DNA of 64,000 nt from Thermanaerosceptrum fracticalcis (lineage in GTDB: Bacteria; Bacillota; Peptococcia; DRI-13), in contig NZ_CP045798.1 of assembly GCF_000746025.2 (NCBI RefSeq), forward strand, positions 3,517,501 through 3,581,500. Direction: 5' to 3'. The notes beneath the pieces were generated by a model. That model searched no databases. It saw only the letters and a program-made list of their open reading frames with translations, and was not told the DNA's origin. Each line of letters opens with the position of its first letter. Position 1 is the stretch's first letter. This document shows, in pieces, positions 1-64,000 of the stretch. The translations under genes and the position numbers were made by a program.

Positions 1-795
1 GAATGGGGCAATGAGGCTGCCCTTTTCCGGTTGATTGATTTAATTGTTAGGCGGGAAGGTATAGGCGACATTTTAGCGGAGGGCACAAAAAGAGCCGGAG
101 AGAAAATACCGGGAGCATCCTATTATGCCATGCAAATCAAGGGATTAGAAATACCTATGGCCGATCCCCGGGGCCGCTGGTCCACATGGACTTTTGGAAA
201 TATTACCAATATCAGGGGCGGGGACCACCTGCGCAACCGGAATCCTGTGGAAAATTTAAGATATAATAAGAATCCTCTCGAATATAATTGGGAAGCGTTT
301 GGCTTTCCCGATGAGCTATATGAGTACCTGGATATGCCCCAGAAAATTAAGGAGGAAATATTCCATCCCGAATCAAAAGATGTGAATATTCCTAAGATGT
401 CCAAGTGGGCGGAGGATCTGATTTCCTTATACAATACCCTTGGCATGTGTATTCGGCCTCCAGTGCTTCAGGCCGTTGGGCCTACTCTCCTTGCTGAGCT
501 TTATTCCTCCCTTACCGGAATAGAAATAACAGGGGAAGAACTAATGAGAGCAGGGGAAAGGGTTTGGAATCTCCAAAAACTTTTTAACCTGCGTGAAGGA
601 GAGAAAAAAGAGGACAGTGTTTATCCCCAGCGGTTTTATCAAGAGATGCTCCCCGATGGCCCTAGCCGGGGAAGAATCCTTGATCCTGCTAAGGTTAAAG
701 AAACATTGGAAGAGTACTATGAGGCCCGTGGCTGGGACCGGGACGCGGGTATTCCCACAAAAGAGAAATTACGGGAACTGGAGATATCTGTGTAG
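1..795 (+). CDS. Aldehyde ferredoxin oxidoreductase, C-terminal part (partial)
   Basis: This is the 3' end of a tungsten-pterin aldehyde:ferredoxin oxidoreductase. The reading frame is open from base 1, so the N-terminal cofactor domain lies outside the window. Visible landmarks are DPRGRWSTWTFGN followed by RGGDH, and SLYNTLGMCIRPP, where the Cys fits the distal [4Fe-4S] ligand of the family. The C-terminal segment DPAKVKETLEEYYEARGWD is also typical. The family oxidises aldehydes to acids with ferredoxin as acceptor. A sigma-54 regulator gene follows about 80 bases downstream on the same strand. A tungstate-binding protein (tupA) is encoded near 30.6 kb, which fits a tungsten-using cell. 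The family is clear; the substrate class is not. Confidence 0.85.
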   Translation, partial: EWGNEAALFRLIDLIVRREGIGDILAEGTKRAGEKIPGASYYAMQIKGLEIPMADPRGRWSTWTFGNITNIRGGDHLRNRNPVENLRYNKNPLEYNWEAFGFPDELYEYLDMPQKIKEEIFHPESKDVNIPKMSKWAEDLISLYNTLGMCIRPPVLQAVGPTLLAELYSSLTGIEITGEELMRAGERVWNLQKLFNLREGEKKEDSVYPQRFYQEMLPDGPSRGRILDPAKVKETLEEYYEARGWDRDAGIPTKEKLRELEISV

Positions 796-872
796 TCCAT
801 TTTGTCGCAAGAGAAGGAATATTTAGATTGTTGTGGAATATTTCTATACAGCTTGCAACGGAGGTAAATGGG

Positions 873-1460
873 ATGAGAATATCAGATTTGAACATACTGA
901 AAGGTCCATTCCTTAGCTTGAATCTTTCTTTTAGGCAAATAATACAGGTGTTTTCCCAGTACTCATTTTCTGCCTTACCCGTTATGGACGGGGAAGGGAA
1001 ATATGTGGGAATTATAAAGGCTCAGGATATTTTTGCTCACTTAGAGAAGCTTTCGTATGAATCGTCCATCAATCAACTCTGCCTTCCTAATGAGCCTGTG
1101 AAAGAAAATGATAAAGTATTCCAAGTGCTTGAACAGGACCATTTTGATATAATACCCGTTGTGAACGACAGTAAGATGTTAGTAGGGTTGATTACGAAAA
1201 CAGACCTGATCGACTCTGCCTTAATGTGGTATAAAACAACGGCAGAAAAATACAGCCAGGTAGTGGCTTCTTCGTATAACGGCATTATTGCCATAGACAC
1301 GGAAGGGAAAATATTTGTTTTTAATCCTGCGGCAGAAAGAATTTTAGAACGTGAGGCAAAGCAGTACCTGGGTAAACATATTTCGGAGCTGGACCCGGCT
1401 AACGGGGCCTCATCGAGACACTGGCAAAGGGAAGCGTTTCCATTGGCGTTAAGATCGTAA
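873..1460 (+). CDS. Sigma-54 activator, N-terminal part (CBS pair and first PAS), cut by a frameshift
   Basis: This is the first half of a sensor-activator whose second half continues at 1517-3010 in another frame. The start is the ATG at 873, which has GGAGG eight bases upstream. An upstream TTG in frame would add 15 residues but has no such site. Residues ~8-115 resemble two CBS motifs (FSALPVMDGEGKYVGII and DIIPVVNDSKMLVGLI), which usually sense nucleotides or related ligands. A PAS domain starts at ~130 (SYNGIIAIDTEGKIFVFNPAAERIL). After ELDPANG the frame diverges into unrelated residues and stops at 1460. The -1 frame immediately continues the PAS fold as LIETLAKG. One extra G in the GGGG run at 1404-1407 would restore a ~712-residue protein. 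Confidence 0.7.
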   Translation: MRISDLNILKGPFLSLNLSFRQIIQVFSQYSFSALPVMDGEGKYVGIIKAQDIFAHLEKLSYESSINQLCLPNEPVKENDKVFQVLEQDHFDIIPVVNDSKMLVGLITKTDLIDSALMWYKTTAEKYSQVVASSYNGIIAIDTEGKIFVFNPAAERILEREAKQYLGKHISELDPANGASSRHWQREAFPLALRS

Positions 1461-1516
1461 TAAATGGGAAGACAATTCTTTCCAACCGCTCGCCTCTCGT
1501 CTATAATGGGCAGGTT

Positions 1517-3010
1517 GTGGGTGCTATGGGTGTATTCCTCGATATATCCACCCTGGAGTCTGTCATAGAGGAATTAAATAAACATAAGGCTCTTGTCCGC
1601 AAACTTAATGCCATTATTGAATCTTCCTATGACGGTTTATATATCTGTGATAAAAATGGGATTGTTACTAATGTAAATACAGCCTGGGAACGTATCTGCG
1701 GTGTTTCCCGTGAGTATGTTGTCGGCAAAAGCGCCTATAACCTGGTAGCTGAGGGACTTTACAACAAATCGGCTGCTACGAAGGCTCTGGAAACAAAAAA
1801 GACATGTACGGTTATGCTGGAAATGACTTCAGGGCCCAAAGCCAGCCAAAAAATTATGGCCACCAGCACTCCGGTATTCGATGAGAAGGGTGAGATCGAG
1901 CAGGTGGTAGTAAACGTTCGTGATATTACCGAACTTGAAAATCTAAAGAAACAACTGGATGACATAAGGCATTATGCTTCAGAACTTCAGGAGATGCAGA
2001 TACAACAATTACAAATGGATGACCTGGTTGCCCAGAGTCCTGCCATGCAAAGGGTTTTGGAACTGGTGGCCAGGGTATCAAGAGTAGAATCAACGGTTCT
2101 TATTACCGGAGAATCAGGGGTAGGGAAAGAGGTTATCGCGAAAAAGATACATCTTTTAAGTAAAAGAAAAAACAAGCCCCTAATAAAAATTAACTGTGGC
2201 GCAATTCCGGAAAACCTCCTGGAGTCTGAACTCTTTGGTTATGAAGGAGGTGCTTTTACCGGGGCGAAAAAAGAAGGAAAACCCGGTATGTTTGAATTGG
2301 CCTCAGAGGGAACACTCTTTTTGGACGAGATTGGAGAACTGCCTTTAAACCTGCAGGTAAAGTTGTTAAGGGCTATTCAAGAGAAGGAAATTATCAGGGT
2401 AGGTGGTTTAAAGGCTATACCTGTGGATGTCCGCATAATTGCAGCTACTAATAAAGATTTGGCGTCTATGGTAAGAAAAGGGACGTTCCGCGAGGACCTG
2501 TTCTATCGCTTGAATGTAGTCAATATCAATATCCCTCCTTTGCGGCAGCGCCGGGAGGATATTGTTCCCCTTTTATTTAAGGTGTTGAAAAAGTTCAATG
2601 AAAAATACGGTTTGGACAAAAAGCTCACCGGACCTGTTGTGGAAAGACTCCTGCAGTACGATTGGCCCGGGAACGTACGGGAACTTGAGAATCTCGTAGA
2701 ACGCTTAGTGGTCCTGGTCAATGAACCCCATGTTCAAGTAATGCACCTGCCTGAGTTTTTACAGGAAAACAGAGCTAAGTCTAAAGCTATAACAGTAAAT
2801 GGGATAGTACCTTTAAAAACAGCAATTGAGGATGTGGAAGCCCAGTTAATTGAACACGCCCTAAAAGAACACAGGACGACCCGCAAGGTTGCCCAGCTTC
2901 TTGAGGTAAACCAATCAACCATCGTCAGAAAAATAAAATATTATAATATCTGTCGAGAAGATGCACAGGAGAATCAAAATGAAGTCTGGGTGCATCAGAT
3001 AAGAATATAA
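1517..3010 (+). CDS. Sigma-54-dependent transcriptional activator (PAS, AAA+, Fis HTH), C-terminal part
   Basis: Second half of the frameshifted activator. The GTG at 1517 is only the first start-like codon; the frame is open and PAS-like from about 1403. Domains in order are the end of the first PAS, a second PAS at ~25-140 (IESSYDGLYICDKNGIVTNVNTAW), a short coiled linker, and the AAA+ domain at ~165-400. That domain has Walker A GESGVGKE, the sigma-54 contact loop GAFTGA, Walker B LFLDEIGEL and an arginine-finger region FREDLFYRLNV. The C-terminal helix-turn-helix is VAQLLEVNQSTIVRKI. Such proteins open sigma-54 promoters using ATP. The adjacent -24/-12 promoter at 3124-3140 makes the gene at 3201 the likely target. 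If the frameshift is real, this part could still act as an unregulated fragment if translated. Confidence 0.85.
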   Translation: MGAMGVFLDISTLESVIEELNKHKALVRKLNAIIESSYDGLYICDKNGIVTNVNTAWERICGVSREYVVGKSAYNLVAEGLYNKSAATKALETKKTCTVMLEMTSGPKASQKIMATSTPVFDEKGEIEQVVVNVRDITELENLKKQLDDIRHYASELQEMQIQQLQMDDLVAQSPAMQRVLELVARVSRVESTVLITGESGVGKEVIAKKIHLLSKRKNKPLIKINCGAIPENLLESELFGYEGGAFTGAKKEGKPGMFELASEGTLFLDEIGELPLNLQVKLLRAIQEKEIIRVGGLKAIPVDVRIIAATNKDLASMVRKGTFREDLFYRLNVVNINIPPLRQRREDIVPLLFKVLKKFNEKYGLDKKLTGPVVERLLQYDWPGNVRELENLVERLVVLVNEPHVQVMHLPEFLQENRAKSKAITVNGIVPLKTAIEDVEAQLIEHALKEHRTTRKVAQLLEVNQSTIVRKIKYYNICREDAQENQNEVWVHQIRI

Positions 3011-3041
3011 TAAAATTAGTAAAAAGAATACAAGAACAGCC

Positions 3042-3075
3042 AAACTGATGCGAACACGCATCAGTTTTAATTTTG
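3042..3075 (+). terminator. Intrinsic terminator after the sigma-54 activator
   Basis: A perfect 11-bp stem (AAACTGATGCG at 3042-3052 and CGCATCAGTTT at 3057-3067) closes a four-base AACA loop and runs into a U-rich tract. It sits 32 bases after the activator stop codon and separates the activator transcript from the sigma-54 promoter downstream. The dyad could double as an activator-binding site, but the U tract favours termination. Confidence 0.75.
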
Positions 3076-3123
3076 TTCTCACAAAAAAACCTGTGGGAAT
3101 GAGACTTTGAAGTTTGTCTGGAG

Positions 3124-3140
3124 TTGGCATATAAATTGCA
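3124..3140 (+). promoter_or_regulatory. Sigma-54 (-24/-12) promoter
   Basis: The sequence TTGGCATATAAATTGCA carries GG at 3126-3127 and GC at 3138-3139, separated by exactly ten bases, matching the consensus TGGCAC-N5-TTGC. It lies about 60 bases upstream of the gene at 3201 and directly downstream of a sigma-54 activator gene. Between the terminator and this promoter, the partly dyadic TCTCACA...TGTGGGAATGAGA (about 3079-3107) could be part of an activator site. Confidence 0.8.
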
Positions 3141-3200
3141 TTGATAATCAGTAGAGTAAATACAATTATATTTTAATTATTAGTAAGGAGGAAATTTAGT

Positions 3201-4664
3201 ATGACCTTAAAAACAGGTGAACAGTACAAAGAAAGCCTCAGAAAAATGAGACCCAACATCTACAAGTTTGGTGAACTTATTGAGGATGTAACTTCCCATC
3301 CCGCTACAAGACTCCACGTTGAATCTGTTGCTCATTCCTATGATATGGCCTTTGACGAGAAAAAAGCTCCCATTTATACAACTACTTCTTTCTTAACGGG
3401 CAAAAAAGCCCACCGCTGGAATACTCTGATGACCAGCGTGGAAGATCTTGTTGGTAATTCTGAAATGAAACGTGACCAGTACCGCTGGTCCGGTACTTGT
3501 CAGGGGGCTACTTGTGCCGGCTGGACGATCCTCACTGCCCTTTGGGATGCGACCTATAAGTGTGACAAGGAAAACGGCACCAACTACCATGAAAGACTAA
3601 AAAATTATATGCTGCATGTGGAAGAAAACGCCCTGGCCCTGTCGGGTGCCATTACAGATGCTAAAGGGAACCGTGCTCTGAAGCCTTCCCAGCAGCCCAA
3701 CCCCGACCATTACCTGCGCATCAAGGAAAGGCGTTCTGACGGTGTAGTAATCAACGGCTACAAAATCCAAATCTGCGGTGTGGCGGCATGTAACGAAATC
3801 GTCTTTATTCCCACCAGCGGTTTCGGCGCTGAAGATGCAGATTACTGTGTAGCTGGAGCTGTACCCCGCGATGCACAGGGCATAACTATCGTGGAAACCC
3901 GCCGCCCCAGTGACGAAAGGGATCTGGAAGAAGGCTGGGATGCTCCTAAAGTTGGCAACATCACCCAGGCTTTTATCATCTTCGAAGACGTATTTGTACC
4001 CAATGAGCGTATTTTCCTGGCCGGTGAATTCAAGTACACAGGCAAGATTATCGGCGATTTTGCCGCCATTTACCGGGCCGCTATCGGCGCCTGTGTTGCC
4101 GGACAGGGAGATGTCATGATTGGTGCTGCCATCAATATGGCCCGTGCCAACGGCTTGTCGCAAAAAGTCTTCCAGGATAAACTCAACGAAATGGCTATCA
4201 ACAATGAAATTACTTACGGTCTGGGACTGGGCGCTATGCTGAAAGGCAAGAAGACTGAATCCGGGACATTCATTCCCAACCCGCTCCTTGCCCATACCAA
4301 TAAGACCCAGGTAGCCAGGCTGCCCTATCAAACAAAAGTAATGTGCCAGGATATCAGCGGCGGTATTGCCGAAACCGGTTGTATGCCTCCCTATGTAGAC
4401 TTCCGGCATCCCGAATACGGTAAAAAGCTTCTTGAATCCCTGGCCGCCGGTACCGACGGTGAAACCCGCGCCCGTGCCGCCCGCTTAGTGGAGTGGCTCA
4501 CTGTTGGCGGCGGTATCCCCGGTTGTATGCACGGCGGCGGGTCTCCCGACGGTGCCAAGTTAGTGGTAAAAGCCATGACGCCTTGGGAGGAATTTGCTAA
4601 AGAAGCCAAGAGGATTGCCGGTATTACGGCAGAATTAGCTGAGCCCGCTGCTCCCAAGAAATAA
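3201..4664 (+). CDS. 4-hydroxybutyryl-CoA dehydratase / HpaB-family protein with altered active site
   Basis: A 487-residue member of the HpaB/4-hydroxybutyryl-CoA dehydratase flavoprotein superfamily (acyl-CoA dehydrogenase-like fold). It aligns end to end with the protein encoded at 22014-23471, sharing NYHERL, TDAKGNR..PSQQ and FEDVFVPNERIF. The family's cluster and catalytic residues differ. The first pair is C100-x4-C105 instead of Cys-x3-Cys. The His ligand is Tyr291, the catalytic Tyr is Ile295, and the Lys is Val299; only C298 is kept. Extra cysteines are present (C192, C197). It is therefore unlikely to be a standard 4-hydroxybutyryl-CoA dehydratase; the reaction is unknown. The ATG has AAGGAGG upstream and is preceded by a sigma-54 promoter. 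Another HpaB-type flavoenzyme role is possible. Confidence 0.8.
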   Translation: MTLKTGEQYKESLRKMRPNIYKFGELIEDVTSHPATRLHVESVAHSYDMAFDEKKAPIYTTTSFLTGKKAHRWNTLMTSVEDLVGNSEMKRDQYRWSGTCQGATCAGWTILTALWDATYKCDKENGTNYHERLKNYMLHVEENALALSGAITDAKGNRALKPSQQPNPDHYLRIKERRSDGVVINGYKIQICGVAACNEIVFIPTSGFGAEDADYCVAGAVPRDAQGITIVETRRPSDERDLEEGWDAPKVGNITQAFIIFEDVFVPNERIFLAGEFKYTGKIIGDFAAIYRAAIGACVAGQGDVMIGAAINMARANGLSQKVFQDKLNEMAINNEITYGLGLGAMLKGKKTESGTFIPNPLLAHTNKTQVARLPYQTKVMCQDISGGIAETGCMPPYVDFRHPEYGKKLLESLAAGTDGETRARAARLVEWLTVGGGIPGCMHGGGSPDGAKLVVKAMTPWEEFAKEAKRIAGITAELAEPAAPKK

Positions 4665-4689
4665 CCTAAATCACATAGATAAATCCTGT

Positions 4690-4728
4690 GGGCCTCTCAC
4701 CCTTTACGGGGAGGGGACCCTTCTTTTC
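4690..4728 (+). terminator. Probable intrinsic terminator after the HpaB-like gene
   Basis: An imperfect 13-bp stem (4690-4702 with 4708-4720, one mismatch and wobble pairs) closes a five-base loop and is followed by TTCTTTTC. It lies 25 bases past the stop codon, so the sigma-54 transcript is probably monocistronic. Confidence 0.55.
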
Positions 4729-4850
4729 TAGGCAACTTTTCCCTTTAAAAAACATTGCCTCTTTTTGTGGCTTAAACCAGCAGGATTCTCTTAGGGAGAA
4801 AAAGAATCCTAATTATGGATTGAAAAACAAGCTATAAAAGGGGTTTTTTT

Positions 4851-6131
4851 ATGCGTATCTTACATACATCGGACTGGCACCTGGGACGGACCCTGGAGGG
4901 TCACAGCCGTATTCCTGAGCAGGTGGAATTCCTGGATGAGCTCTGTGACATCCTTGACGAGGAGAAGATTGACCTGGTTTTAATTGCCGGTGACGTTTAC
5001 GATACTTATAACCCCCCGGCCGGGGCGGAACAGTTATTTTTTAGTGCCCTGGAAAGGTTAAGTGCCAATGGCAGGCGTGCCGTAGTGGCTATTGCAGGAA
5101 ATCACGACAGTCCTGACAGGCTGAAAGCGGCCCAGCCCCTGGCCTCTAAACAGGGAATTTTCCTCCTGGGGTTTCCGGGCGAGGACCTGCCTCAAAAGAC
5201 CAATCCCGGCCCTGCTTTGAATGAGGTGGCAGCGGCGGGTCAATTTTCTTTTCCAGGAGAGCAAGCTTATATAGTACAGGGAGGGCCTGGCTGGCTGGAA
5301 ATAGCCGTTCCCGGCTGCCGGGAACATGCCGTTCTCGTTACCCTTCCCTATCCTTCTGAGCAGCGGCTGAACCAGGTGTTAAGTGATTCTTTAGAAGAGC
5401 AGGCTATGCAGAAAGCCTATTCAGAGCGTGTGGCCCTGGCCTTGGCTCAGGGGGCGGCTTTTTTCCGGGAGGACACCGTTAACCTTGTGGTGAGCCACTT
5501 ATATGTCCTGGGTGGACATACCTCTGATTCTGAACGGGATATCCAGCTGGGTGGGGCCTATGTGGTAGAACCTGCTGCCCTGCCGGCCAACGCCCATTAT
5601 GTTGCTTTGGGACACCTGCACCGGCCCCAGAGGGTGGGGGGCAGTCCTGTGCCCTGTCGTTACTCAGGTTCACCACTCTGTTACAGTTTTTCAGAAACTG
5701 ACCAGCAGAAAGAGGTGGTGGTCGTAGAAGTTACCCCGGGGCAGGATGTTAAGATATGGTCGCGGAAACTCACCAGCGGAAAGCCCATGTTGTTAAAAAG
5801 ATTTAAATCCTACCAGGAGGCTTATGAATGGTGTGCGGCTCCAGAGAACAAAGAGGCTTGGGTTTACCTGGAGATAGAGTCTCCAGAGCCCCTCTCGGGG
5901 GTGGAACTGGACCAGCTGAACAAAGCCCATCCCGGCATTATTTTTCGCAGGGTCATTTTGCCGGGGAGCTCAAATCGCGAAGAAGGAGAGCGGCTTTCCC
6001 AATTGTCCCTGGAGGAGAAGTTCCGCATGTTTGTAGCCAGGGAAACGGGTAACGCCCCTGACGATGAACTGGTGACTCTCTTTTTAGAACTGGCCGGTGG
6101 AGGTGAAGGTGATGAAACCAATCCGTCTTAA
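4851..6131 (+). CDS. sbcD: Exonuclease SbcD, nuclease subunit of SbcCD (Mre11 homologue)
   Basis: A 426-residue metallophosphoesterase-type nuclease, the partner of SbcC in the complex that cuts hairpins and protein-blocked DNA ends. Family motifs appear in order: HTSDWHLGR (residues 5-13), LIAGDVYD (~45), AIAGNHDSP (~80), a metal-binding VSHLYVLGG (~207) and ALGHLHRPQ (~245). Length matches the usual ~400. The coding region overlaps the start of sbcC by 20 bases, indicating a translationally coupled pair. The ATG follows a T-rich stretch with only a modest GGGG ribosome binding site. Confidence 0.95.
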   Translation: MRILHTSDWHLGRTLEGHSRIPEQVEFLDELCDILDEEKIDLVLIAGDVYDTYNPPAGAEQLFFSALERLSANGRRAVVAIAGNHDSPDRLKAAQPLASKQGIFLLGFPGEDLPQKTNPGPALNEVAAAGQFSFPGEQAYIVQGGPGWLEIAVPGCREHAVLVTLPYPSEQRLNQVLSDSLEEQAMQKAYSERVALALAQGAAFFREDTVNLVVSHLYVLGGHTSDSERDIQLGGAYVVEPAALPANAHYVALGHLHRPQRVGGSPVPCRYSGSPLCYSFSETDQQKEVVVVEVTPGQDVKIWSRKLTSGKPMLLKRFKSYQEAYEWCAAPENKEAWVYLEIESPEPLSGVELDQLNKAHPGIIFRRVILPGSSNREEGERLSQLSLEEKFRMFVARETGNAPDDELVTLFLELAGGGEGDETNPS

Positions 6132-9100
6132 GTTCTCAGGGCTCCAAAGCTATCGGGAAGAACAGGAGATCAATTTTGTCGAACTGGGTTCCCTGGGGCT
6201 TTTTGGTATCTTTGGTCCCACGGGCAGTGGCAAATCGACGATTCTGGATGCCGTCACCTTAGCGCTCTTTGGCAATGTGGAAAGGGCGGTGGGTGGGACC
6301 AAAGGGATTATGAACCACTTTGCCGAGAGACTTTTTGTCTCCTTTGAATTTTTGCTGGGACAGGAAACGTATCTGGTGGAGCGCTCTTATGTAAGAAATA
6401 AACATGATGATGAGTCGGTACTTAATAAAGGTGCCCGCCTGGTGAAAACGGGCAGCACTGTGGAAGTCCTGGCTGACAAAGCCACGGATGTTACTGAAAC
6501 CATAGAAAGACTCCTGGGTATGACCTTCAAGGATTTTACCAGGGCCGTCATTCTCCCCCAAAATAAGTTTGATCAGTTCCTCAAGCTTACGGAAGGGGAA
6601 CGGGCCAAGATGCTGGAAAAAATCTTTTGCCTGGAGGAATTTGGAGAAGAACTTCTCCTACGGGCCAAAAACCTGGAAGCCCAGCTCCAGCAGGAAATCC
6701 ATACGAACGTAAAACTGATGACCCAGTTGGGGGATGTTTCCGATGAGGTTATTCAGAAAATCCGGGAAGAGCTTCAGGCTAAAAAAGAGGAAATAAAGAA
6801 AAAAGAGGCCCTTAAAAAAGAGCTCGAGAACAAATTGAAAGAACTTGAACAGTTAGCCAGGATCTACGAGGAAATTGCCGTGCTGGCTAAAGAAAGAGAA
6901 AGATTGGAGGGGATGAAGCCCCAAATTGCCGGGGATAAAGTTACCCTGGAAAGGGCGCAAAAAGCCGAACCCCTGCGTAGTCTTTTCAACCAGTTGGAAG
7001 ACCTATTCATGCGGGAACAGGCAGAAGCAAAAATTCTGGCTGAAAGGACTGGTAAAGACCGTGCTGCGGAAGAAATATTCATAGAGGCTCAGGAAAGACT
7101 GAACAAAGCCCGGGAGGGCCAAGCGGAACTTAATCACCTAAAAGAAGAAGATCTTCCTAAAATCAATGTCGCCGGGGAATATGAAAAACAGGTCTTGACA
7201 CTGCAGGCGGAACTCAATAATATCAGGAACGCTCTTAAGGCCACGCAAATTGAGATTGAGAAAACCACAGCTTTAGGCTTGCAGAAAAAAGCAATGTTGG
7301 AACAGTTGGAAACCAAGCTCAAGGGATATGAGCAGGGACTGAAAGATCTTTTTCAAGTCCTGGCCTGCCGGGAGGAGATAGACAGAGTCTTAAGCCTTTT
7401 ATCTGAACTGGAGAATGCTGAAAAACTGGAAAGAGAGGCTTCTTCTTTTCTGGAGGAAAGAGAAAAAGTCCTTAAAAGAGAGGAAGAGGAGCTTAAATTA
7501 ATACTGGCCGAAAAAAGAGAATATTTTAATGTAGATCCCTTGAAAGTCTCTATCAGTCAGTTTATGGAGATGTTGCCTGCGCTTCTCGGGAAGGTCAGTA
7601 CCGAGCAGCTAAAAGCAGAAGAACTGTACGACCATTTGGTTTATGAAAATATGGCCCAGGTACTGGCCGAAAAACTTACAGAAAATGAACCTTGTCCTGT
7701 TTGTGGATCTGCCCACCATCCTAAGCCTGCCGGAAAAGGGGTAAGCAGTGAGGAATTAGGAAGGGCTAAACAAGTGGTCCTAAAATTAAAAGAGGAGTTA
7801 GAAAAACTCCGGCCCTGGACTGAAAAAGTAAACATAAAGTTTAATAAATTCCAGCACCTGCAAGATGATGTGCAATCCCTACACCTGCCCAATTATGAGG
7901 CCAGGGTGAAAGCTGCCAACTTGCTCCGCCATAGATTTATAGAAGAAACGGTAAATCTTAAGAATACAGTTAGAGACATCTTACCCGCTGCTCTCCACAA
8001 ACCGGAAAGGGACATGGTGAGAATGCTTAAAGAGCATCTGGTGAAGGCGGACGGCCAGTTAAAGGTCCTTACTGAGCAAAAAGGAAATTTAGAACAGCAG
8101 AAAATAACTGTAGAAAAGGATATGGACGAATTAAGAGCAAAACTAATCACGTTAAAAGCAGATAAGGTTAACCTGGAAAAAAATGTGCAGGCACTGGAAA
8201 ATTCGTTAACGGAACTGGAGCATAGACTCCGGGAGTTACTGGGCGGACTAGACCTGGCAGAATTTGCAGGGAAAGTTAGAAAAAGAATGGGTCAGCTAGA
8301 ACAGGAATTAAGTGAAGCTGAAAAAGAGTGGCAGGAAGCGGCTAAAAGAAAGCAGGAAACTGCTGAAGCTTTAGCGGAAAGTAAAGTTTCCCTCTTAAAG
8401 ACCCGTGAGCACCTTGCGAAAATTCGCGCTGACTTGAGCGATACTGCCGCGAGGGAAGGATTTAAGACTTTGGAGGAAATTAAGGAGGCCTTACTGGATT
8501 CCAGCGCTAGAGCCCAAATAAGCCAGCGAATCCAGGAGTACGAGAAGAACCTCAACCATGTGGAACAGACACTCCTGGGATTAGAGGCCAAAATAATCCA
8601 CCAGCCCTTTAATTTACAGGAGATGGCGGAGCAAAAGGAGTTATTGCATAAAGTGAACCGGGAATATAACGAGGATATGAGGCAGGAAGGCGCTCTTCAG
8701 AAAGAACTGGAGGATTTGCAGGCAAAACAAATCACTTTGCAGGAACTTGAGACACTAAATCAAAAGTTTACAGGACGCAAAGAACTGGTAGGAAGGCTTT
8801 TAAACCTCCTCAAAGGACGGCGTTTTGTGCAGTTCCTGGCTGCAGAGCATCTCAGGGACATGGCCGGCGAGGCTTCCATAAGATTAGGAACTTTAACCGG
8901 GCAGCGCTTTGCCCTGGAATTAGACGAGGGCTGCGGATTTGTCATGCGGGACGATTACAGCGGCGGCCAGCGCCGTCCGGTGAACACCCTGTCCGGGGGA
9001 GAAACGTTCTTAACCTCTCTTTCCCTGGCTCTGGCTTTGTCGTCTAAAATCCAACTTAAGGGCAAATACCCCCTGGGCTTCTTCTTTCTCGACGAGGGAT

Positions 9101-9288
9101 TTGGTACTTTAGATCCGGAAAAATTGGAGTTGGTAATGGGCGCTTTGGAAAAACTCCACGATGCCCAGCGGATGGTGGGGGTTATTACTCATGTGCCGGA
9201 GTTGAAAAGCAGAATGCCGCGTTACCTGGAAGTTATACCGGCTAAGCAGGATGGGACGGGCAGCCGTGTAGTGGTAAAAATAAATTAG
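6112..9288 (+). CDS. sbcC: Exonuclease SbcC, ATPase subunit of SbcCD (Rad50 homologue)
   Basis: A 1058-residue SMC-like ATPase. Walker A (GPTGSGKST) lies in the N-terminal lobe. Long coiled coils flank the zinc hook CPVCGSAHH (~525-535). The C-terminal lobe holds the ABC signature NTLSGGETF and Walker B FFFLDEGFGTLD. The ATG at 6112 is preferred over an in-frame GTG at 6097 because GGAGG sits eight bases before it. It overlaps the end of sbcD, as expected for one complex. With ATP it controls SbcD access to DNA ends in recombination and repair. Key motifs appear intact. Confidence 0.96.
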   Translation: MKPIRLKFSGLQSYREEQEINFVELGSLGLFGIFGPTGSGKSTILDAVTLALFGNVERAVGGTKGIMNHFAERLFVSFEFLLGQETYLVERSYVRNKHDDESVLNKGARLVKTGSTVEVLADKATDVTETIERLLGMTFKDFTRAVILPQNKFDQFLKLTEGERAKMLEKIFCLEEFGEELLLRAKNLEAQLQQEIHTNVKLMTQLGDVSDEVIQKIREELQAKKEEIKKKEALKKELENKLKELEQLARIYEEIAVLAKERERLEGMKPQIAGDKVTLERAQKAEPLRSLFNQLEDLFMREQAEAKILAERTGKDRAAEEIFIEAQERLNKAREGQAELNHLKEEDLPKINVAGEYEKQVLTLQAELNNIRNALKATQIEIEKTTALGLQKKAMLEQLETKLKGYEQGLKDLFQVLACREEIDRVLSLLSELENAEKLEREASSFLEEREKVLKREEEELKLILAEKREYFNVDPLKVSISQFMEMLPALLGKVSTEQLKAEELYDHLVYENMAQVLAEKLTENEPCPVCGSAHHPKPAGKGVSSEELGRAKQVVLKLKEELEKLRPWTEKVNIKFNKFQHLQDDVQSLHLPNYEARVKAANLLRHRFIEETVNLKNTVRDILPAALHKPERDMVRMLKEHLVKADGQLKVLTEQKGNLEQQKITVEKDMDELRAKLITLKADKVNLEKNVQALENSLTELEHRLRELLGGLDLAEFAGKVRKRMGQLEQELSEAEKEWQEAAKRKQETAEALAESKVSLLKTREHLAKIRADLSDTAAREGFKTLEEIKEALLDSSARAQISQRIQEYEKNLNHVEQTLLGLEAKIIHQPFNLQEMAEQKELLHKVNREYNEDMRQEGALQKELEDLQAKQITLQELETLNQKFTGRKELVGRLLNLLKGRRFVQFLAAEHLRDMAGEASIRLGTLTGQRFALELDEGCGFVMRDDYSGGQRRPVNTLSGGETFLTSLSLALALSSKIQLKGKYPLGFFFLDEGFGTLDPEKLELVMGALEKLHDAQRMVGVITHVPELKSRMPRYLEVIPAKQDGTGSRVVVKIN

Positions 9289-9344
9289 AGATTATGCTGC
9301 GGTATGCAGACTTAATGTAAATATGTTTGTGGCGAGGTTGCTGT

Positions 9345-9818
9345 ATGACTGAGCGTAAGCCGAGGATTATTGTAGACGCCGATGCCTCTCCTAAAAAGGT
9401 GAGAGAGATTACATGTGAGATTGCACAAAAATACGGTTGGGAGGTTGTGACCGTGGCATCTTTTCATCACCGGGTGGAGGGGGCACACCATCATATCGTC
9501 GCAGGTGACGAGGCCCAGGCAGCTGACCTCGTCATTCTCAACTTGCTAAAAAGGGGCGATATCGTCGTTACCCAGGACTGGGGATTGGCTGCCCTGGTTT
9601 TGGGGAAGGGAGGAGATGCACTTTCACCTCATGGGTATATCTTCCGCGAAGAAAGAATGGAGTTTCTCCTGGAGGAACGGCATCTTAAAGCCAAATACCG
9701 TAGAATGGGCGGGCGTACCAAGGGACCTGCGGCCCGTACCAAAGCAGATGACGAAAAGTTTAGAAAAGCTTTAGAAAAACTTGTCCAGGAGAGAGAGAAC
9801 AATCTCAAAGGCGATTAG
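9345..9818 (+). CDS. DUF188 / YaiI-YqxD (UPF0178) family protein
   Basis: A 157-residue protein of the DUF188 family, whose fold is related to PIN/NYN nucleases. Supporting motifs are IIVDADASPKKV near the N-terminus, the acidic TQDWGLAALVL in the middle and the basic GGRTKGPAARTKADD tail. The ATG at 9345 is chosen because the protein family starts here; the GCGAGG site upstream is weak. The biochemical function of the family is not established. The 3' end overlaps the convergent DUF155 gene by 48 bases. Confidence 0.85.
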   Translation: MTERKPRIIVDADASPKKVREITCEIAQKYGWEVVTVASFHHRVEGAHHHIVAGDEAQAADLVILNLLKRGDIVVTQDWGLAALVLGKGGDALSPHGYIFREERMEFLLEERHLKAKYRRMGGRTKGPAARTKADDEKFRKALEKLVQERENNLKGD

Positions 9819-10589
9819 GCCAATGATCATCCACTCTAGTCTGGTCCCTCTTTGGGCATGGGTCAAACCCGTAAATACTTCGGTAATGTCCATCAGCGTT
9901 TCCGTTTTATGGCGTAAGGTTTCATACCTTTCCTCCAGTTCGAAAAGACTGCTAAGCTTGGCAAAAAGGTTCCCCGCTTCCTCATTGACCCAGGTAATAT
10001 CAGGTTTATCCAACAGCATAATGTAGGAGATGGTATTGTACTTAAAGCGCAAGATGGTGGCTGAGGTTTTGGCCAGCCGGTTATCCGATATCTGAAAACG
10101 GCCTTTGGCCAGATAATCCACAATGTCTTCGATATCATCAAAAAGAACGTCGATGTCGTGTTCGATTTTTTCCAGGGCAACGGATTTGGCTAAAACAGTG
10201 GATACGATTTCCAGGTAGTAATCTTTAAAGGCCGGAGCCACCATGTCTTCATAATTAATGGAGGGTTCGTCATCGGGCCTTATTAAGAGCTTAAAATCAT
10301 CCTGGAAAGTGAAAGAGGAGATTTGCTGAATGTTCTTATCTATTCTTTTTAGATAGATAACAACGTCCATCATTTCATGGTGAGAGAAATTGATAAAGAC
10401 AACGGTACCGAAATAAAATACAAAAACATATTTATTGTGGGAATCCCTGAGAATGCCCTGCAAGTTATCTTCCTGGAGGACAAGGGGGTCTTCCCAGCGC
10501 AGTTTTTTATGCATGCCAAAATGAACTGCCAGTTTGTTAAGGTTAATCTCGTTGGTTAAGACAACGGCGGTAAAAACAGCCGATTCCAT
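9771..10589 (-). CDS. DUF155 / RMD1-YagE family membrane protein
   Basis: A 272-residue protein of the DUF155 family, related to yeast Rmd1/Sif3. The N-terminal half contains YVFVFYFGTVVFINF and the acidic DDEPSINYEDMVAP. The helical middle has ALEKIEHDIDVLFDDIEDIV. A single C-terminal membrane anchor (WMIIGLIAFEIVLSLL) closes the protein, as in other members. No enzymatic role is established. It is transcribed toward the DUF188 gene, and the last 48 bases of the two overlap on opposite strands. Confidence 0.8.
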   Translation of the reverse strand: MESAVFTAVVLTNEINLNKLAVHFGMHKKLRWEDPLVLQEDNLQGILRDSHNKYVFVFYFGTVVFINFSHHEMMDVVIYLKRIDKNIQQISSFTFQDDFKLLIRPDDEPSINYEDMVAPAFKDYYLEIVSTVLAKSVALEKIEHDIDVLFDDIEDIVDYLAKGRFQISDNRLAKTSATILRFKYNTISYIMLLDKPDITWVNEEAGNLFAKLSSLFELEERYETLRHKTETLMDITEVFTGLTHAQRGTRLEWMIIGLIAFEIVLSLLDKFF

Positions 10590-10721
10590 AAAATCATTCC
10601 TTCTGAAATGTATTAAATTATTACACTGGCCGGCAGTGTTCAGAAAAAGAAGGAGAAATATAAACCTATTTGTGCTTAAGCAGATGCAAAAAAAACTATA
10701 ACTTAAGTAAATGATATTATC

Positions 10722-10752
10722 AAAGAGAAGGAGTATCTTCTCTTTTATTTTT
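10722..10752 (+). terminator. Intrinsic terminator upstream of the MFS gene
   Basis: A 9-bp stem (AAAGAGAAG at 10722-10730 and CTTCTCTTT at 10737-10745) with a GAGTAT loop runs into TTTATTTTTT. It points rightward, yet no rightward gene precedes it. It may attenuate a longer leader of the MFS gene or end a small RNA. Confidence 0.55.
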
Positions 10753-10800
10753 TCCCCAATTTAATAGAAAATAAGAATAGGGTAATTTTTATTATTTTGT

Positions 10801-10806
10801 TATAAT
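10801..10806 (+). promoter_or_regulatory. Probable -10 element of the MFS gene
   Basis: TATAAT at 10801-10806 in an AT-rich stretch would start a transcript about 25 bases before the GTG at 10840. No convincing -35 hexamer is seen, so this is tentative. Confidence 0.35.
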
Positions 10807-10839
10807 AAACGTATTGTTTTAAGAAGCGGGTGATTTATC

Positions 10840-12042
10840 GTGCAGTGGAGAAGAAATCTCTGGTTTTTATCCATCGCCGTCTTCATTGCTAACCTGTCCT
10901 TTACCTTGAATATGCCTTTTTTACCCAGGTTTCTTGAAGAGTTGGGCCTTGAAAAAAATCTATCCCTTTGGTCAGGGATAATGATTTCCGTTAACTTTGT
11001 AACCTATGCCATCATGGCGCCGATTTGGGGTTCTTTGGCGGACCTTCACGGTAAAAGGGTAATGTTTATGCGTTCGGGTTTTGGTATAGCTGTAACATAT
11101 GTCTTTATGGGTTTAGCCGCTAACCATTGGCAGCTTTTTATTTTTCGGGCCATGAACGGTCTCCTTTCCGGTTTTATTCCTTCTGCCATTATGTTTGTCG
11201 CAACGAATACCCCGGAAGAGGATATGGGATATGCCTTGGGTATTCTCAATACCTTTATTGCCCTGGGGGGTATTATGGGGCCCTTTATGGGAGGGGCCAT
11301 GGTTCAGTATTTGGGGCTAAGGATGATCTTTTATATTTCGGCAGGCCTGTTATTTATTGCTTCAGCCCTGGCTGTATTTGGCACGAAAGAACGGATAATT
11401 AAGCAGGCCGTAAAAGTGAACCTCTGGCAGGACCTTAAAAGCATCATGGCTAATAGATCTCTGAAAGTATATTTCTTTTGTATGGTCATGCTGCAAGGGG
11501 CTACCTATATGATCCAGCCTATTTTACCCATACGCATAGCTGAACTTACCAGGGGAAATGTGGAATTGATAACAGGAATAATATTTTCTGTAATTGGTAT
11601 TTCGCTGGCTATAGGTTCACCACTTGTGTGTAAAATTAAAAAAGCCAATTATGTAACAATTCTCCTGGGAGGGTTATTGCTTTGTGCATTGTTGAGTGTG
11701 GTTCAAGGTTTAACCTACTCTGTATTACTGTTAGGCGTCCAGCGTTTTCTTTTCGGTTTTGCCAATGCCGCCGTTAACGTCAGCGGCAATGTGCTCATTA
11801 CCCAGTGTGCGGGAGAGGAGATGCGGGGACGGGTTTTCGGTACATTAAATGGACTGACGGCCTTTGGCGCTGTTTTCGGGCCCTTGATGGGCGGATTCCT
11901 TGGTGAACATCTGGGTACGCCCAGCGCTTTTCATGGCAGCGCGGTGCTTTTTGTCCTGGCTGGTTATGCCGTGTGGAAAATCCGCCATAAGGCTGTGGAT
12001 GTGCTAAAATCAAGGGTAGAAACCTGTTCCTGCCTGGAATAG
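10840..12042 (+). CDS. MFS transporter, drug exporter type (DHA1-like)
   Basis: A 400-residue, twelve-helix major facilitator. The N-terminal helix is WFLSIAVFIANLSFTL. The loop between helices 2 and 3 carries the signature GSLADLHGKRVMFMRS. Helix 5 has the antiporter-type GILNTFIALGGIMGPFMGG, and the C-terminal half repeats GLTAFGAVFGPLMGGFLGE. This pattern is typical of proton-driven efflux of small molecules; the substrate cannot be read from sequence. The start is the GTG in TCGTGCAGTGG. A strong hairpin follows the stop codon. Confidence 0.88.
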   Translation: MQWRRNLWFLSIAVFIANLSFTLNMPFLPRFLEELGLEKNLSLWSGIMISVNFVTYAIMAPIWGSLADLHGKRVMFMRSGFGIAVTYVFMGLAANHWQLFIFRAMNGLLSGFIPSAIMFVATNTPEEDMGYALGILNTFIALGGIMGPFMGGAMVQYLGLRMIFYISAGLLFIASALAVFGTKERIIKQAVKVNLWQDLKSIMANRSLKVYFFCMVMLQGATYMIQPILPIRIAELTRGNVELITGIIFSVIGISLAIGSPLVCKIKKANYVTILLGGLLLCALLSVVQGLTYSVLLLGVQRFLFGFANAAVNVSGNVLITQCAGEEMRGRVFGTLNGLTAFGAVFGPLMGGFLGEHLGTPSAFHGSAVLFVLAGYAVWKIRHKAVDVLKSRVETCSCLE

Positions 12043-12060
12043 TGTACAGCTATATAAAAA

Positions 12061-12096
12061 GGGAAAGACCTGACATTACCATGTCAGGTCTTTCCC
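12061..12096 (+). terminator. Long terminator hairpin after the MFS gene
   Basis: A perfect 16-bp stem (12061-12076 with 12081-12096) closes the loop TACC. The right arm contains CTTTCCC, but no U tract follows because an intron-like element begins at 12098. It probably served both the MFS gene and the convergent kinase gene. It matches the kind of site preferred by group IIC introns. Confidence 0.7.
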
Positions 12097-12097
12097 T

Positions 12098-12351
12098 GTA
12101 CGCCCAGCATGGGCGTCATCTCTAGGGTGAAAGTCCCGAACGGGGGCTGGCGAGTGCCTACCGTTAGCTGACGGCAAGGGTGTCCATCGTGTTGCGCCTT
12201 GAAAGCGCATGAGTAACAAGTAACCTGAAATGGTTACCATGATAAAGTTTAACCAACAGTCATGTACCGAGTCTTGTGTGGTGCATAGCAATGTGTACTG
12301 CATGCTAGGTAGTGTGAGGGGACGGGGGTTTATCGCCCCCTCCTACTCGAT
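12098..12351 (+). mobile_element. Internally deleted group II intron relic (group IIC-like), no ORF
   Basis: The 5' end begins GTACGCCCAGCATGGGCG and continues with AGGGTGAAAGTCCCGAAC and GGCAAGGGTGTCC, which resemble domain I of group IIC introns. The 3' end holds the domain VI-like GGACGGGGG...CCCCCTCCTACTCGAT. The 254 bases in total lack a reverse transcriptase/maturase and any domain V I could recognise, so it should not splice alone. It lies directly after a terminator hairpin, in the orientation expected of group IIC insertion. Its 3' end encodes the last residues of the kinase on the opposite strand. Confidence 0.75.
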
Positions 12352-13571
12352 TTAGGGAGGCTTACCTGAAAAGTGGTACCCTGTCCCGGGGTACTGAAAA
12401 CTTTAATCGTCCCGCGGTGTTCCTTGACGATACATTCGGCGATAGCCAGGCCTAGCCCTGTTCCCCCGCTTTGCCTGGACCTGGCTTTGTCCACGCGGTA
12501 GAAACGTTCAAAGATTTTTTCCAGGTGAACTGTTTCAATACCTTCTCCTGAATCTTGTACGGAGATTTCAATATGAGAGCCTTTGTCTTTAAGTTCCAGG
12601 ACAATGGAGCCCCCGGCAGGTGTATACTTGATGGCATTGTCCAGGAGGATGACAATCAACTGTTTGAGACGGGTTTCGTTCCCTAAGATAGATAAATTAG
12701 GCACAATGGATGACTCTAATGTGATGCCCTTTTTGACTGCCACCGGTTCAAAAGGAGCCAGGGCCTCTTTTACAGCCAGGTCCAGGGGAAAACAGGCCAT
12801 GTCTTGCATTTCCTCGTGAAAGTCCGCTCGGGCCAGAAACAGAAGATCGTCCACCAGTTTCGTCATCCTTTTGCTCTCTATCTGAATGTTTTCTAACCAT
12901 TTAAACTGGCTTTCCACAGTTTCCCGGGGATTATCCAACACAAGTTCCAGATTGGTTTGGATCACTGCCAGGGGGGTACGAAGTTCGTGGGAAGCGTCGG
13001 CGATAAAGTCCTTTTGCCGCTGCCAGGATTTTTTGATAGGGATTAAGGCCCTGTCGGCCAGGAAAAGGCTGCCGAAAAAGGTGAGGGCGAGTCCTATCAG
13101 ACCCGATACGATTAGGGCCGCCAGGAGGTTTCTGAGGATTTCCTTTTCTGATCTGGTATTAACAAATACGTAGACAGTTTCCCCAGCATCCGTGAGGGAA
13201 TGTTTAAGATAACGGTAAGATTCAATATTATTTAAAGATACTTTGCCTTTATGGGGTGATAAGTGCGAGACTTTTTCCAAAAGTAAAGCCAACTGTTCCT
13301 GGGTGATGGGCAGGTTGGGAGAAGTGTCTATGAGTTGACCGTTTTTATCCACTTTGGCGAAAAAGTAATTAAAAATACGCCTTTGCCTTTCCGGAAGTTG
13401 ACTTTTGGAACCGGAGACGGCTTCAGCGGCCATGACCCGCATGATTTGTTCCGATTGACGGAGTATAATTTTAGAATTGGCTACATAGATGCCTGACATC
13501 ATAACGAGAAGGATTAAGCCTACTACCAGGACATTAATCAGCGTGAGTTTTATGCGTAAATTATTGAACAT
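12330..13571 (-). CDS. Sensor histidine kinase (OmpR-partner type)
   Basis: A 413-residue membrane kinase. One helix at ~10-30 (LINVLVVGLILLVMMSGIYVA) and another at ~152-175 bracket an extracytoplasmic sensor of ~120 residues. These are followed by the HisKA motif DFIADASHELRTPL, then the N box (LDNAIKYTPAGG), the G1 box (DSGEGI), the F box and the G2 box (GGTGLGLAI). The ATG at 13571 has AAGGAGG upstream and overlaps the regulator gene by 11 bases. The final six residues (SSRRGR) come from the intron relic. Without it the frame would continue KGKDLTW and stop. It probably senses an envelope stress or a substrate of the adjacent exporter. Confidence 0.92.
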   Translation of the reverse strand: MFNNLRIKLTLINVLVVGLILLVMMSGIYVANSKIILRQSEQIMRVMAAEAVSGSKSQLPERQRRIFNYFFAKVDKNGQLIDTSPNLPITQEQLALLLEKVSHLSPHKGKVSLNNIESYRYLKHSLTDAGETVYVFVNTRSEKEILRNLLAALIVSGLIGLALTFFGSLFLADRALIPIKKSWQRQKDFIADASHELRTPLAVIQTNLELVLDNPRETVESQFKWLENIQIESKRMTKLVDDLLFLARADFHEEMQDMACFPLDLAVKEALAPFEPVAVKKGITLESSIVPNLSILGNETRLKQLIVILLDNAIKYTPAGGSIVLELKDKGSHIEISVQDSGEGIETVHLEKIFERFYRVDKARSRQSGGTGLGLAIAECIVKEHRGTIKVFSTPGQGTTFQVSLPKSSRRGR

Positions 13572-14250
13572 GGGTATCCTCCTTAAGGCAGTAACCAATA
13601 CCTCTGACTGTCTCAATCCGGACGGGACATTGGGGGGAATTGAGCTTTTTGCGGAGAAAGTGAATATAGGTCTCCAGGTTATTGATTTCTACATCTGTAT
13701 CCAGACCCCAAACCCGGTCAAAAATTTGTTCTTTGGTAATGACTTGACCATAGTTACGAAGAAAAAGTTCCAGGAGCTGTGCTTCCTTGTTGGTTAGTTT
13801 AATGGTTTCAGCACCAATAGTAACTTCAGAGCGCAGTGTGTCCAGGGTAAGGGAAGATAGCCGTATTTTTTCATCCCGCAGCAGTTCCGTTTGTCTGCGG
13901 CTCAAAGCTCTGACCCTGGCTAAGAGTTCTTCCGTGGCAAAGGGCTTTATCAGGTAATCGTCAGCTCCCGCATCTAAGCCTTCTACCCTGTCCTCTATGG
14001 AATCTTTGGCCGTAAGGAGGAGCACTGGTGTCTTCATGCCTTTAGCTCTCAACTCCTTTAAAATGGCTATCCCATCTTTTCCGGGCAGCATGCGGTCCAG
14101 GATAATGAGATTATATATTCCTGTTTCCGCCTTAGCCTGACCAATCTCTCCATCTGAGGCGGTGTCAACGCCGTATTTATTTTTCTTAAGAAGGTAGGCC
14201 AGTGCTTCGGCCAGCCGTTCTTCATCTTCGATCAATAATATGCGCATCAT
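13561..14250 (-). CDS. OmpR-family response regulator
   Basis: A 229-residue regulator. The receiver domain has the acidic pair IEDEE at the N-terminus, the phospho-acceptor in LIILDRMLPGKDG (Asp ~51), LLTAKD and the Lys in DYLIKPF. The winged-helix DNA-binding domain spans ~128-224 (LTNKEAQLLELFLRNYGQVITKEQIFDRVWG). It is the first gene of a two-gene operon with the kinase, and is divergent from the exporter operon. TTTTAAG direct repeats in the shared intergenic region are its likely binding site. Confidence 0.95.
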   Translation of the reverse strand: MMRILLIEDEERLAEALAYLLKKNKYGVDTASDGEIGQAKAETGIYNLIILDRMLPGKDGIAILKELRAKGMKTPVLLLTAKDSIEDRVEGLDAGADDYLIKPFATEELLARVRALSRRQTELLRDEKIRLSSLTLDTLRSEVTIGAETIKLTNKEAQLLELFLRNYGQVITKEQIFDRVWGLDTDVEINNLETYIHFLRKKLNSPQCPVRIETVRGIGYCLKEDTHVQ

Positions 14251-14310
14251 ATCACCTCTAATTTAATCCTAGCCTTTTTGCCTTGAAATTACATTAAAAA
14301 GTAAGACAAA

Positions 14311-14328
14311 TTTTAAGGCAATTTTAAG
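14311..14328 (+). promoter_or_regulatory. Direct-repeat operator for the OmpR-type regulator
   Basis: Two TTTTAAG copies at 14311-14317 and 14322-14328 are spaced 11 bases apart, one helical turn. This is the usual layout for winged-helix OmpR/PhoP regulators. The site lies between the divergent regulator (start 14250) and exporter (start 14374), just before an AT-rich -10-like region. Confidence 0.5.
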
Positions 14329-14373
14329 CTTTCTATATGAAAATTAATATAGTCCCGTTCGAGGAGGTATGAC

Positions 14374-16047
14374 ATGGTCATTGGCTGGAGCAAGTTCAAA
14401 CCAAATCCCGTCCATTTCTGGAGAAGCCTAAGTAGAAAAGGCAAGCTGGCTGTTGTATTAATTTTTCTATTTATTGTAACCGTTTCAGGTTATCTGATCT
14501 GGAACAAAACTAAGGTGACCAGTGTGGTACCACAGACTTCAGTGAAAGTAGAGAAAGGGTCTATTCGGGTGACGGTAAACGGCAGCGGCCCTGTGGCTGC
14601 GGCACGGGAACACGTCTTTAAAGCGCCGGGCGAAAGTACAGTAAAGGAAATTCTCTTTAAAGAAGGTGATCTGGTAGAAGCCGGCCAGGCGGTGATGGTG
14701 CTCGATAGCCCCCTGGTTGAGGCTCAGGCTGCCAAATCTTTAGGGCAGGCCGGTCAAGCACAGGCGGACTTAAATGAGCTTAAACGACAGATGGATGACT
14801 TAAATTACCGGGCTCCCTATCCTGCCCGTGTAACTTCCCTCAAAGTTAACCCTGGTGACAGGGTGACCAAGGGTACGGCCATTCTTTCCCTTGTTCATTC
14901 GGATAAGGCAAATCTCAATATACCCGCTGGTGAGGCTGCATCTCTTATTCTTCCAGGGAACAAAGTATTCATTACCCTTCTAGAGTATGGTGAAACTCTC
15001 AGCGGTACTATTACGGGTAGCGGTTCTCCTTATACCAATAACGGTAAGAATCTTGTGAGTTTTTCGGTTAAATTGAACAGTGGGTCTGTATTACAGAATG
15101 ACACATTGGTGACGGCAACCGTTACTACCGTCCAGGGGGAACGGGAAATCTCGGGTGTTCTCAAGCCTGCCCCTGCTCTAGAGGTGAAAGCTGCTGCCGA
15201 TGGTATAGTTAAGGACATCTATGTTCAAGGTAATGATACTGTGGCCGAGAATACTCTGCTCTTTTCCCTGGACAGTCCTGGCCTGGAGGCCCAGTATCAG
15301 GCCAAATTGGCTTCTCTTAAAGAGGCCGAACTCAATCAGGCTGACAGTGCCATCAAACTGCAGGAACTTGTACTGACCGCACCTTTCACAGGGATCTATC
15401 ATGGTGTGGTGGATAATACAGGTCCTAAAAATACATTTCTCCAGGTTGGTGACACTATCAGTACTAATCAAAACTTAGGTAAAATCGTAAGTCAAGATAG
15501 TGTCCAAGTATCATTTACTGTCGATGAGCTGGATATCATGAAAGTAAAAATTGGCCAAAAAGCCAAGATTACGGCCGATGCCCTAAAGGGTAAAGAATTC
15601 ACAGGTGAAGTGGTGCGTATTGCCCAGGAAGGTATTGTCCAAAACGGTGTAGCCTTTTACTGGGTAACCGTAGAAGTTAAAAATTGGCAGGGTTTACTGC
15701 TGGGAATGACCGCGGATGTGGAAATTGTGGTAGCAGAAAAGGAGGATGCTCTTGTCCTGCCTATTACTGCAGTACAGGACTTCCGTGGCAAAAAGTATGT
15801 TCTCCTCAAAGATTCCTCCAGGAAAAAGCAGGATGGAGCCACAACAGGACAAAGAGGGATGCCGGAAAATGCAGTACCTGTAGAAATTGGAATGCACAAT
15901 GAAAATCTCGTGGAAATTGTCCGGGGCCTGGAGGCAGGACAGGAAGTATTACTGCCTGAGATAAAAAGGCCTATAAACAATTCAGGGGCAGCTGTTCCCA
16001 GAATGGGTGTACCTATTCCTGCCGGGGGACGTCCACCGGAACGCTAG
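14374..16047 (+). CDS. Periplasmic-adaptor (HlyD/MacA-like) subunit of an ABC exporter
   Basis: A 557-residue membrane-fusion protein. An N-terminal anchor (LAVVLIFLFIVTVSGYLIW, ~27-45) is followed by two lipoyl-like halves. The first is ~70-170 (GDLVEAGQAVMVLDSP, ALSLVNPGDRV-type repeats); the second is ~270-385 (VKDIYVQGNDTVAENTLLFSLDSPG). A beta-barrel and membrane-proximal domain reach the C-terminus (DALVLPITAVQDFRGKKYVLL). It is longer than typical MacA because the lipoyl module appears twice. It is first in an operon with the ATPase and permease. The ATG has GAGGAGGT upstream. Confidence 0.88.
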   Translation: MVIGWSKFKPNPVHFWRSLSRKGKLAVVLIFLFIVTVSGYLIWNKTKVTSVVPQTSVKVEKGSIRVTVNGSGPVAAAREHVFKAPGESTVKEILFKEGDLVEAGQAVMVLDSPLVEAQAAKSLGQAGQAQADLNELKRQMDDLNYRAPYPARVTSLKVNPGDRVTKGTAILSLVHSDKANLNIPAGEAASLILPGNKVFITLLEYGETLSGTITGSGSPYTNNGKNLVSFSVKLNSGSVLQNDTLVTATVTTVQGEREISGVLKPAPALEVKAAADGIVKDIYVQGNDTVAENTLLFSLDSPGLEAQYQAKLASLKEAELNQADSAIKLQELVLTAPFTGIYHGVVDNTGPKNTFLQVGDTISTNQNLGKIVSQDSVQVSFTVDELDIMKVKIGQKAKITADALKGKEFTGEVVRIAQEGIVQNGVAFYWVTVEVKNWQGLLLGMTADVEIVVAEKEDALVLPITAVQDFRGKKYVLLKDSSRKKQDGATTGQRGMPENAVPVEIGMHNENLVEIVRGLEAGQEVLLPEIKRPINNSGAAVPRMGVPIPAGGRPPER

Positions 16048-16057
16048 GAGAGTTTCT

Positions 16058-16735
16058 ATGCTAAATATGAGTAATATCAGTAAAATCTATAAAACCGGCG
16101 CCATAGAGGTTATAGCCTTAAACAAGATAAACCTTACCGTGGAAGAAGGTGAATTTGTAGCCATTGTAGGACCGTCTGGTTCCGGAAAATCGACGCTCAT
16201 GAACCTTATAGGCTGTCTGGATACACCCACCCAGGGTGAATACTGGCTGGACGGTCATAAAGTCAGTAAACTTTCCGATGATGAACTGGCTGATATCCGT
16301 AATCTGAAAATCGGCTTTATCTTTCAGGGATTCAACCTTCTTCATAAGCTATCGGCCGTGGAAAATGTGGAACTTCCCTTGATCTACCGCGGGATGAATG
16401 CTAAAGAGCGGCAGGAAAGGGCTTTACGCGCCCTGACCAAAGTAGGACTTGAGAATCGTCTTCATCATAAACCCAGTGAACTCTCGGGGGGGCAGCAGCA
16501 GAGGGTGGCTATTGCCCGGGCTCTGGCCGGTGATCCTCCCCTGATCCTGGCTGATGAGCCCACAGGTAACCTGGACAGCGTCTCGGGTAAAGAGGTGCTG
16601 GCCAGTCTCCGGGAGCTTAACCAACAGGGCCATACCATTGTCTTAATCACCCATGATACTCAGGTAGCCGAAAAAGCCAGGAGAATCATCCGGATACAGG
16701 ACGGCTCCATTGTGAGTGACGAAAGGATGGGTTGA
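16058..16735 (+). CDS. ABC transporter ATP-binding protein (MacB/LolD type)
   Basis: A 225-residue ATPase with Walker [10 protein letters not shown], signature [15 protein letters not shown], Walker [13 protein letters not shown] and the switch His in LITHD. It is of the type that pairs with FtsX-like permeases. The ATG at 16058 follows GGAGAG and lies 10 bases after the adaptor stop. The gene ends one base before the permease ATG, so the two are translationally coupled. With the adaptor it forms a mechanotransmission-type exporter of peptides, antibiotics or lipids. Confidence 0.95.
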
Positions 16736-16736
16736 G

Positions 16737-17906
16737 ATGGAGTTTTGGCAGGCTATACGTTTAGGTATTAGTGGCATCATGGGGAACAAACTCCGTTCCT
16801 TTTTAACCATGCTGGGTGTTATTCTTGGTGTCTCGGCTGTCATCATCCTGGTAGCCCTGGCTGAAGGATCAACCCAGCAGGTGTCGGAACGCATCCAGAG
16901 CATGGGCTCTAACCTTCTTTCCGTGTCCATCAGAGGTAGGGGAAATACGGGTTATCTGAGCTATGAAGAGGTATTAAAGTGGGAGGCTTATGAAGGGGTA
17001 AGTAAGGTAGCCCCCAGTATCTCCACCCAGGTTCAGGCCAAATTTGGCAATAAAACGAAAGATGTTAATATTGAGGGCACCAACCATTCCTATCACGAGG
17101 TACGGAATACCCATGTGGTCATGGGGCGGGAGCTTACTGCCATCGATGTGGAGTTCCGGGAAAAGGTGGCTGTAATTGGAGCCAATGTGGCTAAGGAACT
17201 GTTTGGTGAGTTTAATCCCCTGGGAGAACATATTAAGTTGAGAGGTATTAACTACCGCGTCATCGGTGTTCTGGAAACCAAGGGAAGCACCATTGGAGGC
17301 TCCAGTGACGATGCTGTCCTCATTCCTTTAACCTCGGCGGAACGCTTTGTAGGTACCCGGGGTATCCGGCGTGTTTATGTCCAGGCGGAAAATCCCGAGA
17401 CTGTGGACCAGGTTGTGGCCAAATTGACTGAATTTCTCACGGACAAGTACAAAGACCCTGATAATTTCAGCGTCTTTAACCAGACGGAAATGCTGCAAAC
17501 CGTTAACCAGGTAACCAGTATGCTCACTATTATGTTAGGGGGCATAGCAGGGATTGCCCTTCTGGTTGGGGGAATCGGCATTATGAATATTATGCTGGTG
17601 ACCGTAACCGAACGGACCAGGGAAATTGGCATCCGTAAAGCCATTGGCGCTAAAAAACGGCACATCCTTTACCAGTTCCTGGTAGAGGCAGTGGTCATCA
17701 GTTCGGTAGGAGGAGTTATCGGTATTTTCCTGGGAGTAGGTATTGCCAAGCTGATTTCTGTCTTTACCTCAATAGCTATAAAATTCTCAGTGCCTGTGAT
17801 TGTTATTGCTTTTTCCTTTGCTGTCCTGGTAGGAATTGTTTTTGGTGTTTACCCGGCCAACAAAGCGGCCAGGCTAAATCCCATTGAGGCCTTGCGTTAT
17901 GAGTAG
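16737..17906 (+). CDS. ABC transporter permease (MacB/FtsX family)
   Basis: A 389-residue permease. The first helix ([24 protein letters not shown]) is followed by a ~220-residue extracytoplasmic domain. Three C-terminal helices, including [38 protein letters not shown], carry the family signature. The ATG at 16737 lies directly after the ATPase stop codon. It completes the adaptor-ATPase-permease set, and the final helix ends NPIEALRYE, as is common in this family. Confidence 0.94.
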
Positions 17907-17948
17907 AATTGCGGGGTTACCAATAAACTTTTGAAGGAGGCGGGTTTC

Positions 17949-18095
17949 ATGACCTACAGCTCTTTCTGGGTAATTTTTTCGACTCTGGTTGTTATCCTGG
18001 TCGCGGTTATCTGGAAATATTCACCCAGATTTGCCGGTAACAAAACTTACAGGCTTAAGAACAGTGGAAAATACAAACTCCAGTATAAACGGTAA
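17949..18095 (+). CDS. Small single-pass membrane protein (48 residues)
   Basis: The peptide starts MTYSSFWVIF and has one predicted helix (IFSTLVVILVAVIWKY) and a basic, tyrosine-rich tail ending KYKLQYKR. AAGGAGGCGGG precedes the ATG with good spacing, and it follows the permease by 42 bases in the same operon. Its stop codon abuts the next start. I do not recognise a family. It may be a small accessory subunit of the exporter or an anchor for the His-rich peptide. Confidence 0.6.
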   Translation: MTYSSFWVIFSTLVVILVAVIWKYSPRFAGNKTYRLKNSGKYKLQYKR

Positions 18096-18314
18096 ATGGT
18101 TCTGGGTGCTTACTTGCTGTTGAAGGAAGAACATGACCATGAACATTTATACGAAGTCGTGGAACATGAACATCGCCATTGTCACAATGATGGACACCAT
18201 ACACATTATCACCCGGGCCAAAGTAATGCGGAGCATTCTCACCGGCATGTTCACGAAGCAATGAGACATATTTATCCCCATACACCGGATTTTCAACACC
18301 GGCATCAGCATTAG
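18096..18314 (+). CDS. Histidine-rich small protein (20 His in 72 residues)
   Basis: The ATG at 18096 immediately follows the preceding stop codon and has no ribosome binding site of its own, so translation is probably coupled. The protein has a short hydrophobic start (MVLGAYLLLK) and then HDHEH, HEHRHCH, HHTHYH, HSHRHVH and HRHQH clusters to the end, with a single Cys. This suggests binding of Zn, Ni, Co or Cu. I do not recognise a named family. As last gene of the exporter operon it could store or present metal, or protect against it. An intrinsic terminator follows at 18382. Confidence 0.65.
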   Translation: MVLGAYLLLKEEHDHEHLYEVVEHEHRHCHNDGHHTHYHPGQSNAEHSHRHVHEAMRHIYPHTPDFQHRHQH

Positions 18315-18381
18315 TTAGATTACGGGATAAAAATTTCTCTGATTCCCATCCTTTTTTTATCGGGTATAGTATGCCAATAGA

Positions 18382-18420
18382 GGCGTCTCTGACTGGTGTC
18401 GGAGATGCCTTCTTTTATTT
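18382..18420 (+). terminator. Terminator of the exporter operon
   Basis: An 8-9 bp stem (GGCGTCTC paired with GAGATGCC, one G-U pair) is followed by TTCTTTTATTT, ending the adaptor-ABC-small-protein operon. Confidence 0.65.
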
Positions 18421-18653
18421 GATGGGAATTAAGTTTTCCAAAAAGTAGATTAGATTAGGTACACTTAGTGGTTGGAGTAAGGTAAATATCTTTTTATCAA
18501 CAACGGAATAAAGCATTGAAACTACGAAGATTTACGTTATAATAAACTTAAGGGTTTAAAATAATACACTAATGTTCAATATAATGTACTTACCCGAATA
18601 TTCATCTTTGATATATAATTTAAGTAGAAAATGAAACACGGAGTAGGAGAAAT
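18421..18653. other. AT-rich intergenic region upstream of iclR
   Basis: No gene seen. The stretch is AT rich and should hold the promoter of the IclR-type gene (for example TATAATAAAC at about 18537), but no clear -35/-10 pair stands out. Confidence 0.4.
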
Positions 18654-19415
18654 ATGACGAAAAAAATCCCGTATCAAGTTCCCGCAGTGGATAGGACCCT
18701 GGACATCCTGGAATACCTCAGTAAAAACCAGCAGGCTTCGTTGACTCAGATTTATCAAGACCTGGACCTGGCTAAAAGTACTACTTACGGTATTCTTTTA
18801 ACCCTGGAAAACCGCGGCTACATTCGTAAAGATGTCTCCGGGCGCTTCCAGCTTGGCCTAAAACTGTATGAGCTGGGTACCATGGCCCTGGGGCATGTTG
18901 ACTTTGTTAAAGAAGCTTTACCCATTATGGAAGACCTGGCAAAAAAAACAGGACTTACCTGTAATCTGGGTGTTCTGGAAGGAGATGCCGGTGTATATAT
19001 TGAAAAAGTGGATGCGCCAAGCCCTATCCGGCTTAATTCCTGGAAAGGGAAGAGATTGGCTCTGCACTGCACAGCCCTGGGTAAGGTTCTCTTAGCCTAT
19101 AAAAGTCTTCCCGAGATTGTGGATGCTCTGGAAAGAATACCGCTGGCTGCCAATACTGAACATACCATAACCGATAAAGAAACACTCCTCAATGAACTGC
19201 TGCAGGTAAGACGCAAAGGTTATGCTCTGGATAATCAGGAGAATGAGGAGGATATTACCTGTATTGCAGCGCCGATTTTTGACCACGCGGGTAAGACTGT
19301 AGCGGCTGTCAGTCTCTCAGGTTTAACCACCTGGATGACTCCTGAAAAAATCAGTGGCTTAACGGAAATTCTTATTCCAGCCTGTGAAGCTATTTCCAAG
19401 CGCATCGGCGGTTAA
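18654..19415 (+). CDS. IclR-family transcriptional regulator
   Basis: A 253-residue regulator. The N-terminal winged helix (~10-75) includes LDILEYLSKNQQASLTQIYQDLDLAKSTTYGIL. The IclR effector domain (~85-250) contains GLTCNLGVLEGDAGVYIEKVD, LHCTALGKVLLA and the C-terminal CIAAPIFDHAGKTVAAVSLSG. Such proteins bind small carboxylates and repress or activate nearby catabolic genes. It lies 128 bases upstream of iorA on the same strand and is the probable regulator of the 19.5-28.0 kb operon. The ATG is preceded by TAGGAG. Confidence 0.92.
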   Translation: MTKKIPYQVPAVDRTLDILEYLSKNQQASLTQIYQDLDLAKSTTYGILLTLENRGYIRKDVSGRFQLGLKLYELGTMALGHVDFVKEALPIMEDLAKKTGLTCNLGVLEGDAGVYIEKVDAPSPIRLNSWKGKRLALHCTALGKVLLAYKSLPEIVDALERIPLAANTEHTITDKETLLNELLQVRRKGYALDNQENEEDITCIAAPIFDHAGKTVAAVSLSGLTTWMTPEKISGLTEILIPACEAISKRIGG

Positions 19416-19460
19416 AGAAAACCCGGGTTGGTGGAAAAAAATTTATAAACCTTGTCTTGG

Positions 19461-19484
19461 AGATACGGTCTTTTAGACGTATCT
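19461..19484 (+). promoter_or_regulatory. Inverted repeat overlapping the iorA promoter, candidate IclR operator
   Basis: AGATAC and GTATCT arms with inner GTC/GAC pairs form a 24-base dyad. It overlaps the -35 position expected for the TATAAT at 19499-19504. A weak attenuator for the iclR transcript is the alternative reading. Confidence 0.4.
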
Positions 19485-19543
19485 TTCCATATAGTCATTA
19501 TAATAAACAGAAGTTTTATCTACAAAACGAAAGGAGTTGTCTC

Positions 19544-21361
19544 ATGTCTACGAAGGAATTTGTGATGGGGAACGAGGCTATAGCTTTGGCGGCGAAAGAA
19601 GCTGGGGTCTCCGTGGTGGCAGGTTACCCCGGAACTCCTGCTTCCGAAATCATCGATGCCAGTTTAAGTCATGGTATCTACGCCGAATGGTCAACCAACG
19701 AAAAACATGCTTTTGAGGTGGCAACAGGTGCATCCTTATGCAATCAACGGGCTATGGCCGTTATGAAGCATAATGGGACCAACGTGGTCACTGACTTTCT
19801 GATGCATGTTAACTTTACGGGTGTTAGAGGCGGCTTGGTGCTAATTTCAGCTGACGACCCGGGAGGAAACTCCTCACAGAACGAAGAAGATACACGTATC
19901 TTGATTCACAACTATGCCCATTTGCCCGTTTTTGATCCTTCTTCTATCCAGGAAGCTAAAGAAATGACCAAAAAAGCTTTCGAACTTTCCGAACAGACGG
20001 AATTAGTATTTGCCCTGCGTCCCGTGATGCGGATCTGTCATGCCCGGGGTATTGTGGAAAAAGAAGATGTTACATACCAAAAGAAACCGGTGGAGTTTAA
20101 GAATGACAGAAGCCGCTTTGTAATGTCTGCCGTGGTAGAAAAAGAACATGGCGGAGTTTTACGCCCCATCATTCGTCACCGCTGGCTGAATCAAAAACAA
20201 AATGAACTGAAAGAGATTATGGAAAACCTGCCCTTTAATCACATTGAAAAAGCCGATGGTGAAGTGGGTTACGTCGGCTGCGGTATTGGCTACAGCTATT
20301 TGAAGGAAGCGGAAAGTATTTTGGATAAAAAGCTGCCTGTTTTGAAACTCACCACACTTCCTTTACCCGAGAAAAAGGTTATAGAATTTGTTTCTAATTA
20401 TAAGAAGATTGTTATATTCGAAGAACTGGAGCCTGTTGTGGAAAACCTCATCAAGGGAATCTGTTATGACAAAGGCATTCAAGTGGAAATCTTAGGCAGG
20501 AAGACCTTCTTACCTGCAGAAGGAGAGCTCTCAACAGGTTTAATTCTGAAAGCTATTGAGAGTGCGGAAGCCAACAAAGCAATGCCTAAGGAAGCCCAGA
20601 GCACTTATATTCCGGCCCGTGTTAGAACCCAATGTGTAGGCTGCAGCCACCGCGGTTTACTCTATGCCTTAAAGTCGGTTGTACGCAGGACTGGCGCTGT
20701 GGTAACAGGCGATATTGGTTGTCACGATGCCGGAAGTTTCCAACCCATGAACCTTCAGTCTACTATTTACTGTATGGGTTCTTCTATCCCCATGGCTTAC
20801 GGGATAAAAGCAGGTGGATACGAGAAACCAGTTATAGCCATGATCGGTGACTCTACCTTCTTCCATAATGGCTTAACGGGTTTGGCCAGCGCTATTTTCA
20901 ATAAAGCTAATATCACAGTTATTATTGCCGATAACTCTACCACTGCCATGACCGGTTTCCAACCTCACCCCGGCAGCGAAACTAATGTCAGAGGCGAACA
21001 ATTCCAGGCCATTGATCCTGCCTCTGTAGCAGCAGTTATGGGGGCCAAAACCTATATATGTAATCCCTATAACGTAGAAGAAACTAAGAAGCTATTAGCT
21101 GAGGTAGTAAAAGAAGAAGGGGTTAAAGTTGTCATAGCCCGTGCGTTGTGTTACCTCAAGTTCTCCCGGGAAGGCAGAGTATCCTTTGAAGCGAGAAAAG
21201 TAACTGTTGACCATGAGGTATGTAACGGTTGTAAGATTTGTGTTTCCGATTTTGGCTGTCCTGCTATTACCATCGTTGACGGTAAGGCCAGGATCGACCA
21301 GGATAGTTGTAATGGTTGCGGAGTCTGCGTATCTGTATGTGCGAGGGGGGCAATGAAATAA
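19544..21361 (+). CDS. iorA: Indolepyruvate ferredoxin oxidoreductase, alpha subunit
   Basis: A 605-residue thiamine-pyrophosphate enzyme subunit. The N-terminal pyrimidine-binding domain has VVAGYPGTPASEI. The C-terminal TPP domain has VTGDIGCHDAG, MIGDSTFFHNGLTGL and NSTTAMTGFQPHPG. Two 4Fe-4S sites close the protein (CNGCKIC...GCP and CNGCGVCVSVC). The enzyme decarboxylates aryl-2-oxoacids to acyl-CoA and reduces ferredoxin. The ATG at 19544 has AAAGGAG upstream; an in-frame extension further upstream lacks a site. It overlaps iorB by one base. Confidence 0.94.
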   Translation: MSTKEFVMGNEAIALAAKEAGVSVVAGYPGTPASEIIDASLSHGIYAEWSTNEKHAFEVATGASLCNQRAMAVMKHNGTNVVTDFLMHVNFTGVRGGLVLISADDPGGNSSQNEEDTRILIHNYAHLPVFDPSSIQEAKEMTKKAFELSEQTELVFALRPVMRICHARGIVEKEDVTYQKKPVEFKNDRSRFVMSAVVEKEHGGVLRPIIRHRWLNQKQNELKEIMENLPFNHIEKADGEVGYVGCGIGYSYLKEAESILDKKLPVLKLTTLPLPEKKVIEFVSNYKKIVIFEELEPVVENLIKGICYDKGIQVEILGRKTFLPAEGELSTGLILKAIESAEANKAMPKEAQSTYIPARVRTQCVGCSHRGLLYALKSVVRRTGAVVTGDIGCHDAGSFQPMNLQSTIYCMGSSIPMAYGIKAGGYEKPVIAMIGDSTFFHNGLTGLASAIFNKANITVIIADNSTTAMTGFQPHPGSETNVRGEQFQAIDPASVAAVMGAKTYICNPYNVEETKKLLAEVVKEEGVKVVIARALCYLKFSREGRVSFEARKVTVDHEVCNGCKICVSDFGCPAITIVDGKARIDQDSCNGCGVCVSVCARGAMK

Positions 21362-21945
21362 TGAAGCTTGATATTGTAATTGCTGGTGTAGGCGGACAAG
21401 GAAACATTCTGGCCTCTGAAGTTTTGGCCCAGTGTGCCATGGATAAGGGGTACAACGTACTGAGTACTGAAACGAAAGGTGCGGCCCAAAGGGGAGGCTC
21501 TGTAGTATCCCACCTGAGGATTTCCGACAGTGATATTTATGCTCCCCTGGTTCCTGTTGGTCAGGCCGATATCCTGCTGGGTTTTGAACCCCTGGAAGCC
21601 ATGCGTAATGCCAAACTCTTAAACAGTAAAGGCAAGTTTATTATTAACCAAGAACCCGTACAGACTGTTCTCAGCAACATGGGAGCCGATGTTTATCCTC
21701 CCTTAAGTGAACTGGAAGCAGCGGTGAAAGCGGTATGTCCCCACGGCTATTTTGTTAACGCAACCCAGGCGGCTAAAGAGTTGGGGTCTACCTTACTTAC
21801 TAACGTCATTATGTTGGGAGCTTTCAGTAAGGTAACGGATATCTTTACACCTGAGGTGATTTTGGCCAAACTGCTGAGCCTTGTGAACGAAAAATTCCAC
21901 GAAGATGACAAGGCAGCATTTGCAGCTGGGCAAAAACTAGTCTAA
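21361..21945 (+). CDS. iorB: Indolepyruvate ferredoxin oxidoreductase, beta subunit
   Basis: A 194-residue subunit of the 2-oxoacid:ferredoxin oxidoreductase gamma-type fold. It opens IVIAGVGGQGNILASEVLAQ and continues ETKGAAQRGGSVVSHLRIS, the family hallmark. The start overlaps the iorA stop (TAATG), so subunits are made together. It forms the IorAB complex for arylpyruvate oxidation. In this operon it could supply acyl-CoA plus reduced ferredoxin to the downstream enzymes. Confidence 0.94.
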   Translation: MKLDIVIAGVGGQGNILASEVLAQCAMDKGYNVLSTETKGAAQRGGSVVSHLRISDSDIYAPLVPVGQADILLGFEPLEAMRNAKLLNSKGKFIINQEPVQTVLSNMGADVYPPLSELEAAVKAVCPHGYFVNATQAAKELGSTLLTNVIMLGAFSKVTDIFTPEVILAKLLSLVNEKFHEDDKAAFAAGQKLV

Positions 21946-22013
21946 GATTTAGATTTTTGTAAGAAAAAATAAAAAAGTAGGGTTTGCCGGAATTTTAAAA
22001 AAGGAGGAATTTT

Positions 22014-23471
22014 GTGAAAACGGCGCAGGAGTATATAGACAGTATTAAGAAGCTTAAGCTCAACGCCTATGCCATGGGCAAGAAAATCGATTGTCCTGCC
22101 GAACATCCCCTGATCAGGCCTTCTCTTAATGCCGCAGCCATGACTTATGAGTTGGCCCAGGATCCCCAATACCAGGACCTGATGACGGCTGTTTCTCATC
22201 TCACGGGGAAACGCATTAACCGCTTTACCCATCTTCATCAGAGTACGGATGATCTCGTAAAAAAAGTGAAGATGCAGCGTCTCCTAGGGCAAAAGACAGG
22301 TACCTGTTTTCAGCGCTGTGTAGGCATGGATGCCATCAATGCCCTGGGCAGTACTACTTTTGAGATTGACAAGGCTATGGGTACTAATTACCATGAGAGA
22401 TTCAACAAGTTCTTATTGCACCTTCAGGAAAATGACCTGATGTGCGATGGCGCTATGACTGACCCCAAAGGTGACCGCGGCAAACGTCCCAGTGAACAGG
22501 AAGATCCCGATGTTTTCCTTCATGTCGTAGAGAAAAAAGCTGACGGCATCATTGTGCGAGGGGCCAAATGTCATCAAACAGGGGCTTTGAACTCTCACGA
22601 AATCCTGGTAATGCCTACCATGGCTATGCGCCAGGAAGATGCAGACTATGCCGTATCTTTTGCCGTGCCCACTGATACCCCAGGTATCACTTATATCCTG
22701 GGCCGCCAGGCTTCCGATACCCGCAAGATGGAAGGCGGCAGTATCGATGTGGGGAATGCCCGTTTCGGCGGTCAAGAGTGCCTGGTCGTTTTTGATAATG
22801 TCTTTGTTCCCTGGGAACGGGTCTTCATGTACAAGGAATATAAATTTGCCGGTATGCTGGTAGAACGCTTCGCTGGATATCACCGGCAGAGTTACGGCGG
22901 CTGCAAGGTAGGGGTAGGTGACGTCCTCATCGGGGCGGTGGCTAATCTTGCCGATTATCAGGGTGTGGCCAATGCCTCTCATATTAAAGACAAAATTGTG
23001 GAAATGATTCACCTCAATGAAACGCTTCACGCGTGCGGCCTGGCCTGCTCTACAGAAGGCAAACCTACTGCCTCCGGTACATACTTGATTGATTTATTGA
23101 TGGCTAACGTCTGTAAGCTGAATGTAACAAGATTCCCCTATGAAATTGCCCGGATTGCCGAAGATATTGCCGGCGGTCTCATGGTTACCCTGCCCTCTGA
23201 GCATGACTACCGTAATCCCGAGACAGCCCATTATATAGAGAAATACCTTCGGGGAATAAGCGGTTTAGCCACCGAATGCCGCCTGAGAATGCTCCGCCTG
23301 GTAGAGAACATTACCATCGGCGCTGCCGCAGTAGCTTACCGGACAGAATCCATGCATGGCGCCGGTCCCCCGCAAGCCATGAGGGTTATGATTGCCAGGC
23401 AGGCTAACCTTGATGAGAAGAAACAGTTTGCCAAGGATTTGGCCGGAGTGACTGACCTGGAAAAGAAATAG
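22014..23471 (+). CDS. abfD: 4-hydroxybutyryl-CoA dehydratase-like protein (AbfD family)
   Basis: A 485-residue [4Fe-4S]/FAD dehydratase of the AbfD family. Known cluster ligands and catalytic residues of the Clostridium enzyme are matched with a constant offset: C98-x3-C102, H290 and C297 as ligands, with Y294, K298 and T189 in the active site (motif YHRQSYGGCK). TDPKGDRGKRPSEQ is also kept. The reference reaction is 4-hydroxybutyryl-CoA to crotonyl-CoA, with vinylacetyl-CoA isomerase activity. The start is the GTG after GGAGGAATTTT. No CoA-transferase or 4-hydroxybutyrate dehydrogenase gene is nearby, so the substrate here is an inference. Confidence 0.85.
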   Translation: MKTAQEYIDSIKKLKLNAYAMGKKIDCPAEHPLIRPSLNAAAMTYELAQDPQYQDLMTAVSHLTGKRINRFTHLHQSTDDLVKKVKMQRLLGQKTGTCFQRCVGMDAINALGSTTFEIDKAMGTNYHERFNKFLLHLQENDLMCDGAMTDPKGDRGKRPSEQEDPDVFLHVVEKKADGIIVRGAKCHQTGALNSHEILVMPTMAMRQEDADYAVSFAVPTDTPGITYILGRQASDTRKMEGGSIDVGNARFGGQECLVVFDNVFVPWERVFMYKEYKFAGMLVERFAGYHRQSYGGCKVGVGDVLIGAVANLADYQGVANASHIKDKIVEMIHLNETLHACGLACSTEGKPTASGTYLIDLLMANVCKLNVTRFPYEIARIAEDIAGGLMVTLPSEHDYRNPETAHYIEKYLRGISGLATECRLRMLRLVENITIGAAAVAYRTESMHGAGPPQAMRVMIARQANLDEKKQFAKDLAGVTDLEKK

Positions 23472-23515
23472 TTTAAGCCACAAATAGTCATCAATTTTAA
23501 GGAGGTAAGAAGTTA

Positions 23516-24652
23516 ATGTATCCTTTTACTGAAGAGCAAATCCTTATCAGGAACATGGCCAAAGAATTTGCCGAGACAGTGGTAGCCCCCAGAGCTGCAG
23601 AAATTGATAAGAAGCATGAATTCCCCAGTGACATTGTGGCGCAAATGGCGGAACTCAACCTCATGGGCATTCCTTATCCCGAAGAATATGGCGGCGCTGC
23701 CGGGGACTATCTCAGCTACATTATGGTTGTAGAAGAACTGTCTAAAGCCTGTGCTTCAACAGGTATTATCCTGGCTACCCATACTTCTTTGGGAATCTGG
23801 CCTATCTATAAGTACGGTACTCCCGAGCAAAAGGAAAAGTATATTAAGCCCCTGGCTACCGGCGAAAAATTAGGAGCCTTCTGCCTTACCGAACCTAACG
23901 CCGGCACTGATGCCGCCAGTCAGCAGACAGTAGCCGTACTCGATGGGGACTACTATATTCTCAACGGTTCCAAGTGTTTTATTACCAACGGCGGTTATGC
24001 CAGCACTTACATAGTTTTTGCCATGACAGACAAGAGCAAAGGTGTCAAAGGTATCAGCGCCTTTATCGTGGAAAAGGACTTTCCCGGTTTTGCCGTAGGC
24101 CAGTTTGAAGACAAGTTGGGCATTCACGGTTCTGCAACCGCCGAAATCATTTTCAAAGATTGCAAAGTACCCAAAGAAAACCTCCTGGGTAAAGAAGGTG
24201 AAGGCTTTAAGATTGCCATGACTACCCTGGACGGAGGCAGGATTGGTGTTGCCGCCCAGGCTTTAGGTATTGCCCAGGCTGCTTATGAGGCGGCTTTGAA
24301 ATATGCCAAGGAAAGGCACCAGTTCGGCAAACCCATCAGCGCCAACCAGGCCATCCAGTTTATGCTGGCCGACATGGCTACCCAGATCCAGGCAGCCCGT
24401 CACCTGGTCTACCATGCCGCTTTCCTCAAGGGTAGTGACCAGCCTCATACTAAGGAAGCTTCCATGGCTAAATTACATGCCTCCGAAACCGCTATGCAGG
24501 TAACGATTAAAGCCGTACAGATCCATGGCGGTCACGGTTACACCACGAACTACCCCGTGGAACGCCATCTGCGGGATGCCAAGATTACCGAAATCTACGA
24601 AGGAACTTCAGAAGTGCAGCGTATGGTCATTGCCTCTAATATTTTACGGTAA
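23516..24652 (+). CDS. Acyl-CoA dehydrogenase (short-chain/butyryl-CoA type)
   Basis: A 378-residue FAD enzyme. Motifs are FCLTEPNAGTDAASQ, the flavin-binding YILNGSKCFITNGG, FGKPISANQAIQFMLADM and the C-terminal EIYEGTSEVQRMVIASNIL with the catalytic Glu. Length is standard. GGAGGTAAGA precedes the ATG. It lies between an AbfD-like dehydratase and etf/fix genes, which suggests it interconverts an enoyl-CoA and acyl-CoA using electron transfer flavoprotein. Confidence 0.93.
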   Translation: MYPFTEEQILIRNMAKEFAETVVAPRAAEIDKKHEFPSDIVAQMAELNLMGIPYPEEYGGAAGDYLSYIMVVEELSKACASTGIILATHTSLGIWPIYKYGTPEQKEKYIKPLATGEKLGAFCLTEPNAGTDAASQQTVAVLDGDYYILNGSKCFITNGGYASTYIVFAMTDKSKGVKGISAFIVEKDFPGFAVGQFEDKLGIHGSATAEIIFKDCKVPKENLLGKEGEGFKIAMTTLDGGRIGVAAQALGIAQAAYEAALKYAKERHQFGKPISANQAIQFMLADMATQIQAARHLVYHAAFLKGSDQPHTKEASMAKLHASETAMQVTIKAVQIHGGHGYTTNYPVERHLRDAKITEIYEGTSEVQRMVIASNILR

Positions 24653-24667
24653 TCAAAAGAAAAAAAG

Positions 24668-24697
24668 GTTTTCGGTCAGCCCAGGCTGGCCGAAAAC
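24668..24697 (+). promoter_or_regulatory. Strong intergenic hairpin between acd and etfB
   Basis: A 14-bp nearly perfect stem (GTTTTCGG and CAGCC arms) with a two-base loop and no U tract lies 15 bases after the acyl-CoA dehydrogenase stop. It may stabilise or process the mRNA so the two halves of the operon are expressed at different levels, or act as a weak terminator. Confidence 0.5.
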
Positions 24698-24718
24698 TTA
24701 GTTGCGGAGGAGAGGAAT

Positions 24719-25501
24719 ATGCCCAACATAATTGCCTGTTACAAATGGGTTATCGATGAAGCCGACATCAAAGTGGATGCAAAGACCCGGGAGCTCCAAT
24801 TCGACCGGGTCAACTACAAAATCAGCGAATACGACCGTAACGCCATTGAAGAAGCGGTCAAAATCTGTGAAGCTCAGGGAGGAGAGGTTATAGCCCTGAC
24901 AGCCGGTACGGAAAAAGCCAGGGCTTCCTTAAAAGATGCTCTTTCCCGGGGGCCTGCCCAGGCTATCTATGTGAATGATGAGCTTTTAGGCAATGCTGAT
25001 GCCTTTATCACCGCCCGTGTCCTGGCCAAAGCTGTGGCCAAGGTGCCTGATTATCAAATGATTATCTGCGGCGAAGGTTCCAGCGACCAGTACAACCAGC
25101 AGGTAGGCCCCCAGTTGGCCGCTCTCTTAGGAATTCCCGCCATTACCTTTGTCAACAAACTTACCGTCTTACCCGATAAAGTAGTGGCCGAGCGCAAACT
25201 GGAAGACGGCATCGAAGTGGTGGAGGCCGCTTATCCTGTCCTCGTCACCGTTCTGCCCGACATTAACAAGGCCCGTATTCCCAGCCTTAAACAGATCCTG
25301 GGCGCCAGCAAAAAACCGGTCAAGGAGATTAAACTTCCGGAACTGGTACTTACGCCAGAAGAACTCAAACCCCGTTTTAAGGTAGCCAGTACCTTAGCTT
25401 ACGTCATGGCCAGGAAACAGCAGAGAATCACCGGTGACAGCATAAACGAAATGGCAGAAAAAGCAGCGGCTGCACTAATCAAAGAAGGCGTCGTGGGTTA
25501 G
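24719..25501 (+). CDS. fixA: Electron transfer flavoprotein beta subunit (FixA-like)
   Basis: A 260-residue ETF beta subunit. It begins IIACYKWVIDEADIKVD and carries the AMP/flavin-binding region IICGEGSSDQYNQQVGPQLAALLG. The closely linked FixB, FixC and FixX homologues place it in the FixABCX type of bifurcating ETF. In that type, NADH oxidation drives ferredoxin and quinone or flavoprotein reduction. It may also accept electrons from the acyl-CoA dehydrogenase just upstream. GCGGAGGAGAGG precedes the ATG. Confidence 0.92.
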   Translation: MPNIIACYKWVIDEADIKVDAKTRELQFDRVNYKISEYDRNAIEEAVKICEAQGGEVIALTAGTEKARASLKDALSRGPAQAIYVNDELLGNADAFITARVLAKAVAKVPDYQMIICGEGSSDQYNQQVGPQLAALLGIPAITFVNKLTVLPDKVVAERKLEDGIEVVEAAYPVLVTVLPDINKARIPSLKQILGASKKPVKEIKLPELVLTPEELKPRFKVASTLAYVMARKQQRITGDSINEMAEKAAAALIKEGVVG

Positions 25502-25516
25502 GAGGGAGGAAAAGCA

Positions 25517-26452
25517 ATGAACATCTGGGTAATAGCCGAACAACAAGAACTGGCCCTGGAACTGACAGGGGCAGCCCGTACCCTTTCGGGAACAGCGGGT
25601 GAAGTTATCACCGTCCTCACGGGGACAGAAGCCCAGGCCCAAATGGCAGTAAAAAGTGGTGCCAGCAAATGTTACTACATAAATGGGGAGATGCCCTTAG
25701 AAAACTATGCTGAGTCTTTGGCCAAAGCCCTCAAAACAGCCAAACCAAGACTCATTCTCATAGGAGCTACCAGAAGAGGCAAAGACCTGGCTGCTAAAAT
25801 CGCTGCTCTCCTGGGTGTGGGTTGTGCCACCGACGGCAAAAACATAGAATTTACCGCCGAAGGCGTAAAAATAGAAAGAATGGTCTACGGAGGCTTGGCC
25901 GTCAGTACTTTGATCTCCCAGGAAGAAACCGTAATTGTCACCGTTCCTCCCAAGACCTATGAAGCTCCCGCCCAAGAGGAAAGAACAGGAGAAGTGAAAG
26001 CCTTTACCGGCCAGCCCAGTACTAAGGTAAAAGTCGTGGAAAAACGCGCTAAGCCCAAAGATGCTGTCAATATCGCTGATGCAGCCGTCGTTGTGGGTGT
26101 AGGCCGCGGTTTTGCCAAACAGGAAGACCTTAAACTGGCCGAAGACTTGGCCAAAGTCTTAGAGGGAGAACTAGGCTGCAGCCGTCCTGTAGCCGAAGAC
26201 CTCCACTGGCTGCCTGAAGACCGTTACATCGGCATCTCCGGTCAAAACATCAAACCCGGCCTTTACCTCTCCTTAGGTATTTCCGGGCAAGTCCAGCACA
26301 TCTCCGGCATCCGTGATGCCAAAATCATCTTTGCCGTAGACAAAAACGAAAATGCGCCCATCTTCCAGAATGCCGACTACTACATCGTCGGTGACCTCTA
26401 CCAGGTCGTACCCGCCCTGGAAGAAGCCTGCAAGAAGGCCCTCAACAAATAG
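25517..26452 (+). CDS. fixB: Electron transfer flavoprotein alpha subunit (FixB-like)
   Basis: A 311-residue ETF alpha subunit. The C-terminal FAD domain has VVVGVGRGFAKQEDLKLAEDLA, GCSRPVAEDLHWLP, YIGISGQNIKPGLYLSLGISGQVQH and ADYYIVGDLYQVVPAL. The N-terminal domain matches FixB in length. It starts 16 bases after fixA with GGAGGGAGG upstream. Together they form the ETF heterodimer. Confidence 0.93.
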   Translation: MNIWVIAEQQELALELTGAARTLSGTAGEVITVLTGTEAQAQMAVKSGASKCYYINGEMPLENYAESLAKALKTAKPRLILIGATRRGKDLAAKIAALLGVGCATDGKNIEFTAEGVKIERMVYGGLAVSTLISQEETVIVTVPPKTYEAPAQEERTGEVKAFTGQPSTKVKVVEKRAKPKDAVNIADAAVVVGVGRGFAKQEDLKLAEDLAKVLEGELGCSRPVAEDLHWLPEDRYIGISGQNIKPGLYLSLGISGQVQHISGIRDAKIIFAVDKNENAPIFQNADYYIVGDLYQVVPALEEACKKALNK

Positions 26453-26463
26453 GGGGATGAAAC

Positions 26464-27765
26464 ATGAGCGAAGAAAGATTTGACTGTATCATCGTGGGGG
26501 CAGGGCCGGCGGGCAGCGCCGCCGCCCTTACCCTGGCCCGGGCCGGCCTCGAAGTCCTCGTCATCGAAAGAGGCCTGCAAGCCGGCAGCAAAAACATGAC
26601 AGGAGGCAGGCTCTACGCCCACGCCCTGCAAAAAATAATCCCCAACTTCTGGGAAGAAGCACCCGTCGAAAGACGGGTTGTCAAAGAAACCATCACTATG
26701 ATCACGCCTTCCGGCAGTGTTTCCCTGGACTACAAGAGCCAGCGCTACAACCAGGAACCCTACCACTCCTTTACAGTCCTAAGAGCCCAATTCGACCAGT
26801 GGCTGGCCACTAAAGCCGAAGAAGCCGGGGCCGTCATCGCCACCGGCGTCAGAGTCGATGACCTTTTACGGGATGACCAGGGTAAAATCATTGGCGTCAT
26901 TGCCGGCGAAGACCAAATGCTGGCCAACGTCGTCATCGCCGCCGACGGAGTCAACTCCCTTTTAGCCCAGAAAGCGGGCCTAAGGGGCGAACTCAAAGAC
27001 ATTCACGTGGCCACAGGCGTCAAAGAAGTCATCGAACTGCCAAGACAAGTAATAGAGGACCGCTTCCAGCTCACAGGAGAAGAAGGGGCTGCTCAGCTCT
27101 TTGTGGGCCGGTGCACCCAAGGAATCCAGGGCGGCGGTTTCCTCTACACCAACAAAAACACCATCTCCATAGGTCTCGTCATTACCTCCGGGGCTATAGG
27201 AAAAAGCAAAATAAAAATTGCTGACTTAATCGAAGAATTCAAGACCCACCCCAACATCGCTCCTCTCGTAACCGGGGGTAAAGTCGTCGAATACTCGGCC
27301 CATTTAGTACCCGAAGGCGGCCTAAATATGCTGCCTGCCCTCTATACAGACGGGCTTTTAATCGCCGGTGATGCCGCAGGTTTAGTCTTAAACACCGGCT
27401 ACATGGTCAGGGGCATGGATTTAGCCATCTACTCCGGCATCGCTGCTGCTCAGACCGTCATCAAAGCCAAAGAAAAAGAAGACTATTCCAAAACATCCTT
27501 AAGTCATTACCAGGAACTTCTTAAAAACAGCTTTGTTATGAAAGACCTGGAGACCTACAAAAATGCCCCGGCCTTCATGGAACAGACCACCCGGATCTTC
27601 ACCACCTATCCGCAATTAGCCGACAACATCCTCTACAAACTGTTTACCGTATACGGTACTCCCGCCCAGCATCTTTTACCCATGGTCATGGGCGAACTCA
27701 AGAAGAATAATATATCCATCTTTGATTTGGTCAAAGACGGTATAAAGGGGGTCAGGGCCCTATGA
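26464..27765 (+). CDS. fixC: FixC-like flavoprotein (ETF:quinone oxidoreductase family)
   Basis: A 433-residue FAD protein. The N-terminal dinucleotide fold is CIIVGAGPAGSAAALTLARAGLEVLVIERG, and a second FAD motif is LLIAGDAAGLVLNTG. FixC resembles ETF-quinone oxidoreductase without its cluster domain; that part is the separate FixX gene, which overlaps by four bases (ATGA). It would pass electrons from FixAB to the quinone or another acceptor. An AGGGGGATG site precedes the ATG. Confidence 0.92.
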   Translation: MSEERFDCIIVGAGPAGSAAALTLARAGLEVLVIERGLQAGSKNMTGGRLYAHALQKIIPNFWEEAPVERRVVKETITMITPSGSVSLDYKSQRYNQEPYHSFTVLRAQFDQWLATKAEEAGAVIATGVRVDDLLRDDQGKIIGVIAGEDQMLANVVIAADGVNSLLAQKAGLRGELKDIHVATGVKEVIELPRQVIEDRFQLTGEEGAAQLFVGRCTQGIQGGGFLYTNKNTISIGLVITSGAIGKSKIKIADLIEEFKTHPNIAPLVTGGKVVEYSAHLVPEGGLNMLPALYTDGLLIAGDAAGLVLNTGYMVRGMDLAIYSGIAAAQTVIKAKEKEDYSKTSLSHYQELLKNSFVMKDLETYKNAPAFMEQTTRIFTTYPQLADNILYKLFTVYGTPAQHLLPMVMGELKKNNISIFDLVKDGIKGVRAL

Positions 27766-28049
27766 AGAAACTCTCCATCGAAGAACGCCTGGGTTTCAAC
27801 AAATTCAATGTGGACGATGATGAAGCCCATATCACTATAAACAAAGAAATCTGCCGCACCTGTACGGAAAAGCCCTGTCTTTATGCCTGTCCTGCCCTTT
27901 TATACAACTTAAACGAAGCGGGAGAAATGACCTTTGATTATGCGGGATGCCTGGAATGTGGGACCTGTCGGGTGGTTTGTCAAAAGCAAGGGGCCATCCA
28001 GTGGAATTATCCCCGGGGAACCTTTGGGGTCCAGTTCAGGTATGGGTAG
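27762..28049 (+). CDS. fixX: FixX-like ferredoxin
   Basis: A 95-residue ferredoxin-like protein with ICRTCTEKPCLYACPALL and a second cluster region YAGCLECGTCRVVC, the FixX pattern. The start overlaps the end of fixC. It supplies the Fe-S cluster that FixC lacks. It is the last gene of the operon; a strong terminator follows 17 bases after the stop. Confidence 0.93.
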   Translation: MKKLSIEERLGFNKFNVDDDEAHITINKEICRTCTEKPCLYACPALLYNLNEAGEMTFDYAGCLECGTCRVVCQKQGAIQWNYPRGTFGVQFRYG

Positions 28050-28066
28050 GTGGAATAGGGAAAGAA

Positions 28067-28106
28067 AATAACCCATTGGATTCTTAAATCCCAATGGGTT
28101 ATTTTT
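28067..28106 (+). terminator. Terminator of the ior-abfD-fix operon
   Basis: A perfect 13-bp stem (AATAACCCATTGG at 28067-28079 with 28091-28103), an 11-base loop and a TTTTT tract. It also lies at the 3' end of the leftward HD-hydrolase remnant and could serve both directions. Confidence 0.8.
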
Positions 28107-28311
28107 AATTTATATATTTCCTTTTAAACCGATTTCCTCCGCTACTTTTTGCATCCCTGTTTATTGTTTCTTCAATTATATAATCTAAATCCATGCCTAA
28201 CATTTGTGCTCCCTGTTCAATTATTTCCCGATTGACACCGGCAGCAAATCCTTTTTGTTTCCATTTCTTTTTAACTGATGCCACAGTTGTTGATATAACT
28301 CCATAATTTCC
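28105..28311 (-). pseudogene. Remnant of an HD-domain hydrolase gene (3' end only)
   Basis: The minus strand encodes KKKWKQKGFAAGVNREIIEQ, then GAQMLGMDLDYIIEETI and a stop at 28105-28107. This matches the C-terminal segment of predicted HD-superfamily hydrolases. The reading frame is closed by a stop at 28312 and has no start codon or body, so only the last ~65 codons survive. Family assignment rests on recollection of the FAAGVNREIIEQGA motif. Confidence 0.5.
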
Positions 28312-28471
28312 TTATACAGTTAATGGGGTTGGCATTATATTTGTTCGCACATAATGACGTTAGTAAAAGGAATAAATTAGTATTTGGGAGGAAGACGACC
28401 TTGTGTGTAGAAGTAAAAGGGATAAGATTACTGTATTATATAGTTATTAAAGATAACAAGGAGGACTCTGT

Positions 28472-29782
28472 ATGTATATTTCCCCTGCTTCTCTCCCCGG
28501 GACTGTGGCTGAATTAAGAAGTGGACAGCTTGACCTTCTTAAGTATGTTAACGAGATTTGTGACCGCATTGAAGTCATTGAGCCCCATATTCAGGCCCTG
28601 ATCCCCGAACCCGACCGGCGAAGTCGCCTTTTAAAGGAGGCTGAAGCTTTGCAAAACATGTATCCCGACTCCAATAAAAGGCCTCCCCTCTACGGGGTGT
28701 TAGTGGGCGTTAAGGATATTTTCCGTACCAAAGGGTTTCCTACCAGGGCCGGTGCCCAGCTCCCTCCGGAACTGTTTGAGGGTCCGGAGGCAGAGTGTGT
28801 TAAAAGACTGCGGGAAGCCGGGGCTTTAATCCTGGGAAAAACTGTAACCACTGAGTTCGCCTTCTTTGCGCCAGGACCTACCCGCAACCCCTATAATCCG
28901 GAGCACACTCCGGGGGGATCCAGCAGTGGTTCGGCAGCCGCTGTGGCTGCAGGTTTTTGTCCCCTGGCTCTGGGTACCCAGACCATTGGCTCGGTTATCC
29001 GTCCCGCTGCTTTCTGTGGCATAGTGGGTTTTAAGCCCAGCTACGACAGGATTCCCAGTGAAGGGCTCATTTACTTTTCGCCTTCCCTCGACCATGTGGG
29101 TCTTTTTACCCAGGATGTAGAGGGGATGAACCTGGCAGCTTCGATTTTGTGTTACGACTGGGAGCCTGCCGCTCCAGGGGAAGAGATTGCAAAATTGCCG
29201 GTACTGGGGGTGCCGGAAGGTTCTTATCTGGCTCAAGCCAGTGAGGAGGGGCTTAAGGCTTTTGAGGCTCAATTGAAGATGTTGGTAAAGGGAGGTTATG
29301 AGATTAAGAGGGTACCTGCTTTCGAAAATATTAAGGAGATCAACCTGCTGCACAGGCGGATGGCTTTTGCCGAACTGGCCCAGATTCATGAGGAATGGTT
29401 TGCCAGATATGAAGACCTTTATCGCCCTCAAACAAAGGACGCTATTTTAACCGGTAAAGAAGTTGAGGAAGAAGAACTGAAGAGAGCCCGCGCCGGACGA
29501 CTTGCTTTGCGGGAAGAATTAGAAGCATTAATGGCTGAACACGGTATAGACCTTTGGCTCAGTCCTGCTGCCGTTGGTTCGGCCCCCCAGGGTATTAGTG
29601 CTACGGGCGATCCCATTATGAATCTACCCTGGACTTATGCTGGTATGCCCACAATTACATTGCCTGCAGGGATGAGTGAGAGCAATTTACCACTTGGCTT
29701 ACAATTTACCGCTCCTTTTATGGCCGATGAGCGGTTATTAGAATGGGCAAAAGGAGTGGAGATGGTCCTAAGAAGGTTATGA
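28472..29782 (+). CDS. Amidase-signature family hydrolase
   Basis: A 436-residue amidase. The Ser-cisSer-Lys triad is visible: Lys in GVLVGVKDIFR, Ser in GTQTIGSVIRPAA and the glycine-serine-rich PGGSSSGSAAAVAAG. GFKPSYDRIPSEGLIYFSPSLDHVG is the conserved following block. No GatB/GatC neighbours exist, so a free-standing amide hydrolase is more likely than tRNA-dependent amidotransferase. The ATG follows AAGGAGGACTCT. A terminator follows directly. Confidence 0.9.
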   Translation: MYISPASLPGTVAELRSGQLDLLKYVNEICDRIEVIEPHIQALIPEPDRRSRLLKEAEALQNMYPDSNKRPPLYGVLVGVKDIFRTKGFPTRAGAQLPPELFEGPEAECVKRLREAGALILGKTVTTEFAFFAPGPTRNPYNPEHTPGGSSSGSAAAVAAGFCPLALGTQTIGSVIRPAAFCGIVGFKPSYDRIPSEGLIYFSPSLDHVGLFTQDVEGMNLAASILCYDWEPAAPGEEIAKLPVLGVPEGSYLAQASEEGLKAFEAQLKMLVKGGYEIKRVPAFENIKEINLLHRRMAFAELAQIHEEWFARYEDLYRPQTKDAILTGKEVEEEELKRARAGRLALREELEALMAEHGIDLWLSPAAVGSAPQGISATGDPIMNLPWTYAGMPTITLPAGMSESNLPLGLQFTAPFMADERLLEWAKGVEMVLRRL

Positions 29783-29784
29783 AA

Positions 29785-29810
29785 AAAGGGTTGAGATTTC
29801 TCAACCCTTT
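29785..29810 (+). terminator. Terminator after the amidase gene
   Basis: A perfect 12-bp stem (AAAGGGTTGAGA and TCTCAACCCTTT) with a two-base loop, starting three bases after the stop codon. Only a short U run is present, within the right arm. Confidence 0.7.
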
Positions 29811-29828
29811 AAATATTACATTCTCCGG

Positions 29829-30084
29829 CTAATAACGATAAACTTTTTTGGCGGTTACCTCTTTATCCTCGTTGGTTAAGACTATCAGGTAGTCACCAAC
29901 TTGATTTTAAGTTAGTGTATACTATTTCACGGAATAGATCGGCCTTTTCCAGTAGGAGCCGGTAAAAGACGATCACAAAGCCAGCGATAAAACCGATGAG
30001 GATTCCTTCCAGGAACAGCTTAAAACGGAAATCCATCCAGTGATTCAGGGTAGTAGAAGTTGAGCTGATTCTTTCTGATGCCAC
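29829..30084 (-). pseudogene. ClC-type chloride channel gene with the middle deleted
   Basis: The first ~55 codons from the ATG at 30084 encode a ClC N-terminus (FRFKLFLEGILIGFIAGFVI, then VFYRLLLEKADLFREIVY). The frame then fails, and a second frame encodes GDYLIVLTNEDKEVTAKKVY and a stop at 29829, resembling the end of the C-terminal TrkA_C domain found on some ClC proteins. Roughly 500 codons between them are gone. A ribosome-binding-like GGAGG precedes the ATG, so a short peptide could still be made. Confidence 0.55.
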
Positions 30085-30263
30085 TTTAAAGCAACCTCCA
30101 GAAATCTAAGGTATAAAACGCACAATAAAAATTATATTCTTTATTAAAGGAATAATCAAATTTTAGAAATGACTCTAGTCAGGCTATATATAATCTTTAG
30201 TTTAGGTTATACCGGCATAATCAAATTATACGAATAATATACCTCGGCGAAACAAGTAAGAGA

Positions 30264-30293
30264 TTGACAAGTATTCCCATGATGAAATACAAT
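30264..30293 (+). promoter_or_regulatory. Promoter of the tupA riboswitch leader
   Basis: TTGACA at 30264-30269 and TACAAT at 30288-30293 are separated by 18 bases. Transcription would begin near 30300, just ahead of the riboswitch. Confidence 0.65.
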
Positions 30294-30309
30294 AACTATA
30301 TAAACTACA

Positions 30310-30433
30310 TATCTCCGAGCCTGGATTCCTGGGGACGGGGTCTATGGAGTACAGGCCGACAGGGTGTCACTGGAAACGGTGGTGCCTCCCGTGTGGAAAG
30401 GAGAACGCAAGGCTGATCCAGAGTGGATTGCTT
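30310..30433 (+). ncRNA. Moco/Tuco-type riboswitch upstream of tupA
   Basis: The leader contains the conserved blocks of the molybdenum/tungsten cofactor RNA motif: CTCCGAGCCTGGA near the 5' end, GGTGCCTCCC in the middle and GGAAAGGAGAACGCAAGGCTG toward the 3' end. It sits between a good promoter and a terminator, ahead of a tungstate-binding protein gene. A tungsten-cofactor variant is therefore plausible. I could not tell the two variants apart by eye. Confidence 0.85.
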
Positions 30434-30445
30434 TTTAAGGTTCTA

Positions 30446-30472
30446 AACGTCTTCTTTCGAAGGCGTTTTTTT
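30446..30472 (+). terminator. First leader terminator (riboswitch expression platform)
   Basis: AACGTCTTC and GAAGGCGTT form a 9-bp stem with a TTTC loop, followed by T7. It lies 12 bases after the riboswitch core and before tupA, so it is the likely switch point. Confidence 0.75.
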
Positions 30473-30485
30473 GTACCTTAATTCT

Positions 30486-30513
30486 GCTCCTTTCCCTGAA
30501 AAGGGGCTTTTTT
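30486..30513 (+). terminator. Second leader terminator in tandem
   Basis: GCTCCTTT and AAAGGGGC form an 8-bp stem (one G-U pair) around CCCTGA, followed by TTTTTT. It is a second stop 13 bases after the first and before tupA. Confidence 0.65.
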
Positions 30514-30602
30514 GTTGTCATATTTAATGTGAAGAGCGACAAACTCTTAAAGGGCAACAAAAAAGACCATAGCAACATCATTATTTACGAGGAGGAGTAA
30601 AG

Positions 30603-31439
30603 GTGAAAAAGGTTTTTAGTGTTTTGCTGACAGTCATTCTTCTTTTTTCCCTGGTCGCTTGCGGGAAAACGGCACCAAAGCAGGAAGCTCCTAAATCCGT
30701 AGAAGAAAACAAGACCATTGTCTTATCCACTACCACCAGTACCAAAGACTCAGGGCTTCTGGAAAAGCTGCTGCCTGTCTTTGAACAGAAGACGGGGTAC
30801 CAAGTGAAAGTCCTTTCCCAGGGGACGGGTCAGGCCCTGAAAACAGGGGAACTGGGGGACTGCGACGTAGTTTTGGTTCACTCCAGGGCTGCGGAAGACA
30901 AGTTTGTGGCTGACGGCTTTGGGGTCAATCGGCGGGATGTCATGCACAATGACTTTGTGATTGTAGGACCGGAACACGACCCGGCTAAAATAAAAGGGCT
31001 TCCGGTGGTGGAAGCTCTAACGAGAATTGCTGAAATGAAAAAGACGGAATTTATCTCCCGCGGTGATGATTCCGGCACCCATAAAAAAGAACTGGAGTTG
31101 TGGACTAAGTCTGGAGTAAAGCCTGAAGGAAAATGGTATCTTTCTGTTGGTAAAGGTATGGGAGATACCCTGATTATGACTGACGAAAAACAAGGGTATA
31201 CTTTGGCCGACCGGGGAACATATGCCAGTATGAAAGATAAGCTAAAACTGGTAGTTCTGGTCGAGGGTGTACCGGAACTTCTTAATCCTTACGGCATTAT
31301 TGCCGTAAACCCAACCAGGCATCCTAAGGTTAACCATAATGGGGCTATTGCTCTAATCGAGTTTATCACTTCCCAGGAAGGGAAGGACATCATCAACGGT
31401 TACAAAGTAAACGGACAGCAGTTGTTTTTCGCCAAATAA
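30603..31439 (+). CDS. tupA: Tungstate ABC transporter substrate-binding lipoprotein
   Basis: A 278-residue extracellular binding protein. A lipoprotein signal ends at the lipobox LVAC (Cys ~20). The ligand region starts LSTTTSTKDSGLL, typical of TupA/WtpA-like oxyanion binding, and continues SQGTGQALKTGELGDCDVVLVHS and FISRGDDSGTH. The start is a GTG behind GAGGAGGAG. It is single: a terminator follows and no permease (tupB) or ATPase (tupC) gene is adjacent. Control by a Moco/Tuco riboswitch fits tungstate uptake responding to cofactor level. Confidence 0.9.
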   Translation: MKKVFSVLLTVILLFSLVACGKTAPKQEAPKSVEENKTIVLSTTTSTKDSGLLEKLLPVFEQKTGYQVKVLSQGTGQALKTGELGDCDVVLVHSRAAEDKFVADGFGVNRRDVMHNDFVIVGPEHDPAKIKGLPVVEALTRIAEMKKTEFISRGDDSGTHKKELELWTKSGVKPEGKWYLSVGKGMGDTLIMTDEKQGYTLADRGTYASMKDKLKLVVLVEGVPELLNPYGIIAVNPTRHPKVNHNGAIALIEFITSQEGKDIINGYKVNGQQLFFAK

Positions 31440-31452
31440 ATAGCGTGAGTAC

Positions 31453-31480
31453 AGCCCCTCTTACGGGGCTTATTTTTTTT
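31453..31480 (+). terminator. Terminator after tupA
   Basis: AGCCCC and GGGGCT pair around TCTTAC, followed by TATTTTTTTT. It makes tupA monocistronic. Confidence 0.75.
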
Positions 31481-31683
31481 GTAGCCGAGAGACCTGGAAA
31501 ATGTATTGGTGGCGGATTTACCAAAAAATGTTACTTATGTATTGTGAATACTATTAATTTATTGTAAAATAATTCGTACAGGAAAAAAATAATAATCTAC
31601 AAAATTAAGAATATTGGGGGTGGTCAATTCTAAATTTAAAACTTTTTTCTCCCATTTTATTTTAATCTATGGAGGTGTTTATT

Positions 31684-32382
31684 TTGTCGCCAGAAATTTT
31701 AAAAATTGCTAATGAATTTGGGGTTTGGATTATTGCAGCTTTAGTTGTTTCGGTAGTAGCCATTCAGGCCATCTTGTATACCAGACTTGCTTATTCCACA
31801 GCAGAGAAACTGGGTATGAAAAAGGAGAAATGTAATATCGCTTTTAGAACAGGTCTCGTGACAGCCATTGGTCCTGTTATTGCTATCTTTATCGTCATGG
31901 TTGGGATGATGTCAGTTATCGGTGGCCCTATGAGTTGGCTCAGACTATCGATTATTGGAGCAGCTCCTACCGAATTAACGGCGGCCAGAGTAGGTGCGGA
32001 AGCTCTAGGTGTGGAATTTGGTTCAAAAAATTATAATTTGCTAGCACTGGCCACATCCTGGTGGACTATGGCTGTTAATGGTATAGGCTGGCTCCTCCTG
32101 GTAGGCTTATTTAGCCATAAGTTAGAGTCTTTAAGGGAGAAAATTGGCGGTGGTGACCCCAGGTGGTTAGGGCTCTTGAGTGGTGCAGCCATGTTGGGCG
32201 TTTTTGGCTATTTAAATTCCGCTGATGTGGTACAAGGTGGCGGTAAGTTAATTGCTGTAGTAGCCGGGGCTTTGTCCATGGTAGTCATGGTAAAAGTGAC
32301 ACAGAAGTATCCTAAGCTCAAGGAATTTTCTTTAGGTATAGCTATGCTGGTAGGGATGTTCAGCGCTATTATTTTTAGTTAG
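31684..32382 (+). CDS. DUF5058-type multi-pass membrane protein
   Basis: A 232-residue protein with about six hydrophobic helices (VWIIAALVVSVVAIQAIL, AIGPVIAIFIVMVGMMSVI, WWTMAVNGIGWLLLVGLF and others). The polar loop MKKEKCNIAFRTGLVTAIGP is a likely conserved substrate or partner region. The TTG at 31684 is the better start because GGAGG lies eight bases upstream, whereas an ATG at 31669 has no site. It is followed at short distance by another membrane gene and a peptidase. Function is not established; the pair may be a transporter for the substrate of the hydrolase. Confidence 0.7.
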   Translation: MSPEILKIANEFGVWIIAALVVSVVAIQAILYTRLAYSTAEKLGMKKEKCNIAFRTGLVTAIGPVIAIFIVMVGMMSVIGGPMSWLRLSIIGAAPTELTAARVGAEALGVEFGSKNYNLLALATSWWTMAVNGIGWLLLVGLFSHKLESLREKIGGGDPRWLGLLSGAAMLGVFGYLNSADVVQGGGKLIAVVAGALSMVVMVKVTQKYPKLKEFSLGIAMLVGMFSAIIFS

Positions 32383-32406
32383 GTTATACGGAGGTGACAA
32401 TTCGCT

Positions 32407-33087
32407 ATGAATAATCAGGAATTTAATAAAATATGGAAACAACCGGTTATAAAAATTGGTGTTTTTACTCTGTTACTTACGGCAGCCTTGAGTTTTTTAC
32501 CCGTAGGTTATCTCTACTTTGTCCATGGTGTGATTCCGGACCTGGCTTTAGCCTTAAAAGCCTGGGGGATGATTGCCGCTCTTTTTGGGGCATTTTATGT
32601 AGTTGAACCTGTATCTTATTATGCCGTTTTAGGTCTGGCTGGAACTTATATGTCCTTTTTAGCAGGTAATATTTCTAATCTGCGTTTACCCTGTGCTTCC
32701 ATGGCCCTGGAAGTCACGGAAACAGAGCCCGGTACTAAAGAGGCTGAGGTTATTTCAACCTTGGGAATTGCCGGGTCTATTATTACGAACTTAATCGGGG
32801 TTACCATAGCCGCTTTTGTGGGCACCGCTTTGATAAAACTCTTCCCCCCTGTGGTTGCCAATGCTTTTAAGGTTTATACCGTTCCCGCTATTTTTGGTGC
32901 GGTCTTTGGCCAGTTTGCTTTCAGGTTTCCCAAATTAGGGGTTGTTGGTATCGGTATTCCTGTTATCTTGCGGCTAACCACTAAATTACCTGCGTGGGCC
33001 CTGATCATCGCGTCAGTTTTTGGTACCATTCTGGTAGCAAAAATCTTAAATGAGAGGGCTAAAAGGTCTGCCGGTACAACAGCTTAA
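32407..33087 (+). CDS. Multi-pass membrane protein, partner of the DUF5058-type gene
   Basis: A 226-residue protein with six to seven helices (IGVFTLLLTAALSFLPVGYLYF, AWGMIAALFGAFYVVEP, ISTLGIAGSIITNLIGVTIAAFVG). The loop AGNISNLRLPCASMALEV is a conserved-looking polar segment. It starts 24 bases after the preceding gene, and a GGAGGTGAC site precedes its ATG. I do not recognise a characterised family. The pairing with DUF5058 suggests a two-subunit permease. Confidence 0.6.
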   Translation: MNNQEFNKIWKQPVIKIGVFTLLLTAALSFLPVGYLYFVHGVIPDLALALKAWGMIAALFGAFYVVEPVSYYAVLGLAGTYMSFLAGNISNLRLPCASMALEVTETEPGTKEAEVISTLGIAGSIITNLIGVTIAAFVGTALIKLFPPVVANAFKVYTVPAIFGAVFGQFAFRFPKLGVVGIGIPVILRLTTKLPAWALIIASVFGTILVAKILNERAKRSAGTTA

Positions 33088-33120
33088 GGCCTAAAAAATT
33101 ACAAATAGGGAGTGAATGTA

Positions 33121-34314
33121 ATGCTTAATATTGTAGATGAGGCTAAAAGTCTTCAAAATGAAATAGTGAGCTGGCGCAGAGAACTGCACCAGATCCCGGA
33201 AGTAGGCTTAGAAACACCGCAAACCGCCGCTTATGTGGCTGCAAAATTAGGAGAAATGGGTATCGCATACAAAACTAATGTGGGCGGGCATGGTGTAGTT
33301 GGTTTAATTAAAGGACAAGGCGAAGGTAAAACCATAGCTTTAAGAGCTGATATGGACGGTTTAGCCATCAAGGAAGAAACAGGGTTACCCTTTGCCTCCA
33401 CCAATGGCAATATGCATGCTTGCGGCCATGACGCGCATACAGCCATGCTCCTTGGGGCTGCCAAAATCCTCAATGCTCATCGTGACCAGCTAAAGGGTAA
33501 TGTAAAACTTATTTTTCAACCTGGTGAAGAAGGACCCGGGGGGGCCAAACCCATGATTGATGACGGAGTCCTGGAAAACCCAAAGGTTGAAGCTGTTTTG
33601 GGACTACATATCGGTACTATCTTTAAGGAAATCGGCACGGGACAGATAGGGGTAAGTTATGGGAATCTAATGGCTTGTCTTGACCAATTTTCCATTAAAA
33701 TCAAGGGTAAGGGCTGTCATGGGGCCATGCCGGATACCGGGGTTGACCCTATCGTCATCACGGGTCAGGTCTTAAGCGCTCTCCAAACTATTGTCAGCAG
33801 GGAGGTAAAACCGGTAAACCCGGCAGTAGTCACCATAGGTAAAATCCATGGCGGCAGAGCCTATAATATTATTCCTGATGAGGTTGAACTCGAAGGTACT
33901 GTACGGTCCATTAAGCAGGATGAACGGGAAAAGATTGCCAGGCGTTTAGAGGAAATCGTCGCTAGCATTACCAGAGGAATGCGCGGGGATTATGAATTTA
34001 ATTATATTTTTGGCTATCCTCCCTTGGTCAATGATGGGCAATTTACCAAATCTTTTGTGGAGACGGCCCAGAAGATCGTAGGAGAAAAGGACATCATAGA
34101 AATTCCTTATCCCACCATGGGCGGGGAAGATATGGCCTTTTTCCTGGAAAGAGTGCCCGGCACCTTCTTCTTCCTGGGAGGGGGAAATGAAGCTAAAAAT
34201 ATTGTGTATCCCCATCATAATGCCAAGTTCGATGTAGACGAGGATGTTTTCTGGCGGGGAACTGCCTTGCTGGCCCAAGGAGCTATAGATTGGCTGGAAA
34301 AGGCGGGCGAATAG
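33121..34314 (+). CDS. M20-family amidohydrolase (hippurate/N-acyl-amino-acid hydrolase type)
   Basis: A 397-residue zinc hydrolase. Metal-binding motifs are the Asp in LRADMDGL, HACGHDAHTAMLLG, GEEGPGGAKPMI with the catalytic Glu pair, and the C-terminal PTMGGEDMAFFLE. A dimerisation domain lies between ~190 and 300 (GKGCHGAMPDTGVDP). The ATG at 33121 is chosen over a GTG at 33112 because AGGGAG is spaced correctly for it. The neighbouring two membrane genes suggest that the substrate (an N-acyl or peptide-like compound) is taken up by them. Confidence 0.9.
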   Translation: MLNIVDEAKSLQNEIVSWRRELHQIPEVGLETPQTAAYVAAKLGEMGIAYKTNVGGHGVVGLIKGQGEGKTIALRADMDGLAIKEETGLPFASTNGNMHACGHDAHTAMLLGAAKILNAHRDQLKGNVKLIFQPGEEGPGGAKPMIDDGVLENPKVEAVLGLHIGTIFKEIGTGQIGVSYGNLMACLDQFSIKIKGKGCHGAMPDTGVDPIVITGQVLSALQTIVSREVKPVNPAVVTIGKIHGGRAYNIIPDEVELEGTVRSIKQDEREKIARRLEEIVASITRGMRGDYEFNYIFGYPPLVNDGQFTKSFVETAQKIVGEKDIIEIPYPTMGGEDMAFFLERVPGTFFFLGGGNEAKNIVYPHHNAKFDVDEDVFWRGTALLAQGAIDWLEKAGE

Positions 34315-34332
34315 CCATGGGAATGGGGCTGA

Positions 34333-34469
34333 AAAAATAAGCAAACCAGAATAAAAGAACACCTGGAAGAATTAGCACAAATAGGAGCCCAGGCAGAAGG
34401 CGGTCTGACCAGCCTGCCCTGTACCAAAGAAGAACGGGCTAGTTCCAAACTTAAATCCATAATAAATAA
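34333..34469 (+). pseudogene. N-terminal remnant of an N-carbamoyl-amino-acid hydrolase-like gene
   Basis: One frame reads KEHLEELAQIGAQAEGG followed by LTSLPCTKEERASSKLK. This resembles the opening of the AmaB/AllC zinc hydrolases (ERLEELAQIG...EGGVTRL). There is no start codon and no body; a terminator hairpin cuts in directly after. It is a gene scrap of about 45 codons. Confidence 0.45.
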
Positions 34470-34523
34470 AAACCTCATGATTCTTTATCTCTTCAGTGAG
34501 ATATCGTATCATGAGGTTTTTTG
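34470..34523 (+). terminator. Terminator downstream of the M20 hydrolase region
   Basis: AAACCTCATGAT (34470-34481) pairs with ATCATGAGGTTT (34508-34519), with a small inner hairpin and TTTTTT after. It probably ends the DUF5058-M20 transcript. Confidence 0.75.
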
Positions 34524-34548
34524 CATTTTGGAGGGTCAGGCTTGCTAC

Positions 34549-34822
34549 TTAGTCCAAATAGGGCAAAAGTTTTTCTATATATTCAACGATGTCAATGTTT
34601 TCTATGACTATAGGCAAATCGTTGGATAAATCTAAAAGACGGGTGGTTTTGATGCGGGTGTTGGGTCCAAAACCTTCAATGCCCCGTAAAACAGTGGTGC
34701 CTGTCATCCCCAGCTCCTTAGCCTTCATCACAATGGCATGATAGAGCAGTTTGCCTTTATATTTACTGGCTTCGCCAATATAGGTTCTTATTTTTTTTTG
34801 CCTGTCCTGTAATTTTGACCAT
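34549..34822 (-). pseudogene. DUF190 (PII-like) protein gene with a +1 frameshift in an A9 tract
   Basis: The body encodes TYIGEASKYKGKLLYHAIV and then GTTVLRGIEGFGP, hallmarks of the DUF190 family, PII-like proteins often next to crcB. The natural start is the ATG at 34822, with AAGGAGG seven bases before it. From that ATG the protein reads MVKITGQAKK and then shifts out of frame within nine A residues (34791-34799 on the plus strand). With eight A residues it would run MVKITGQAKKIRTYIGEA to the normal stop. Slippage at the tract could rescue expression. Confidence 0.7.
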
Positions 34823-34835
34823 AACTTTTCCTCCT

Positions 34836-34925
34836 TTATCTGGTCAAAAGCTGGGCGATGACCGTTCCCAGCCACACTGCCACAAGACCAATGAATAAGC
34901 TGACAAACCCGTTTAAAATGGAAGT
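34836..34925 (-). pseudogene. C-terminal remnant of a crcB-like fluoride channel gene
   Basis: Thirty codons, ILNGFVSLFIGLVAVWLGTV and IAQLLTR then stop, resemble the last helix of CrcB. They are read in frame up to a stop at 34926 and end just before the ribosome binding site of the DUF190 gene. The crcB-DUF190 order is a known pairing, which supports the assignment. The rest of the gene is missing. Confidence 0.45.
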
Positions 34926-34949
34926 TTAAGCGAAAAACCTAAGAACTGG

Positions 34950-35021
34950 GTGGGGGCTACTGTGATTATCGCTATTTGGGTTCTGCTGGCAGTTTGGGTG
35001 ATAAGGTATATCATACGTTAG
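34950..35021 (+). other. Very short hydrophobic open frame, possibly a gene scrap
   Basis: A GTG-initiated 23-residue frame reads GATVIIAIWVLLAVWVIRYI then IR and stop. It resembles the helix of small FeoB-associated membrane proteins but lacks their Cys-rich tail. The ribosome binding site is weak. I give it little weight; nothing else is seen on this strand here. Confidence 0.2.
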
Positions 35022-35035
35022 TTTTCATATAAGGA

Positions 35036-35066
35036 AAAATAGCTAGGGTTGGGCTTTCCCTAGCTT
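35036..35066 (-). terminator. Terminator for the leftward ligase transcript
   Basis: On the minus strand AGCTAGGG and CCCTAGCT pair around AAAGCCCAA and are followed by ATTTTTCC. Confidence 0.7.
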
Positions 35067-35156
35067 TAGCGTAATCATGGCACCAGTCCTCTGTCTTATT
35101 TGTAGCTCGCCGATGGTCTTATTAATTGCATAGGCTTCCGGTTTTACTTTATACCA
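35043..35156 (-). pseudogene. RCK_C (TrkA-C) domain remnant
   Basis: The minus strand encodes VKPEAYAINKTIGELQIRQR followed by TGAMITLKLGKAQP and a stop. This resembles the AINKTIGELNLRQRTGA core of TrkA-C domains in KhtT-like or antiporter-linked proteins. It runs straight on from the ligase stop codon with no start of its own and lacks the rest of the domain. Treat as debris. Confidence 0.4.
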
Positions 35157-35157
35157 C

Positions 35158-36135
35158 TCAAAAACCATATGATATAGCCTGAGTAAAGGAATTGGTTTGT
35201 AGAAACATACACTCCTCCGGTGAGACATCAACAAAAGCCTGGATGCTTGGCTGTCTTAAGACCCTGCCTTTTGTCCATTCAGTAAATTTAATTCTCAATG
35301 TGATTTTAGGTTTAAGCCAGACAGCCTCCTTCATTCGTTGAGGTTGATTAATAAAGGGGCTCTGCTTTACGGCCAAAGGTTTTATTATCGCTGTTAGGTT
35401 TCTCCATTCAGTATGAGTTAACTTTCCGGTCCCGGCATGTCCGATGTACCATAACTGGCCCTTATGGTCGTATAAGCCCAATAAGAGGGCATTAACAACC
35501 CCGTCACGCAGGGTTACACCTCCCACTACAGCTATTAAGTCTCTGTAATTCTTTACCTTTTGCCACCGGCCATCTTTACCGTTAATGGCATATGTGCTGT
35601 TAAGGTCTTTACAGACGATTCCTTCCATACCGTTAGCTTTGATAGCGGTAAATAAACTCTCGCCGTCAGCGAAGTTTTCCACTAACTGCACATTTTCCTG
35701 CGGGGTAATGATGTCCATTAAAATCTCCTGTCTCTTTTGTAATGACTGGTCTTTGACCCATACCCCGTTGTAATACACCACATCAAAGAGCATATAGGTT
35801 ACAGGTGTTTCCTTACGCGCTTTCTCCACATTTTCCGGTTTTCTAATTCCGTCCCGTCTCATGACCTCATGAAAAGAGGGCTTCCCGTTATGGAGAGCGA
35901 TGATTTCGCCATCAAGAATAACTGATGAGGCTTTTAAGTAGCGTTTAATCTCAACAAACTCAGGGAATTGCATGGTTCGTTCGTTTCGTTTCCGGTTGAA
36001 AAGCCGGACCTCCTGGCCGTCGAAATAAGTAAGAACCCGGACGCCATCCCACTTAACCTGTGCAATCCATTGTTCTCCCCGGGGGATTTGCTCCGTTATC
36101 ATTGGCTCAAAGGGGATAATGGGTTGTAACTGCAT
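35158..36135 (-). CDS. ligD: ATP-dependent DNA ligase (LigD ligase-domain type)
   Basis: A 325-residue ligase. The nucleotidyl-transfer Lys is in AQVKWDGVRVLTY (motif I), followed by DGEIIALHNGKPSF (motif III), YMLFDVVYYNG (motif IIIa), EGIVCKD (motif IV) and WQKVKNYRDLIAVVGG (motif V). An OB-fold part follows (WYIGHAGTGKLTHTEW). This is the stand-alone form of the LigD ligase domain used in non-homologous end joining. The ATG at 36135 has AGGAGG upstream; an upstream in-frame extension is not needed. It is divergent from the polymerase gene at 36285. Confidence 0.92.
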   Translation of the reverse strand: MQLQPIIPFEPMITEQIPRGEQWIAQVKWDGVRVLTYFDGQEVRLFNRKRNERTMQFPEFVEIKRYLKASSVILDGEIIALHNGKPSFHEVMRRDGIRKPENVEKARKETPVTYMLFDVVYYNGVWVKDQSLQKRQEILMDIITPQENVQLVENFADGESLFTAIKANGMEGIVCKDLNSTYAINGKDGRWQKVKNYRDLIAVVGGVTLRDGVVNALLLGLYDHKGQLWYIGHAGTGKLTHTEWRNLTAIIKPLAVKQSPFINQPQRMKEAVWLKPKITLRIKFTEWTKGRVLRQPSIQAFVDVSPEECMFLQTNSFTQAISYGF

Positions 36136-36284
36136 ATCGGCCTCCTGTGTTTTTTCATAGTTGGAAAAACGTTTGGAGTAAGGAAGAAAGTATATGTATA
36201 CCACGGATAGATTCCAGGGGGATACTAGGTGTAAGCTAAGGACTGCTCTTTGGGATTTAAATTTTCCACCATGGAGGAAGAAAA

Positions 36285-37199
36285 ATGGAGAGCATGCAAA
36301 TCACTATCGAGGGCAAAGAACTCACTATTTCCAACCCTCATAAGATCTTGTGGCCGGAATCGGGTATCACGAAACTCGATTACATTCATTATTTAATAAG
36401 TGTCTCTCCCTATCTTTTGGCCTATACACAAAACCGCCTCTTGACCATGATCAGATTTCCTGACGGTATTGATGGTAAATCCTTTTATCAGAAAGAGATT
36501 CCCCCTTTTGCCCCGGAATGGATGGAGCGAGCCTTTTATTCTGATAAGAACTGGATACTCTTAAACGACATCGCTACCCTGGTCTGGGTGGCCAACCTGG
36601 CTTCTCTGGAAATACACGTCCCCTTCGACCAGTATGTTAAACCCGACTATCCCACAGAGCTTACCCTGGACCTGGACCCTATGGATACGGATAATTTTGA
36701 CCTGGTGAGAGAAATAGCCCTCAAATCCAGGGAAGTTATCGATTCCCTGGGCCTCTTTAGCGTCATTAAGACCTCCGGGGCCACTGGTCTTCAGGTCTAT
36801 ATACCTATTGAGCCCAGGTATACTTATGAGGAAGCCCGGCTCATCAATACCTTTATTGCCCGTTACATAGCGGAAAAAAATCCCCGCAAGGTCACCCTTG
36901 AACGGATGGTGAAGAAGCGGGGGAAACATCTCTATTTTGATTATCTCCAGTTGTGGCGGGGTAGAACCTTGCCGGCACCTTATTCCGTAAGGGCAAAACC
37001 CGGGGCTACGGTTTCTACTCCCCTGGAGTGGGCGGAGGTGGAAAAGGAAATCACTCCGGCGGACTTTACTATACGGACAGTACCGGAAAGGCTGAAATTG
37101 AAAGGAGACCTTTTCCGCTTTGTAACTACGGAAAAAATGAACCAGGGCCTGGATGAAATCCTGGTTTTTATCAAGGGGGCAGAACTAACGAGGGTATAA
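36285..37199 (+). CDS. LigD-type polymerase/primase domain protein
   Basis: A 304-residue archaeo-eukaryotic primase-like polymerase of the LigD Pol family. It begins with ISNPHKILWPESGITKLDYI and continues LWVANLASLEIHVPF-type residues, the catalytic LTLDLDPMD, KTSGATGLQVYIPI and the C-terminal YSVRAKPGATVSTPLEW. It adds nucleotides or ribonucleotides at DNA breaks with the ligase. Separate genes for the two domains are divergent here. No Ku gene is in the window. GGAGGAAG precedes the ATG. Confidence 0.9.
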   Translation: MESMQITIEGKELTISNPHKILWPESGITKLDYIHYLISVSPYLLAYTQNRLLTMIRFPDGIDGKSFYQKEIPPFAPEWMERAFYSDKNWILLNDIATLVWVANLASLEIHVPFDQYVKPDYPTELTLDLDPMDTDNFDLVREIALKSREVIDSLGLFSVIKTSGATGLQVYIPIEPRYTYEEARLINTFIARYIAEKNPRKVTLERMVKKRGKHLYFDYLQLWRGRTLPAPYSVRAKPGATVSTPLEWAEVEKEITPADFTIRTVPERLKLKGDLFRFVTTEKMNQGLDEILVFIKGAELTRV

Positions 37200-37275
37200 A
37201 GCAAGGAGACTAAAAAGTTTTTTAGAAATGACTAAAGCACCAGTGGCGTAACTGGTGCTTTTCATCAAACATTCT

Positions 37276-38502
37276 TTAAACTAATTTGACCTGGTGATAG
37301 ACTTTTTTCCCTTTTCTTAGCATTAGTTTACCGTCAGCAAAATCATCAAGGTTAATGACAAGATTGAAATCATCAATCTTGTTCTCGTTTACAGTCAGAC
37401 CACCCTGCTGGATCAGGCGCCTGCCTTCGCTTTTGGAAGGAGCCAGTCCAGTTTCCATTAAGAGGGTGAGGATATCCATCCCTCCCGTAAACCTGGCTTG
37501 AGGGATTTCTGTACAGGGTATGGAAGCAGCATCACCGCCGCTGCCAAAGAGGGCTCTGGCGGCTTTTTGGGCTTTTTCCGCTTCTTCCTCGCCATGTACC
37601 AGCTTCGTGACTTCATAAGCCAGTACTTCTTTGGCCCGGTTAATTTCAGCATCCTGGAGGGAACCCAGCCTGTTTACTTCTTCCATGGGTAAGAAGGTCA
37701 ATAAGGCCAGGCAGTTTTTGACATCCCTGTCATCGACATTACGCCAGTATTGATAGAAATCATAAGGGGAAGTTTTGGCAGGATCGAGCCAGATGGCGCC
37801 GCTTTCTGTTTTTCCCATTTTTTTACCTTCACTGGTAGTCAGGAGTTTGAAGGTGAGACCATAAGCTGAACCTCCTTCAGCTCGCCGGATGAGTTCTACT
37901 CCTGCGATAATGTTGGACCACTGGTCATTGCCGCCCATCTGCAGCTTGCAATTGTACCTCTTATAAAGTTCCAGGAAGTCGTAGGCCTGCATCAGCATGT
38001 AGTTGAATTCCAGGAAGGATAAACCTCTTTCCAACCTGTTTTTAAAACATTCAGCTGAAAGCATTCTATTGACGGAGAAGTGTTTGCCGATATCGCGCAG
38101 GAATTCAATATAATTAAGATTCATGAGCCAGTCGGCATTGTTGACCATGAGGGCTTTTCCCGGACCAAAATCGATAAAGCGGGAAAACTGTTTTTTAAAG
38201 GATTGAGCGTTTTCTTCAATCAGTTCTCTGGTCAGCATTTTACGCATGTCTGTTTTGCCCGAAGGGTCTCCCACCATAGCTGTGCCGCCGCCGATGATGG
38301 CGATGGGCCTGTGACCGGCCCTTTGCATATGCATCATCACCATGACCTGGATAAAATGACCCACATGAAGGCTGTCGGCCGTAGGGTCAAAACCGATATA
38401 AAAGGTGACTGTTTCTTTCTCCAGGAGTTCCCTGATTTCTTCTTCATGGGTTGCCTGTTCGATATATCCTCTTTCCCTCAGAATGTCGTAAACGTTAGCC
38501 AT
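37276..38502 (-). CDS. tyrS: Tyrosyl-tRNA synthetase
   Basis: A 408-residue class I synthetase. The HIGH-like motif is [10 protein letters not shown], tyrosine binding is in [14 protein letters not shown] and GGNDQWSNI, the KMSKS-like loop is KKMGKTESG, and an S4 RNA-binding domain closes the protein ([18 protein letters not shown]). The ATG at 38502 has AAGGAG upstream; an in-frame extension to 38523 is less likely. Expression is controlled by a tyrosine T-box upstream. Confidence 0.97.
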
Positions 38503-38530
38503 TTGTTCCACTCCTTCTATCACTAGTCAT

Positions 38531-38760
38531 AAAAAAAGAGTCCTTCATCCTATAAGGACGAGAAGACCCGTGGTACCACCTTACTTTACATCTTAACGAT
38601 GCCTCAAGTCACGATAACGGGTGACAGCCGCAAGCACTTTCTGCTGAAACTCCGGAATGTAATTCACGCCATTATGTCCGGCAAGCTTTGCACCAACCAG
38701 CCTGCTCTCTGTGTTGTCACCATAACGGGCTACTGGGTTCCTTCACAGTTTTTCTATTAG
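38531..38760 (-). ncRNA. T-box riboswitch, tyrosine specific, upstream of tyrS
   Basis: The T-box sequence is GGTGGTACCACG (plus 38569-38580), followed by the terminator GTCCTT/AAGGAC with a T tract at 38531-38560. The Stem I specifier loop reads GAATTACATTC, placing a TAC (Tyr) codon at plus 38659-38661. Uncharged tRNA-Tyr would pair with both and favour readthrough into tyrS. The leader starts near 38760 behind a TTGACA element at plus 38801-38806. Confidence 0.92.
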
Positions 38761-38800
38761 CATTTCCTTATCTTATAAATTAATATACATAAATTGCTTG

Positions 38801-38806
38801 TGTCAA
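38801..38806 (-). promoter_or_regulatory. -35 element of the tyrS leader promoter
   Basis: TTGACA on the minus strand, with an AT-rich TATTAAT region about 15 bases downstream acting as the likely -10. Confidence 0.45.
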
Positions 38807-38854
38807 GGTTTATTTAATTTTAGCATAAGTATATATATCAGACCTCAAAAAGAT

Positions 38855-39805
38855 ATGTTTCCTTCAAAGGTGGGGTGGGAATTGGGGAGAAAAGCAATAG
38901 TACTGTGTCTGATTATCCTGGTGACAGTATTTTTGACAAACTACAGTGGCAGCTACATAGAAACTATGGGAAAGAAGAGGGAAGGAAACCGGGAACTGAC
39001 TCCGGTCTTGCGCCTCTCTACGTTGGAAGTGTGTCCAGGGGATTATCTTGTCATCTACGTGGAGAACGTAAACAGGGACGATCACATTGCCCTTTCGACA
39101 GGCCTGTTACAGAATCCACCCGGGTTTACCCATTATAAAAGAGGACAGGTAGCCCTGGCGGCTGTGAATTACCGTACGGCAGCAGGAAAATATTTTCTAT
39201 ATATTAGTATTTCCAGAAAAGGGCAGGTTGTCTGGGAGAAAAGGGAAATGATTACCGTTCTCCCCAAAAAATTTCTTACCCAAAACTTAAAAGTAACCAG
39301 GCAACAGCAGGCCATAAGGAATGAGAAGCTCTGGAAAGAGGACAGCGCCTTTATTGAGAAGGCCAAATCCGTTTCCGCCCCCGAGCCCTTATGGCAGGGA
39401 AAATTCTTACAGCCTGTGGAAGGACGTATTTCTACAGAGTATGGTGTTATTCGCTACATAAACAATGTGGAATCCGGAAGGCATGCCGGTATAGATATCG
39501 CAGCGAGAAAAGGGACCCCTGTGAAAGCCACCAACAGGGGTATGGTTACTCTCTCTATGCCCCTCCATCTTACAGGAAATACCATCATCATCGACCACGG
39601 GATGGATATCTTCAGCGCTTACTCCCATCTGGACCGCCTGCTGGTGAAGGAAGGCCAGCTGGTGGAAAAAGGGGATATTATTGGGGAAATCGGGTCCACA
39701 GGTTTTTCCACAGGTCCCCATCTCCACTGGACAATCAGCATAGGCCCCGTTTTTACGAACCCCTGGCGTTTGCTGGAGAGTGACCCCCTGGAATGGATAA
39801 AATAA
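38855..39805 (+). CDS. M23-family (LytM-type) peptidase, membrane anchored
   Basis: A 316-residue secreted or anchored peptidase. A hydrophobic N-terminal helix (KAIVLCLIILVTVFLTNYSGSY) is followed by an Ig-like module (~60-140). The C-terminal M23 domain has RHAGIDIAARKGTPV and STGPHLHWTISI, holding the zinc and catalytic histidines. It is expected to cut peptidoglycan cross-links or act as a scaffold. The exact start is uncertain: the ATG at 38855 is used, with GTG or TTG further in as alternatives. Confidence 0.87.
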   Translation: MFPSKVGWELGRKAIVLCLIILVTVFLTNYSGSYIETMGKKREGNRELTPVLRLSTLEVCPGDYLVIYVENVNRDDHIALSTGLLQNPPGFTHYKRGQVALAAVNYRTAAGKYFLYISISRKGQVVWEKREMITVLPKKFLTQNLKVTRQQQAIRNEKLWKEDSAFIEKAKSVSAPEPLWQGKFLQPVEGRISTEYGVIRYINNVESGRHAGIDIAARKGTPVKATNRGMVTLSMPLHLTGNTIIIDHGMDIFSAYSHLDRLLVKEGQLVEKGDIIGEIGSTGFSTGPHLHWTISIGPVFTNPWRLLESDPLEWIK

Positions 39806-39876
39806 TAAAAAAATAATTATTTCTTTCTGCCCCGGGTAAAATATGGACATACCACGAAAAAGGAGAGTGGTTTCTC

Positions 39877-40059
39877 ATGAAAAAGGAGCCGACGTTTAGG
39901 CCTCCCGGGAGGTTGCTGATAGAAGCCAGGGACCTGGAGATAGCCAGGGAATTTTTCCCCGGCAGGAGACGGATCCCGCCTAAAAAAGAAATGCCCGGGG
40001 AATGTAAGAGCAGGCTGGGGGAATATTACGGGTATTTCCAGTACTATCCCGGTGAATAA
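39877..40059 (+). CDS. Small hypothetical protein (60 residues)
   Basis: A charged, aromatic protein opening MKKEPTFRPPGRLLIEARDL and ending GEYYGYFQYYPGE. GGAGAG sits at a good distance before the ATG, and it lies between the peptidase and the dlt operon, which supports a real gene. No family recognised, no membrane segment seen. Confidence 0.45.
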   Translation: MKKEPTFRPPGRLLIEARDLEIAREFFPGRRRIPPKKEMPGECKSRLGEYYGYFQYYPGE

Positions 40060-40144
40060 ACTGATTTGCTTTCCGCAGTCTATCTGGTAAACTAGTATCC
40101 GATGGACTGTTTTTTTTCTATATGCAAAGCGGAGGTTACGTGTG

Positions 40145-40375
40145 ATGAGAGAGAAAATTCTGGATATCCTCTGTCAGGTCTGCGGCAGTGAAGAGATACG
40201 TGAAAATCCGGATGTTGAACTTTATGAAACAGGACTGCTGGACTCTTTTGGTACAGTACAGCTCCTGGTGGCCATTGAGGAAGAATTGCATATGGCTATT
40301 CCCATTAGTGAGATAGACCGGGAAATGTGGGCCACTCCCCATAAAATAATTAAATTTATTGAGGAAAGGCGCTAA
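40145..40375 (+). CDS. dltC: D-alanyl carrier protein DltC
   Basis: A 76-residue carrier protein. The phosphopantetheine Ser is in GLLDSFGTVQLLV (~38). Its acidic helices and length match DltC. GGAGG precedes the start; ATG 40145 and GTG 40142 are both possible. It carries D-alanine, loaded by DltA, to the membrane acyltransferase DltB. It is first in this operon, unlike the usual order. Confidence 0.93.
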   Translation: MREKILDILCQVCGSEEIRENPDVELYETGLLDSFGTVQLLVAIEEELHMAIPISEIDREMWATPHKIIKFIEERR

Positions 40376-40378
40376 ATC

Positions 40379-41566
40379 ATGAAGCCTCGTTTTGGCCCCC
40401 TTTTCCTGGCCTTAAGCCTTTTTGTTATTTTTCTTATTGGCTTAAGTCTCGCCATACCCGCCTTTCTTGAGAAGGCCTCAGTGGAGAAAGTGGCCCCGGT
40501 GCTTTACCCGCCGGTGAAAATGAAAGGACTGGTTTTGCAAAAAAAAGCCCTTGCTTCGGAAGAGTTTTTGCCTGTCTATGGCTCTTCAGAATTAACCATC
40601 TTTGATCACTATCACCCTTCCAGTATTTTTGCTCATAAACCCTCAGGTTTTCAGCCTTTTCTGGTAGGGCGCGGCGGTAGCCAAAGTATCATCCATTTTC
40701 TTAATTTTGCCGCATTAGGCCGATCCCTGGAAGGGAAAAAACTTGTCTTTATCCTCTCACCTCAATGGTTTGAGCGAGAAGGCATCCCTGAGTCCTATTT
40801 CCGGGGAAATTTTTCACCCCTTTATGCCTACAGGTTTGTTTTAGATGAGGAATTGGAGGATGAGATCAGAAAGGCGGGGGCGCAAAGACTGCTGGAGTTT
40901 GCGGAAGCAAGGAAATCCCTGGTGCTGGGGACTCTCTTGAAAGAAGCGGCGGAACCCGGGTATCTTCATCCTGTCCTTAAACAGCTGGTCAAATCCCTGG
41001 CCTATCTCAAGCTCTTTATTTTAGAAAAGACAGATGAGTTTCGTTCTGCTTATCTTTTACTTAGCAGAGGAGAAGAGAGGGAGGGGCCCAGGACTGTTAC
41101 AGGTTCATTCTGGCCAGAGCTTCTAAAGAAAGCGGAAGCTGAAGGAGCACAGGCCTGCAGTAATAATGATTTTGGAATTAATGATGATTATTTCCGCCGG
41201 CATTTTCAAGGAAAATTGGAGAGCCTTAAGGGCTATGCCCAATCTGTTACCTATGCAGAATCTGTAGAATTTGCCGATTTCACCCTGGTTTTAAAGCTTT
41301 TAAAGGAAAGGAAAGCGGATCCCCTTTTTGTGATGGTCCCTGTCAATGGGTACTGGTATGATTACATCGGATTTCCCAAAGAAGACCGTCAGCTTCACTA
41401 TGAGAAGACCCGGGAGCTTATCCGTTCCTACGGCTTTAAAATTGCTGATTTTTCCCGGCACGAATACGACAAGTTTTTCTTAAGAGATGATATGCATTTA
41501 GGCTGGAAAGGATGGGTTTACGTCAATGAAGTCCTGGATAAACACCATCATGGCAGTCTGGAATAA
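40379..41566 (+). CDS. dltD: D-alanine esterification protein DltD
   Basis: A 395-residue membrane-anchored hydrolase-like protein. An N-terminal helix (LFLALSLFVIFLIGLSLAIPAF) is followed by the SGNH-type block PVYGSSELTIFDHYHPSS and the C-terminal FFLRDDMHLGWKGW. It starts two bases after dltC. DltD works with DltB in transferring D-Ala to teichoic acids. The end overlaps dltX by 17 bases. Confidence 0.93.
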   Translation: MKPRFGPLFLALSLFVIFLIGLSLAIPAFLEKASVEKVAPVLYPPVKMKGLVLQKKALASEEFLPVYGSSELTIFDHYHPSSIFAHKPSGFQPFLVGRGGSQSIIHFLNFAALGRSLEGKKLVFILSPQWFEREGIPESYFRGNFSPLYAYRFVLDEELEDEIRKAGAQRLLEFAEARKSLVLGTLLKEAAEPGYLHPVLKQLVKSLAYLKLFILEKTDEFRSAYLLLSRGEEREGPRTVTGSFWPELLKKAEAEGAQACSNNDFGINDDYFRRHFQGKLESLKGYAQSVTYAESVEFADFTLVLKLLKERKADPLFVMVPVNGYWYDYIGFPKEDRQLHYEKTRELIRSYGFKIADFSRHEYDKFFLRDDMHLGWKGWVYVNEVLDKHHHGSLE

Positions 41567-41684
41567 GCCTGCAGCTCAGTGGGTGGTGAAAACCTGCTAT
41601 TACCTGGCTATTTTACTGGGACTGTTATGGATTTACGGCTTCAATGATTTTACTGCAGGCAACTTTATTTACACTAATTTTTAG
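41550..41684 (+). CDS. dltX: DltX small membrane peptide
   Basis: A 44-residue peptide opening MAVWNKPAAQWVVKTCYYLA, with a membrane helix and the ending YGFNDFTAGNFIYTNF. The C-terminal FIY motif is the DltX signature and is needed for D-alanylation in other Gram-positives. It overlaps the end of dltD and is followed by dltA 12 bases later. It is easily missed because of its length. Confidence 0.85.
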   Translation: MAVWNKPAAQWVVKTCYYLAILLGLLWIYGFNDFTAGNFIYTNF

Positions 41685-41696
41685 GGGGTAGCACTC

Positions 41697-43235
41697 TTGT
41701 TAAGTCAGATCAGCTATTGGGCAGCCACCCATCCCCAGCGTACAGCTTTCATCCATAGGGAGGAAACTTTAACCTATGCCGAACTGGCGGAGCAGTCCGA
41801 TGCCCTGGCCGTCTGGATTGCCCAACAGTATCCCAATGACCGTACTCCTATTGTGGTTTATGGCCATAAAGAGAAAGAGATGCTGGTCTCTTTTTTAGCC
41901 TGTGTGAAAGCAGGACATGCTTACATACCGGTGGATGAATCCCTGCCTCCCGAGAGAATTGCGAAGATTATCACCAATGCCCAGGCCAGGCTCATTCTAT
42001 CACCAGTAACCCTTCCCCAGTCTCTATGCTATGAGGGAATCAGGGTCCTGGACAGTCAAGGAAGTTATGATGGAAGACTTACGGACATCATCAAGGAATA
42101 TAGGGGCAGGCGGCCTGACCCGGCCTGGGAAGTAGGAGATGAGAATAATTACTATATTATCTATACTTCAGGCAGTACGGGAGACCCTAAGGGGGTGCAG
42201 ATTACCTTAAACTGTCTGAAAAGTTTTGTCAACTGGGGAAGAGAGGCCTGGTCCATCGGGGAAAATATGGTCTTTCTCAACCAGGCACCTTTTTCCTTTG
42301 ACTTATCCGTCATGGATGTTTACCTGGCCCTGTCCAGCGGTAGTACCATTTGGAGTGTTGACCGCAGTATGACTCTAAATCCCCGGGAACTCTTTTACTG
42401 GCTGAAGCAGGCTCCCTTGGAAGTCTGGGTATCTACACCTTCTTTTATGGAAATGTGTCTCCTAGAACGGAGCTTTAACCGGGAGATGTTGCCGACCTTA
42501 AAAACTTTCCTCTTCTGCGGGGAGGTTTTGACTAATGAAACTGTGGAGAAACTACAGGCCAGGTTTCCCGAAGCCCGAATTTTTAACACCTATGGACCCA
42601 CGGAGGCTACAGTGGCGGTAACTTCTATCCTGGTGAACCGGGAGGTTCTTGAAAAATTCCGGCCGCTGCCGGTGGGGTACTGCAAGTCCGACTGCCGGAT
42701 TATGATCGCTGATGAAAAGGGAGAACCGGTACCGGAAGGCGTAAAAGGCGAAATCATTATCCAGGGAGTCAGTGTCAGCCCCGGCTATTTTCATAATCCT
42801 GCCTTGACCCAAAAGTCCTTTTATCTCGTAAACGACAGGGAAGGAACCAGAAGGGCTTATAAGACAGGGGATGTAGGCTATGTAAAAGAGGGGCTGTTAT
42901 TTTACAGCGGGCGCCTGGATTTTCAAGTAAAGCTTCATGGTTACCGCATAGAATTAGAAGATATTGAGAAGAACCTGCGTACTCTCCCTGGTGTGAACAA
43001 TGCGGTAGTGGTTCCTGTCCATAAAGAGGGAAAGTGCCAGTACCTGGCGGGTTATCTGGTACCGGCCCCCGGCTGGGAGAATCATCAGGAACTGATAAAA
43101 AACGTGAGAAAAGAGCTGGCCCGGAAATTGCCGGAGTACATGATACCCAGGAGGTTTATCATCAAAGAGAGTATTCCTATGACGCCTAATGGTAAAGCAG
43201 ACCGTAGAGCCTTACTGGAGGAACTGACCCCATGA
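41697..43235 (+). CDS. dltA: D-alanine--D-alanyl carrier protein ligase DltA
   Basis: A 512-residue adenylate-forming enzyme. The ATP loop is YTSGSTGDPKGVQ (~155-168); downstream cores are NTYGPTEAT, YKTGDVGY and the C-terminal catalytic Lys in MTPNGKADRR. It charges DltC with D-Ala. The start is TTG at 41697, behind GGGGGTA. It overlaps dltB by four bases. Confidence 0.95.
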   Translation: MLSQISYWAATHPQRTAFIHREETLTYAELAEQSDALAVWIAQQYPNDRTPIVVYGHKEKEMLVSFLACVKAGHAYIPVDESLPPERIAKIITNAQARLILSPVTLPQSLCYEGIRVLDSQGSYDGRLTDIIKEYRGRRPDPAWEVGDENNYYIIYTSGSTGDPKGVQITLNCLKSFVNWGREAWSIGENMVFLNQAPFSFDLSVMDVYLALSSGSTIWSVDRSMTLNPRELFYWLKQAPLEVWVSTPSFMEMCLLERSFNREMLPTLKTFLFCGEVLTNETVEKLQARFPEARIFNTYGPTEATVAVTSILVNREVLEKFRPLPVGYCKSDCRIMIADEKGEPVPEGVKGEIIIQGVSVSPGYFHNPALTQKSFYLVNDREGTRRAYKTGDVGYVKEGLLFYSGRLDFQVKLHGYRIELEDIEKNLRTLPGVNNAVVVPVHKEGKCQYLAGYLVPAPGWENHQELIKNVRKELARKLPEYMIPRRFIIKESIPMTPNGKADRRALLEELTP

Positions 43236-44377
43236 TCCCTTTTGCCGACCTCCAGTTCTTTCTGATCTTGTTGATTGTCCTTCTTCCTGCCGTGGTTTTG
43301 GGCCTCCTGGGAAAGTCCTTGCGTCTTTATACTCTTATTGCTTTGGTCATCATGCTTAGCCTCATATTTGCAGGTTCGTCACAGCAGGCCCTTTTTTTGG
43401 CTCTTTATGTGGCCTGGCAGTGGTCGATCATCAAAGGCTACAGTGTGGTGAGGCAGCAAAATAATTCTCTGCTGCTATACCGGTTAGCTCTCCTTGGGTC
43501 CTTATTGCCCCTGGTAACGGCTAAACTTTCTCCTTTTCTGGGTCACAGCCCCTTTGGTTTTCTGGGCATATCTTATGTGACCTTCAAATGCCTACAGATG
43601 GTGATAGAGATTAGGGACGGACTGATTTTCCAGCCCCTCTTTCGGGATTTTCTTGCCTTTTTACTGTTTTTTCCTACCCTTAGTTCAGGACCCATTGACC
43701 GCTACCGGCGGTTCACTAAAGATTTTTACATAACACCGGGTCCAGGGGAGTACAGGGAATTGTTGTATGTAGGTATCAACAGGATCTTTCAGGGGTTTTT
43801 ATACAAATTCATTCTCGCTGTGCTCATTAAGGTCTACTGGCTGGATAAAGTGGTTTTACCGCCCTGGCAAGTGGCTTCCTTTTTCTCCTATATGTATGCC
43901 TACAGCTTATACCTCTTCTTTGACTTTGCCGGGTACAGCGCTTTTGCCATCGGTGTCAGCAACATCCTGGCCATAAAAACACCGGAGAATTTTAATAGAC
44001 CCTTTCTAAGCGCTAATATCAAGGAGTTTTGGAACCGCTGGCACATGAGCCTTTCATACTGGTTCCGGGATTATGTCTATATGCGCCTGGCTATGGCCCT
44101 TACCCGGCAAAAACGGCTGCAGAGCAAGTTCGCCATTTCTTCCGTGGGATATCTATCCTTATTCGGCCTCATGGGAGTCTGGCACGGCCTGGAAAGGCAT
44201 TACTTTGCTTATGGGCTCTACCATGCAGCGTTGATGATCGGCTATGATGCCTGGGAGAAGCTGAACAAGGAGAAGAAACTGTGGGGCCCCGGGCCATATA
44301 CCCGTGTTATTTCGATAATACTAACTTTTCATTTCGTCTGTTTGGGTTTTGTTATTTTTTCGGGTGTGCTGAACTAA
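43232..44377 (+). CDS. dltB: D-alanyl-lipoteichoic acid acyltransferase DltB (MBOAT)
   Basis: A 381-residue MBOAT-family membrane acyltransferase with ~10 helices. It has the conserved LFFDFAGYSAFAIG and FWNRWHMSLSYWFRDYVYMRLA, and the catalytic His region LFGLMGVWHGLERHYF. It moves D-Ala across or onto wall teichoic or lipoteichoic acid. Last gene of the dlt operon. Confidence 0.95.
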   Translation: MIPFADLQFFLILLIVLLPAVVLGLLGKSLRLYTLIALVIMLSLIFAGSSQQALFLALYVAWQWSIIKGYSVVRQQNNSLLLYRLALLGSLLPLVTAKLSPFLGHSPFGFLGISYVTFKCLQMVIEIRDGLIFQPLFRDFLAFLLFFPTLSSGPIDRYRRFTKDFYITPGPGEYRELLYVGINRIFQGFLYKFILAVLIKVYWLDKVVLPPWQVASFFSYMYAYSLYLFFDFAGYSAFAIGVSNILAIKTPENFNRPFLSANIKEFWNRWHMSLSYWFRDYVYMRLAMALTRQKRLQSKFAISSVGYLSLFGLMGVWHGLERHYFAYGLYHAALMIGYDAWEKLNKEKKLWGPGPYTRVISIILTFHFVCLGFVIFSGVLN

Positions 44378-44640
44378 GTAAGTTTTTTCCTCTAATATAC
44401 TTTAAATCGAAAAAGGGCAAAAACAATGCCATTATTACATGGGTAACAAGTGCCAAAAAAAGGTGTAAATAGTTTTCCAGTTGATATTTTTGGAGAAAAC
44501 CTACATTCTTTTTTTGCAGATTTACAGATTTAGAGGAATAATTATTGTACATTTCAAAGCTTTTATATGTAATAAAGAAGTGCAATCATGGTAGGAAATA
44601 AAAGAGACATGAGTATGCAGAAGGTTGTTATGAGAAAAAA
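44378..44640. other. AT-rich intergenic region after dltB
   Basis: No gene recognised. A weakly hydrophobic 77-codon frame on the minus strand (44352-44585) lacks a ribosome binding site and overlaps dltB; I take it as noise. No terminator for dltB is obvious. Confidence 0.4.
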
Positions 44641-44672
44641 GGTAAAAAAGGCGAGGAGACATTTTCCTCGCC
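44641..44672 (-). terminator. Terminator of the P-type ATPase gene
   Basis: GGCGAGGA pairs with TCCTCGCC, and on the minus strand the stem is followed by TTTTTTACC. Confidence 0.75.
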
Positions 44673-44701
44673 AAAATATTTTATATGCCATAATTTGAAT
44701 A

Positions 44702-47422
44702 TCACTGGTTGGATGATTGCAAACGTCCAACAGTAGAATGGTTTCTCTTCAGGAATTTACCGATTTCTGCAATTACCAGGGGAATCAGGCTTAAGCCTAA
44801 TGCAACGCCCCAATCGCTTGGTTGAAGTAAGGCTGTTTCGAAGATTTCTCTTAGGAACGGAACAAAGACCACAGCCAACTGCATTAACATCGAAAACACA
44901 AAGGCTGCAACCAAGCTGCGGTTGGTACCTATACCCATCGTAAAGAGGGACTGTTCCAGGCTCCGTACATTAAAGGAATGAACAATCTGGGAGAAAGCCA
45001 TGGTTACAAAGGCCATAGTATGAGCTTCTTCCAAAGTCCTTCCCCATTTTAGAGCAATCCAGTAACTGGCCAGGGACAGAAGACCGATAGCGGCGCCTTG
45101 AATGAGGATATCCTTCCCCACTCCCCCGGCAAAAACCCCCTCTTTTGGACTGCGGGGCTGTTTTTTCATGACCCCTTTTTCGGGAGGTTCCAGTCCCAGG
45201 GCCAGAGCCGGCGGTCCATCAGTTACCAGGTTGAGCCATAGAATCTGGATAGGGGTGAGGGGACTGCCCAAGCCTAAAAGAATGGACGAAAATATGGCCA
45301 CGATCTCGCCGGTATTACAGGAGAGCAGGTATTGAATGGATTTTCTGATGTTATTGTAAATGGTTCTGCCTTCTTCAACGGCATTGACAATGGTTGCGAA
45401 GTTGTCATCCAACAGCACCATATCGGAGGCTTCCTTAGCCACTTCAGTGCCGGTGATACCCATGGCTGCCCCAATGTCAGCCCGTTTTAGGGCAGGTGCA
45501 TCGTTAACACCGTCACCGGTCATAGCCACTACTTGACCGTTTGCCTTTAAGGCGTCAACAATTCTAAGTTTATGCTCCGGTGATACTCTTGCATAAACTG
45601 TGGTATTGTTTACGTGTTTCTTTAACTCTTCCAGGCTCATTTGTTCCAGTTGAATCCCGGTAAGGATACCGTCACCAGGCCGCCATATATCCAGTTCCTT
45701 AGCAATAGCCACGGCAGTATCCTGGTGATCGCCTGTAATCATCACTGTTCTGATACCGGCGCTGCGGCTTACGGCAACAGCTTCTTTAGCCTCTGGGCGC
45801 GGTGGATCCTGGATGGCAAAGAAACCGACAAAGGTAAGGTCGGCCTCAGCCGTTTCCGAGGTCGGATTTGCTGGAACTTCAGGCCATTTCCGCATAGCCA
45901 AGGCCAGCACCCGCTGTCCCTGCGAAGCCAGCTTGGAATTGACCTCTAAAAGCTCTTTGTGAATTTCCTTGTTTAATGTTACAGTTCCCTGTTGTGTAAC
46001 CAGCTCCTTACAGCGGGCTAACAGCACATCGGGGGCTCCTTTGGTAAAGGAATAAATACCTTCATTCATTTGATGGAAGGTGGTCATCATCTTACGGGCT
46101 GAATCAAAGGGTATCTCCTGGAGCCGGGGATGTTTTTTTACTACATCTTCCTTCTCAAGTTCGGCTTTTATAGCGGCTACAACCAAGGCTCCTTCAGTAG
46201 GGTCTCCGATGATCTCATAACCCTTGCTGGTTAATTCCAGCCGGGCATCACTGTTGAGGGTTCCTCCCAGGAGCATTAATTCTATATTTTTCTCAGCTAA
46301 AGGAGCTATTTTATCACCTTGTACATTGTAAAACTCACCCTCCGGCTGGTAACCGGTACCGGTAACCTTCCAAAGACTGCCATTTACATAAAGACCGGTC
46401 ACGGTCATCTCATTTTTAGTCAGAGTACCGGTTTTGTCGGAACAGATATAAGTGGCTACACCAAGGGTTTCAACTGCCGGAAGTTTTCTTATAATGGCTC
46501 TTCTGTGACTCATTCGAGTCACACCAAGAGCTAAGACAATTGTAACAACCGATGGCAAACCTTCCGGAATGGCCGCCACGGCCAAAGCAATTGCTGTCAT
46601 AAACATTTCTAGTAGGTTTTCACCGCGTAGAAGACCTGTTAAAAAGACTACCGCCACGATGGCGCCGGCAGCAATCCCCAGGGTTCTACCCAATTTAGCC
46701 AGTTGCTGTTGTAAAGGCGTAGGATCAGGAGGTGTTTCCTGAAGCATTTGGGCAATTCGTCCTAGCTCTGTATTCATACCTGTTTCCGTTACCATGGCTT
46801 GTCCACGACCGCCGGTAACCGTTGTCCCCATAAAGACCATATTCTTACGGTCTCCTACAGGAACCTCTTTTGCTTCAATGATCTTGAGGTCTTTTTCAAC
46901 AGGTACTGATTCACCGGTTAAGGCCGCTTCGTTAACTCTTAGGGAAGCTGCTTCAATTAGCCTGGCATCGGCAGGTACTGAATCTCCGGCATCCAGAAGT
47001 ATCACATCACCGGGAACCAGGTTTTCTACTTCTGTCTGCGTAACTTTACCATCACGTTTTACCTTCACGAAGGCTTTAGTCATGGCTTTCAGCGCTTTGA
47101 GGGCTTGTTCGGCTTTGTACTCCTGAAATACACCCAGAGCAGCATTTAAGACCACAATGATTAAGATAACAATAGTATCTTCCCATTCGCCTAATGCCCC
47201 TGAAATAACGGCGGCGCCTATCAGAATTAAAACCAACACTTCTTTCAACTGGTCCATAAACATCGAAAGAAGACTTCTCGGTGGGGGTTCCTTCAAAGAA
47301 TTAGGGCCATGGTCTTTGAGACGGCTGATTACTTCTTGGTTTTCTAGTCCCTTCTCTAAGTCAGAATTTAGTTCATGGGAAACTTGTGCGATATCCAGAG
47401 CATACCACTTTTTCTTCTGCAT
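44702..47422 (-). CDS. Cation-transporting P-type ATPase (P2A, Ca/Mn type)
   Basis: A 906-residue pump. Core motifs are the N-terminal cation ATPase block, ALTGESVPV, the ion site AAIPEGLPSVV, phosphorylation site SDKTGTLTKNEM, nucleotide site FTKGAPDVLL and hinge TGDGVNDAPALKRADIG. The architecture is that of SERCA/PacL pumps. The ATG at 47422 has GAAGGAGGT seven bases upstream. A yybP-ykoY riboswitch in its leader points to Mn2+, so it is probably a manganese exporter, though Ca2+ cannot be excluded. Confidence 0.93.
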   Translation of the reverse strand: MQKKKWYALDIAQVSHELNSDLEKGLENQEVISRLKDHGPNSLKEPPPRSLLSMFMDQLKEVLVLILIGAAVISGALGEWEDTIVILIIVVLNAALGVFQEYKAEQALKALKAMTKAFVKVKRDGKVTQTEVENLVPGDVILLDAGDSVPADARLIEAASLRVNEAALTGESVPVEKDLKIIEAKEVPVGDRKNMVFMGTTVTGGRGQAMVTETGMNTELGRIAQMLQETPPDPTPLQQQLAKLGRTLGIAAGAIVAVVFLTGLLRGENLLEMFMTAIALAVAAIPEGLPSVVTIVLALGVTRMSHRRAIIRKLPAVETLGVATYICSDKTGTLTKNEMTVTGLYVNGSLWKVTGTGYQPEGEFYNVQGDKIAPLAEKNIELMLLGGTLNSDARLELTSKGYEIIGDPTEGALVVAAIKAELEKEDVVKKHPRLQEIPFDSARKMMTTFHQMNEGIYSFTKGAPDVLLARCKELVTQQGTVTLNKEIHKELLEVNSKLASQGQRVLALAMRKWPEVPANPTSETAEADLTFVGFFAIQDPPRPEAKEAVAVSRSAGIRTVMITGDHQDTAVAIAKELDIWRPGDGILTGIQLEQMSLEELKKHVNNTTVYARVSPEHKLRIVDALKANGQVVAMTGDGVNDAPALKRADIGAAMGITGTEVAKEASDMVLLDDNFATIVNAVEEGRTIYNNIRKSIQYLLSCNTGEIVAIFSSILLGLGSPLTPIQILWLNLVTDGPPALALGLEPPEKGVMKKQPRSPKEGVFAGGVGKDILIQGAAIGLLSLASYWIALKWGRTLEEAHTMAFVTMAFSQIVHSFNVRSLEQSLFTMGIGTNRSLVAAFVFSMLMQLAVVFVPFLREIFETALLQPSDWGVALGLSLIPLVIAEIGKFLKRNHSTVGRLQSSNQ

Positions 47423-47561
47423 AAATTTTACCTCCTTCACATGTATATTGTAGCAATTATTGGTTATAGAGCTTCTGATTTATTTTAAAGGTCTTTTATC
47501 AGGCATTGGTTGTAATGATCTCTGGCCGCTTCCGAATAGGTAAAGGTCGATTAAATAAATA

Positions 47562-47591
47562 AAGACCTTTACCATAATTGGCAAAGGTCTT
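47562..47591 (-). terminator. Leader terminator within the Mn2+ riboswitch
   Basis: AAGACCTTTGCC and GGTAAAGGTCTT pair over 11-12 bases with an ATAATT-type loop, followed on the minus strand by TATTTATTT. Its 5' arm is the riboswitch's conserved GACCTTTGCC, so ligand binding would block it. Confidence 0.7.
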
Positions 47592-47672
47592 GCAAGCAAT
47601 TTTTCGTTGCCAACAAAGCCGGAGTTATACACTCGAATTGACGACTTTGTTGTAGAGCTACTCCCCTTCAAC
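47580..47672 (-). ncRNA. yybP-ykoY (Mn2+) riboswitch upstream of the P-type ATPase
   Basis: The minus strand shows the conserved start GAAGGGGAGTAGCT, a central GTCGTCA, CCGGCTTTGTTGGCAAC and the conserved end AGACCTTTGCC. These are the known yybP-ykoY blocks. The 3' end pairs alternatively with a terminator, the usual on-switch layout. It would turn on the exporter when Mn2+ is high. Confidence 0.85.
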
Positions 47673-47695
47673 AGATATCTTCTTGTCACACATGC

Positions 47696-47724
47696 ATTGT
47701 AGATTAAAGTGAAATCTCTGTCAA
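47696..47724 (-). promoter_or_regulatory. Promoter of the P-type ATPase leader
   Basis: On the minus strand TTGACA (plus 47719-47724) and TACAAT (plus 47696-47701) are 17 bases apart, close to consensus. Confidence 0.75.
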
Positions 47725-47729
47725 GACAC

Positions 47730-47768
47730 TTTTGCAAAAAACTTTTGTAAAAAACATTTGTAAAAAAC
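47730..47768 (+). repeat. Three tandem 13-bp repeats between divergent promoters
   Basis: TTTTGCAAAAAAC, TTTTGTAAAAAAC and ATTTGTAAAAAAC follow one another without gaps, lying between the -35 boxes of the ATPase and MerR promoters. They may bind a regulator, form bent DNA, or act as UP elements. Confidence 0.7.
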
Positions 47769-47776
47769 TTTGATTA

Positions 47777-47805
47777 TTGACTAACGCAACGTGCTACTGT
47801 ATATT
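47777..47805 (+). promoter_or_regulatory. Promoter of the MerR-type gene
   Basis: TTGACT at 47777-47782 and TATATT at 47800-47805 are separated by 17 bases. Transcription would begin about 19 bases before the ATG at 47831. Confidence 0.6.
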
Positions 47806-47830
47806 TTATTTATATAAACCATTATAAACC

Positions 47831-48274
47831 ATGGATTTGGAGGGGGATCAGCTTGGGAACGATATAAAACATTTGAGAATTGGAGAATTGGCCCAATTAG
47901 CCGGAGTCAGTCCACGGACCATAGATTACTATACCCAGATTGGTTTGTTAGAATCTGAAAGAACACCTGGTAACCATCGGTTATACACAGAGGATTCTCT
48001 TACCACTATAAAGATTGTAAAGCGATTACAAGAACAACACTTTTCTTTGGACGAGATATGTCAGCTTTTCAAATGTAAAGATAAAAACAGCGATTTAATG
48101 GAAATTTCCGTTTCCATAAAAGAACTTCTTGATAATCTACAAAAAAAAATGGTTGAACTGTATACTGCCCGGCAAGCAACTGATGAAAATGAATTAGTAA
48201 CCAAGGAATTGGTTACTAAGGGACTTCAGGTGATACAGACTCTCATGGTGTTACTGGGAGAACATGTAGTCTAA
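47831..48274 (+). CDS. MerR-family transcriptional regulator
   Basis: A 147-residue regulator with the MerR winged helix (LRIGELAQLAGVSPRTIDYYTQIGLLESER, then HRLYTEDSL). A coiled dimerisation helix and a short C-terminus follow, with CQLFKC as the only cysteines. The ATG at 47831 lacks an upstream ribosome binding site and would have a short leader. A GGAGGGGG run lies inside the frame but has no start in frame after it. It is divergent from the Mn2+ pump and 55 bases before htpX. Confidence 0.85.
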   Translation: MDLEGDQLGNDIKHLRIGELAQLAGVSPRTIDYYTQIGLLESERTPGNHRLYTEDSLTTIKIVKRLQEQHFSLDEICQLFKCKDKNSDLMEISVSIKELLDNLQKKMVELYTARQATDENELVTKELVTKGLQVIQTLMVLLGEHVV

Positions 48275-48329
48275 AATGTGAATCCGGGTAAGCTGAAAAT
48301 ACGCATATTCAGTGAAGGAGAGAAGTAAC

Positions 48330-49181
48330 GTGAGTGGGTTTGGAAATCAAATGAAAACTTTAATCCTAATGAGTGTATTAACCGTTCTGGTAGTTCTTAT
48401 AGGCGGTACCCTGGGCGGTCAATCAGGGATGATTGTGGCTTTAGTTTTAGCTATAGTTATGAATGGCGGGAGCTACTGGTTCAGCGATAAGATTGTTCTT
48501 TCTATGACGGGCGCACAACCATTTTCCAGACGAGATAACCCGGAATTATATACAATGGTCGAAATGCTGGCGGCAAGAGCTGGGCTACCCATGCCTAAGT
48601 TATACCTGATTCCTTCACACCAGCCTAATGCATTTGCTACAGGCCGTAATCCGGAGCATTCCGCAGTGGCAGTTACCCAGGGGTTACTAAATATACTCAA
48701 TCGAGACGAACTCGAAGGTGTTATAGCCCATGAGTTGGCCCACATAAAAAACCGGGATGTCTTAATAAGCACTATTGCGGCGGTTATGGCCGGTGTCATT
48801 ACGACCATAGCCAACTGGGCACAATGGGCTTTGCTCTTCGGCGGTGGTAACAATGATGAGGAAGAGAGTTCCGGTTTAGCCGCGTTACCTTTAATTATCT
48901 TGGGTCCCATTGCCGCCATGCTGGTACAGATGGCAGTATCTCGTTCACGGGAATACCTGGCTGACGGTACAGGAGCAAAAATTGCGGGTAACAGTAACGG
49001 ATTGGCTAACGCTTTACTCAAACTGCAACAGGCTTCAAGAATGGCGCCAATGGATGTAAGCCCGGCAGCAAGCCACCTGTTTATTGTTAACCCATTGAAT
49101 GCTCAAAGATTGGTTAACCTTTTTAGTACACATCCTCCTATTGAAGACAGGGTTCGTAAACTTCGTAATATGGCAGTATAA
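48330..49181 (+). CDS. htpX: HtpX-type membrane zinc metalloprotease
   Basis: A 283-residue M48-family protease. N-terminal helices ([37 protein letters not shown]) precede the active site [15 protein letters not shown], and a third membrane region and the zinc-binding Glu ([12 protein letters not shown]) follow. It degrades misfolded membrane proteins. The GTG at 48330 has GGAG nine bases before it; an in-frame GTG at 48312 is less likely. It probably shares a transcript with the MerR gene. Confidence 0.95.
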
Positions 49182-49212
49182 CTCTGGTCTAATTTTTGTA
49201 TTTTGCCAAGTA

Positions 49213-49244
49213 TTTGGGCCCCGGGATAATCCCCGGGGCCCAAA
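49213..49244. terminator. Bidirectional hairpin between htpX and gnd
   Basis: A perfect 13-bp, GC-rich stem (TTTGGGCCCCGGG and CCCGGGGCCCAAA) with a six-base loop lies between two convergent genes. Confidence 0.7.
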
Positions 49245-49258
49245 TTAGTATTATTTAA

Positions 49259-50680
49259 TTACTTACTCCAGTCAGCGTGAAAAATACCTGGTTTGTCGAT
49301 ACGTTCAAAAGTATGGGCGCCGAAAAAGTCGCGCTGGGCCTGGAGCAGGTTGGCAGGAAGCCTTGCTGTCCGGTAGCTGTCGTAGTAAGCGAGGGCGCTG
49401 GCAAAAGCAGGAACAGGTATACCTCTTTCCACGGCAAAAGCCGCGACTTTCCGCCAGTTGGCCTGATACTTCTCTGTTATCTTTTGGAAATATGGATCCA
49501 AAAGAAGATTGACCAGATCAGGATTCTTCTCGTAGGCCTCCATGATGTTCTGTAAAAACCTGGCCCGGATGATGCAGCCGCCCCGGAAGATCTTGGCAAT
49601 GGTCCGGTAGTTCAGGTTCCAGTTATACTCCCTGGAAGCTGCCCTTAACTGGGCAAAGCCCTGGGCGTAAGAACAAATCTTGCTGGCATAGAGGGCCTGG
49701 CGGACTGCTTCGATCATGGCCGCTTTGTCTTCCACAGGACTTGTAGTAGCCGGGGGACCGGCCAGGATGTGACTTGCTGTTACCCTTTCCTCTTTCATGG
49801 CGGAGATAAAACGGGCAAAAACCGATTCTGTAATGATGGAGAGGGGAACTCCCAAATCCAGGGCGCTCTGGCTAGTCCATTTACCCGTACCTTTTTGCCC
49901 GGCAGTATCCAGGATCATATCTACCAGGAGTTCCCCGGTTTCCGGGTCAAGTTTCTTAAAAATCTGGGCTGTGATATCGATGAGGTAACTGTCCAGTTCT
50001 CCCTTGTTCCATTCTGCAAATATTTCATGAAACTCCTGGGCCGTTAAATTGTAAGTACTCTTTAAAAGGTGGTAGGCCTCGCAGATGAGTTGCATATCAC
50101 CATATTCGATGCCGTTATGGACCATTTTTACGTAGTGCCCTGCCCCGTCAGGGCCAATGTAAGCACAGCAGGGTTCACCGTTTGCCTTGGCGGAAATAGC
50201 CGTGAGGATGGGTTCCACCAGCCGATAGGCATCCTCCTGTCCTCCAGGCATGATGGCCGGTCCTTTAAGAGCGCCCTCTTCACCACCGGAGATACCGGTG
50301 CCGATAAAACGGAACCCTTTCGCCGACAGCTCTTTGTTCCTGCGCCGGGTATCGCCGAAAAAGGCATTACCGCCGTCAATGAGGATATCCCCTTCTTCTA
50401 AATGGGGCAAGAGGGAGTTGATGACATCGTCCGTGGGTTTCCCGGCTTTTACCATGATGACGATCTTACGGGGTTTTTCCAGGGAGTCTAGGAATTCCTC
50501 AATGGTATAGGTACCTTTGAGCCTTTTTCCGATAGTTTCCGTTACAAGCTCTCTGGTTTTATCCCCTGACCTGTTAAAAACCGCTACGGAATAGCCTTTG
50601 CTTTCAATATTTAGGGCTAGGTTTTTCCCCATCACGGCTAAGCCGATAACACCTATTTGCTGTTTGCTCATGTTTTTCAT
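49259..50680 (-). CDS. gnd: 6-phosphogluconate dehydrogenase, decarboxylating
   Basis: A 473-residue NADP-type enzyme of the oxidative pentose phosphate pathway. The N-terminal Rossmann motif is [16 protein letters not shown], followed by [20 protein letters not shown], the signature [23 protein letters not shown] with the catalytic Lys, and C-terminal [27 protein letters not shown]. Full length. GGGTGA lies before the ATG at 50680; an in-frame ATG at 50671 is also possible. Confidence 0.95.
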
Positions 50681-50720
50681 TCACCCTTTAGACAACTGTT
50701 TTTTAGTATATCGCAAAAAC

Positions 50721-50916
50721 TTAAGTTAAAACACTGTTCACTATAGCACCAAAGCCGCCATCCACCTTGATCAGGGATCCCGTGACAAAGCCGGAAGCCT
50801 GTTCAGAGGCAAGGAAGACGGCCACCTCCTGCAGAGGAAGAGGAAATATTAATGATGCTGTCGCCGGTGCCCTGTTTGATCATATACTCGCCATGGCTTT
50901 GCTTCATTCTCATCTA
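50721..50916 (-). pseudogene. Short-chain dehydrogenase gene remnant
   Basis: On the minus strand one frame gives HGEYMIKQGTGDSIINISSS, the middle of an SDR. Another gives LQEVAVFLASEQASGFVTGS then LIKVDGGFGAI and a stop at 50721, its C-terminus. The catalytic Tyr-Lys region between them and the N-terminal NAD-binding part are missing, so an internal deletion has joined the two pieces. Confidence 0.6.
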
Positions 50917-51129
50917 TTTTACATGATGTTATCCTGCGAATAAATAATATATAACAGGTATCAGCAAAATTTTTAGCATTTTATTTTATCAAAATGGGTC
51001 GAAGGGATTAAAAAAGATTGCATAACAGGTAAAAAGATTGCAGGGACAGCAAGAACATAAGAATGAAATCTTTACATATGGTATAATACACTGAGAGTTT
51101 TTTAGATATCATTGCTGGAGGCTGATATT

Positions 51130-51861
51130 ATGACTGGTTTCCTCGCCTGGCTGGCAGCCGGGGGCATTGTCCTTTTTGCTGCTGCCCTCCAGTCTATTAC
51201 TGGCTTTGGTTTTGCTCTCCTGTCTGTTCCCATGTTATTGATGGTCTATGATGCCAAAACAGCAGTGGGCTTAAATGTGATCATTTCCTTCTTCTCTCTA
51301 GTCCTCTTAACCTTAAAAGTACGGGAATCCGTGGTGCGGCCCGTGGTGAAAAATTTGTTCTACGGTGCTGCTTTTGGTATCCCTTTGGGTATTTATATCT
51401 TTTTTCACAGTGATACCCATGTCCTGAAGATTTTCATCAGTGCTGTGACGATTATCCTAAGTCTTATTTTGGTGGGCGGTATACGCCTGGGCCGTGAAAG
51501 TAACCACTGGATTGAAAGGATGGTCGGCAGTGCCTCAGGCTTTCTTACGGGGTGTATTGGTATGCCCGGCCCGCCTATTATTCTTTTTCTTAATAACCAC
51601 GGTCTTCCCAAAGACCAGTTTCGTGCCACCACCGCTGCGTATTTTGTCTTGGTTTATCCCGTAAGTTTTATCCTGCTTTTTATCTTAGGCGCCATTACTC
51701 CCCTCACGGTGTTGACGGCCCTGTCCCTGCTGCCCTTTGCCTTTTTTGGCGGCAGGATAGGACAGCACCTTTTTCCTTTCGTGCCCCAACAGCAGTTCCA
51801 GCGGGGGGTGCCCCTTTTAGTACTGGCCACCGGACTTTATTCCCTCTTAACGACGCTGTAA
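51130..51861 (+). CDS. TauE/SafE-family permease
   Basis: A 243-residue, ~8-helix membrane protein. ALQSITGFGFALLSVPMLL and GFLTGCIGMPGPPIILFLNNHG are the two family signatures. Members export sulfite, sulfoacetate or other organic anions. The ATG at 51130 has GGAGG upstream, better than an in-frame start at 51112. It stands alone; no sulfur genes are adjacent. Confidence 0.9.
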   Translation: MTGFLAWLAAGGIVLFAAALQSITGFGFALLSVPMLLMVYDAKTAVGLNVIISFFSLVLLTLKVRESVVRPVVKNLFYGAAFGIPLGIYIFFHSDTHVLKIFISAVTIILSLILVGGIRLGRESNHWIERMVGSASGFLTGCIGMPGPPIILFLNNHGLPKDQFRATTAAYFVLVYPVSFILLFILGAITPLTVLTALSLLPFAFFGGRIGQHLFPFVPQQQFQRGVPLLVLATGLYSLLTTL

Positions 51862-51945
51862 AAACTGACGAATGGAAAGATTCAGAAGCACCAACAGAAT
51901 AATGAAATTATTTATTCAGGCTTGCCACCACGTAACCCGATCTTC

Positions 51946-52088
51946 GCATAGAACAGACTAAGACTCGTTTCGGGAAAAATCAGACCACCCTCAACAGTCC
52001 ATCCGAGGACTGGCTTCGGGTTGGGTCTGACCTCGTGTCAGCCCCTCTGATTTTTCTACCTCACTTCGTCAAGTCTGTTTAACTATGC
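51946..52088 (+). other. Highly structured 143-nt element, candidate noncoding RNA or palindromic repeat
   Basis: Nested complementary arms are GCATAG/CTATGC, CAGACT/AGTCTG and the 11-bp perfect GAAAAATCAGA/TCTGATTTTTC (51974-51984 with 52046-52056). They enclose two hairpins: CAGTCC/GGACTG, extended by ACCC-CAA/TTGGGT, and CTGAC/GTCAG (52027-52041). The result is a three-way-junction-like fold. It fills the gap between the TauE gene and the deacetylase gene. I do not recognise it as a known RNA. A dispersed palindromic repeat is the main alternative. Confidence 0.55.
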
Positions 52089-52156
52089 TCCGATAGGGAA
52101 CGTTTGTGGCAAAACCTTCATGCTGATTGATAATTTCAGTAGAAGGAGAGCAAAAC

Positions 52157-53104
52157 GTGAAGGCACAAAAAATTTTGCAATTATTTTTAGTATTAAGTTT
52201 TATAGGAGTAATTCTGGTTGCAGGGCCAGGAGCCTTTGCTCAAGAAAAAGGAGCAAGCAAGAGTTTTGCCGTTCCCGTTTTAATATATCATCATTTTGCA
52301 CCCCCTGGCTTGAACATTCATTATAACAATGCAGTGCTGACCCCTGAACAATTTGAAACACAGATGAGATATCTGGTGGAAAACCACTATAATGTAATTT
52401 CTTTACGGGACCTGGCAGAGGCCATGGAGAAGGGACAGGCCCTGCCCCCCAAAACTCTGGTCATTACCATGGATGATGGCTATGAGAGTAACTACGTATA
52501 TGTTTTCCCCATCCTTAAGAAATACAATATCAAGGCTACTATCAACTTAATTGTCAGCTACATTAAGGAAGAGCATCCGGTGCCTTTTAATCCCGAGATT
52601 ACCACCTATTTAACCTGGAAGCAGATTGAGGAAATGAAGGCCAGTGGTCTCATTGATTTTCAATCCCATACCTTTAACCAGCATTACTATGGTCCTGTTG
52701 ATGAGAAATATAGAATTATGAAACCAGCACTCACCACTCCCCTTTATAAACCGGAGGAAAATCGCCGGGAAACGAAGGAGGAGTACCGGGAACGGGTGCT
52801 GGCTGATTTAAAGAAAGCCAAAGACCTTCTGGAGGAGCGACTGGGTACGGAAGTCTTTGCGTTGGCCTATCCTTATGGTGCATATAACCATGAGGTGCAA
52901 GCACTGGCCCGGAAAGCCGGATACAAGATGCAGCTCTCGGTGAAGAACGGTCTGAACCGGTATGGGGACACTTTAACGGCCATTAAACGGGTTAACATCT
53001 CCCCGGGAGATGACTTAAACGGCTTTAAGTATCGAATTGCCAAGGGGAAGGAAACACGGAGCAAAAAGCTGGATCGCTTATTGAAGATGCTAAATTTCAA
53101 ATAG
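52157..53104 (+). CDS. Polysaccharide deacetylase (NodB domain), secreted
   Basis: A 315-residue carbohydrate esterase 4 protein. A signal peptide (ILQLFLVLSFIGVILVAGPGAFAQ) is cleaved near residue 30. The NodB motifs are ITMDDGYESN (motif 1, metal Asp), DFQSHTFNQHY (motif 2, His ligands) and FALAYPYGAYN (motif 3). It removes acetyl groups from peptidoglycan or another polymer. The start is GTG at 52157, with AAGGAG upstream. Confidence 0.92.
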   Translation: MKAQKILQLFLVLSFIGVILVAGPGAFAQEKGASKSFAVPVLIYHHFAPPGLNIHYNNAVLTPEQFETQMRYLVENHYNVISLRDLAEAMEKGQALPPKTLVITMDDGYESNYVYVFPILKKYNIKATINLIVSYIKEEHPVPFNPEITTYLTWKQIEEMKASGLIDFQSHTFNQHYYGPVDEKYRIMKPALTTPLYKPEENRRETKEEYRERVLADLKKAKDLLEERLGTEVFALAYPYGAYNHEVQALARKAGYKMQLSVKNGLNRYGDTLTAIKRVNISPGDDLNGFKYRIAKGKETRSKKLDRLLKMLNFK

Positions 53105-53170
53105 AGAAAATAAGTCAAAATAGCATACAGATTTAAAAAACAATAAAGAAATACACATTATGTAGAAATA

Positions 53171-53887
53171 TTATCTTCCCCCTGTTCTTAGCAAGGCGGC
53201 CAGTTCGTTGGGTAGCTCAGAGTCTTCAATAGCTTGGGCCGTCGTTTCGTAGTCATAAGGGAATTTAATGATTTCTACCTGTACATCCTGGCCTATATCA
53301 ACGATCACATACGTACCCATGGGATCGCCGTGTTTGGGTTTTCCTACACTGCCGGCATTGATTAAGTGTTTTTCGTTGATAACTTTGTGATAGGGCAGGT
53401 GGGTATGACCACAGATGAGAATATCCGCATCTACCTGGCTCATAATTTCCTCAAGTTCTTCCTGGGGGCTGGTCTCATAAAGATATTCATTTATTTGCCT
53501 GGGACTTCCGTGTACGATTAAAACCTTCTTGCCTTTTTCCGTAAATTCAATTTTAGAGGGCAGTGTTTTCAGAAATTCCTTGCTTTCTTCCGATGTATGT
53601 TTTTTAGTCCAGGCTATGGATTGGTTGCCTATTTCGGCGGCTTTATCATTAGGATAGTCACAGCCGCAGGTAGGTTTGAAATAGGCCGTGGCTTCATCAT
53701 AATTGCCCATAACTGTGGGGATGTTAGCCTTTTTAATAGTATGGATGACTTCATTGGGAAAAGGGGCATAGCCTACTAGATCGCCGGCGCAGTATATTCT
53801 TTCAATACCTCTTTGCTTTATATCTACCAATGCAGCATTAAGGGCGTAGATATTAGAATGTACGTCGGCAATAACGGCAAACTTCAT
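53171..53887 (-). CDS. Metallophosphoesterase (YfcE/MPE family)
   Basis: A 238-residue calcineurin-like phosphoesterase. Metal-binding motifs are IADVHSNIYAL, CAGDLVGYAP, MGNYDEA, LIVHGSP and ICGHTHLPYH. These proteins hydrolyse phosphodiesters or nucleotides; the substrate is unknown. The ATG at 53887 has AAGGAG seven bases upstream; an in-frame extension to 53932 has none. Confidence 0.9.
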   Translation of the reverse strand: MKFAVIADVHSNIYALNAALVDIKQRGIERIYCAGDLVGYAPFPNEVIHTIKKANIPTVMGNYDEATAYFKPTCGCDYPNDKAAEIGNQSIAWTKKHTSEESKEFLKTLPSKIEFTEKGKKVLIVHGSPRQINEYLYETSPQEELEEIMSQVDADILICGHTHLPYHKVINEKHLINAGSVGKPKHGDPMGTYVIVDIGQDVQVEIIKFPYDYETTAQAIEDSELPNELAALLRTGGR

Positions 53888-54563
53888 TTTATCACTCCTT
53901 AAAATAATAATGATGGATTTACATATAGACATCTATAAATATATAGTATTATATTACTTGACAAATAACAACAACCTTTATTTATCTTTAAATTATTAAC
54001 TTCCAGTAGCACTTTATTTTCCGACACGTCTAGTTCCCCCCTTTCAACCCTGGGTGCGTTGGTGTAGCGTCTCACAGAAAATGTGAAAAAATCTCATAAA
54101 ACTTGAGAAAAGCAGTTAAGTGAATCACTTGTATGGTTATGCATATTCTGACTAATTAACATGTACCTCGTTGGTGACAGGGTTATACGCAACAGCATGT
54201 CCTAAACCTTCAAGAATGGCTCTAACAGGACCAACTAAAATTTCATTTTCTACCCGTTGCTAACCTTCGGGGGATTAAGGCCGGCAGCAAACCTGGTGAG
54301 AGCCATGACAGGCCAGGGGAGGATTGTCCAGTTTCCCGCCTAACCTTGATATGGCCAAGTTTCATCTGGCCATATCCACTTACTGGCAGATTTTTATAGA
54401 GGTCCAGTTCTATAATGCCAGGAACCTGGCAGAAAGTATTTTACGAATTACCCAAAATTATTTACCCACAGGCAGGTAAAAGCTCTACAAATGTAAAATA
54501 TACATAAGGATATTTTTATGGTAGAAAAGTGACTTCGCAAAAGTTGGGTGAGGGGGGACTTTT
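53888..54563. other. Long intergenic region with gene debris
   Basis: Apart from the stalk-domain remnant at 54152-54259, I see an AT-rich stretch (53940-54140) and a short frame (54351-54479) opening MAKFHLAISTYWQIFIEVQF, preceded by frame-open residues but no ribosome binding site. I do not recognise the latter. The right end holds the kinase leader. Confidence 0.4.
54152..54259 (-). pseudogene. Copper-amine-oxidase N-terminal (stalk) domain remnant
   Basis: Thirty-four codons of the minus strand include ILVGPVRAILEGLGHAVAYN and PVTNEVHV before a stop, close to the VPVRAIAEALG...VTV pattern of this domain, common in Firmicute surface proteins. No start or further repeats remain. Confidence 0.4.
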
Positions 54564-55775
54564 GTGAATCCTGTCAGCTTTCGTTTGGAGGAGATCATCA
54601 ATATCAAAATCCTGCAGGAAATCCAGGATAAGTTCGCTGAAGTTACGGGACTGGCTGCTGTCATAACCAATGCCGAGGGTAAACCTGTCACCAAACCGAG
54701 TAACTTTAGTAAGTTCTGTCAATATATTCGCTCCAGTCCTGCAGGCCTGAAATGCTGTATGAATTCTGATGCCAAGGGTGGCCGAGAGGCTATGCAAAGA
54801 CGTGAGGCTGTGGTATATACCTGCCATACCGGTTTAACAGATCTGGCGGCCCCCATTATTGTCAATAACCAGTATATGGGGGTATTCTTATGCGGGCAGA
54901 TCTTACTTCCGGACTCACCTATGCATAACCCCCAGGTGATTTGGGAAAGAAACAAACGTTTGGCCCTGGACAGGGAAATTCTCCTAGAAAGATTTAAAGA
55001 AATTGAAACGACTACGGAAAACAAGATCAAAGCCGCTGCCGAACTCCTAATTATCATGACCAATTATATCGTGGAGATGGGTATCGCCAATATTGTCCAA
55101 AAACAGCTGATGTCAGAAATGAAAGCAAAGACGGAATTGGAAAGAATTTTGCGGGAAACGGAGTATAAGGCTTTACAATCGCAAATAAATCCACATTTCT
55201 TGTTTAACAGTTTGAATACCATTGCCCGGTTAGCCCTGACAGAAGGGGCTAATAAGACGCAAGAAGTGATTTATGCCCTTTCGGACCTCTTACGAAACAG
55301 CCTGAAGAACTCGGATAAGATCATTTCTCTGCAGGAAGAAATCAAATACATCAAAGAATATTTACTTATCCAGGAGACCCGCTTTAGTGACAGGATTAAG
55401 GTGTTCTTTGATATTGATGATCAGACCTTGACAACCAAGCTGCCCAGCATGACCCTCCAGCCTCTGGTGGAAAATGCTATTGTTCATGGCCTGGAACCTA
55501 AAAAAGATGGCGGTATTTTGAGGATAACAGCCCGGCGTGCTGACGATCAAGTGATGATCGAAATCAGCGATACGGGCATGGGGATACCCCGTTCAAAGGT
55601 TGAGAAATTGTTGATTCGGAAAGATATGAACAGTAGTGGGCAGATCACGGGATTAGGTGTTGCCAACGTGCACCGGCGCATTCAATACCACTTTGGCGAA
55701 GAGTATGGCTTGAAAATTGAAAGCCGTTTGACCCACGGCACTAAAGTAACGGTGACTATCCCGTTCCTGGAGTAG
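54564..55775 (+). CDS. PocR-domain sensor histidine kinase (LytS type)
   Basis: A 403-residue soluble kinase. The N-terminal PocR domain (~10-170) includes VTGLAAVITNAEGKPVTKPSN and the Cys-rich SPAGLKCCMNSD, where a ligand such as a diol may bind. The LytS-type kinase core has LQSQINPHFLFNSLNTIARLAL (phospho-His), LQPLVENAIVHGLEP and GMGIP. A GTG start follows GAGGGGGG. It precedes the AraC-type response regulator by 10 bases and the pdu genes beyond, so it likely signals propanediol or glycerol. Confidence 0.9.
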   Translation: MNPVSFRLEEIINIKILQEIQDKFAEVTGLAAVITNAEGKPVTKPSNFSKFCQYIRSSPAGLKCCMNSDAKGGREAMQRREAVVYTCHTGLTDLAAPIIVNNQYMGVFLCGQILLPDSPMHNPQVIWERNKRLALDREILLERFKEIETTTENKIKAAAELLIIMTNYIVEMGIANIVQKQLMSEMKAKTELERILRETEYKALQSQINPHFLFNSLNTIARLALTEGANKTQEVIYALSDLLRNSLKNSDKIISLQEEIKYIKEYLLIQETRFSDRIKVFFDIDDQTLTTKLPSMTLQPLVENAIVHGLEPKKDGGILRITARRADDQVMIEISDTGMGIPRSKVEKLLIRKDMNSSGQITGLGVANVHRRIQYHFGEEYGLKIESRLTHGTKVTVTIPFLE

Positions 55776-55785
55776 GGAGGAGTTC

Positions 55786-57378
55786 ATGTACAAACTTTTG
55801 ATTGTTGATGACGAACAATTGGAAAGAAGGGCTTTACGGCAAATCATCCAGCAAAATTTAACCCTGATAGAAGTGGTGGGAGAAGCACGGAATGGTACAG
55901 AGGCCGTGGAGTTAGCAGTAACAGTAAAACCAGATATTATTCTTATGGACATTAAAATGCCTGAAAAATCTGGGGTGGAAGCAAGTGAAGAAATTAGAAA
56001 TCTGTTACCTAAAAGTAAAATAATTATATTATCTGCCTACGATCATTTTGATTATGCCAGGGCAGCAGTTAAATTTTCTGCCACAGAATATTTACTCAAA
56101 CCCGTTAGACCGCAATTATTGCTAAAAACTCTAAATTCGATTATCGAAACGTTAGAAGAAGAAAAACGTAGAGAGGAGGAAGAAGAGTTACTAAGAAGAC
56201 AACTAACCACCTTTCTTCCCGCAATTAAAAATGGATTTCTTTTAGATCTTATCTATGGAGAAATTTCAGATATACATGAAATAAAAAAAAAGGCTGAATT
56301 TTTAAAGTTAAAAGTTGTACCAGCTACTGTTTTTTTAATTGACATATCGGATATTGATAAAAAAAATGCACAAATCTCTGAGGTAAAGAGACAATTTCTT
56401 AGACAACAAATTATTACCAGACTTGAAGAAAAAATTGAAGGCACATTAGTTACAGTGGCATTTTTAGGAAATCACAGATTTGCTTTGCTGTATGGGAATG
56501 AGGAATTACCTGAATTTGTTAAAGAGGCGGACCTAGCATTAGCTGAAAAAATAATGGATATATTAAGCAGAACTTACAGCATATATGTAGCGGTAGGAAT
56601 CGGAAAGCGTTATCCATCAATAATGGAAATATCACAATCCTATATAGAAGCAGAAAGAGCTCTTATTTGTAAGAAGGGTAATATTAACCAAATTATTCAT
56701 GTAACTGATATTAGTGAAGATAGACCAACTCTATTTTTTAGTGCTTTTGAAAAAAAGCAGTTAATGAAAGCTATATTTGATCATGAAAAACAAGAAGCTA
56801 TAAATAAAATGAAAGGCTTTTTTGCTCAGGGGCAAAATTATTCCAGCCTAACAGAAATGAAATTATTCCTTTTACAGTTTTTCTTGTCAGATGTCGATGA
56901 AAGACTGAGTCGTGGATTTAGTAATAAAATGGAAAACCTTCAACAGATAGTACAATTAGCTGAATGTGATTCAATAGAAGAATTGGAGCGACTCACTTTA
57001 AAGCAGATTGACGTGATATTTGAAGAAATGCATCAGATGAAAGATTTCTTTAATAGAAAATTGATAAATAAAGCACTAAACTATATTCATGAAAATTTGG
57101 AGAAAAATCTTACGTTGGAAGAAGTTGCGAATCTCATCTACCTTAGTCCTTATTATTTTAGTCGCCAATTTAAAATAATGACTAAGATGAATTTTATAAG
57201 ATATGTTACTAATGTTCGTATAGAGAAAAGCAAAGAATTATTAAGCAAAACGGACTGGAATATTACTAAAATAGCTTTAAAAACTGGTTTTCAAAATGCT
57301 AATTATTTTTGTAAAGTTTTCAAAAAAATAACTGGATACACACCGGGGGACTGGCGGATAAAAAATGGCCTAAAGTAA
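55786..57378 (+). CDS. AraC-type response regulator
   Basis: A 530-residue regulator. The receiver has LIVDDEQLERRALR and the phospho-acceptor in IILMDIKMPEKSG (~54), with the Lys in YLLKPVR. A ~300-residue middle follows, then two AraC helix-turn-helix motifs (LEEVANLIYLSPYYFSRQFKIMT and ITKIALKTGFQNANYFCKVFKKITGYTPGDWR). It should activate the downstream gldA/pdu genes. The first ~50 codons match neighbouring base composition, whereas the rest is clearly more AT rich, hinting at a mosaic origin. Confidence 0.92.
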   Translation: MYKLLIVDDEQLERRALRQIIQQNLTLIEVVGEARNGTEAVELAVTVKPDIILMDIKMPEKSGVEASEEIRNLLPKSKIIILSAYDHFDYARAAVKFSATEYLLKPVRPQLLLKTLNSIIETLEEEKRREEEEELLRRQLTTFLPAIKNGFLLDLIYGEISDIHEIKKKAEFLKLKVVPATVFLIDISDIDKKNAQISEVKRQFLRQQIITRLEEKIEGTLVTVAFLGNHRFALLYGNEELPEFVKEADLALAEKIMDILSRTYSIYVAVGIGKRYPSIMEISQSYIEAERALICKKGNINQIIHVTDISEDRPTLFFSAFEKKQLMKAIFDHEKQEAINKMKGFFAQGQNYSSLTEMKLFLLQFFLSDVDERLSRGFSNKMENLQQIVQLAECDSIEELERLTLKQIDVIFEEMHQMKDFFNRKLINKALNYIHENLEKNLTLEEVANLIYLSPYYFSRQFKIMTKMNFIRYVTNVRIEKSKELLSKTDWNITKIALKTGFQNANYFCKVFKKITGYTPGDWRIKNGLK

Positions 57379-57395
57379 GTAGGGCCATTTTTTTT
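57361..57395 (+). terminator. Terminator overlapping the regulator stop codon
   Basis: AAAAATGGCC and GGCCATTTTT pair, with the stop codon in the loop, followed by more T residues. Confidence 0.75.
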
Positions 57396-57409
57396 ATTGT
57401 GTGCTGTAA

Positions 57410-57446
57410 TGGCAATAATTTACCAATTGAGCGCAATTATTTGCCA
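57410..57446 (+). promoter_or_regulatory. Inverted repeat at the gldA promoter, candidate operator of the AraC-type regulator
   Basis: TGGCAATAATT (57410-57420) and AATTATTTGCCA (57435-57446) are near-perfect inverted arms. The right arm overlaps the expected -35 position of a TATAAA-like -10 at 57457-57462. Confidence 0.45.
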
Positions 57447-57563
57447 AGGATTATTCTATAAAAAGTGGAAACAACCATACAAAAGGGTAAAAAGGAGGTG
57501 ATTACTGCTAGAATGTAATTTCAAGTCAAAATATTTTAAAAACAAAAAAGGAGGTTGTTTAGT

Positions 57564-58670
57564 GTGATTAAAGTAATGATTGCCCCTAGTCGTTATGTTC
57601 AGGGGCCGGGAGCTCTAAAAGAACTTGGCAAACATTGTGCGCTTCTTGGTAAAAAAGGGTTAGTTACCGGGGGAACGAGAGGTATTTCCAGCACTAAGGA
57701 CGTTATAGAACAAAGTATGGCACAAAGCGGCGTAGAGGTAATATTTGAGAAATTTAACGGTGAGTGCAGTAAAAAAGAAATAACCAGACTTAAAGAGCTG
57801 GCCGAAGGAGAGGGAGCTGACTTTATCGTCGGTGTTGGAGGAGGAAAGGCTTTAGATACAGCCAAGGCTGTTGCTTATTATATGAAGAAACCGGTTGTTA
57901 TCATTCCGACTATTGCTGCTACAGATGCTCCCTGCAGTGCGCTGTCAGTTATTTACACCGAGGATGGTGTTTTTGAAGAGTACCTGGTTTTACCAACCAA
58001 CCCCGATCTTGTTTTAGTTGATACGGCAATTATTGCTGAAGCTCCTGTACGCTTATTAGTTTCTGGTATGGGAGATGCGTTAGCTACATGGTTTGAAGCA
58101 GATGCATGTGCGAAAGCTTTTGCGGGTAACATCCCAGGTGGTAATTCTACCGCAGCAGCTTTAGCACTGGCTAAGCTTTGTTATGATATCCTTTTAGAAT
58201 ATGGCTTGCAAGCAAAGCTAGCGGTAGAAAATGGTGTTGCTACTCCTGCAGTAGAAAAGATTGTAGAGGCTAATACCCTTCTTAGTGGTTTAGGGTTTGA
58301 GAGTTCCGGTTTGGCTGCAGCCCATGCCGTACATAATGGTTTGACTGTCTTAGAGTCTACCCATCATGCCTACCATGGTGAAAAGGTTGCTTTTGGTACA
58401 TTAGTTCAATTAGTTTTGGAAGAAAGGTCTACAGAAGAAATTAACGAGGTAGTTAACTTCTGTATTGATGTTGGTTTGCCCGTGACACTGGAACAAATTG
58501 GCGTTCTAGAGATCAAGAAAGAAGAAATCCGTAAGGTAGCTGAAGCAGCAACAGCACCGGGCGAGACCATTCATAATGAGCCATTTCCTGTGGATGCCGA
58601 CAAAGTATACGCTGCTATCCTCACGGCAGATGCCATTGGACGCCTAGCTTTAAAAACTAAGGGGGTTTGA
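57564..58670 (+). CDS. gldA: Glycerol dehydrogenase
   Basis: A 368-residue Fe/Zn-dependent alcohol dehydrogenase of the GldA type. NAD-binding GVGGGKALDTAKAVAYY and PTIAATDAPCSALSVIYT are present; the metal site includes Asp in SGMGDALATWFEA and His in AAAHAVHNGLT and THHAYHGEKVAFG. It oxidises glycerol to dihydroxyacetone, or related diols. The GTG at 57564 has AAAGGAGG upstream. It precedes the pdu genes and gives an NAD-linked step for diol metabolism. Confidence 0.93.
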   Translation: MIKVMIAPSRYVQGPGALKELGKHCALLGKKGLVTGGTRGISSTKDVIEQSMAQSGVEVIFEKFNGECSKKEITRLKELAEGEGADFIVGVGGGKALDTAKAVAYYMKKPVVIIPTIAATDAPCSALSVIYTEDGVFEEYLVLPTNPDLVLVDTAIIAEAPVRLLVSGMGDALATWFEADACAKAFAGNIPGGNSTAAALALAKLCYDILLEYGLQAKLAVENGVATPAVEKIVEANTLLSGLGFESSGLAAAHAVHNGLTVLESTHHAYHGEKVAFGTLVQLVLEERSTEEINEVVNFCIDVGLPVTLEQIGVLEIKKEEIRKVAEAATAPGETIHNEPFPVDADKVYAAILTADAIGRLALKTKGV

Positions 58671-58673
58671 GGT

Positions 58674-59132
58674 ATGCAGTTTATGCCAATATCGTTATCT
58701 ATTGGCGTTTTAGCGGGGTTATGGACCTATATCTCAATAGTTTTTGGGATTTTGACGTGGCCTGCTTTTATTGGATGGGCTCTCTTTTTCCTGGGGGGTG
58801 GGAATAAAGAATCAATTACCAAGAATATTCCCCCCATGCTATCAGGTGTGATATTTGGCTATCTATGTGTGCTAGTCAATAACACTTTTTCCGGGGGTAC
58901 AGTATTGTTAGCTGTTCTGGTTGCCGTAATTGCCTTTATAATGACTTTTATGATGAATATTCCGGCTTTTGCAACGGCACCTGCAGCTTTTGCCGCCTGT
59001 GCCACATTCTTTGGTGTAGGGGATCCGTTAAAAGCAGCTATACCATTATTAATAGGTTTATTTTTAGGATACATTTCAGTTATTTTGCCTGAAGGGTTTA
59101 AAACAAAATCCAATAAGGCACAAAGTACCTAG
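58674..59132 (+). CDS. DUF1097 family membrane protein
   Basis: A 152-residue protein with five to six helices (LSIGVLAGLWTYISIVFGIL, WPAFIGWALFFLGGG, ALLIGLFLGYISVILP-type residues), matching DUF1097. It starts three bases after gldA. The family role is not established; the position suggests a membrane function in glycerol or diol use, perhaps transport. Confidence 0.75.
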   Translation: MQFMPISLSIGVLAGLWTYISIVFGILTWPAFIGWALFFLGGGNKESITKNIPPMLSGVIFGYLCVLVNNTFSGGTVLLAVLVAVIAFIMTFMMNIPAFATAPAAFAACATFFGVGDPLKAAIPLLIGLFLGYISVILPEGFKTKSNKAQST

Positions 59133-59160
59133 ATAGTGAGCAGGTTTCCTGCTCACTATC
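59132..59160 (+). promoter_or_regulatory. Perfect hairpin between the DUF1097 gene and pduA
   Basis: A 13-bp perfect stem (GATAGTGAGCAGG and CCTGCTCACTATC) with a TTT loop and no U tract starts at the DUF1097 stop codon. It may be a processing site or partial terminator that sets the level of shell protein relative to gldA. Confidence 0.55.
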
Positions 59161-59192
59161 AAACCAATATTAGTACTTAAGGGGGAATAGTA

Positions 59193-59471
59193 ATGAGTTT
59201 TGAGGCTTTAGGCATGGTGGAGACAAAAGGTTTGGTTGGTGCCATCGAGGCCGCCGATGCCATGGTCAAGGCGGCTAATGTGAGCCTGGTGGGGTATGAA
59301 AAAATTGGCTCGGGTCTGGTAACGGTTATGGTGCGTGGCGACGTGGGGGCTGTAAAGGCCGCCACAGATTCAGGTGCAGCTGCTGCCAAGAAGGTGGGAG
59401 AAGTGGTTTCCGTTCATGTAATCCCCAGGCCTCATGGGGATGTGGAGAAGATATTACCAAAGTTAGGTTAA
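59193..59471 (+). CDS. pduA: Microcompartment shell protein, BMC-H (PduA/EutM type)
   Basis: A 92-residue single BMC domain: [49 protein letters not shown] and the C-terminal [16 protein letters not shown]. Hexamers form the facets of the shell that encloses the diol dehydratase. GGGGGAA precedes the ATG. First gene of the pdu block. Confidence 0.95.
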
Positions 59472-59492
59472 TAAATTACGGAGGTGGAAAAT

Positions 59493-60275
59493 ATGCAAGT
59501 TGACCAACTGATTGAAAAAGTTGTGGAGGAAATCAAGAAGCGTTCCGATGTTCCCAAGGAGGAAGCCAAAGGGCCAAAAGCGGCAGGTTGCGGAATCACC
59601 GAGTTTGTGGGGACGGCCATTGGAGATACCATCGGTCTGGTCATAGCCAATGTGGATGCAGCGATCCATGAAAAAATGAACCTGGATAAAAAATACCGTT
59701 CCATTGGCATTATCGGGGCCAGGACCGGGGCCGGACCACAGATTATGGCGGCCGATGAAGCCGTAAAAGCCACCAATACGGAAATTGTCACCATTGAACT
59801 GGCCAGAGATACGAAAGGCGGGGCCGGCCATGGCTGCCTCATCATCTTTGGCGCCGAAGAAGTATCCGATGCCCGCCGGGCTGTGGAAGTGACATTGAAA
59901 GAGTTAAACAGGACTTTTGGCGATGTGTATGCCAACGATGCGGGCCACCTGGAACTCCAGTATACGGCCCGGGCCAGTTATGCCATCGAAAAAGCCTTTG
60001 GGGCTCCCTTAGGCAAGGCCTTTGGTCTCATTGTGGGCGCCCCTGCGGCCATAGGAGTGCTCATGGCTGATACAGCCGTGAAAACGGCCAATGTGGAAGT
60101 GGTGGCTTATGCCAGCCCAGCCAAAGGCACCAGCTTTTCCAACGAGGTTATTATTATGATCACAGGTGATTCGGGGGCTGTCCGCCAGTCTGTGATCGCC
60201 GCCAGGGAAATCGGCCTCAAATTGCTGAATACCCTGGCCGCCCCTGCCCAGCCGGTAACCGTTCCATATATCTAA
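59493..60275 (+). CDS. pduB: Microcompartment shell protein PduB (tandem BMC-T)
   Basis: A 260-residue trimeric shell protein with two BMC folds (EFVGTAIGDTIGLVIANVDAAI and PLGKAFGLIVGAPAAIGVLMAD). The N-terminal helix MQVDQLIEKVVEEIKKR is amphipathic and may link shell to cargo. The ATG at 59493 has GGAGG eight bases upstream, better than the GTG at 59484. Confidence 0.95.
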   Translation: MQVDQLIEKVVEEIKKRSDVPKEEAKGPKAAGCGITEFVGTAIGDTIGLVIANVDAAIHEKMNLDKKYRSIGIIGARTGAGPQIMAADEAVKATNTEIVTIELARDTKGGAGHGCLIIFGAEEVSDARRAVEVTLKELNRTFGDVYANDAGHLELQYTARASYAIEKAFGAPLGKAFGLIVGAPAAIGVLMADTAVKTANVEVVAYASPAKGTSFSNEVIIMITGDSGAVRQSVIAAREIGLKLLNTLAAPAQPVTVPYI

Positions 60276-60289
60276 GGAGGGGGAAGCAC

Positions 60290-61960
60290 ATGAAAAGGTC
60301 TAAACGCTTTGAAGTTTTGGCCCAGCGTCCGGTAAACCAGGACGGGTTTGTCCAAGAGTGGCCGGAAGTGGGCCTTATTGCCATGGGCAGCCCCAACGAC
60401 CCCAAACCCAGCATTAAGATTGTGAACGGGAAGGTGGTGGAACTGGATGGAAAGCCCAGAGAGCAGTTTGACATGATTGACCAGTTTATCGCCGATTATG
60501 CCATTGATACATCGATTGCAGAAAAAGCTATGGCTATTGATGAAACCGAATTTGCCAAAAAATTATGTGATGTCTGCTGTCCCAGGGAAGAAATTGTCAA
60601 ACTGGTGCGGGGGATGACGCCTGCCAAGATTGCTGCCATCATGGATAAGCTGAATGTGGTAGAAATGATGATGGCCCTGCAAAAGATGCGGGCCAGAAAA
60701 ACCCCGTCCAACCAGTGCCATGTGACCAACGTGGCCGATAACCCCGTTCTCATTGCCGCTGATGCTGCTGAAGCAGCCTATCGGGGCTTTGATGAAATGG
60801 AAACGACTGTAGGCATTGTGCGGTATGCGCCCTTCAATGCCCTGTCTCTGCAGGTGGGAGGGCAGGTTGGCCGCGGCGGGGTCCTCATCCAGTGTGCCCT
60901 GGAAGAGGCTACCGAGCTGCTCCTGGGTATGCGGGGTATCACCGCTTATGCCGAGACTATTTCCGTCTATGGTACGGAGCAAGTCTTTGTGGACGGTGAC
61001 GATACACCCTGGTCCAAAGGTTTTCTCGCCTCGGCTTATGCTTCCCGGGGCTTAAAGATGCGGTTTACTTCCGGTACAGGTTCTGAAGTACAGATGGGTT
61101 ACGCAGAAGGGAAATCCATGTTATACCTGGAGATTCGTTGTATCTTGGTTACCAAGGCTGCCGGGGTGCAGGGGTTACAAAACGGCTCCATTAGTTGTAT
61201 CGGCGTTCCCGGCGCCGTACCTTCGGGAATCAGGGCCGTATTAGCGGAAAACCTGGTTACCACCATGCTTGACTTGGAAGTTGCCTCCGGTAATGATCAG
61301 ACTTTCTCCCATTCGGATATTCGCCGTACCGCCCGTACCATGATGCAGTTTCTTCCCGGTACCGATTTCATTTTCTCCGGGTACAGCGCCGTACCTAACT
61401 ATGACAATATGTTCGCCGGTTCCAACTTTGACTCCGATGATTATGACGATTACCTGGCCCTGCAGAGGGACCTGATGGTCGATGGCGGTTTACGTCCCGT
61501 GCGGGAAGATGAAGTTATCGCCATCCGTAATAAAGGGGCGCGGGCTTTACAGGCTGTCTTTAAAGAATTAGGTTTTCCCCCCATCACCGAGGAAGAGATT
61601 GAAGCGGCCACTTATGCCCATGGCAGCAAGGATATGCCCAAACGTAATGTGGTAGAAGACCTGAAGGCTGCGGAAGATATGATGAAACGAGGCATTACGG
61701 GTGTGGATATTGTGAAAGCTCTGGCCAAACACGGCTTTACTGACGTGGCGGAAAACGTTTTAGGAATGCTGAAACAACGGGTATCCGGCGATTATCTCCA
61801 TACTTCTGCCATTGTTGACGCCAACTTTAATGTCATCAGCGCCGTCAATGACAAAAACGACTATCGCGGACCCGGGACAGGTTACCGCCTTAGCAAGGAA
61901 AGATGGGAAGAGATTAAGAATATCGGTTCGGCCTTAAGACCCGAACAATTTGATGTTTAA
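60290..61960 (+). CDS. pduC: Propanediol/glycerol dehydratase, large subunit
   Basis: A 556-residue B12-dependent dehydratase alpha subunit. Family blocks are [93 protein letters not shown] and [19 protein letters not shown]. It converts 1,2-propanediol to propanal, or glycerol to 3-hydroxypropanal. Sequence alone does not choose between them. GGAGGGGGAAGC precedes the ATG. Confidence 0.96.
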
Positions 61961-61983
61961 TACGGGGTAAAGGGGTGAGATAT

Positions 61984-62628
61984 ATGCAAATCAGTGAACA
62001 ACTGATTAGAGAAATAGCGGCTAAGGTTATCCTAGGCATGCAGCAATCCGTACAAGGACCAAGTAAGGTTTCCGGGGTTAGGAGGTTAACACTCAAAGAA
62101 CTGGGTCCGGCCCAACCCAGTACGAAGAGTGATGAAGTCGTGATCGCCCTGTGTCCGGCTTTTGGTGTTCATCAAACGAAGACCATTGTGAACATTCCCC
62201 ATGCCGAGGTGTTACGGGAAATCATTGCGGGCATTGAGGAAGAAGGTTTACGGGCCCGGGTGATTAGAGTCCTCAGGACCTCTGATGTGGCTTTTGCTGC
62301 CCATGACGGGACCAAACTGTCCGGGTCGGGTATTGCCATTGGCCTCCAGTCCAAGGGAACCACGGTGATCCACCAGAAGGACCTGGCTCCTCTCTCCAAC
62401 CTGGAACTGTTTCCCCAGGCACCATTGCTGGATCTGGCCACTTACCGGGCTATCGGCAAGAACGCGGCCAAGTATGCCAAGGGTGAATCACCTAACCCCG
62501 TTCCGGTGAGAAATGACCAGATGGCCCGGCCAAAATACCAGGCCCAAGCGGCTGTGCTCCATATTAAGGAGACGGAACACGTAATACCCGGGGCCAAACC
62601 TGTAGAATTAGCCGTGGAGTTTAACTAA
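61984..62628 (+). CDS. pduD: Propanediol dehydratase, medium subunit
   Basis: A 214-residue beta subunit. The N-terminal helix [20 protein letters not shown] is a typical encapsulation peptide, and the body has [25 protein letters not shown] and [23 protein letters not shown], which line the B12 pocket. The ATG at 61984 follows GGGGTGAG. It lies between the large and small subunit genes. Confidence 0.95.
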
Positions 62629-62642
62629 GGGGGGGTGAAGAG

Positions 62643-63155
62643 ATGATACAGGAAAAGATGATAGAAGATCTAGTGCGTCAGGTACTACAAAACCTGGTGG
62701 TAACACCAGCACCGACTGCCAGTCCGGCCACCGGGAGCCAGGACCTGGACCCGGAGAAAGACTATCCGCTGGCAGTGAAAAGGCCCGAACTGGTTAAGAC
62801 TCCCACGGGTAAGGGCTTAAAGGACATTACCCTGGAGAAAGTCATCAATAACGAGATCAAAGCCGAAGACCTGCGGATTACGCCGGAAACCCTGCGCATC
62901 CAGGCCCAGATTGCCGAAGGGGTGGGGAGGGTACAGTTTGCCAACAACCTGCGCAGGGCTGCAGAATTGACGGCCGTACCCGACCAGCGTATTTTGGAAA
63001 TCTATAATGCCCTGCGTCCTTACCGTTCTACCAAACAGGAACTCCTGGATATTGCCGATGAACTGGAAAGCCAATACCAGGCTAAAATCAATGCAGCCTT
63101 TGTCAGGGAAGCTGCCGAGGTGTATGCCCGCCGGAACAGGCTGCGTGCAGAGTAA
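62643..63155 (+). CDS. pduE: Propanediol dehydratase, small subunit
   Basis: A 170-residue gamma subunit. It has an amphipathic N-terminal helix (MIQEKMIEDLVRQVLQNLV), the linker with DPEKDYPLAVKRPELVKTPTGKGLKDITLEKV, and RSTKQELLDIADELE near the C-terminus. It completes the enzyme. GGGGGTGAAGAG precedes the ATG. Confidence 0.95.
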   Translation: MIQEKMIEDLVRQVLQNLVVTPAPTASPATGSQDLDPEKDYPLAVKRPELVKTPTGKGLKDITLEKVINNEIKAEDLRITPETLRIQAQIAEGVGRVQFANNLRRAAELTAVPDQRILEIYNALRPYRSTKQELLDIADELESQYQAKINAAFVREAAEVYARRNRLRAE

Positions 63156-63166
63156 GGTGAAAAAGA

Positions 63167-64000
63167 ATGACAGTCATTGCCGGTGTGGATATCGGTAATT
63201 CCACTACGGAAGTATGCTTGGCTAGCATTGATCCCGGGGGACAGGTGAACTACCTGGCCAGTTCCACGGTGAAAACCACGGGAATTAAAGGAACCCTGGA
63301 TAACCTGCCGGGGGTGGTTATGGCCATTCAGGAGGCTTTGGAGAAAGCGGGGATACAAGCCAGAGATCTTAGCCTCATCAGGCTAAATGAAGCCACACCC
63401 GTCATCGGCGATGTTGCCATGGAAACCATTACGGAAACCATTATTACCGAGTCAACCATGATAGGCCATAATCCGGCCACACCCGGAGGTATAGGGCTGG
63501 GAACAGGTATAACCACATTAATAAAACACCTGCCCGCTAAAAACAAGGGAGAAGAGGTTATCTGCGTGATTCCCGCCGAAGTGGACTATGAGGAAGCCGC
63601 CGCTCTCATCAATGAAGCTACGGCCCGGGGGATTCAGGTCCGGGGAGCTGTTGCCCAAAATGATGATGCTGTCTTAATTGTCAACAGACTCAAGGGGAAA
63701 ATTCCTGTGGTCGATGAGGTCTCCCAGATTGAACGGGTCCCCCTGGGCATGCCTGCCGCTGTAGAAGTGGCAGAACCGGGTCAGGCCGTCCAGACTTTAG
63801 CCAATCCTTACGGGATTGCTACAGTTTTCAAATTGTCCCCTGAAGAAACGAAGATGGTGGTACCTATAGCCCGGGCCTTGATGGGCAACCGGTCGGCCGT
63901 GGTCATCCGTACACCCCGGGGAGATGTCAAAGAGAGGAAAATTCCGGCCGGGTCCCTCATCATCCAGGGAACTAAACATAAGGAGACGGTGGATATTGAA
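63167..64000 (+). CDS. pduG: Diol dehydratase reactivase, large subunit (partial, runs off the window)
   Basis: The first 278 codons of the ~610-residue ATP-driven reactivase that exchanges damaged B12. It opens MTVIAGVDIGNSTTEVCLA (the actin-like phosphate-binding loop) and includes RLNEATPVIGDVAMETITET and RGAVAQNDDAVLIVNRL. The ATG follows AAGGTGAAAAAGA. It follows pduE by 11 bases; the small reactivase subunit should be just outside the window. Confidence 0.95.
   Translation, partial: MTVIAGVDIGNSTTEVCLASIDPGGQVNYLASSTVKTTGIKGTLDNLPGVVMAIQEALEKAGIQARDLSLIRLNEATPVIGDVAMETITETIITESTMIGHNPATPGGIGLGTGITTLIKHLPAKNKGEEVICVIPAEVDYEEAAALINEATARGIQVRGAVAQNDDAVLIVNRLKGKIPVVDEVSQIERVPLGMPAAVEVAEPGQAVQTLANPYGIATVFKLSPEETKMVVPIARALMGNRSAVVIRTPRGDVKERKIPAGSLIIQGTKHKETVDIE

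Follow-up and report, generated by a model that had tools for sequence, protein, structure and literature searches.

A variant clade beside 4-hydroxybutyryl-CoA dehydratase with altered cluster-ligand and catalytic residues

In 4-hydroxybutyryl-CoA dehydratase (4HBD), represented by AbfD of Clostridium aminobutyricum (1u8v), we take His292 to be an unusual histidine ligand of the [4Fe-4S] cluster and Tyr296, Lys300, Glu455, Thr190 and Glu257 to be catalytic residues; the His-ligated iron and the nearby acids are presumably what serves removal of the 4-hydroxyl. HpaB 4-hydroxyphenylacetate 3-monooxygenases share the Pfam HpaB_N and HpaB domains with the protein described here and require O2 and a flavin reductase. 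A different solution to elimination on a CoA thioester is the gamma-butyrobetainyl-CoA trimethylamine-lyase BbuA, an acyl-CoA dehydrogenase (ACAD)-type protein with negligible identity to 4HBD, for which trimethylamine elimination from gamma-butyrobetainyl-CoA has been shown (PMC8364193); the same paper treats a direct elimination from gamma-aminobutyryl-CoA as hypothetical.

The window, by which we mean the whole 64-kb stretch of DNA that was analysed, carries on its forward strand an open reading frame at 3201-4664 that starts with ATG and encodes 487 amino acids. It is preceded by a ribosome-binding site (AAGGAGGA, 3185-3192, + strand) read from the sequence, and is a genuine gene. Its product matched Pfam HpaB_N (3.4e-72, 243.7 bits) and HpaB (1.5e-35, 122.7 bits), both above the gathering score, whereas NCBIfam HpaB matches were sub-threshold only; against the HpaB monooxygenase model TIGR02309 it scored 125.8 bits, below the equivalog cut-off of 480.2. 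Its best PDB sequence match was 6vjr (299 bits), and it is 38% identical to a second copy in the window (22014-23471) which keeps the known AbfD residues and scores 725 bits to C. aminobutyricum AbfD. The product of 3201-4664 is an AbfD paralogue, as a first-pass annotation of the sequence had stated.

To define the residue pattern, we compared 22 variant homologues with 26 canonical sequences. The substitutions reported in the first-pass annotation were all recovered by alignment: Tyr291 for His292, Ile295 for Tyr296 and Val299 for Lys300, with C298 kept, and one extra residue between C100 and C105 (CxxxxC instead of CxxxC). The positions equivalent to AbfD C99, C103 and C299 are Cys in all 22 variants, the first two within codons C100-C105 (CQGATC; 3498-3515, +) and the third, C298, within codons I295-V299 (4083-4097, +), where Val299 is also invariant and residue 295 is Ile or Met throughout. 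At the His292 position (codon Y291; 4071-4073, +) the variants have Tyr in 20 cases, His in one and Glu in one, so that His is missing in 21/22, and Lys300, Tyr296 and Glu455 are missing in 22/22. Glu455-Ser456 of AbfD correspond to G441-C442 (4521-4526, +; Gly in 22/22, Cys in 21/22), and Glu257 is Gln in 20/22. All five of Tyr296, Lys300, Glu455, Thr190 and Glu257 are replaced in the protein encoded at 3201-4664. A new two-residue insertion creates an ET[G/D]C motif (codons E391-T392-G393-C394; 4371-4382, +), in which Glu391 and Cys394 are present in 22/22 variants; the insertion is found in 0/26 canonical sequences. C394, C442 and the loss of Glu455 and Glu257 had been missed in the initial reading. 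Since the 22 homologues share the same pattern, the residue changes are not due to sequencing error or to drift of a single gene.

The first-pass annotation had also placed new cysteines at the site of the catalytic Thr. C192 (codon at 3774-3776, +) does lie exactly at the Thr190 position; however, only 15/22 variants have Cys there, the other seven having Ala, and C197 lacks conservation, so both were rejected as general new ligands.

Members of the variant clade were sought in related genomes, in 398 Bacillota genomes and in a GTDB contig set. The profile search left a wide gap between members (at least 631 bits) and other family proteins (at most 440 bits). The 22 members come from Bacillota and one Desulfovibrio metagenome-assembled genome, with a median pairwise identity of 58% (minimum 40%), and occurrence is patchy, congeneric species often being without the gene. 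In a maximum-likelihood tree they formed one clade with 100/100 support, separate from characterised AbfD, beside the AbfD clade and distant from two HpaB monooxygenases. The 4HBD of Nitrosopumilus maritimus (6vjr, deposited as vinylacetyl-CoA delta-isomerase), unlike the variants, has the canonical His/CxxxC/Lys/Glu pattern and falls inside the AbfD clade. The first-pass annotation would have been refuted by a phylogeny that put the protein into a characterised HpaB clade with the same residues and a known reaction; this was not the outcome, the variant clade being distinct from the AbfD, N. maritimus 4HBD and HpaB sequences used. A divergent protein (L020) was the nearest sister of the clade. 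Because proteins outside both the variant and AbfD clades, L021 among them, still carry the His and CxxxC, the simplest reading is that the variant residue state is derived. Searches of the open-access literature turned up no description of the clade, and this group of anaerobic flavin/iron-sulfur enzymes is apparently undescribed so far.

The genome from which the window derives, a single contig of 3.8 Mb, has seven HpaB-family copies (L001-L007), most of them with canonical AbfD residues. A second variant-clade copy in this genome (L041:9935-11434) is 57% identical to the product of 3201-4664 and is the sole clade member with His at the 292 position. Glu455 is missing from two proteins that have the cluster residues, L007 in this genome and L020 in genome G004, and both diverge in further ways.

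An AlphaFold2 model of the variant (mean pLDDT 92, pTM 0.90) had as its best solved fold matches the two 4HBD structures: C. aminobutyricum AbfD, with a TM score of 0.93, rmsd of 1.7 and 36% identity in the structural match, and the N. maritimus enzyme, also with a TM score of 0.93. Fold similarity to HpaB monooxygenase was lower (TM about 0.8), the cluster cysteines are absent from Thermus thermophilus HpaB in the alignment, and HpaB did not group with the variant clade. In addition to the fold, the variant shares with AbfD the three cluster cysteines, the TDxKGxR motif and a CoA-related gene context; it differs in the replaced residues, the CxxxxC spacing, the insertion and its separate clade. 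The canonical protein's model has a helix at residues 361-389; in the variant model this helix ends at 386, immediately before the ET[G/D]C loop.

The cysteine pattern bears directly on whether the iron-sulfur cluster was kept. Across the 22 members 74/479 alignment columns are invariant, and exactly four of the protein's 10 cysteines, C100, C105, C298 and C394, are invariant. As these are the only invariant Cys at 58% median identity, the [4Fe-4S] cluster is very likely retained; a [4Fe-4S] cluster held by four cysteines fits the presence of exactly four invariant ones. We infer from this conservation that Cys394 is the best candidate to replace AbfD His292 as fourth ligand. C442, nearly as conserved (21/22), counts against this model. 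Of the two outcomes offered in the first-pass annotation, a lost cluster or a new ligand set, the conservation of C100/C105/C298/C394 disfavours the former and favours the latter.

A sigma-54 (-24/-12) promoter-type site (TTGGCATATAAATTGCA, 3124-3140, +) lies just ahead of the variant gene, such sites giving 2 matches in 64 kb against 0.15 expected. Upstream of it is a gene for a PrdR-like CBS-PAS-sigma-54 activator (828-3010, +; Pfam/NCBIfam), and a terminator-like hairpin (AAACTGATGCG-AACA-CGCATCAGTTT, 3042-3068, +), read from the sequence, separates the activator from the variant gene. The activator is split into two ORFs (828-1460 and 1517-3010) by a frameshift near 1400-1430 and is a single 724-aa ORF in a relative with 95% identity (L046:10723-12897); the frameshift may be a sequencing error or a real lesion, and the split counts against our main explanation. 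The window begins with the 3' part of an aldehyde:ferredoxin oxidoreductase gene (1-795, +; Pfam AFOR_C), complete at L040:13876-15795 in the same cluster, and beyond it lie a permease and a CoA-transferase. This CoA-transferase (L040:10598-11902) has its own sigma-54 site and is closest to 4-hydroxybutyrate CoA-transferases. Further upstream in the same genome is an operon with ACAD, ScoAB, 3-hydroxybutyryl-CoA dehydrogenase (HBD), crotonase and ETF.

The second strong sigma-54-type site of the window (TTGGCAAAGGTCTTGCA, 47578-47594) is upstream of a 147-aa ORF at 47831. In the beta-oxidation-type operon, a FabD-like malonyltransferase gene (L040:2271-3251) sits between ScoB and 3-hydroxybutyryl-CoA dehydrogenase, and beside the ETF genes lies a gene for a 295-aa protein that has an MCP signalling domain (L040:6170-7057, also L042:937-1800); that this protein directs chemotaxis toward the substrate is a guess. 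An M24 gene of the operon was considered as a clue to a guanidinohydrolase and set aside, since it resembles Xaa-Pro dipeptidases more closely than creatinase.

Similar partners were found around the variant gene in relatives. In L035, L036, L037 and L042 the gene immediately upstream encodes a CoA-transferase, and in L035, L036 and L042 this pair of genes has a sigma-54-type site in front of it. PaaK-like ligases are nearby in L092, L095 and L096 and a SucCD-like ligase in L099, while ACAD/ETF genes follow the variant gene in L044, L045, L095 and L096. The genes of L044/L045 are arranged as TRAP transporter, ornithine-cyclodeaminase-family protein, 2-oxoacid:ferredoxin oxidoreductase, variant, ACAD, ETF. 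In total, a CoA-activating gene was present in 15/22 loci and ACAD and/or ETF in 11/22, several contigs being short and such genes being common in these genomes; the 7/22 loci where no CoA-activating gene was seen nearby, some on short contigs, count against our main explanation. A recurrent permease beside the variant gene, with no Pfam match, is closest to the nucleobase transporter PurT (7tak), to which the L035 orthologue scores 370 bits (L040:12125-13522, L035:7796-9163, L042:11201-12571, L092:10513-11889, L095:14026-15000). Since the transporters vary from locus to locus (PurT-like nucleobase-type permease, TRAP, MFS, BCCT, sodium symporter), no single substrate can be deduced. No flavin reductase was recognised among the annotated neighbours; two neighbours of about 185 aa (L041:11549-12100 and L043:5496-6065) were tried as candidates, neither matched HpaC, and the second is a signal peptidase I. 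In L099 (6902-8701, genome G287) the neighbours of the variant gene include a gene for an AcsV-like corrinoid-activation protein and malic-enzyme-like and SucCD-like genes.

Loss of the His and of most known catalytic residues together with gain of an invariant Cys indicates that the variant probably carries out a reaction on a CoA-bound acid different from that of AbfD. Our tentative proposal, to which we give slightly less than even chances, is that the variant is a substrate-inducible FAD/[4Fe-4S] acyl-CoA lyase with its cluster on Cys100/Cys105/Cys298/Cys394, yielding an enoyl-CoA. We infer the cluster, its ligands, the acyl-CoA substrate and the elimination chemistry. A carboxylic acid would be imported and converted to its CoA thioester by the co-regulated CoA-transferase or, in relatives, the thioester would be supplied by a CoA ligase or a 2-oxoacid:ferredoxin oxidoreductase. 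The variant enzyme would then convert the thioester to an enoyl-CoA, which would be processed by ACAD/ETF and, in its own genome, also by crotonase and 3-hydroxybutyryl-CoA dehydrogenase. We assume that the one-electron chemistry of the flavin on the thioester is retained, and Cys394 of the ET[G/D]C insertion would take the place of AbfD His292 on the cluster. Because His292, Tyr296, Lys300 and Glu455 are gone and the His ligand is seemingly exchanged for Cys, the group expelled is probably something other than a hydroxyl on the cluster iron; loss of the His-iron and acids with gain of a Cys suggests that this group can leave without help from the iron.

BbuA offers a comparison in mode of action, in that a CoA transferase feeds a flavoenzyme, which expels the leaving group at C4, but BbuA and the variant are not homologous at the family level. 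Further eliminations of this kind are candidate reactions for the variant clade. A more specific possibility, which we rate as rather unlikely, is a new enzyme class, a flavin/all-Cys [4Fe-4S] lyase that would act on a short-chain acid activated with CoA and use radical chemistry to cleave an unactivated bond in it (C-N, or C-S or another non-hydroxyl bond), with no need for oxygen, ATP, B12 or S-adenosylmethionine; an amino-acid-derived 4-substituted butyryl-CoA would fit the partners in L044/L045. If true, it would join AbfD and BbuA as another solution.

Other readings of the same data were weighed against the all-Cys lyase. It is unlikely that only C100, C105 and C298 hold the cluster, with the fourth iron open or bound by Tyr291 and the substrate binding iron directly, as in aconitase or 2-hydroxyacyl-CoA dehydratases, and with C394, E391 and C442 catalytic. 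Consistent with such an arrangement are Tyr291 in 20/22 members at the His292 position, the new and invariant Glu391, and C442 in 21/22 adjoining the Glu455 position; against it, C394 is invariant in 22/22 whereas position 291 tolerates His and Glu. Loss of all the AbfD acid/base residues with retention of the cluster cysteines, and the ETF and oxidoreductase genes nearby, could instead reflect a redox enzyme, in which an all-Cys cluster relays electrons between ferredoxin or ETF and FAD to reduce or oxidise an acyl-CoA with no redox-neutral elimination. We consider this distinctly unlikely, as the adjoining ACAD accounts for the ETF in many loci and the fold is highly similar to that of a redox-neutral lyase.

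An unchanged reaction, 4-hydroxybutyryl-CoA to crotonyl-CoA with other residues doing the same jobs, would agree with the 4-hydroxybutyrate-type CoA-transferase and the downstream C4 enzymes of the operon, but is highly improbable given the clade-wide replacement of AbfD catalytic residues and the several canonical-residue AbfD copies already in the same genome. That the protein lost its cluster and became a plain flavoenzyme is scarcely credible: the His ligand is indeed missing in 21/22 members, yet C100, C105 and C298 are invariant in 22/22 and the sole other invariant Cys is the new C394. Finally, an HpaB-type O2-dependent monooxygenase component, suggested by the shared Pfam domains and a weak TIGR02309 match (126 bits), has next to no chance, with that score far under the 480 cut-off, a tree position with AbfD rather than HpaB, a CoA context and no flavin reductase recognised among the annotated neighbours.

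As a natural clade without the AbfD His ligand and acid/base residues and with an invariant Cys, these proteins allow a direct test of the role of the histidine, and they mark a CoA-dependent catabolic step in anaerobes. Since general family models see only an HpaB-type protein, pathway predictions probably err where they call such genes 4-hydroxybutyryl-CoA dehydratase or 4-hydroxyphenylacetate hydroxylase.

The canonical AbfD copy of the window has a setting of its own, in an operon (18654-27765) with an IclR regulator, an indolepyruvate-type 2-oxoacid:ferredoxin oxidoreductase, POR gamma, ACAD, ETF and a FixC-like protein. There, 2-oxoacid oxidation feeds AbfD, the same logic as for the variant in L044/L045.
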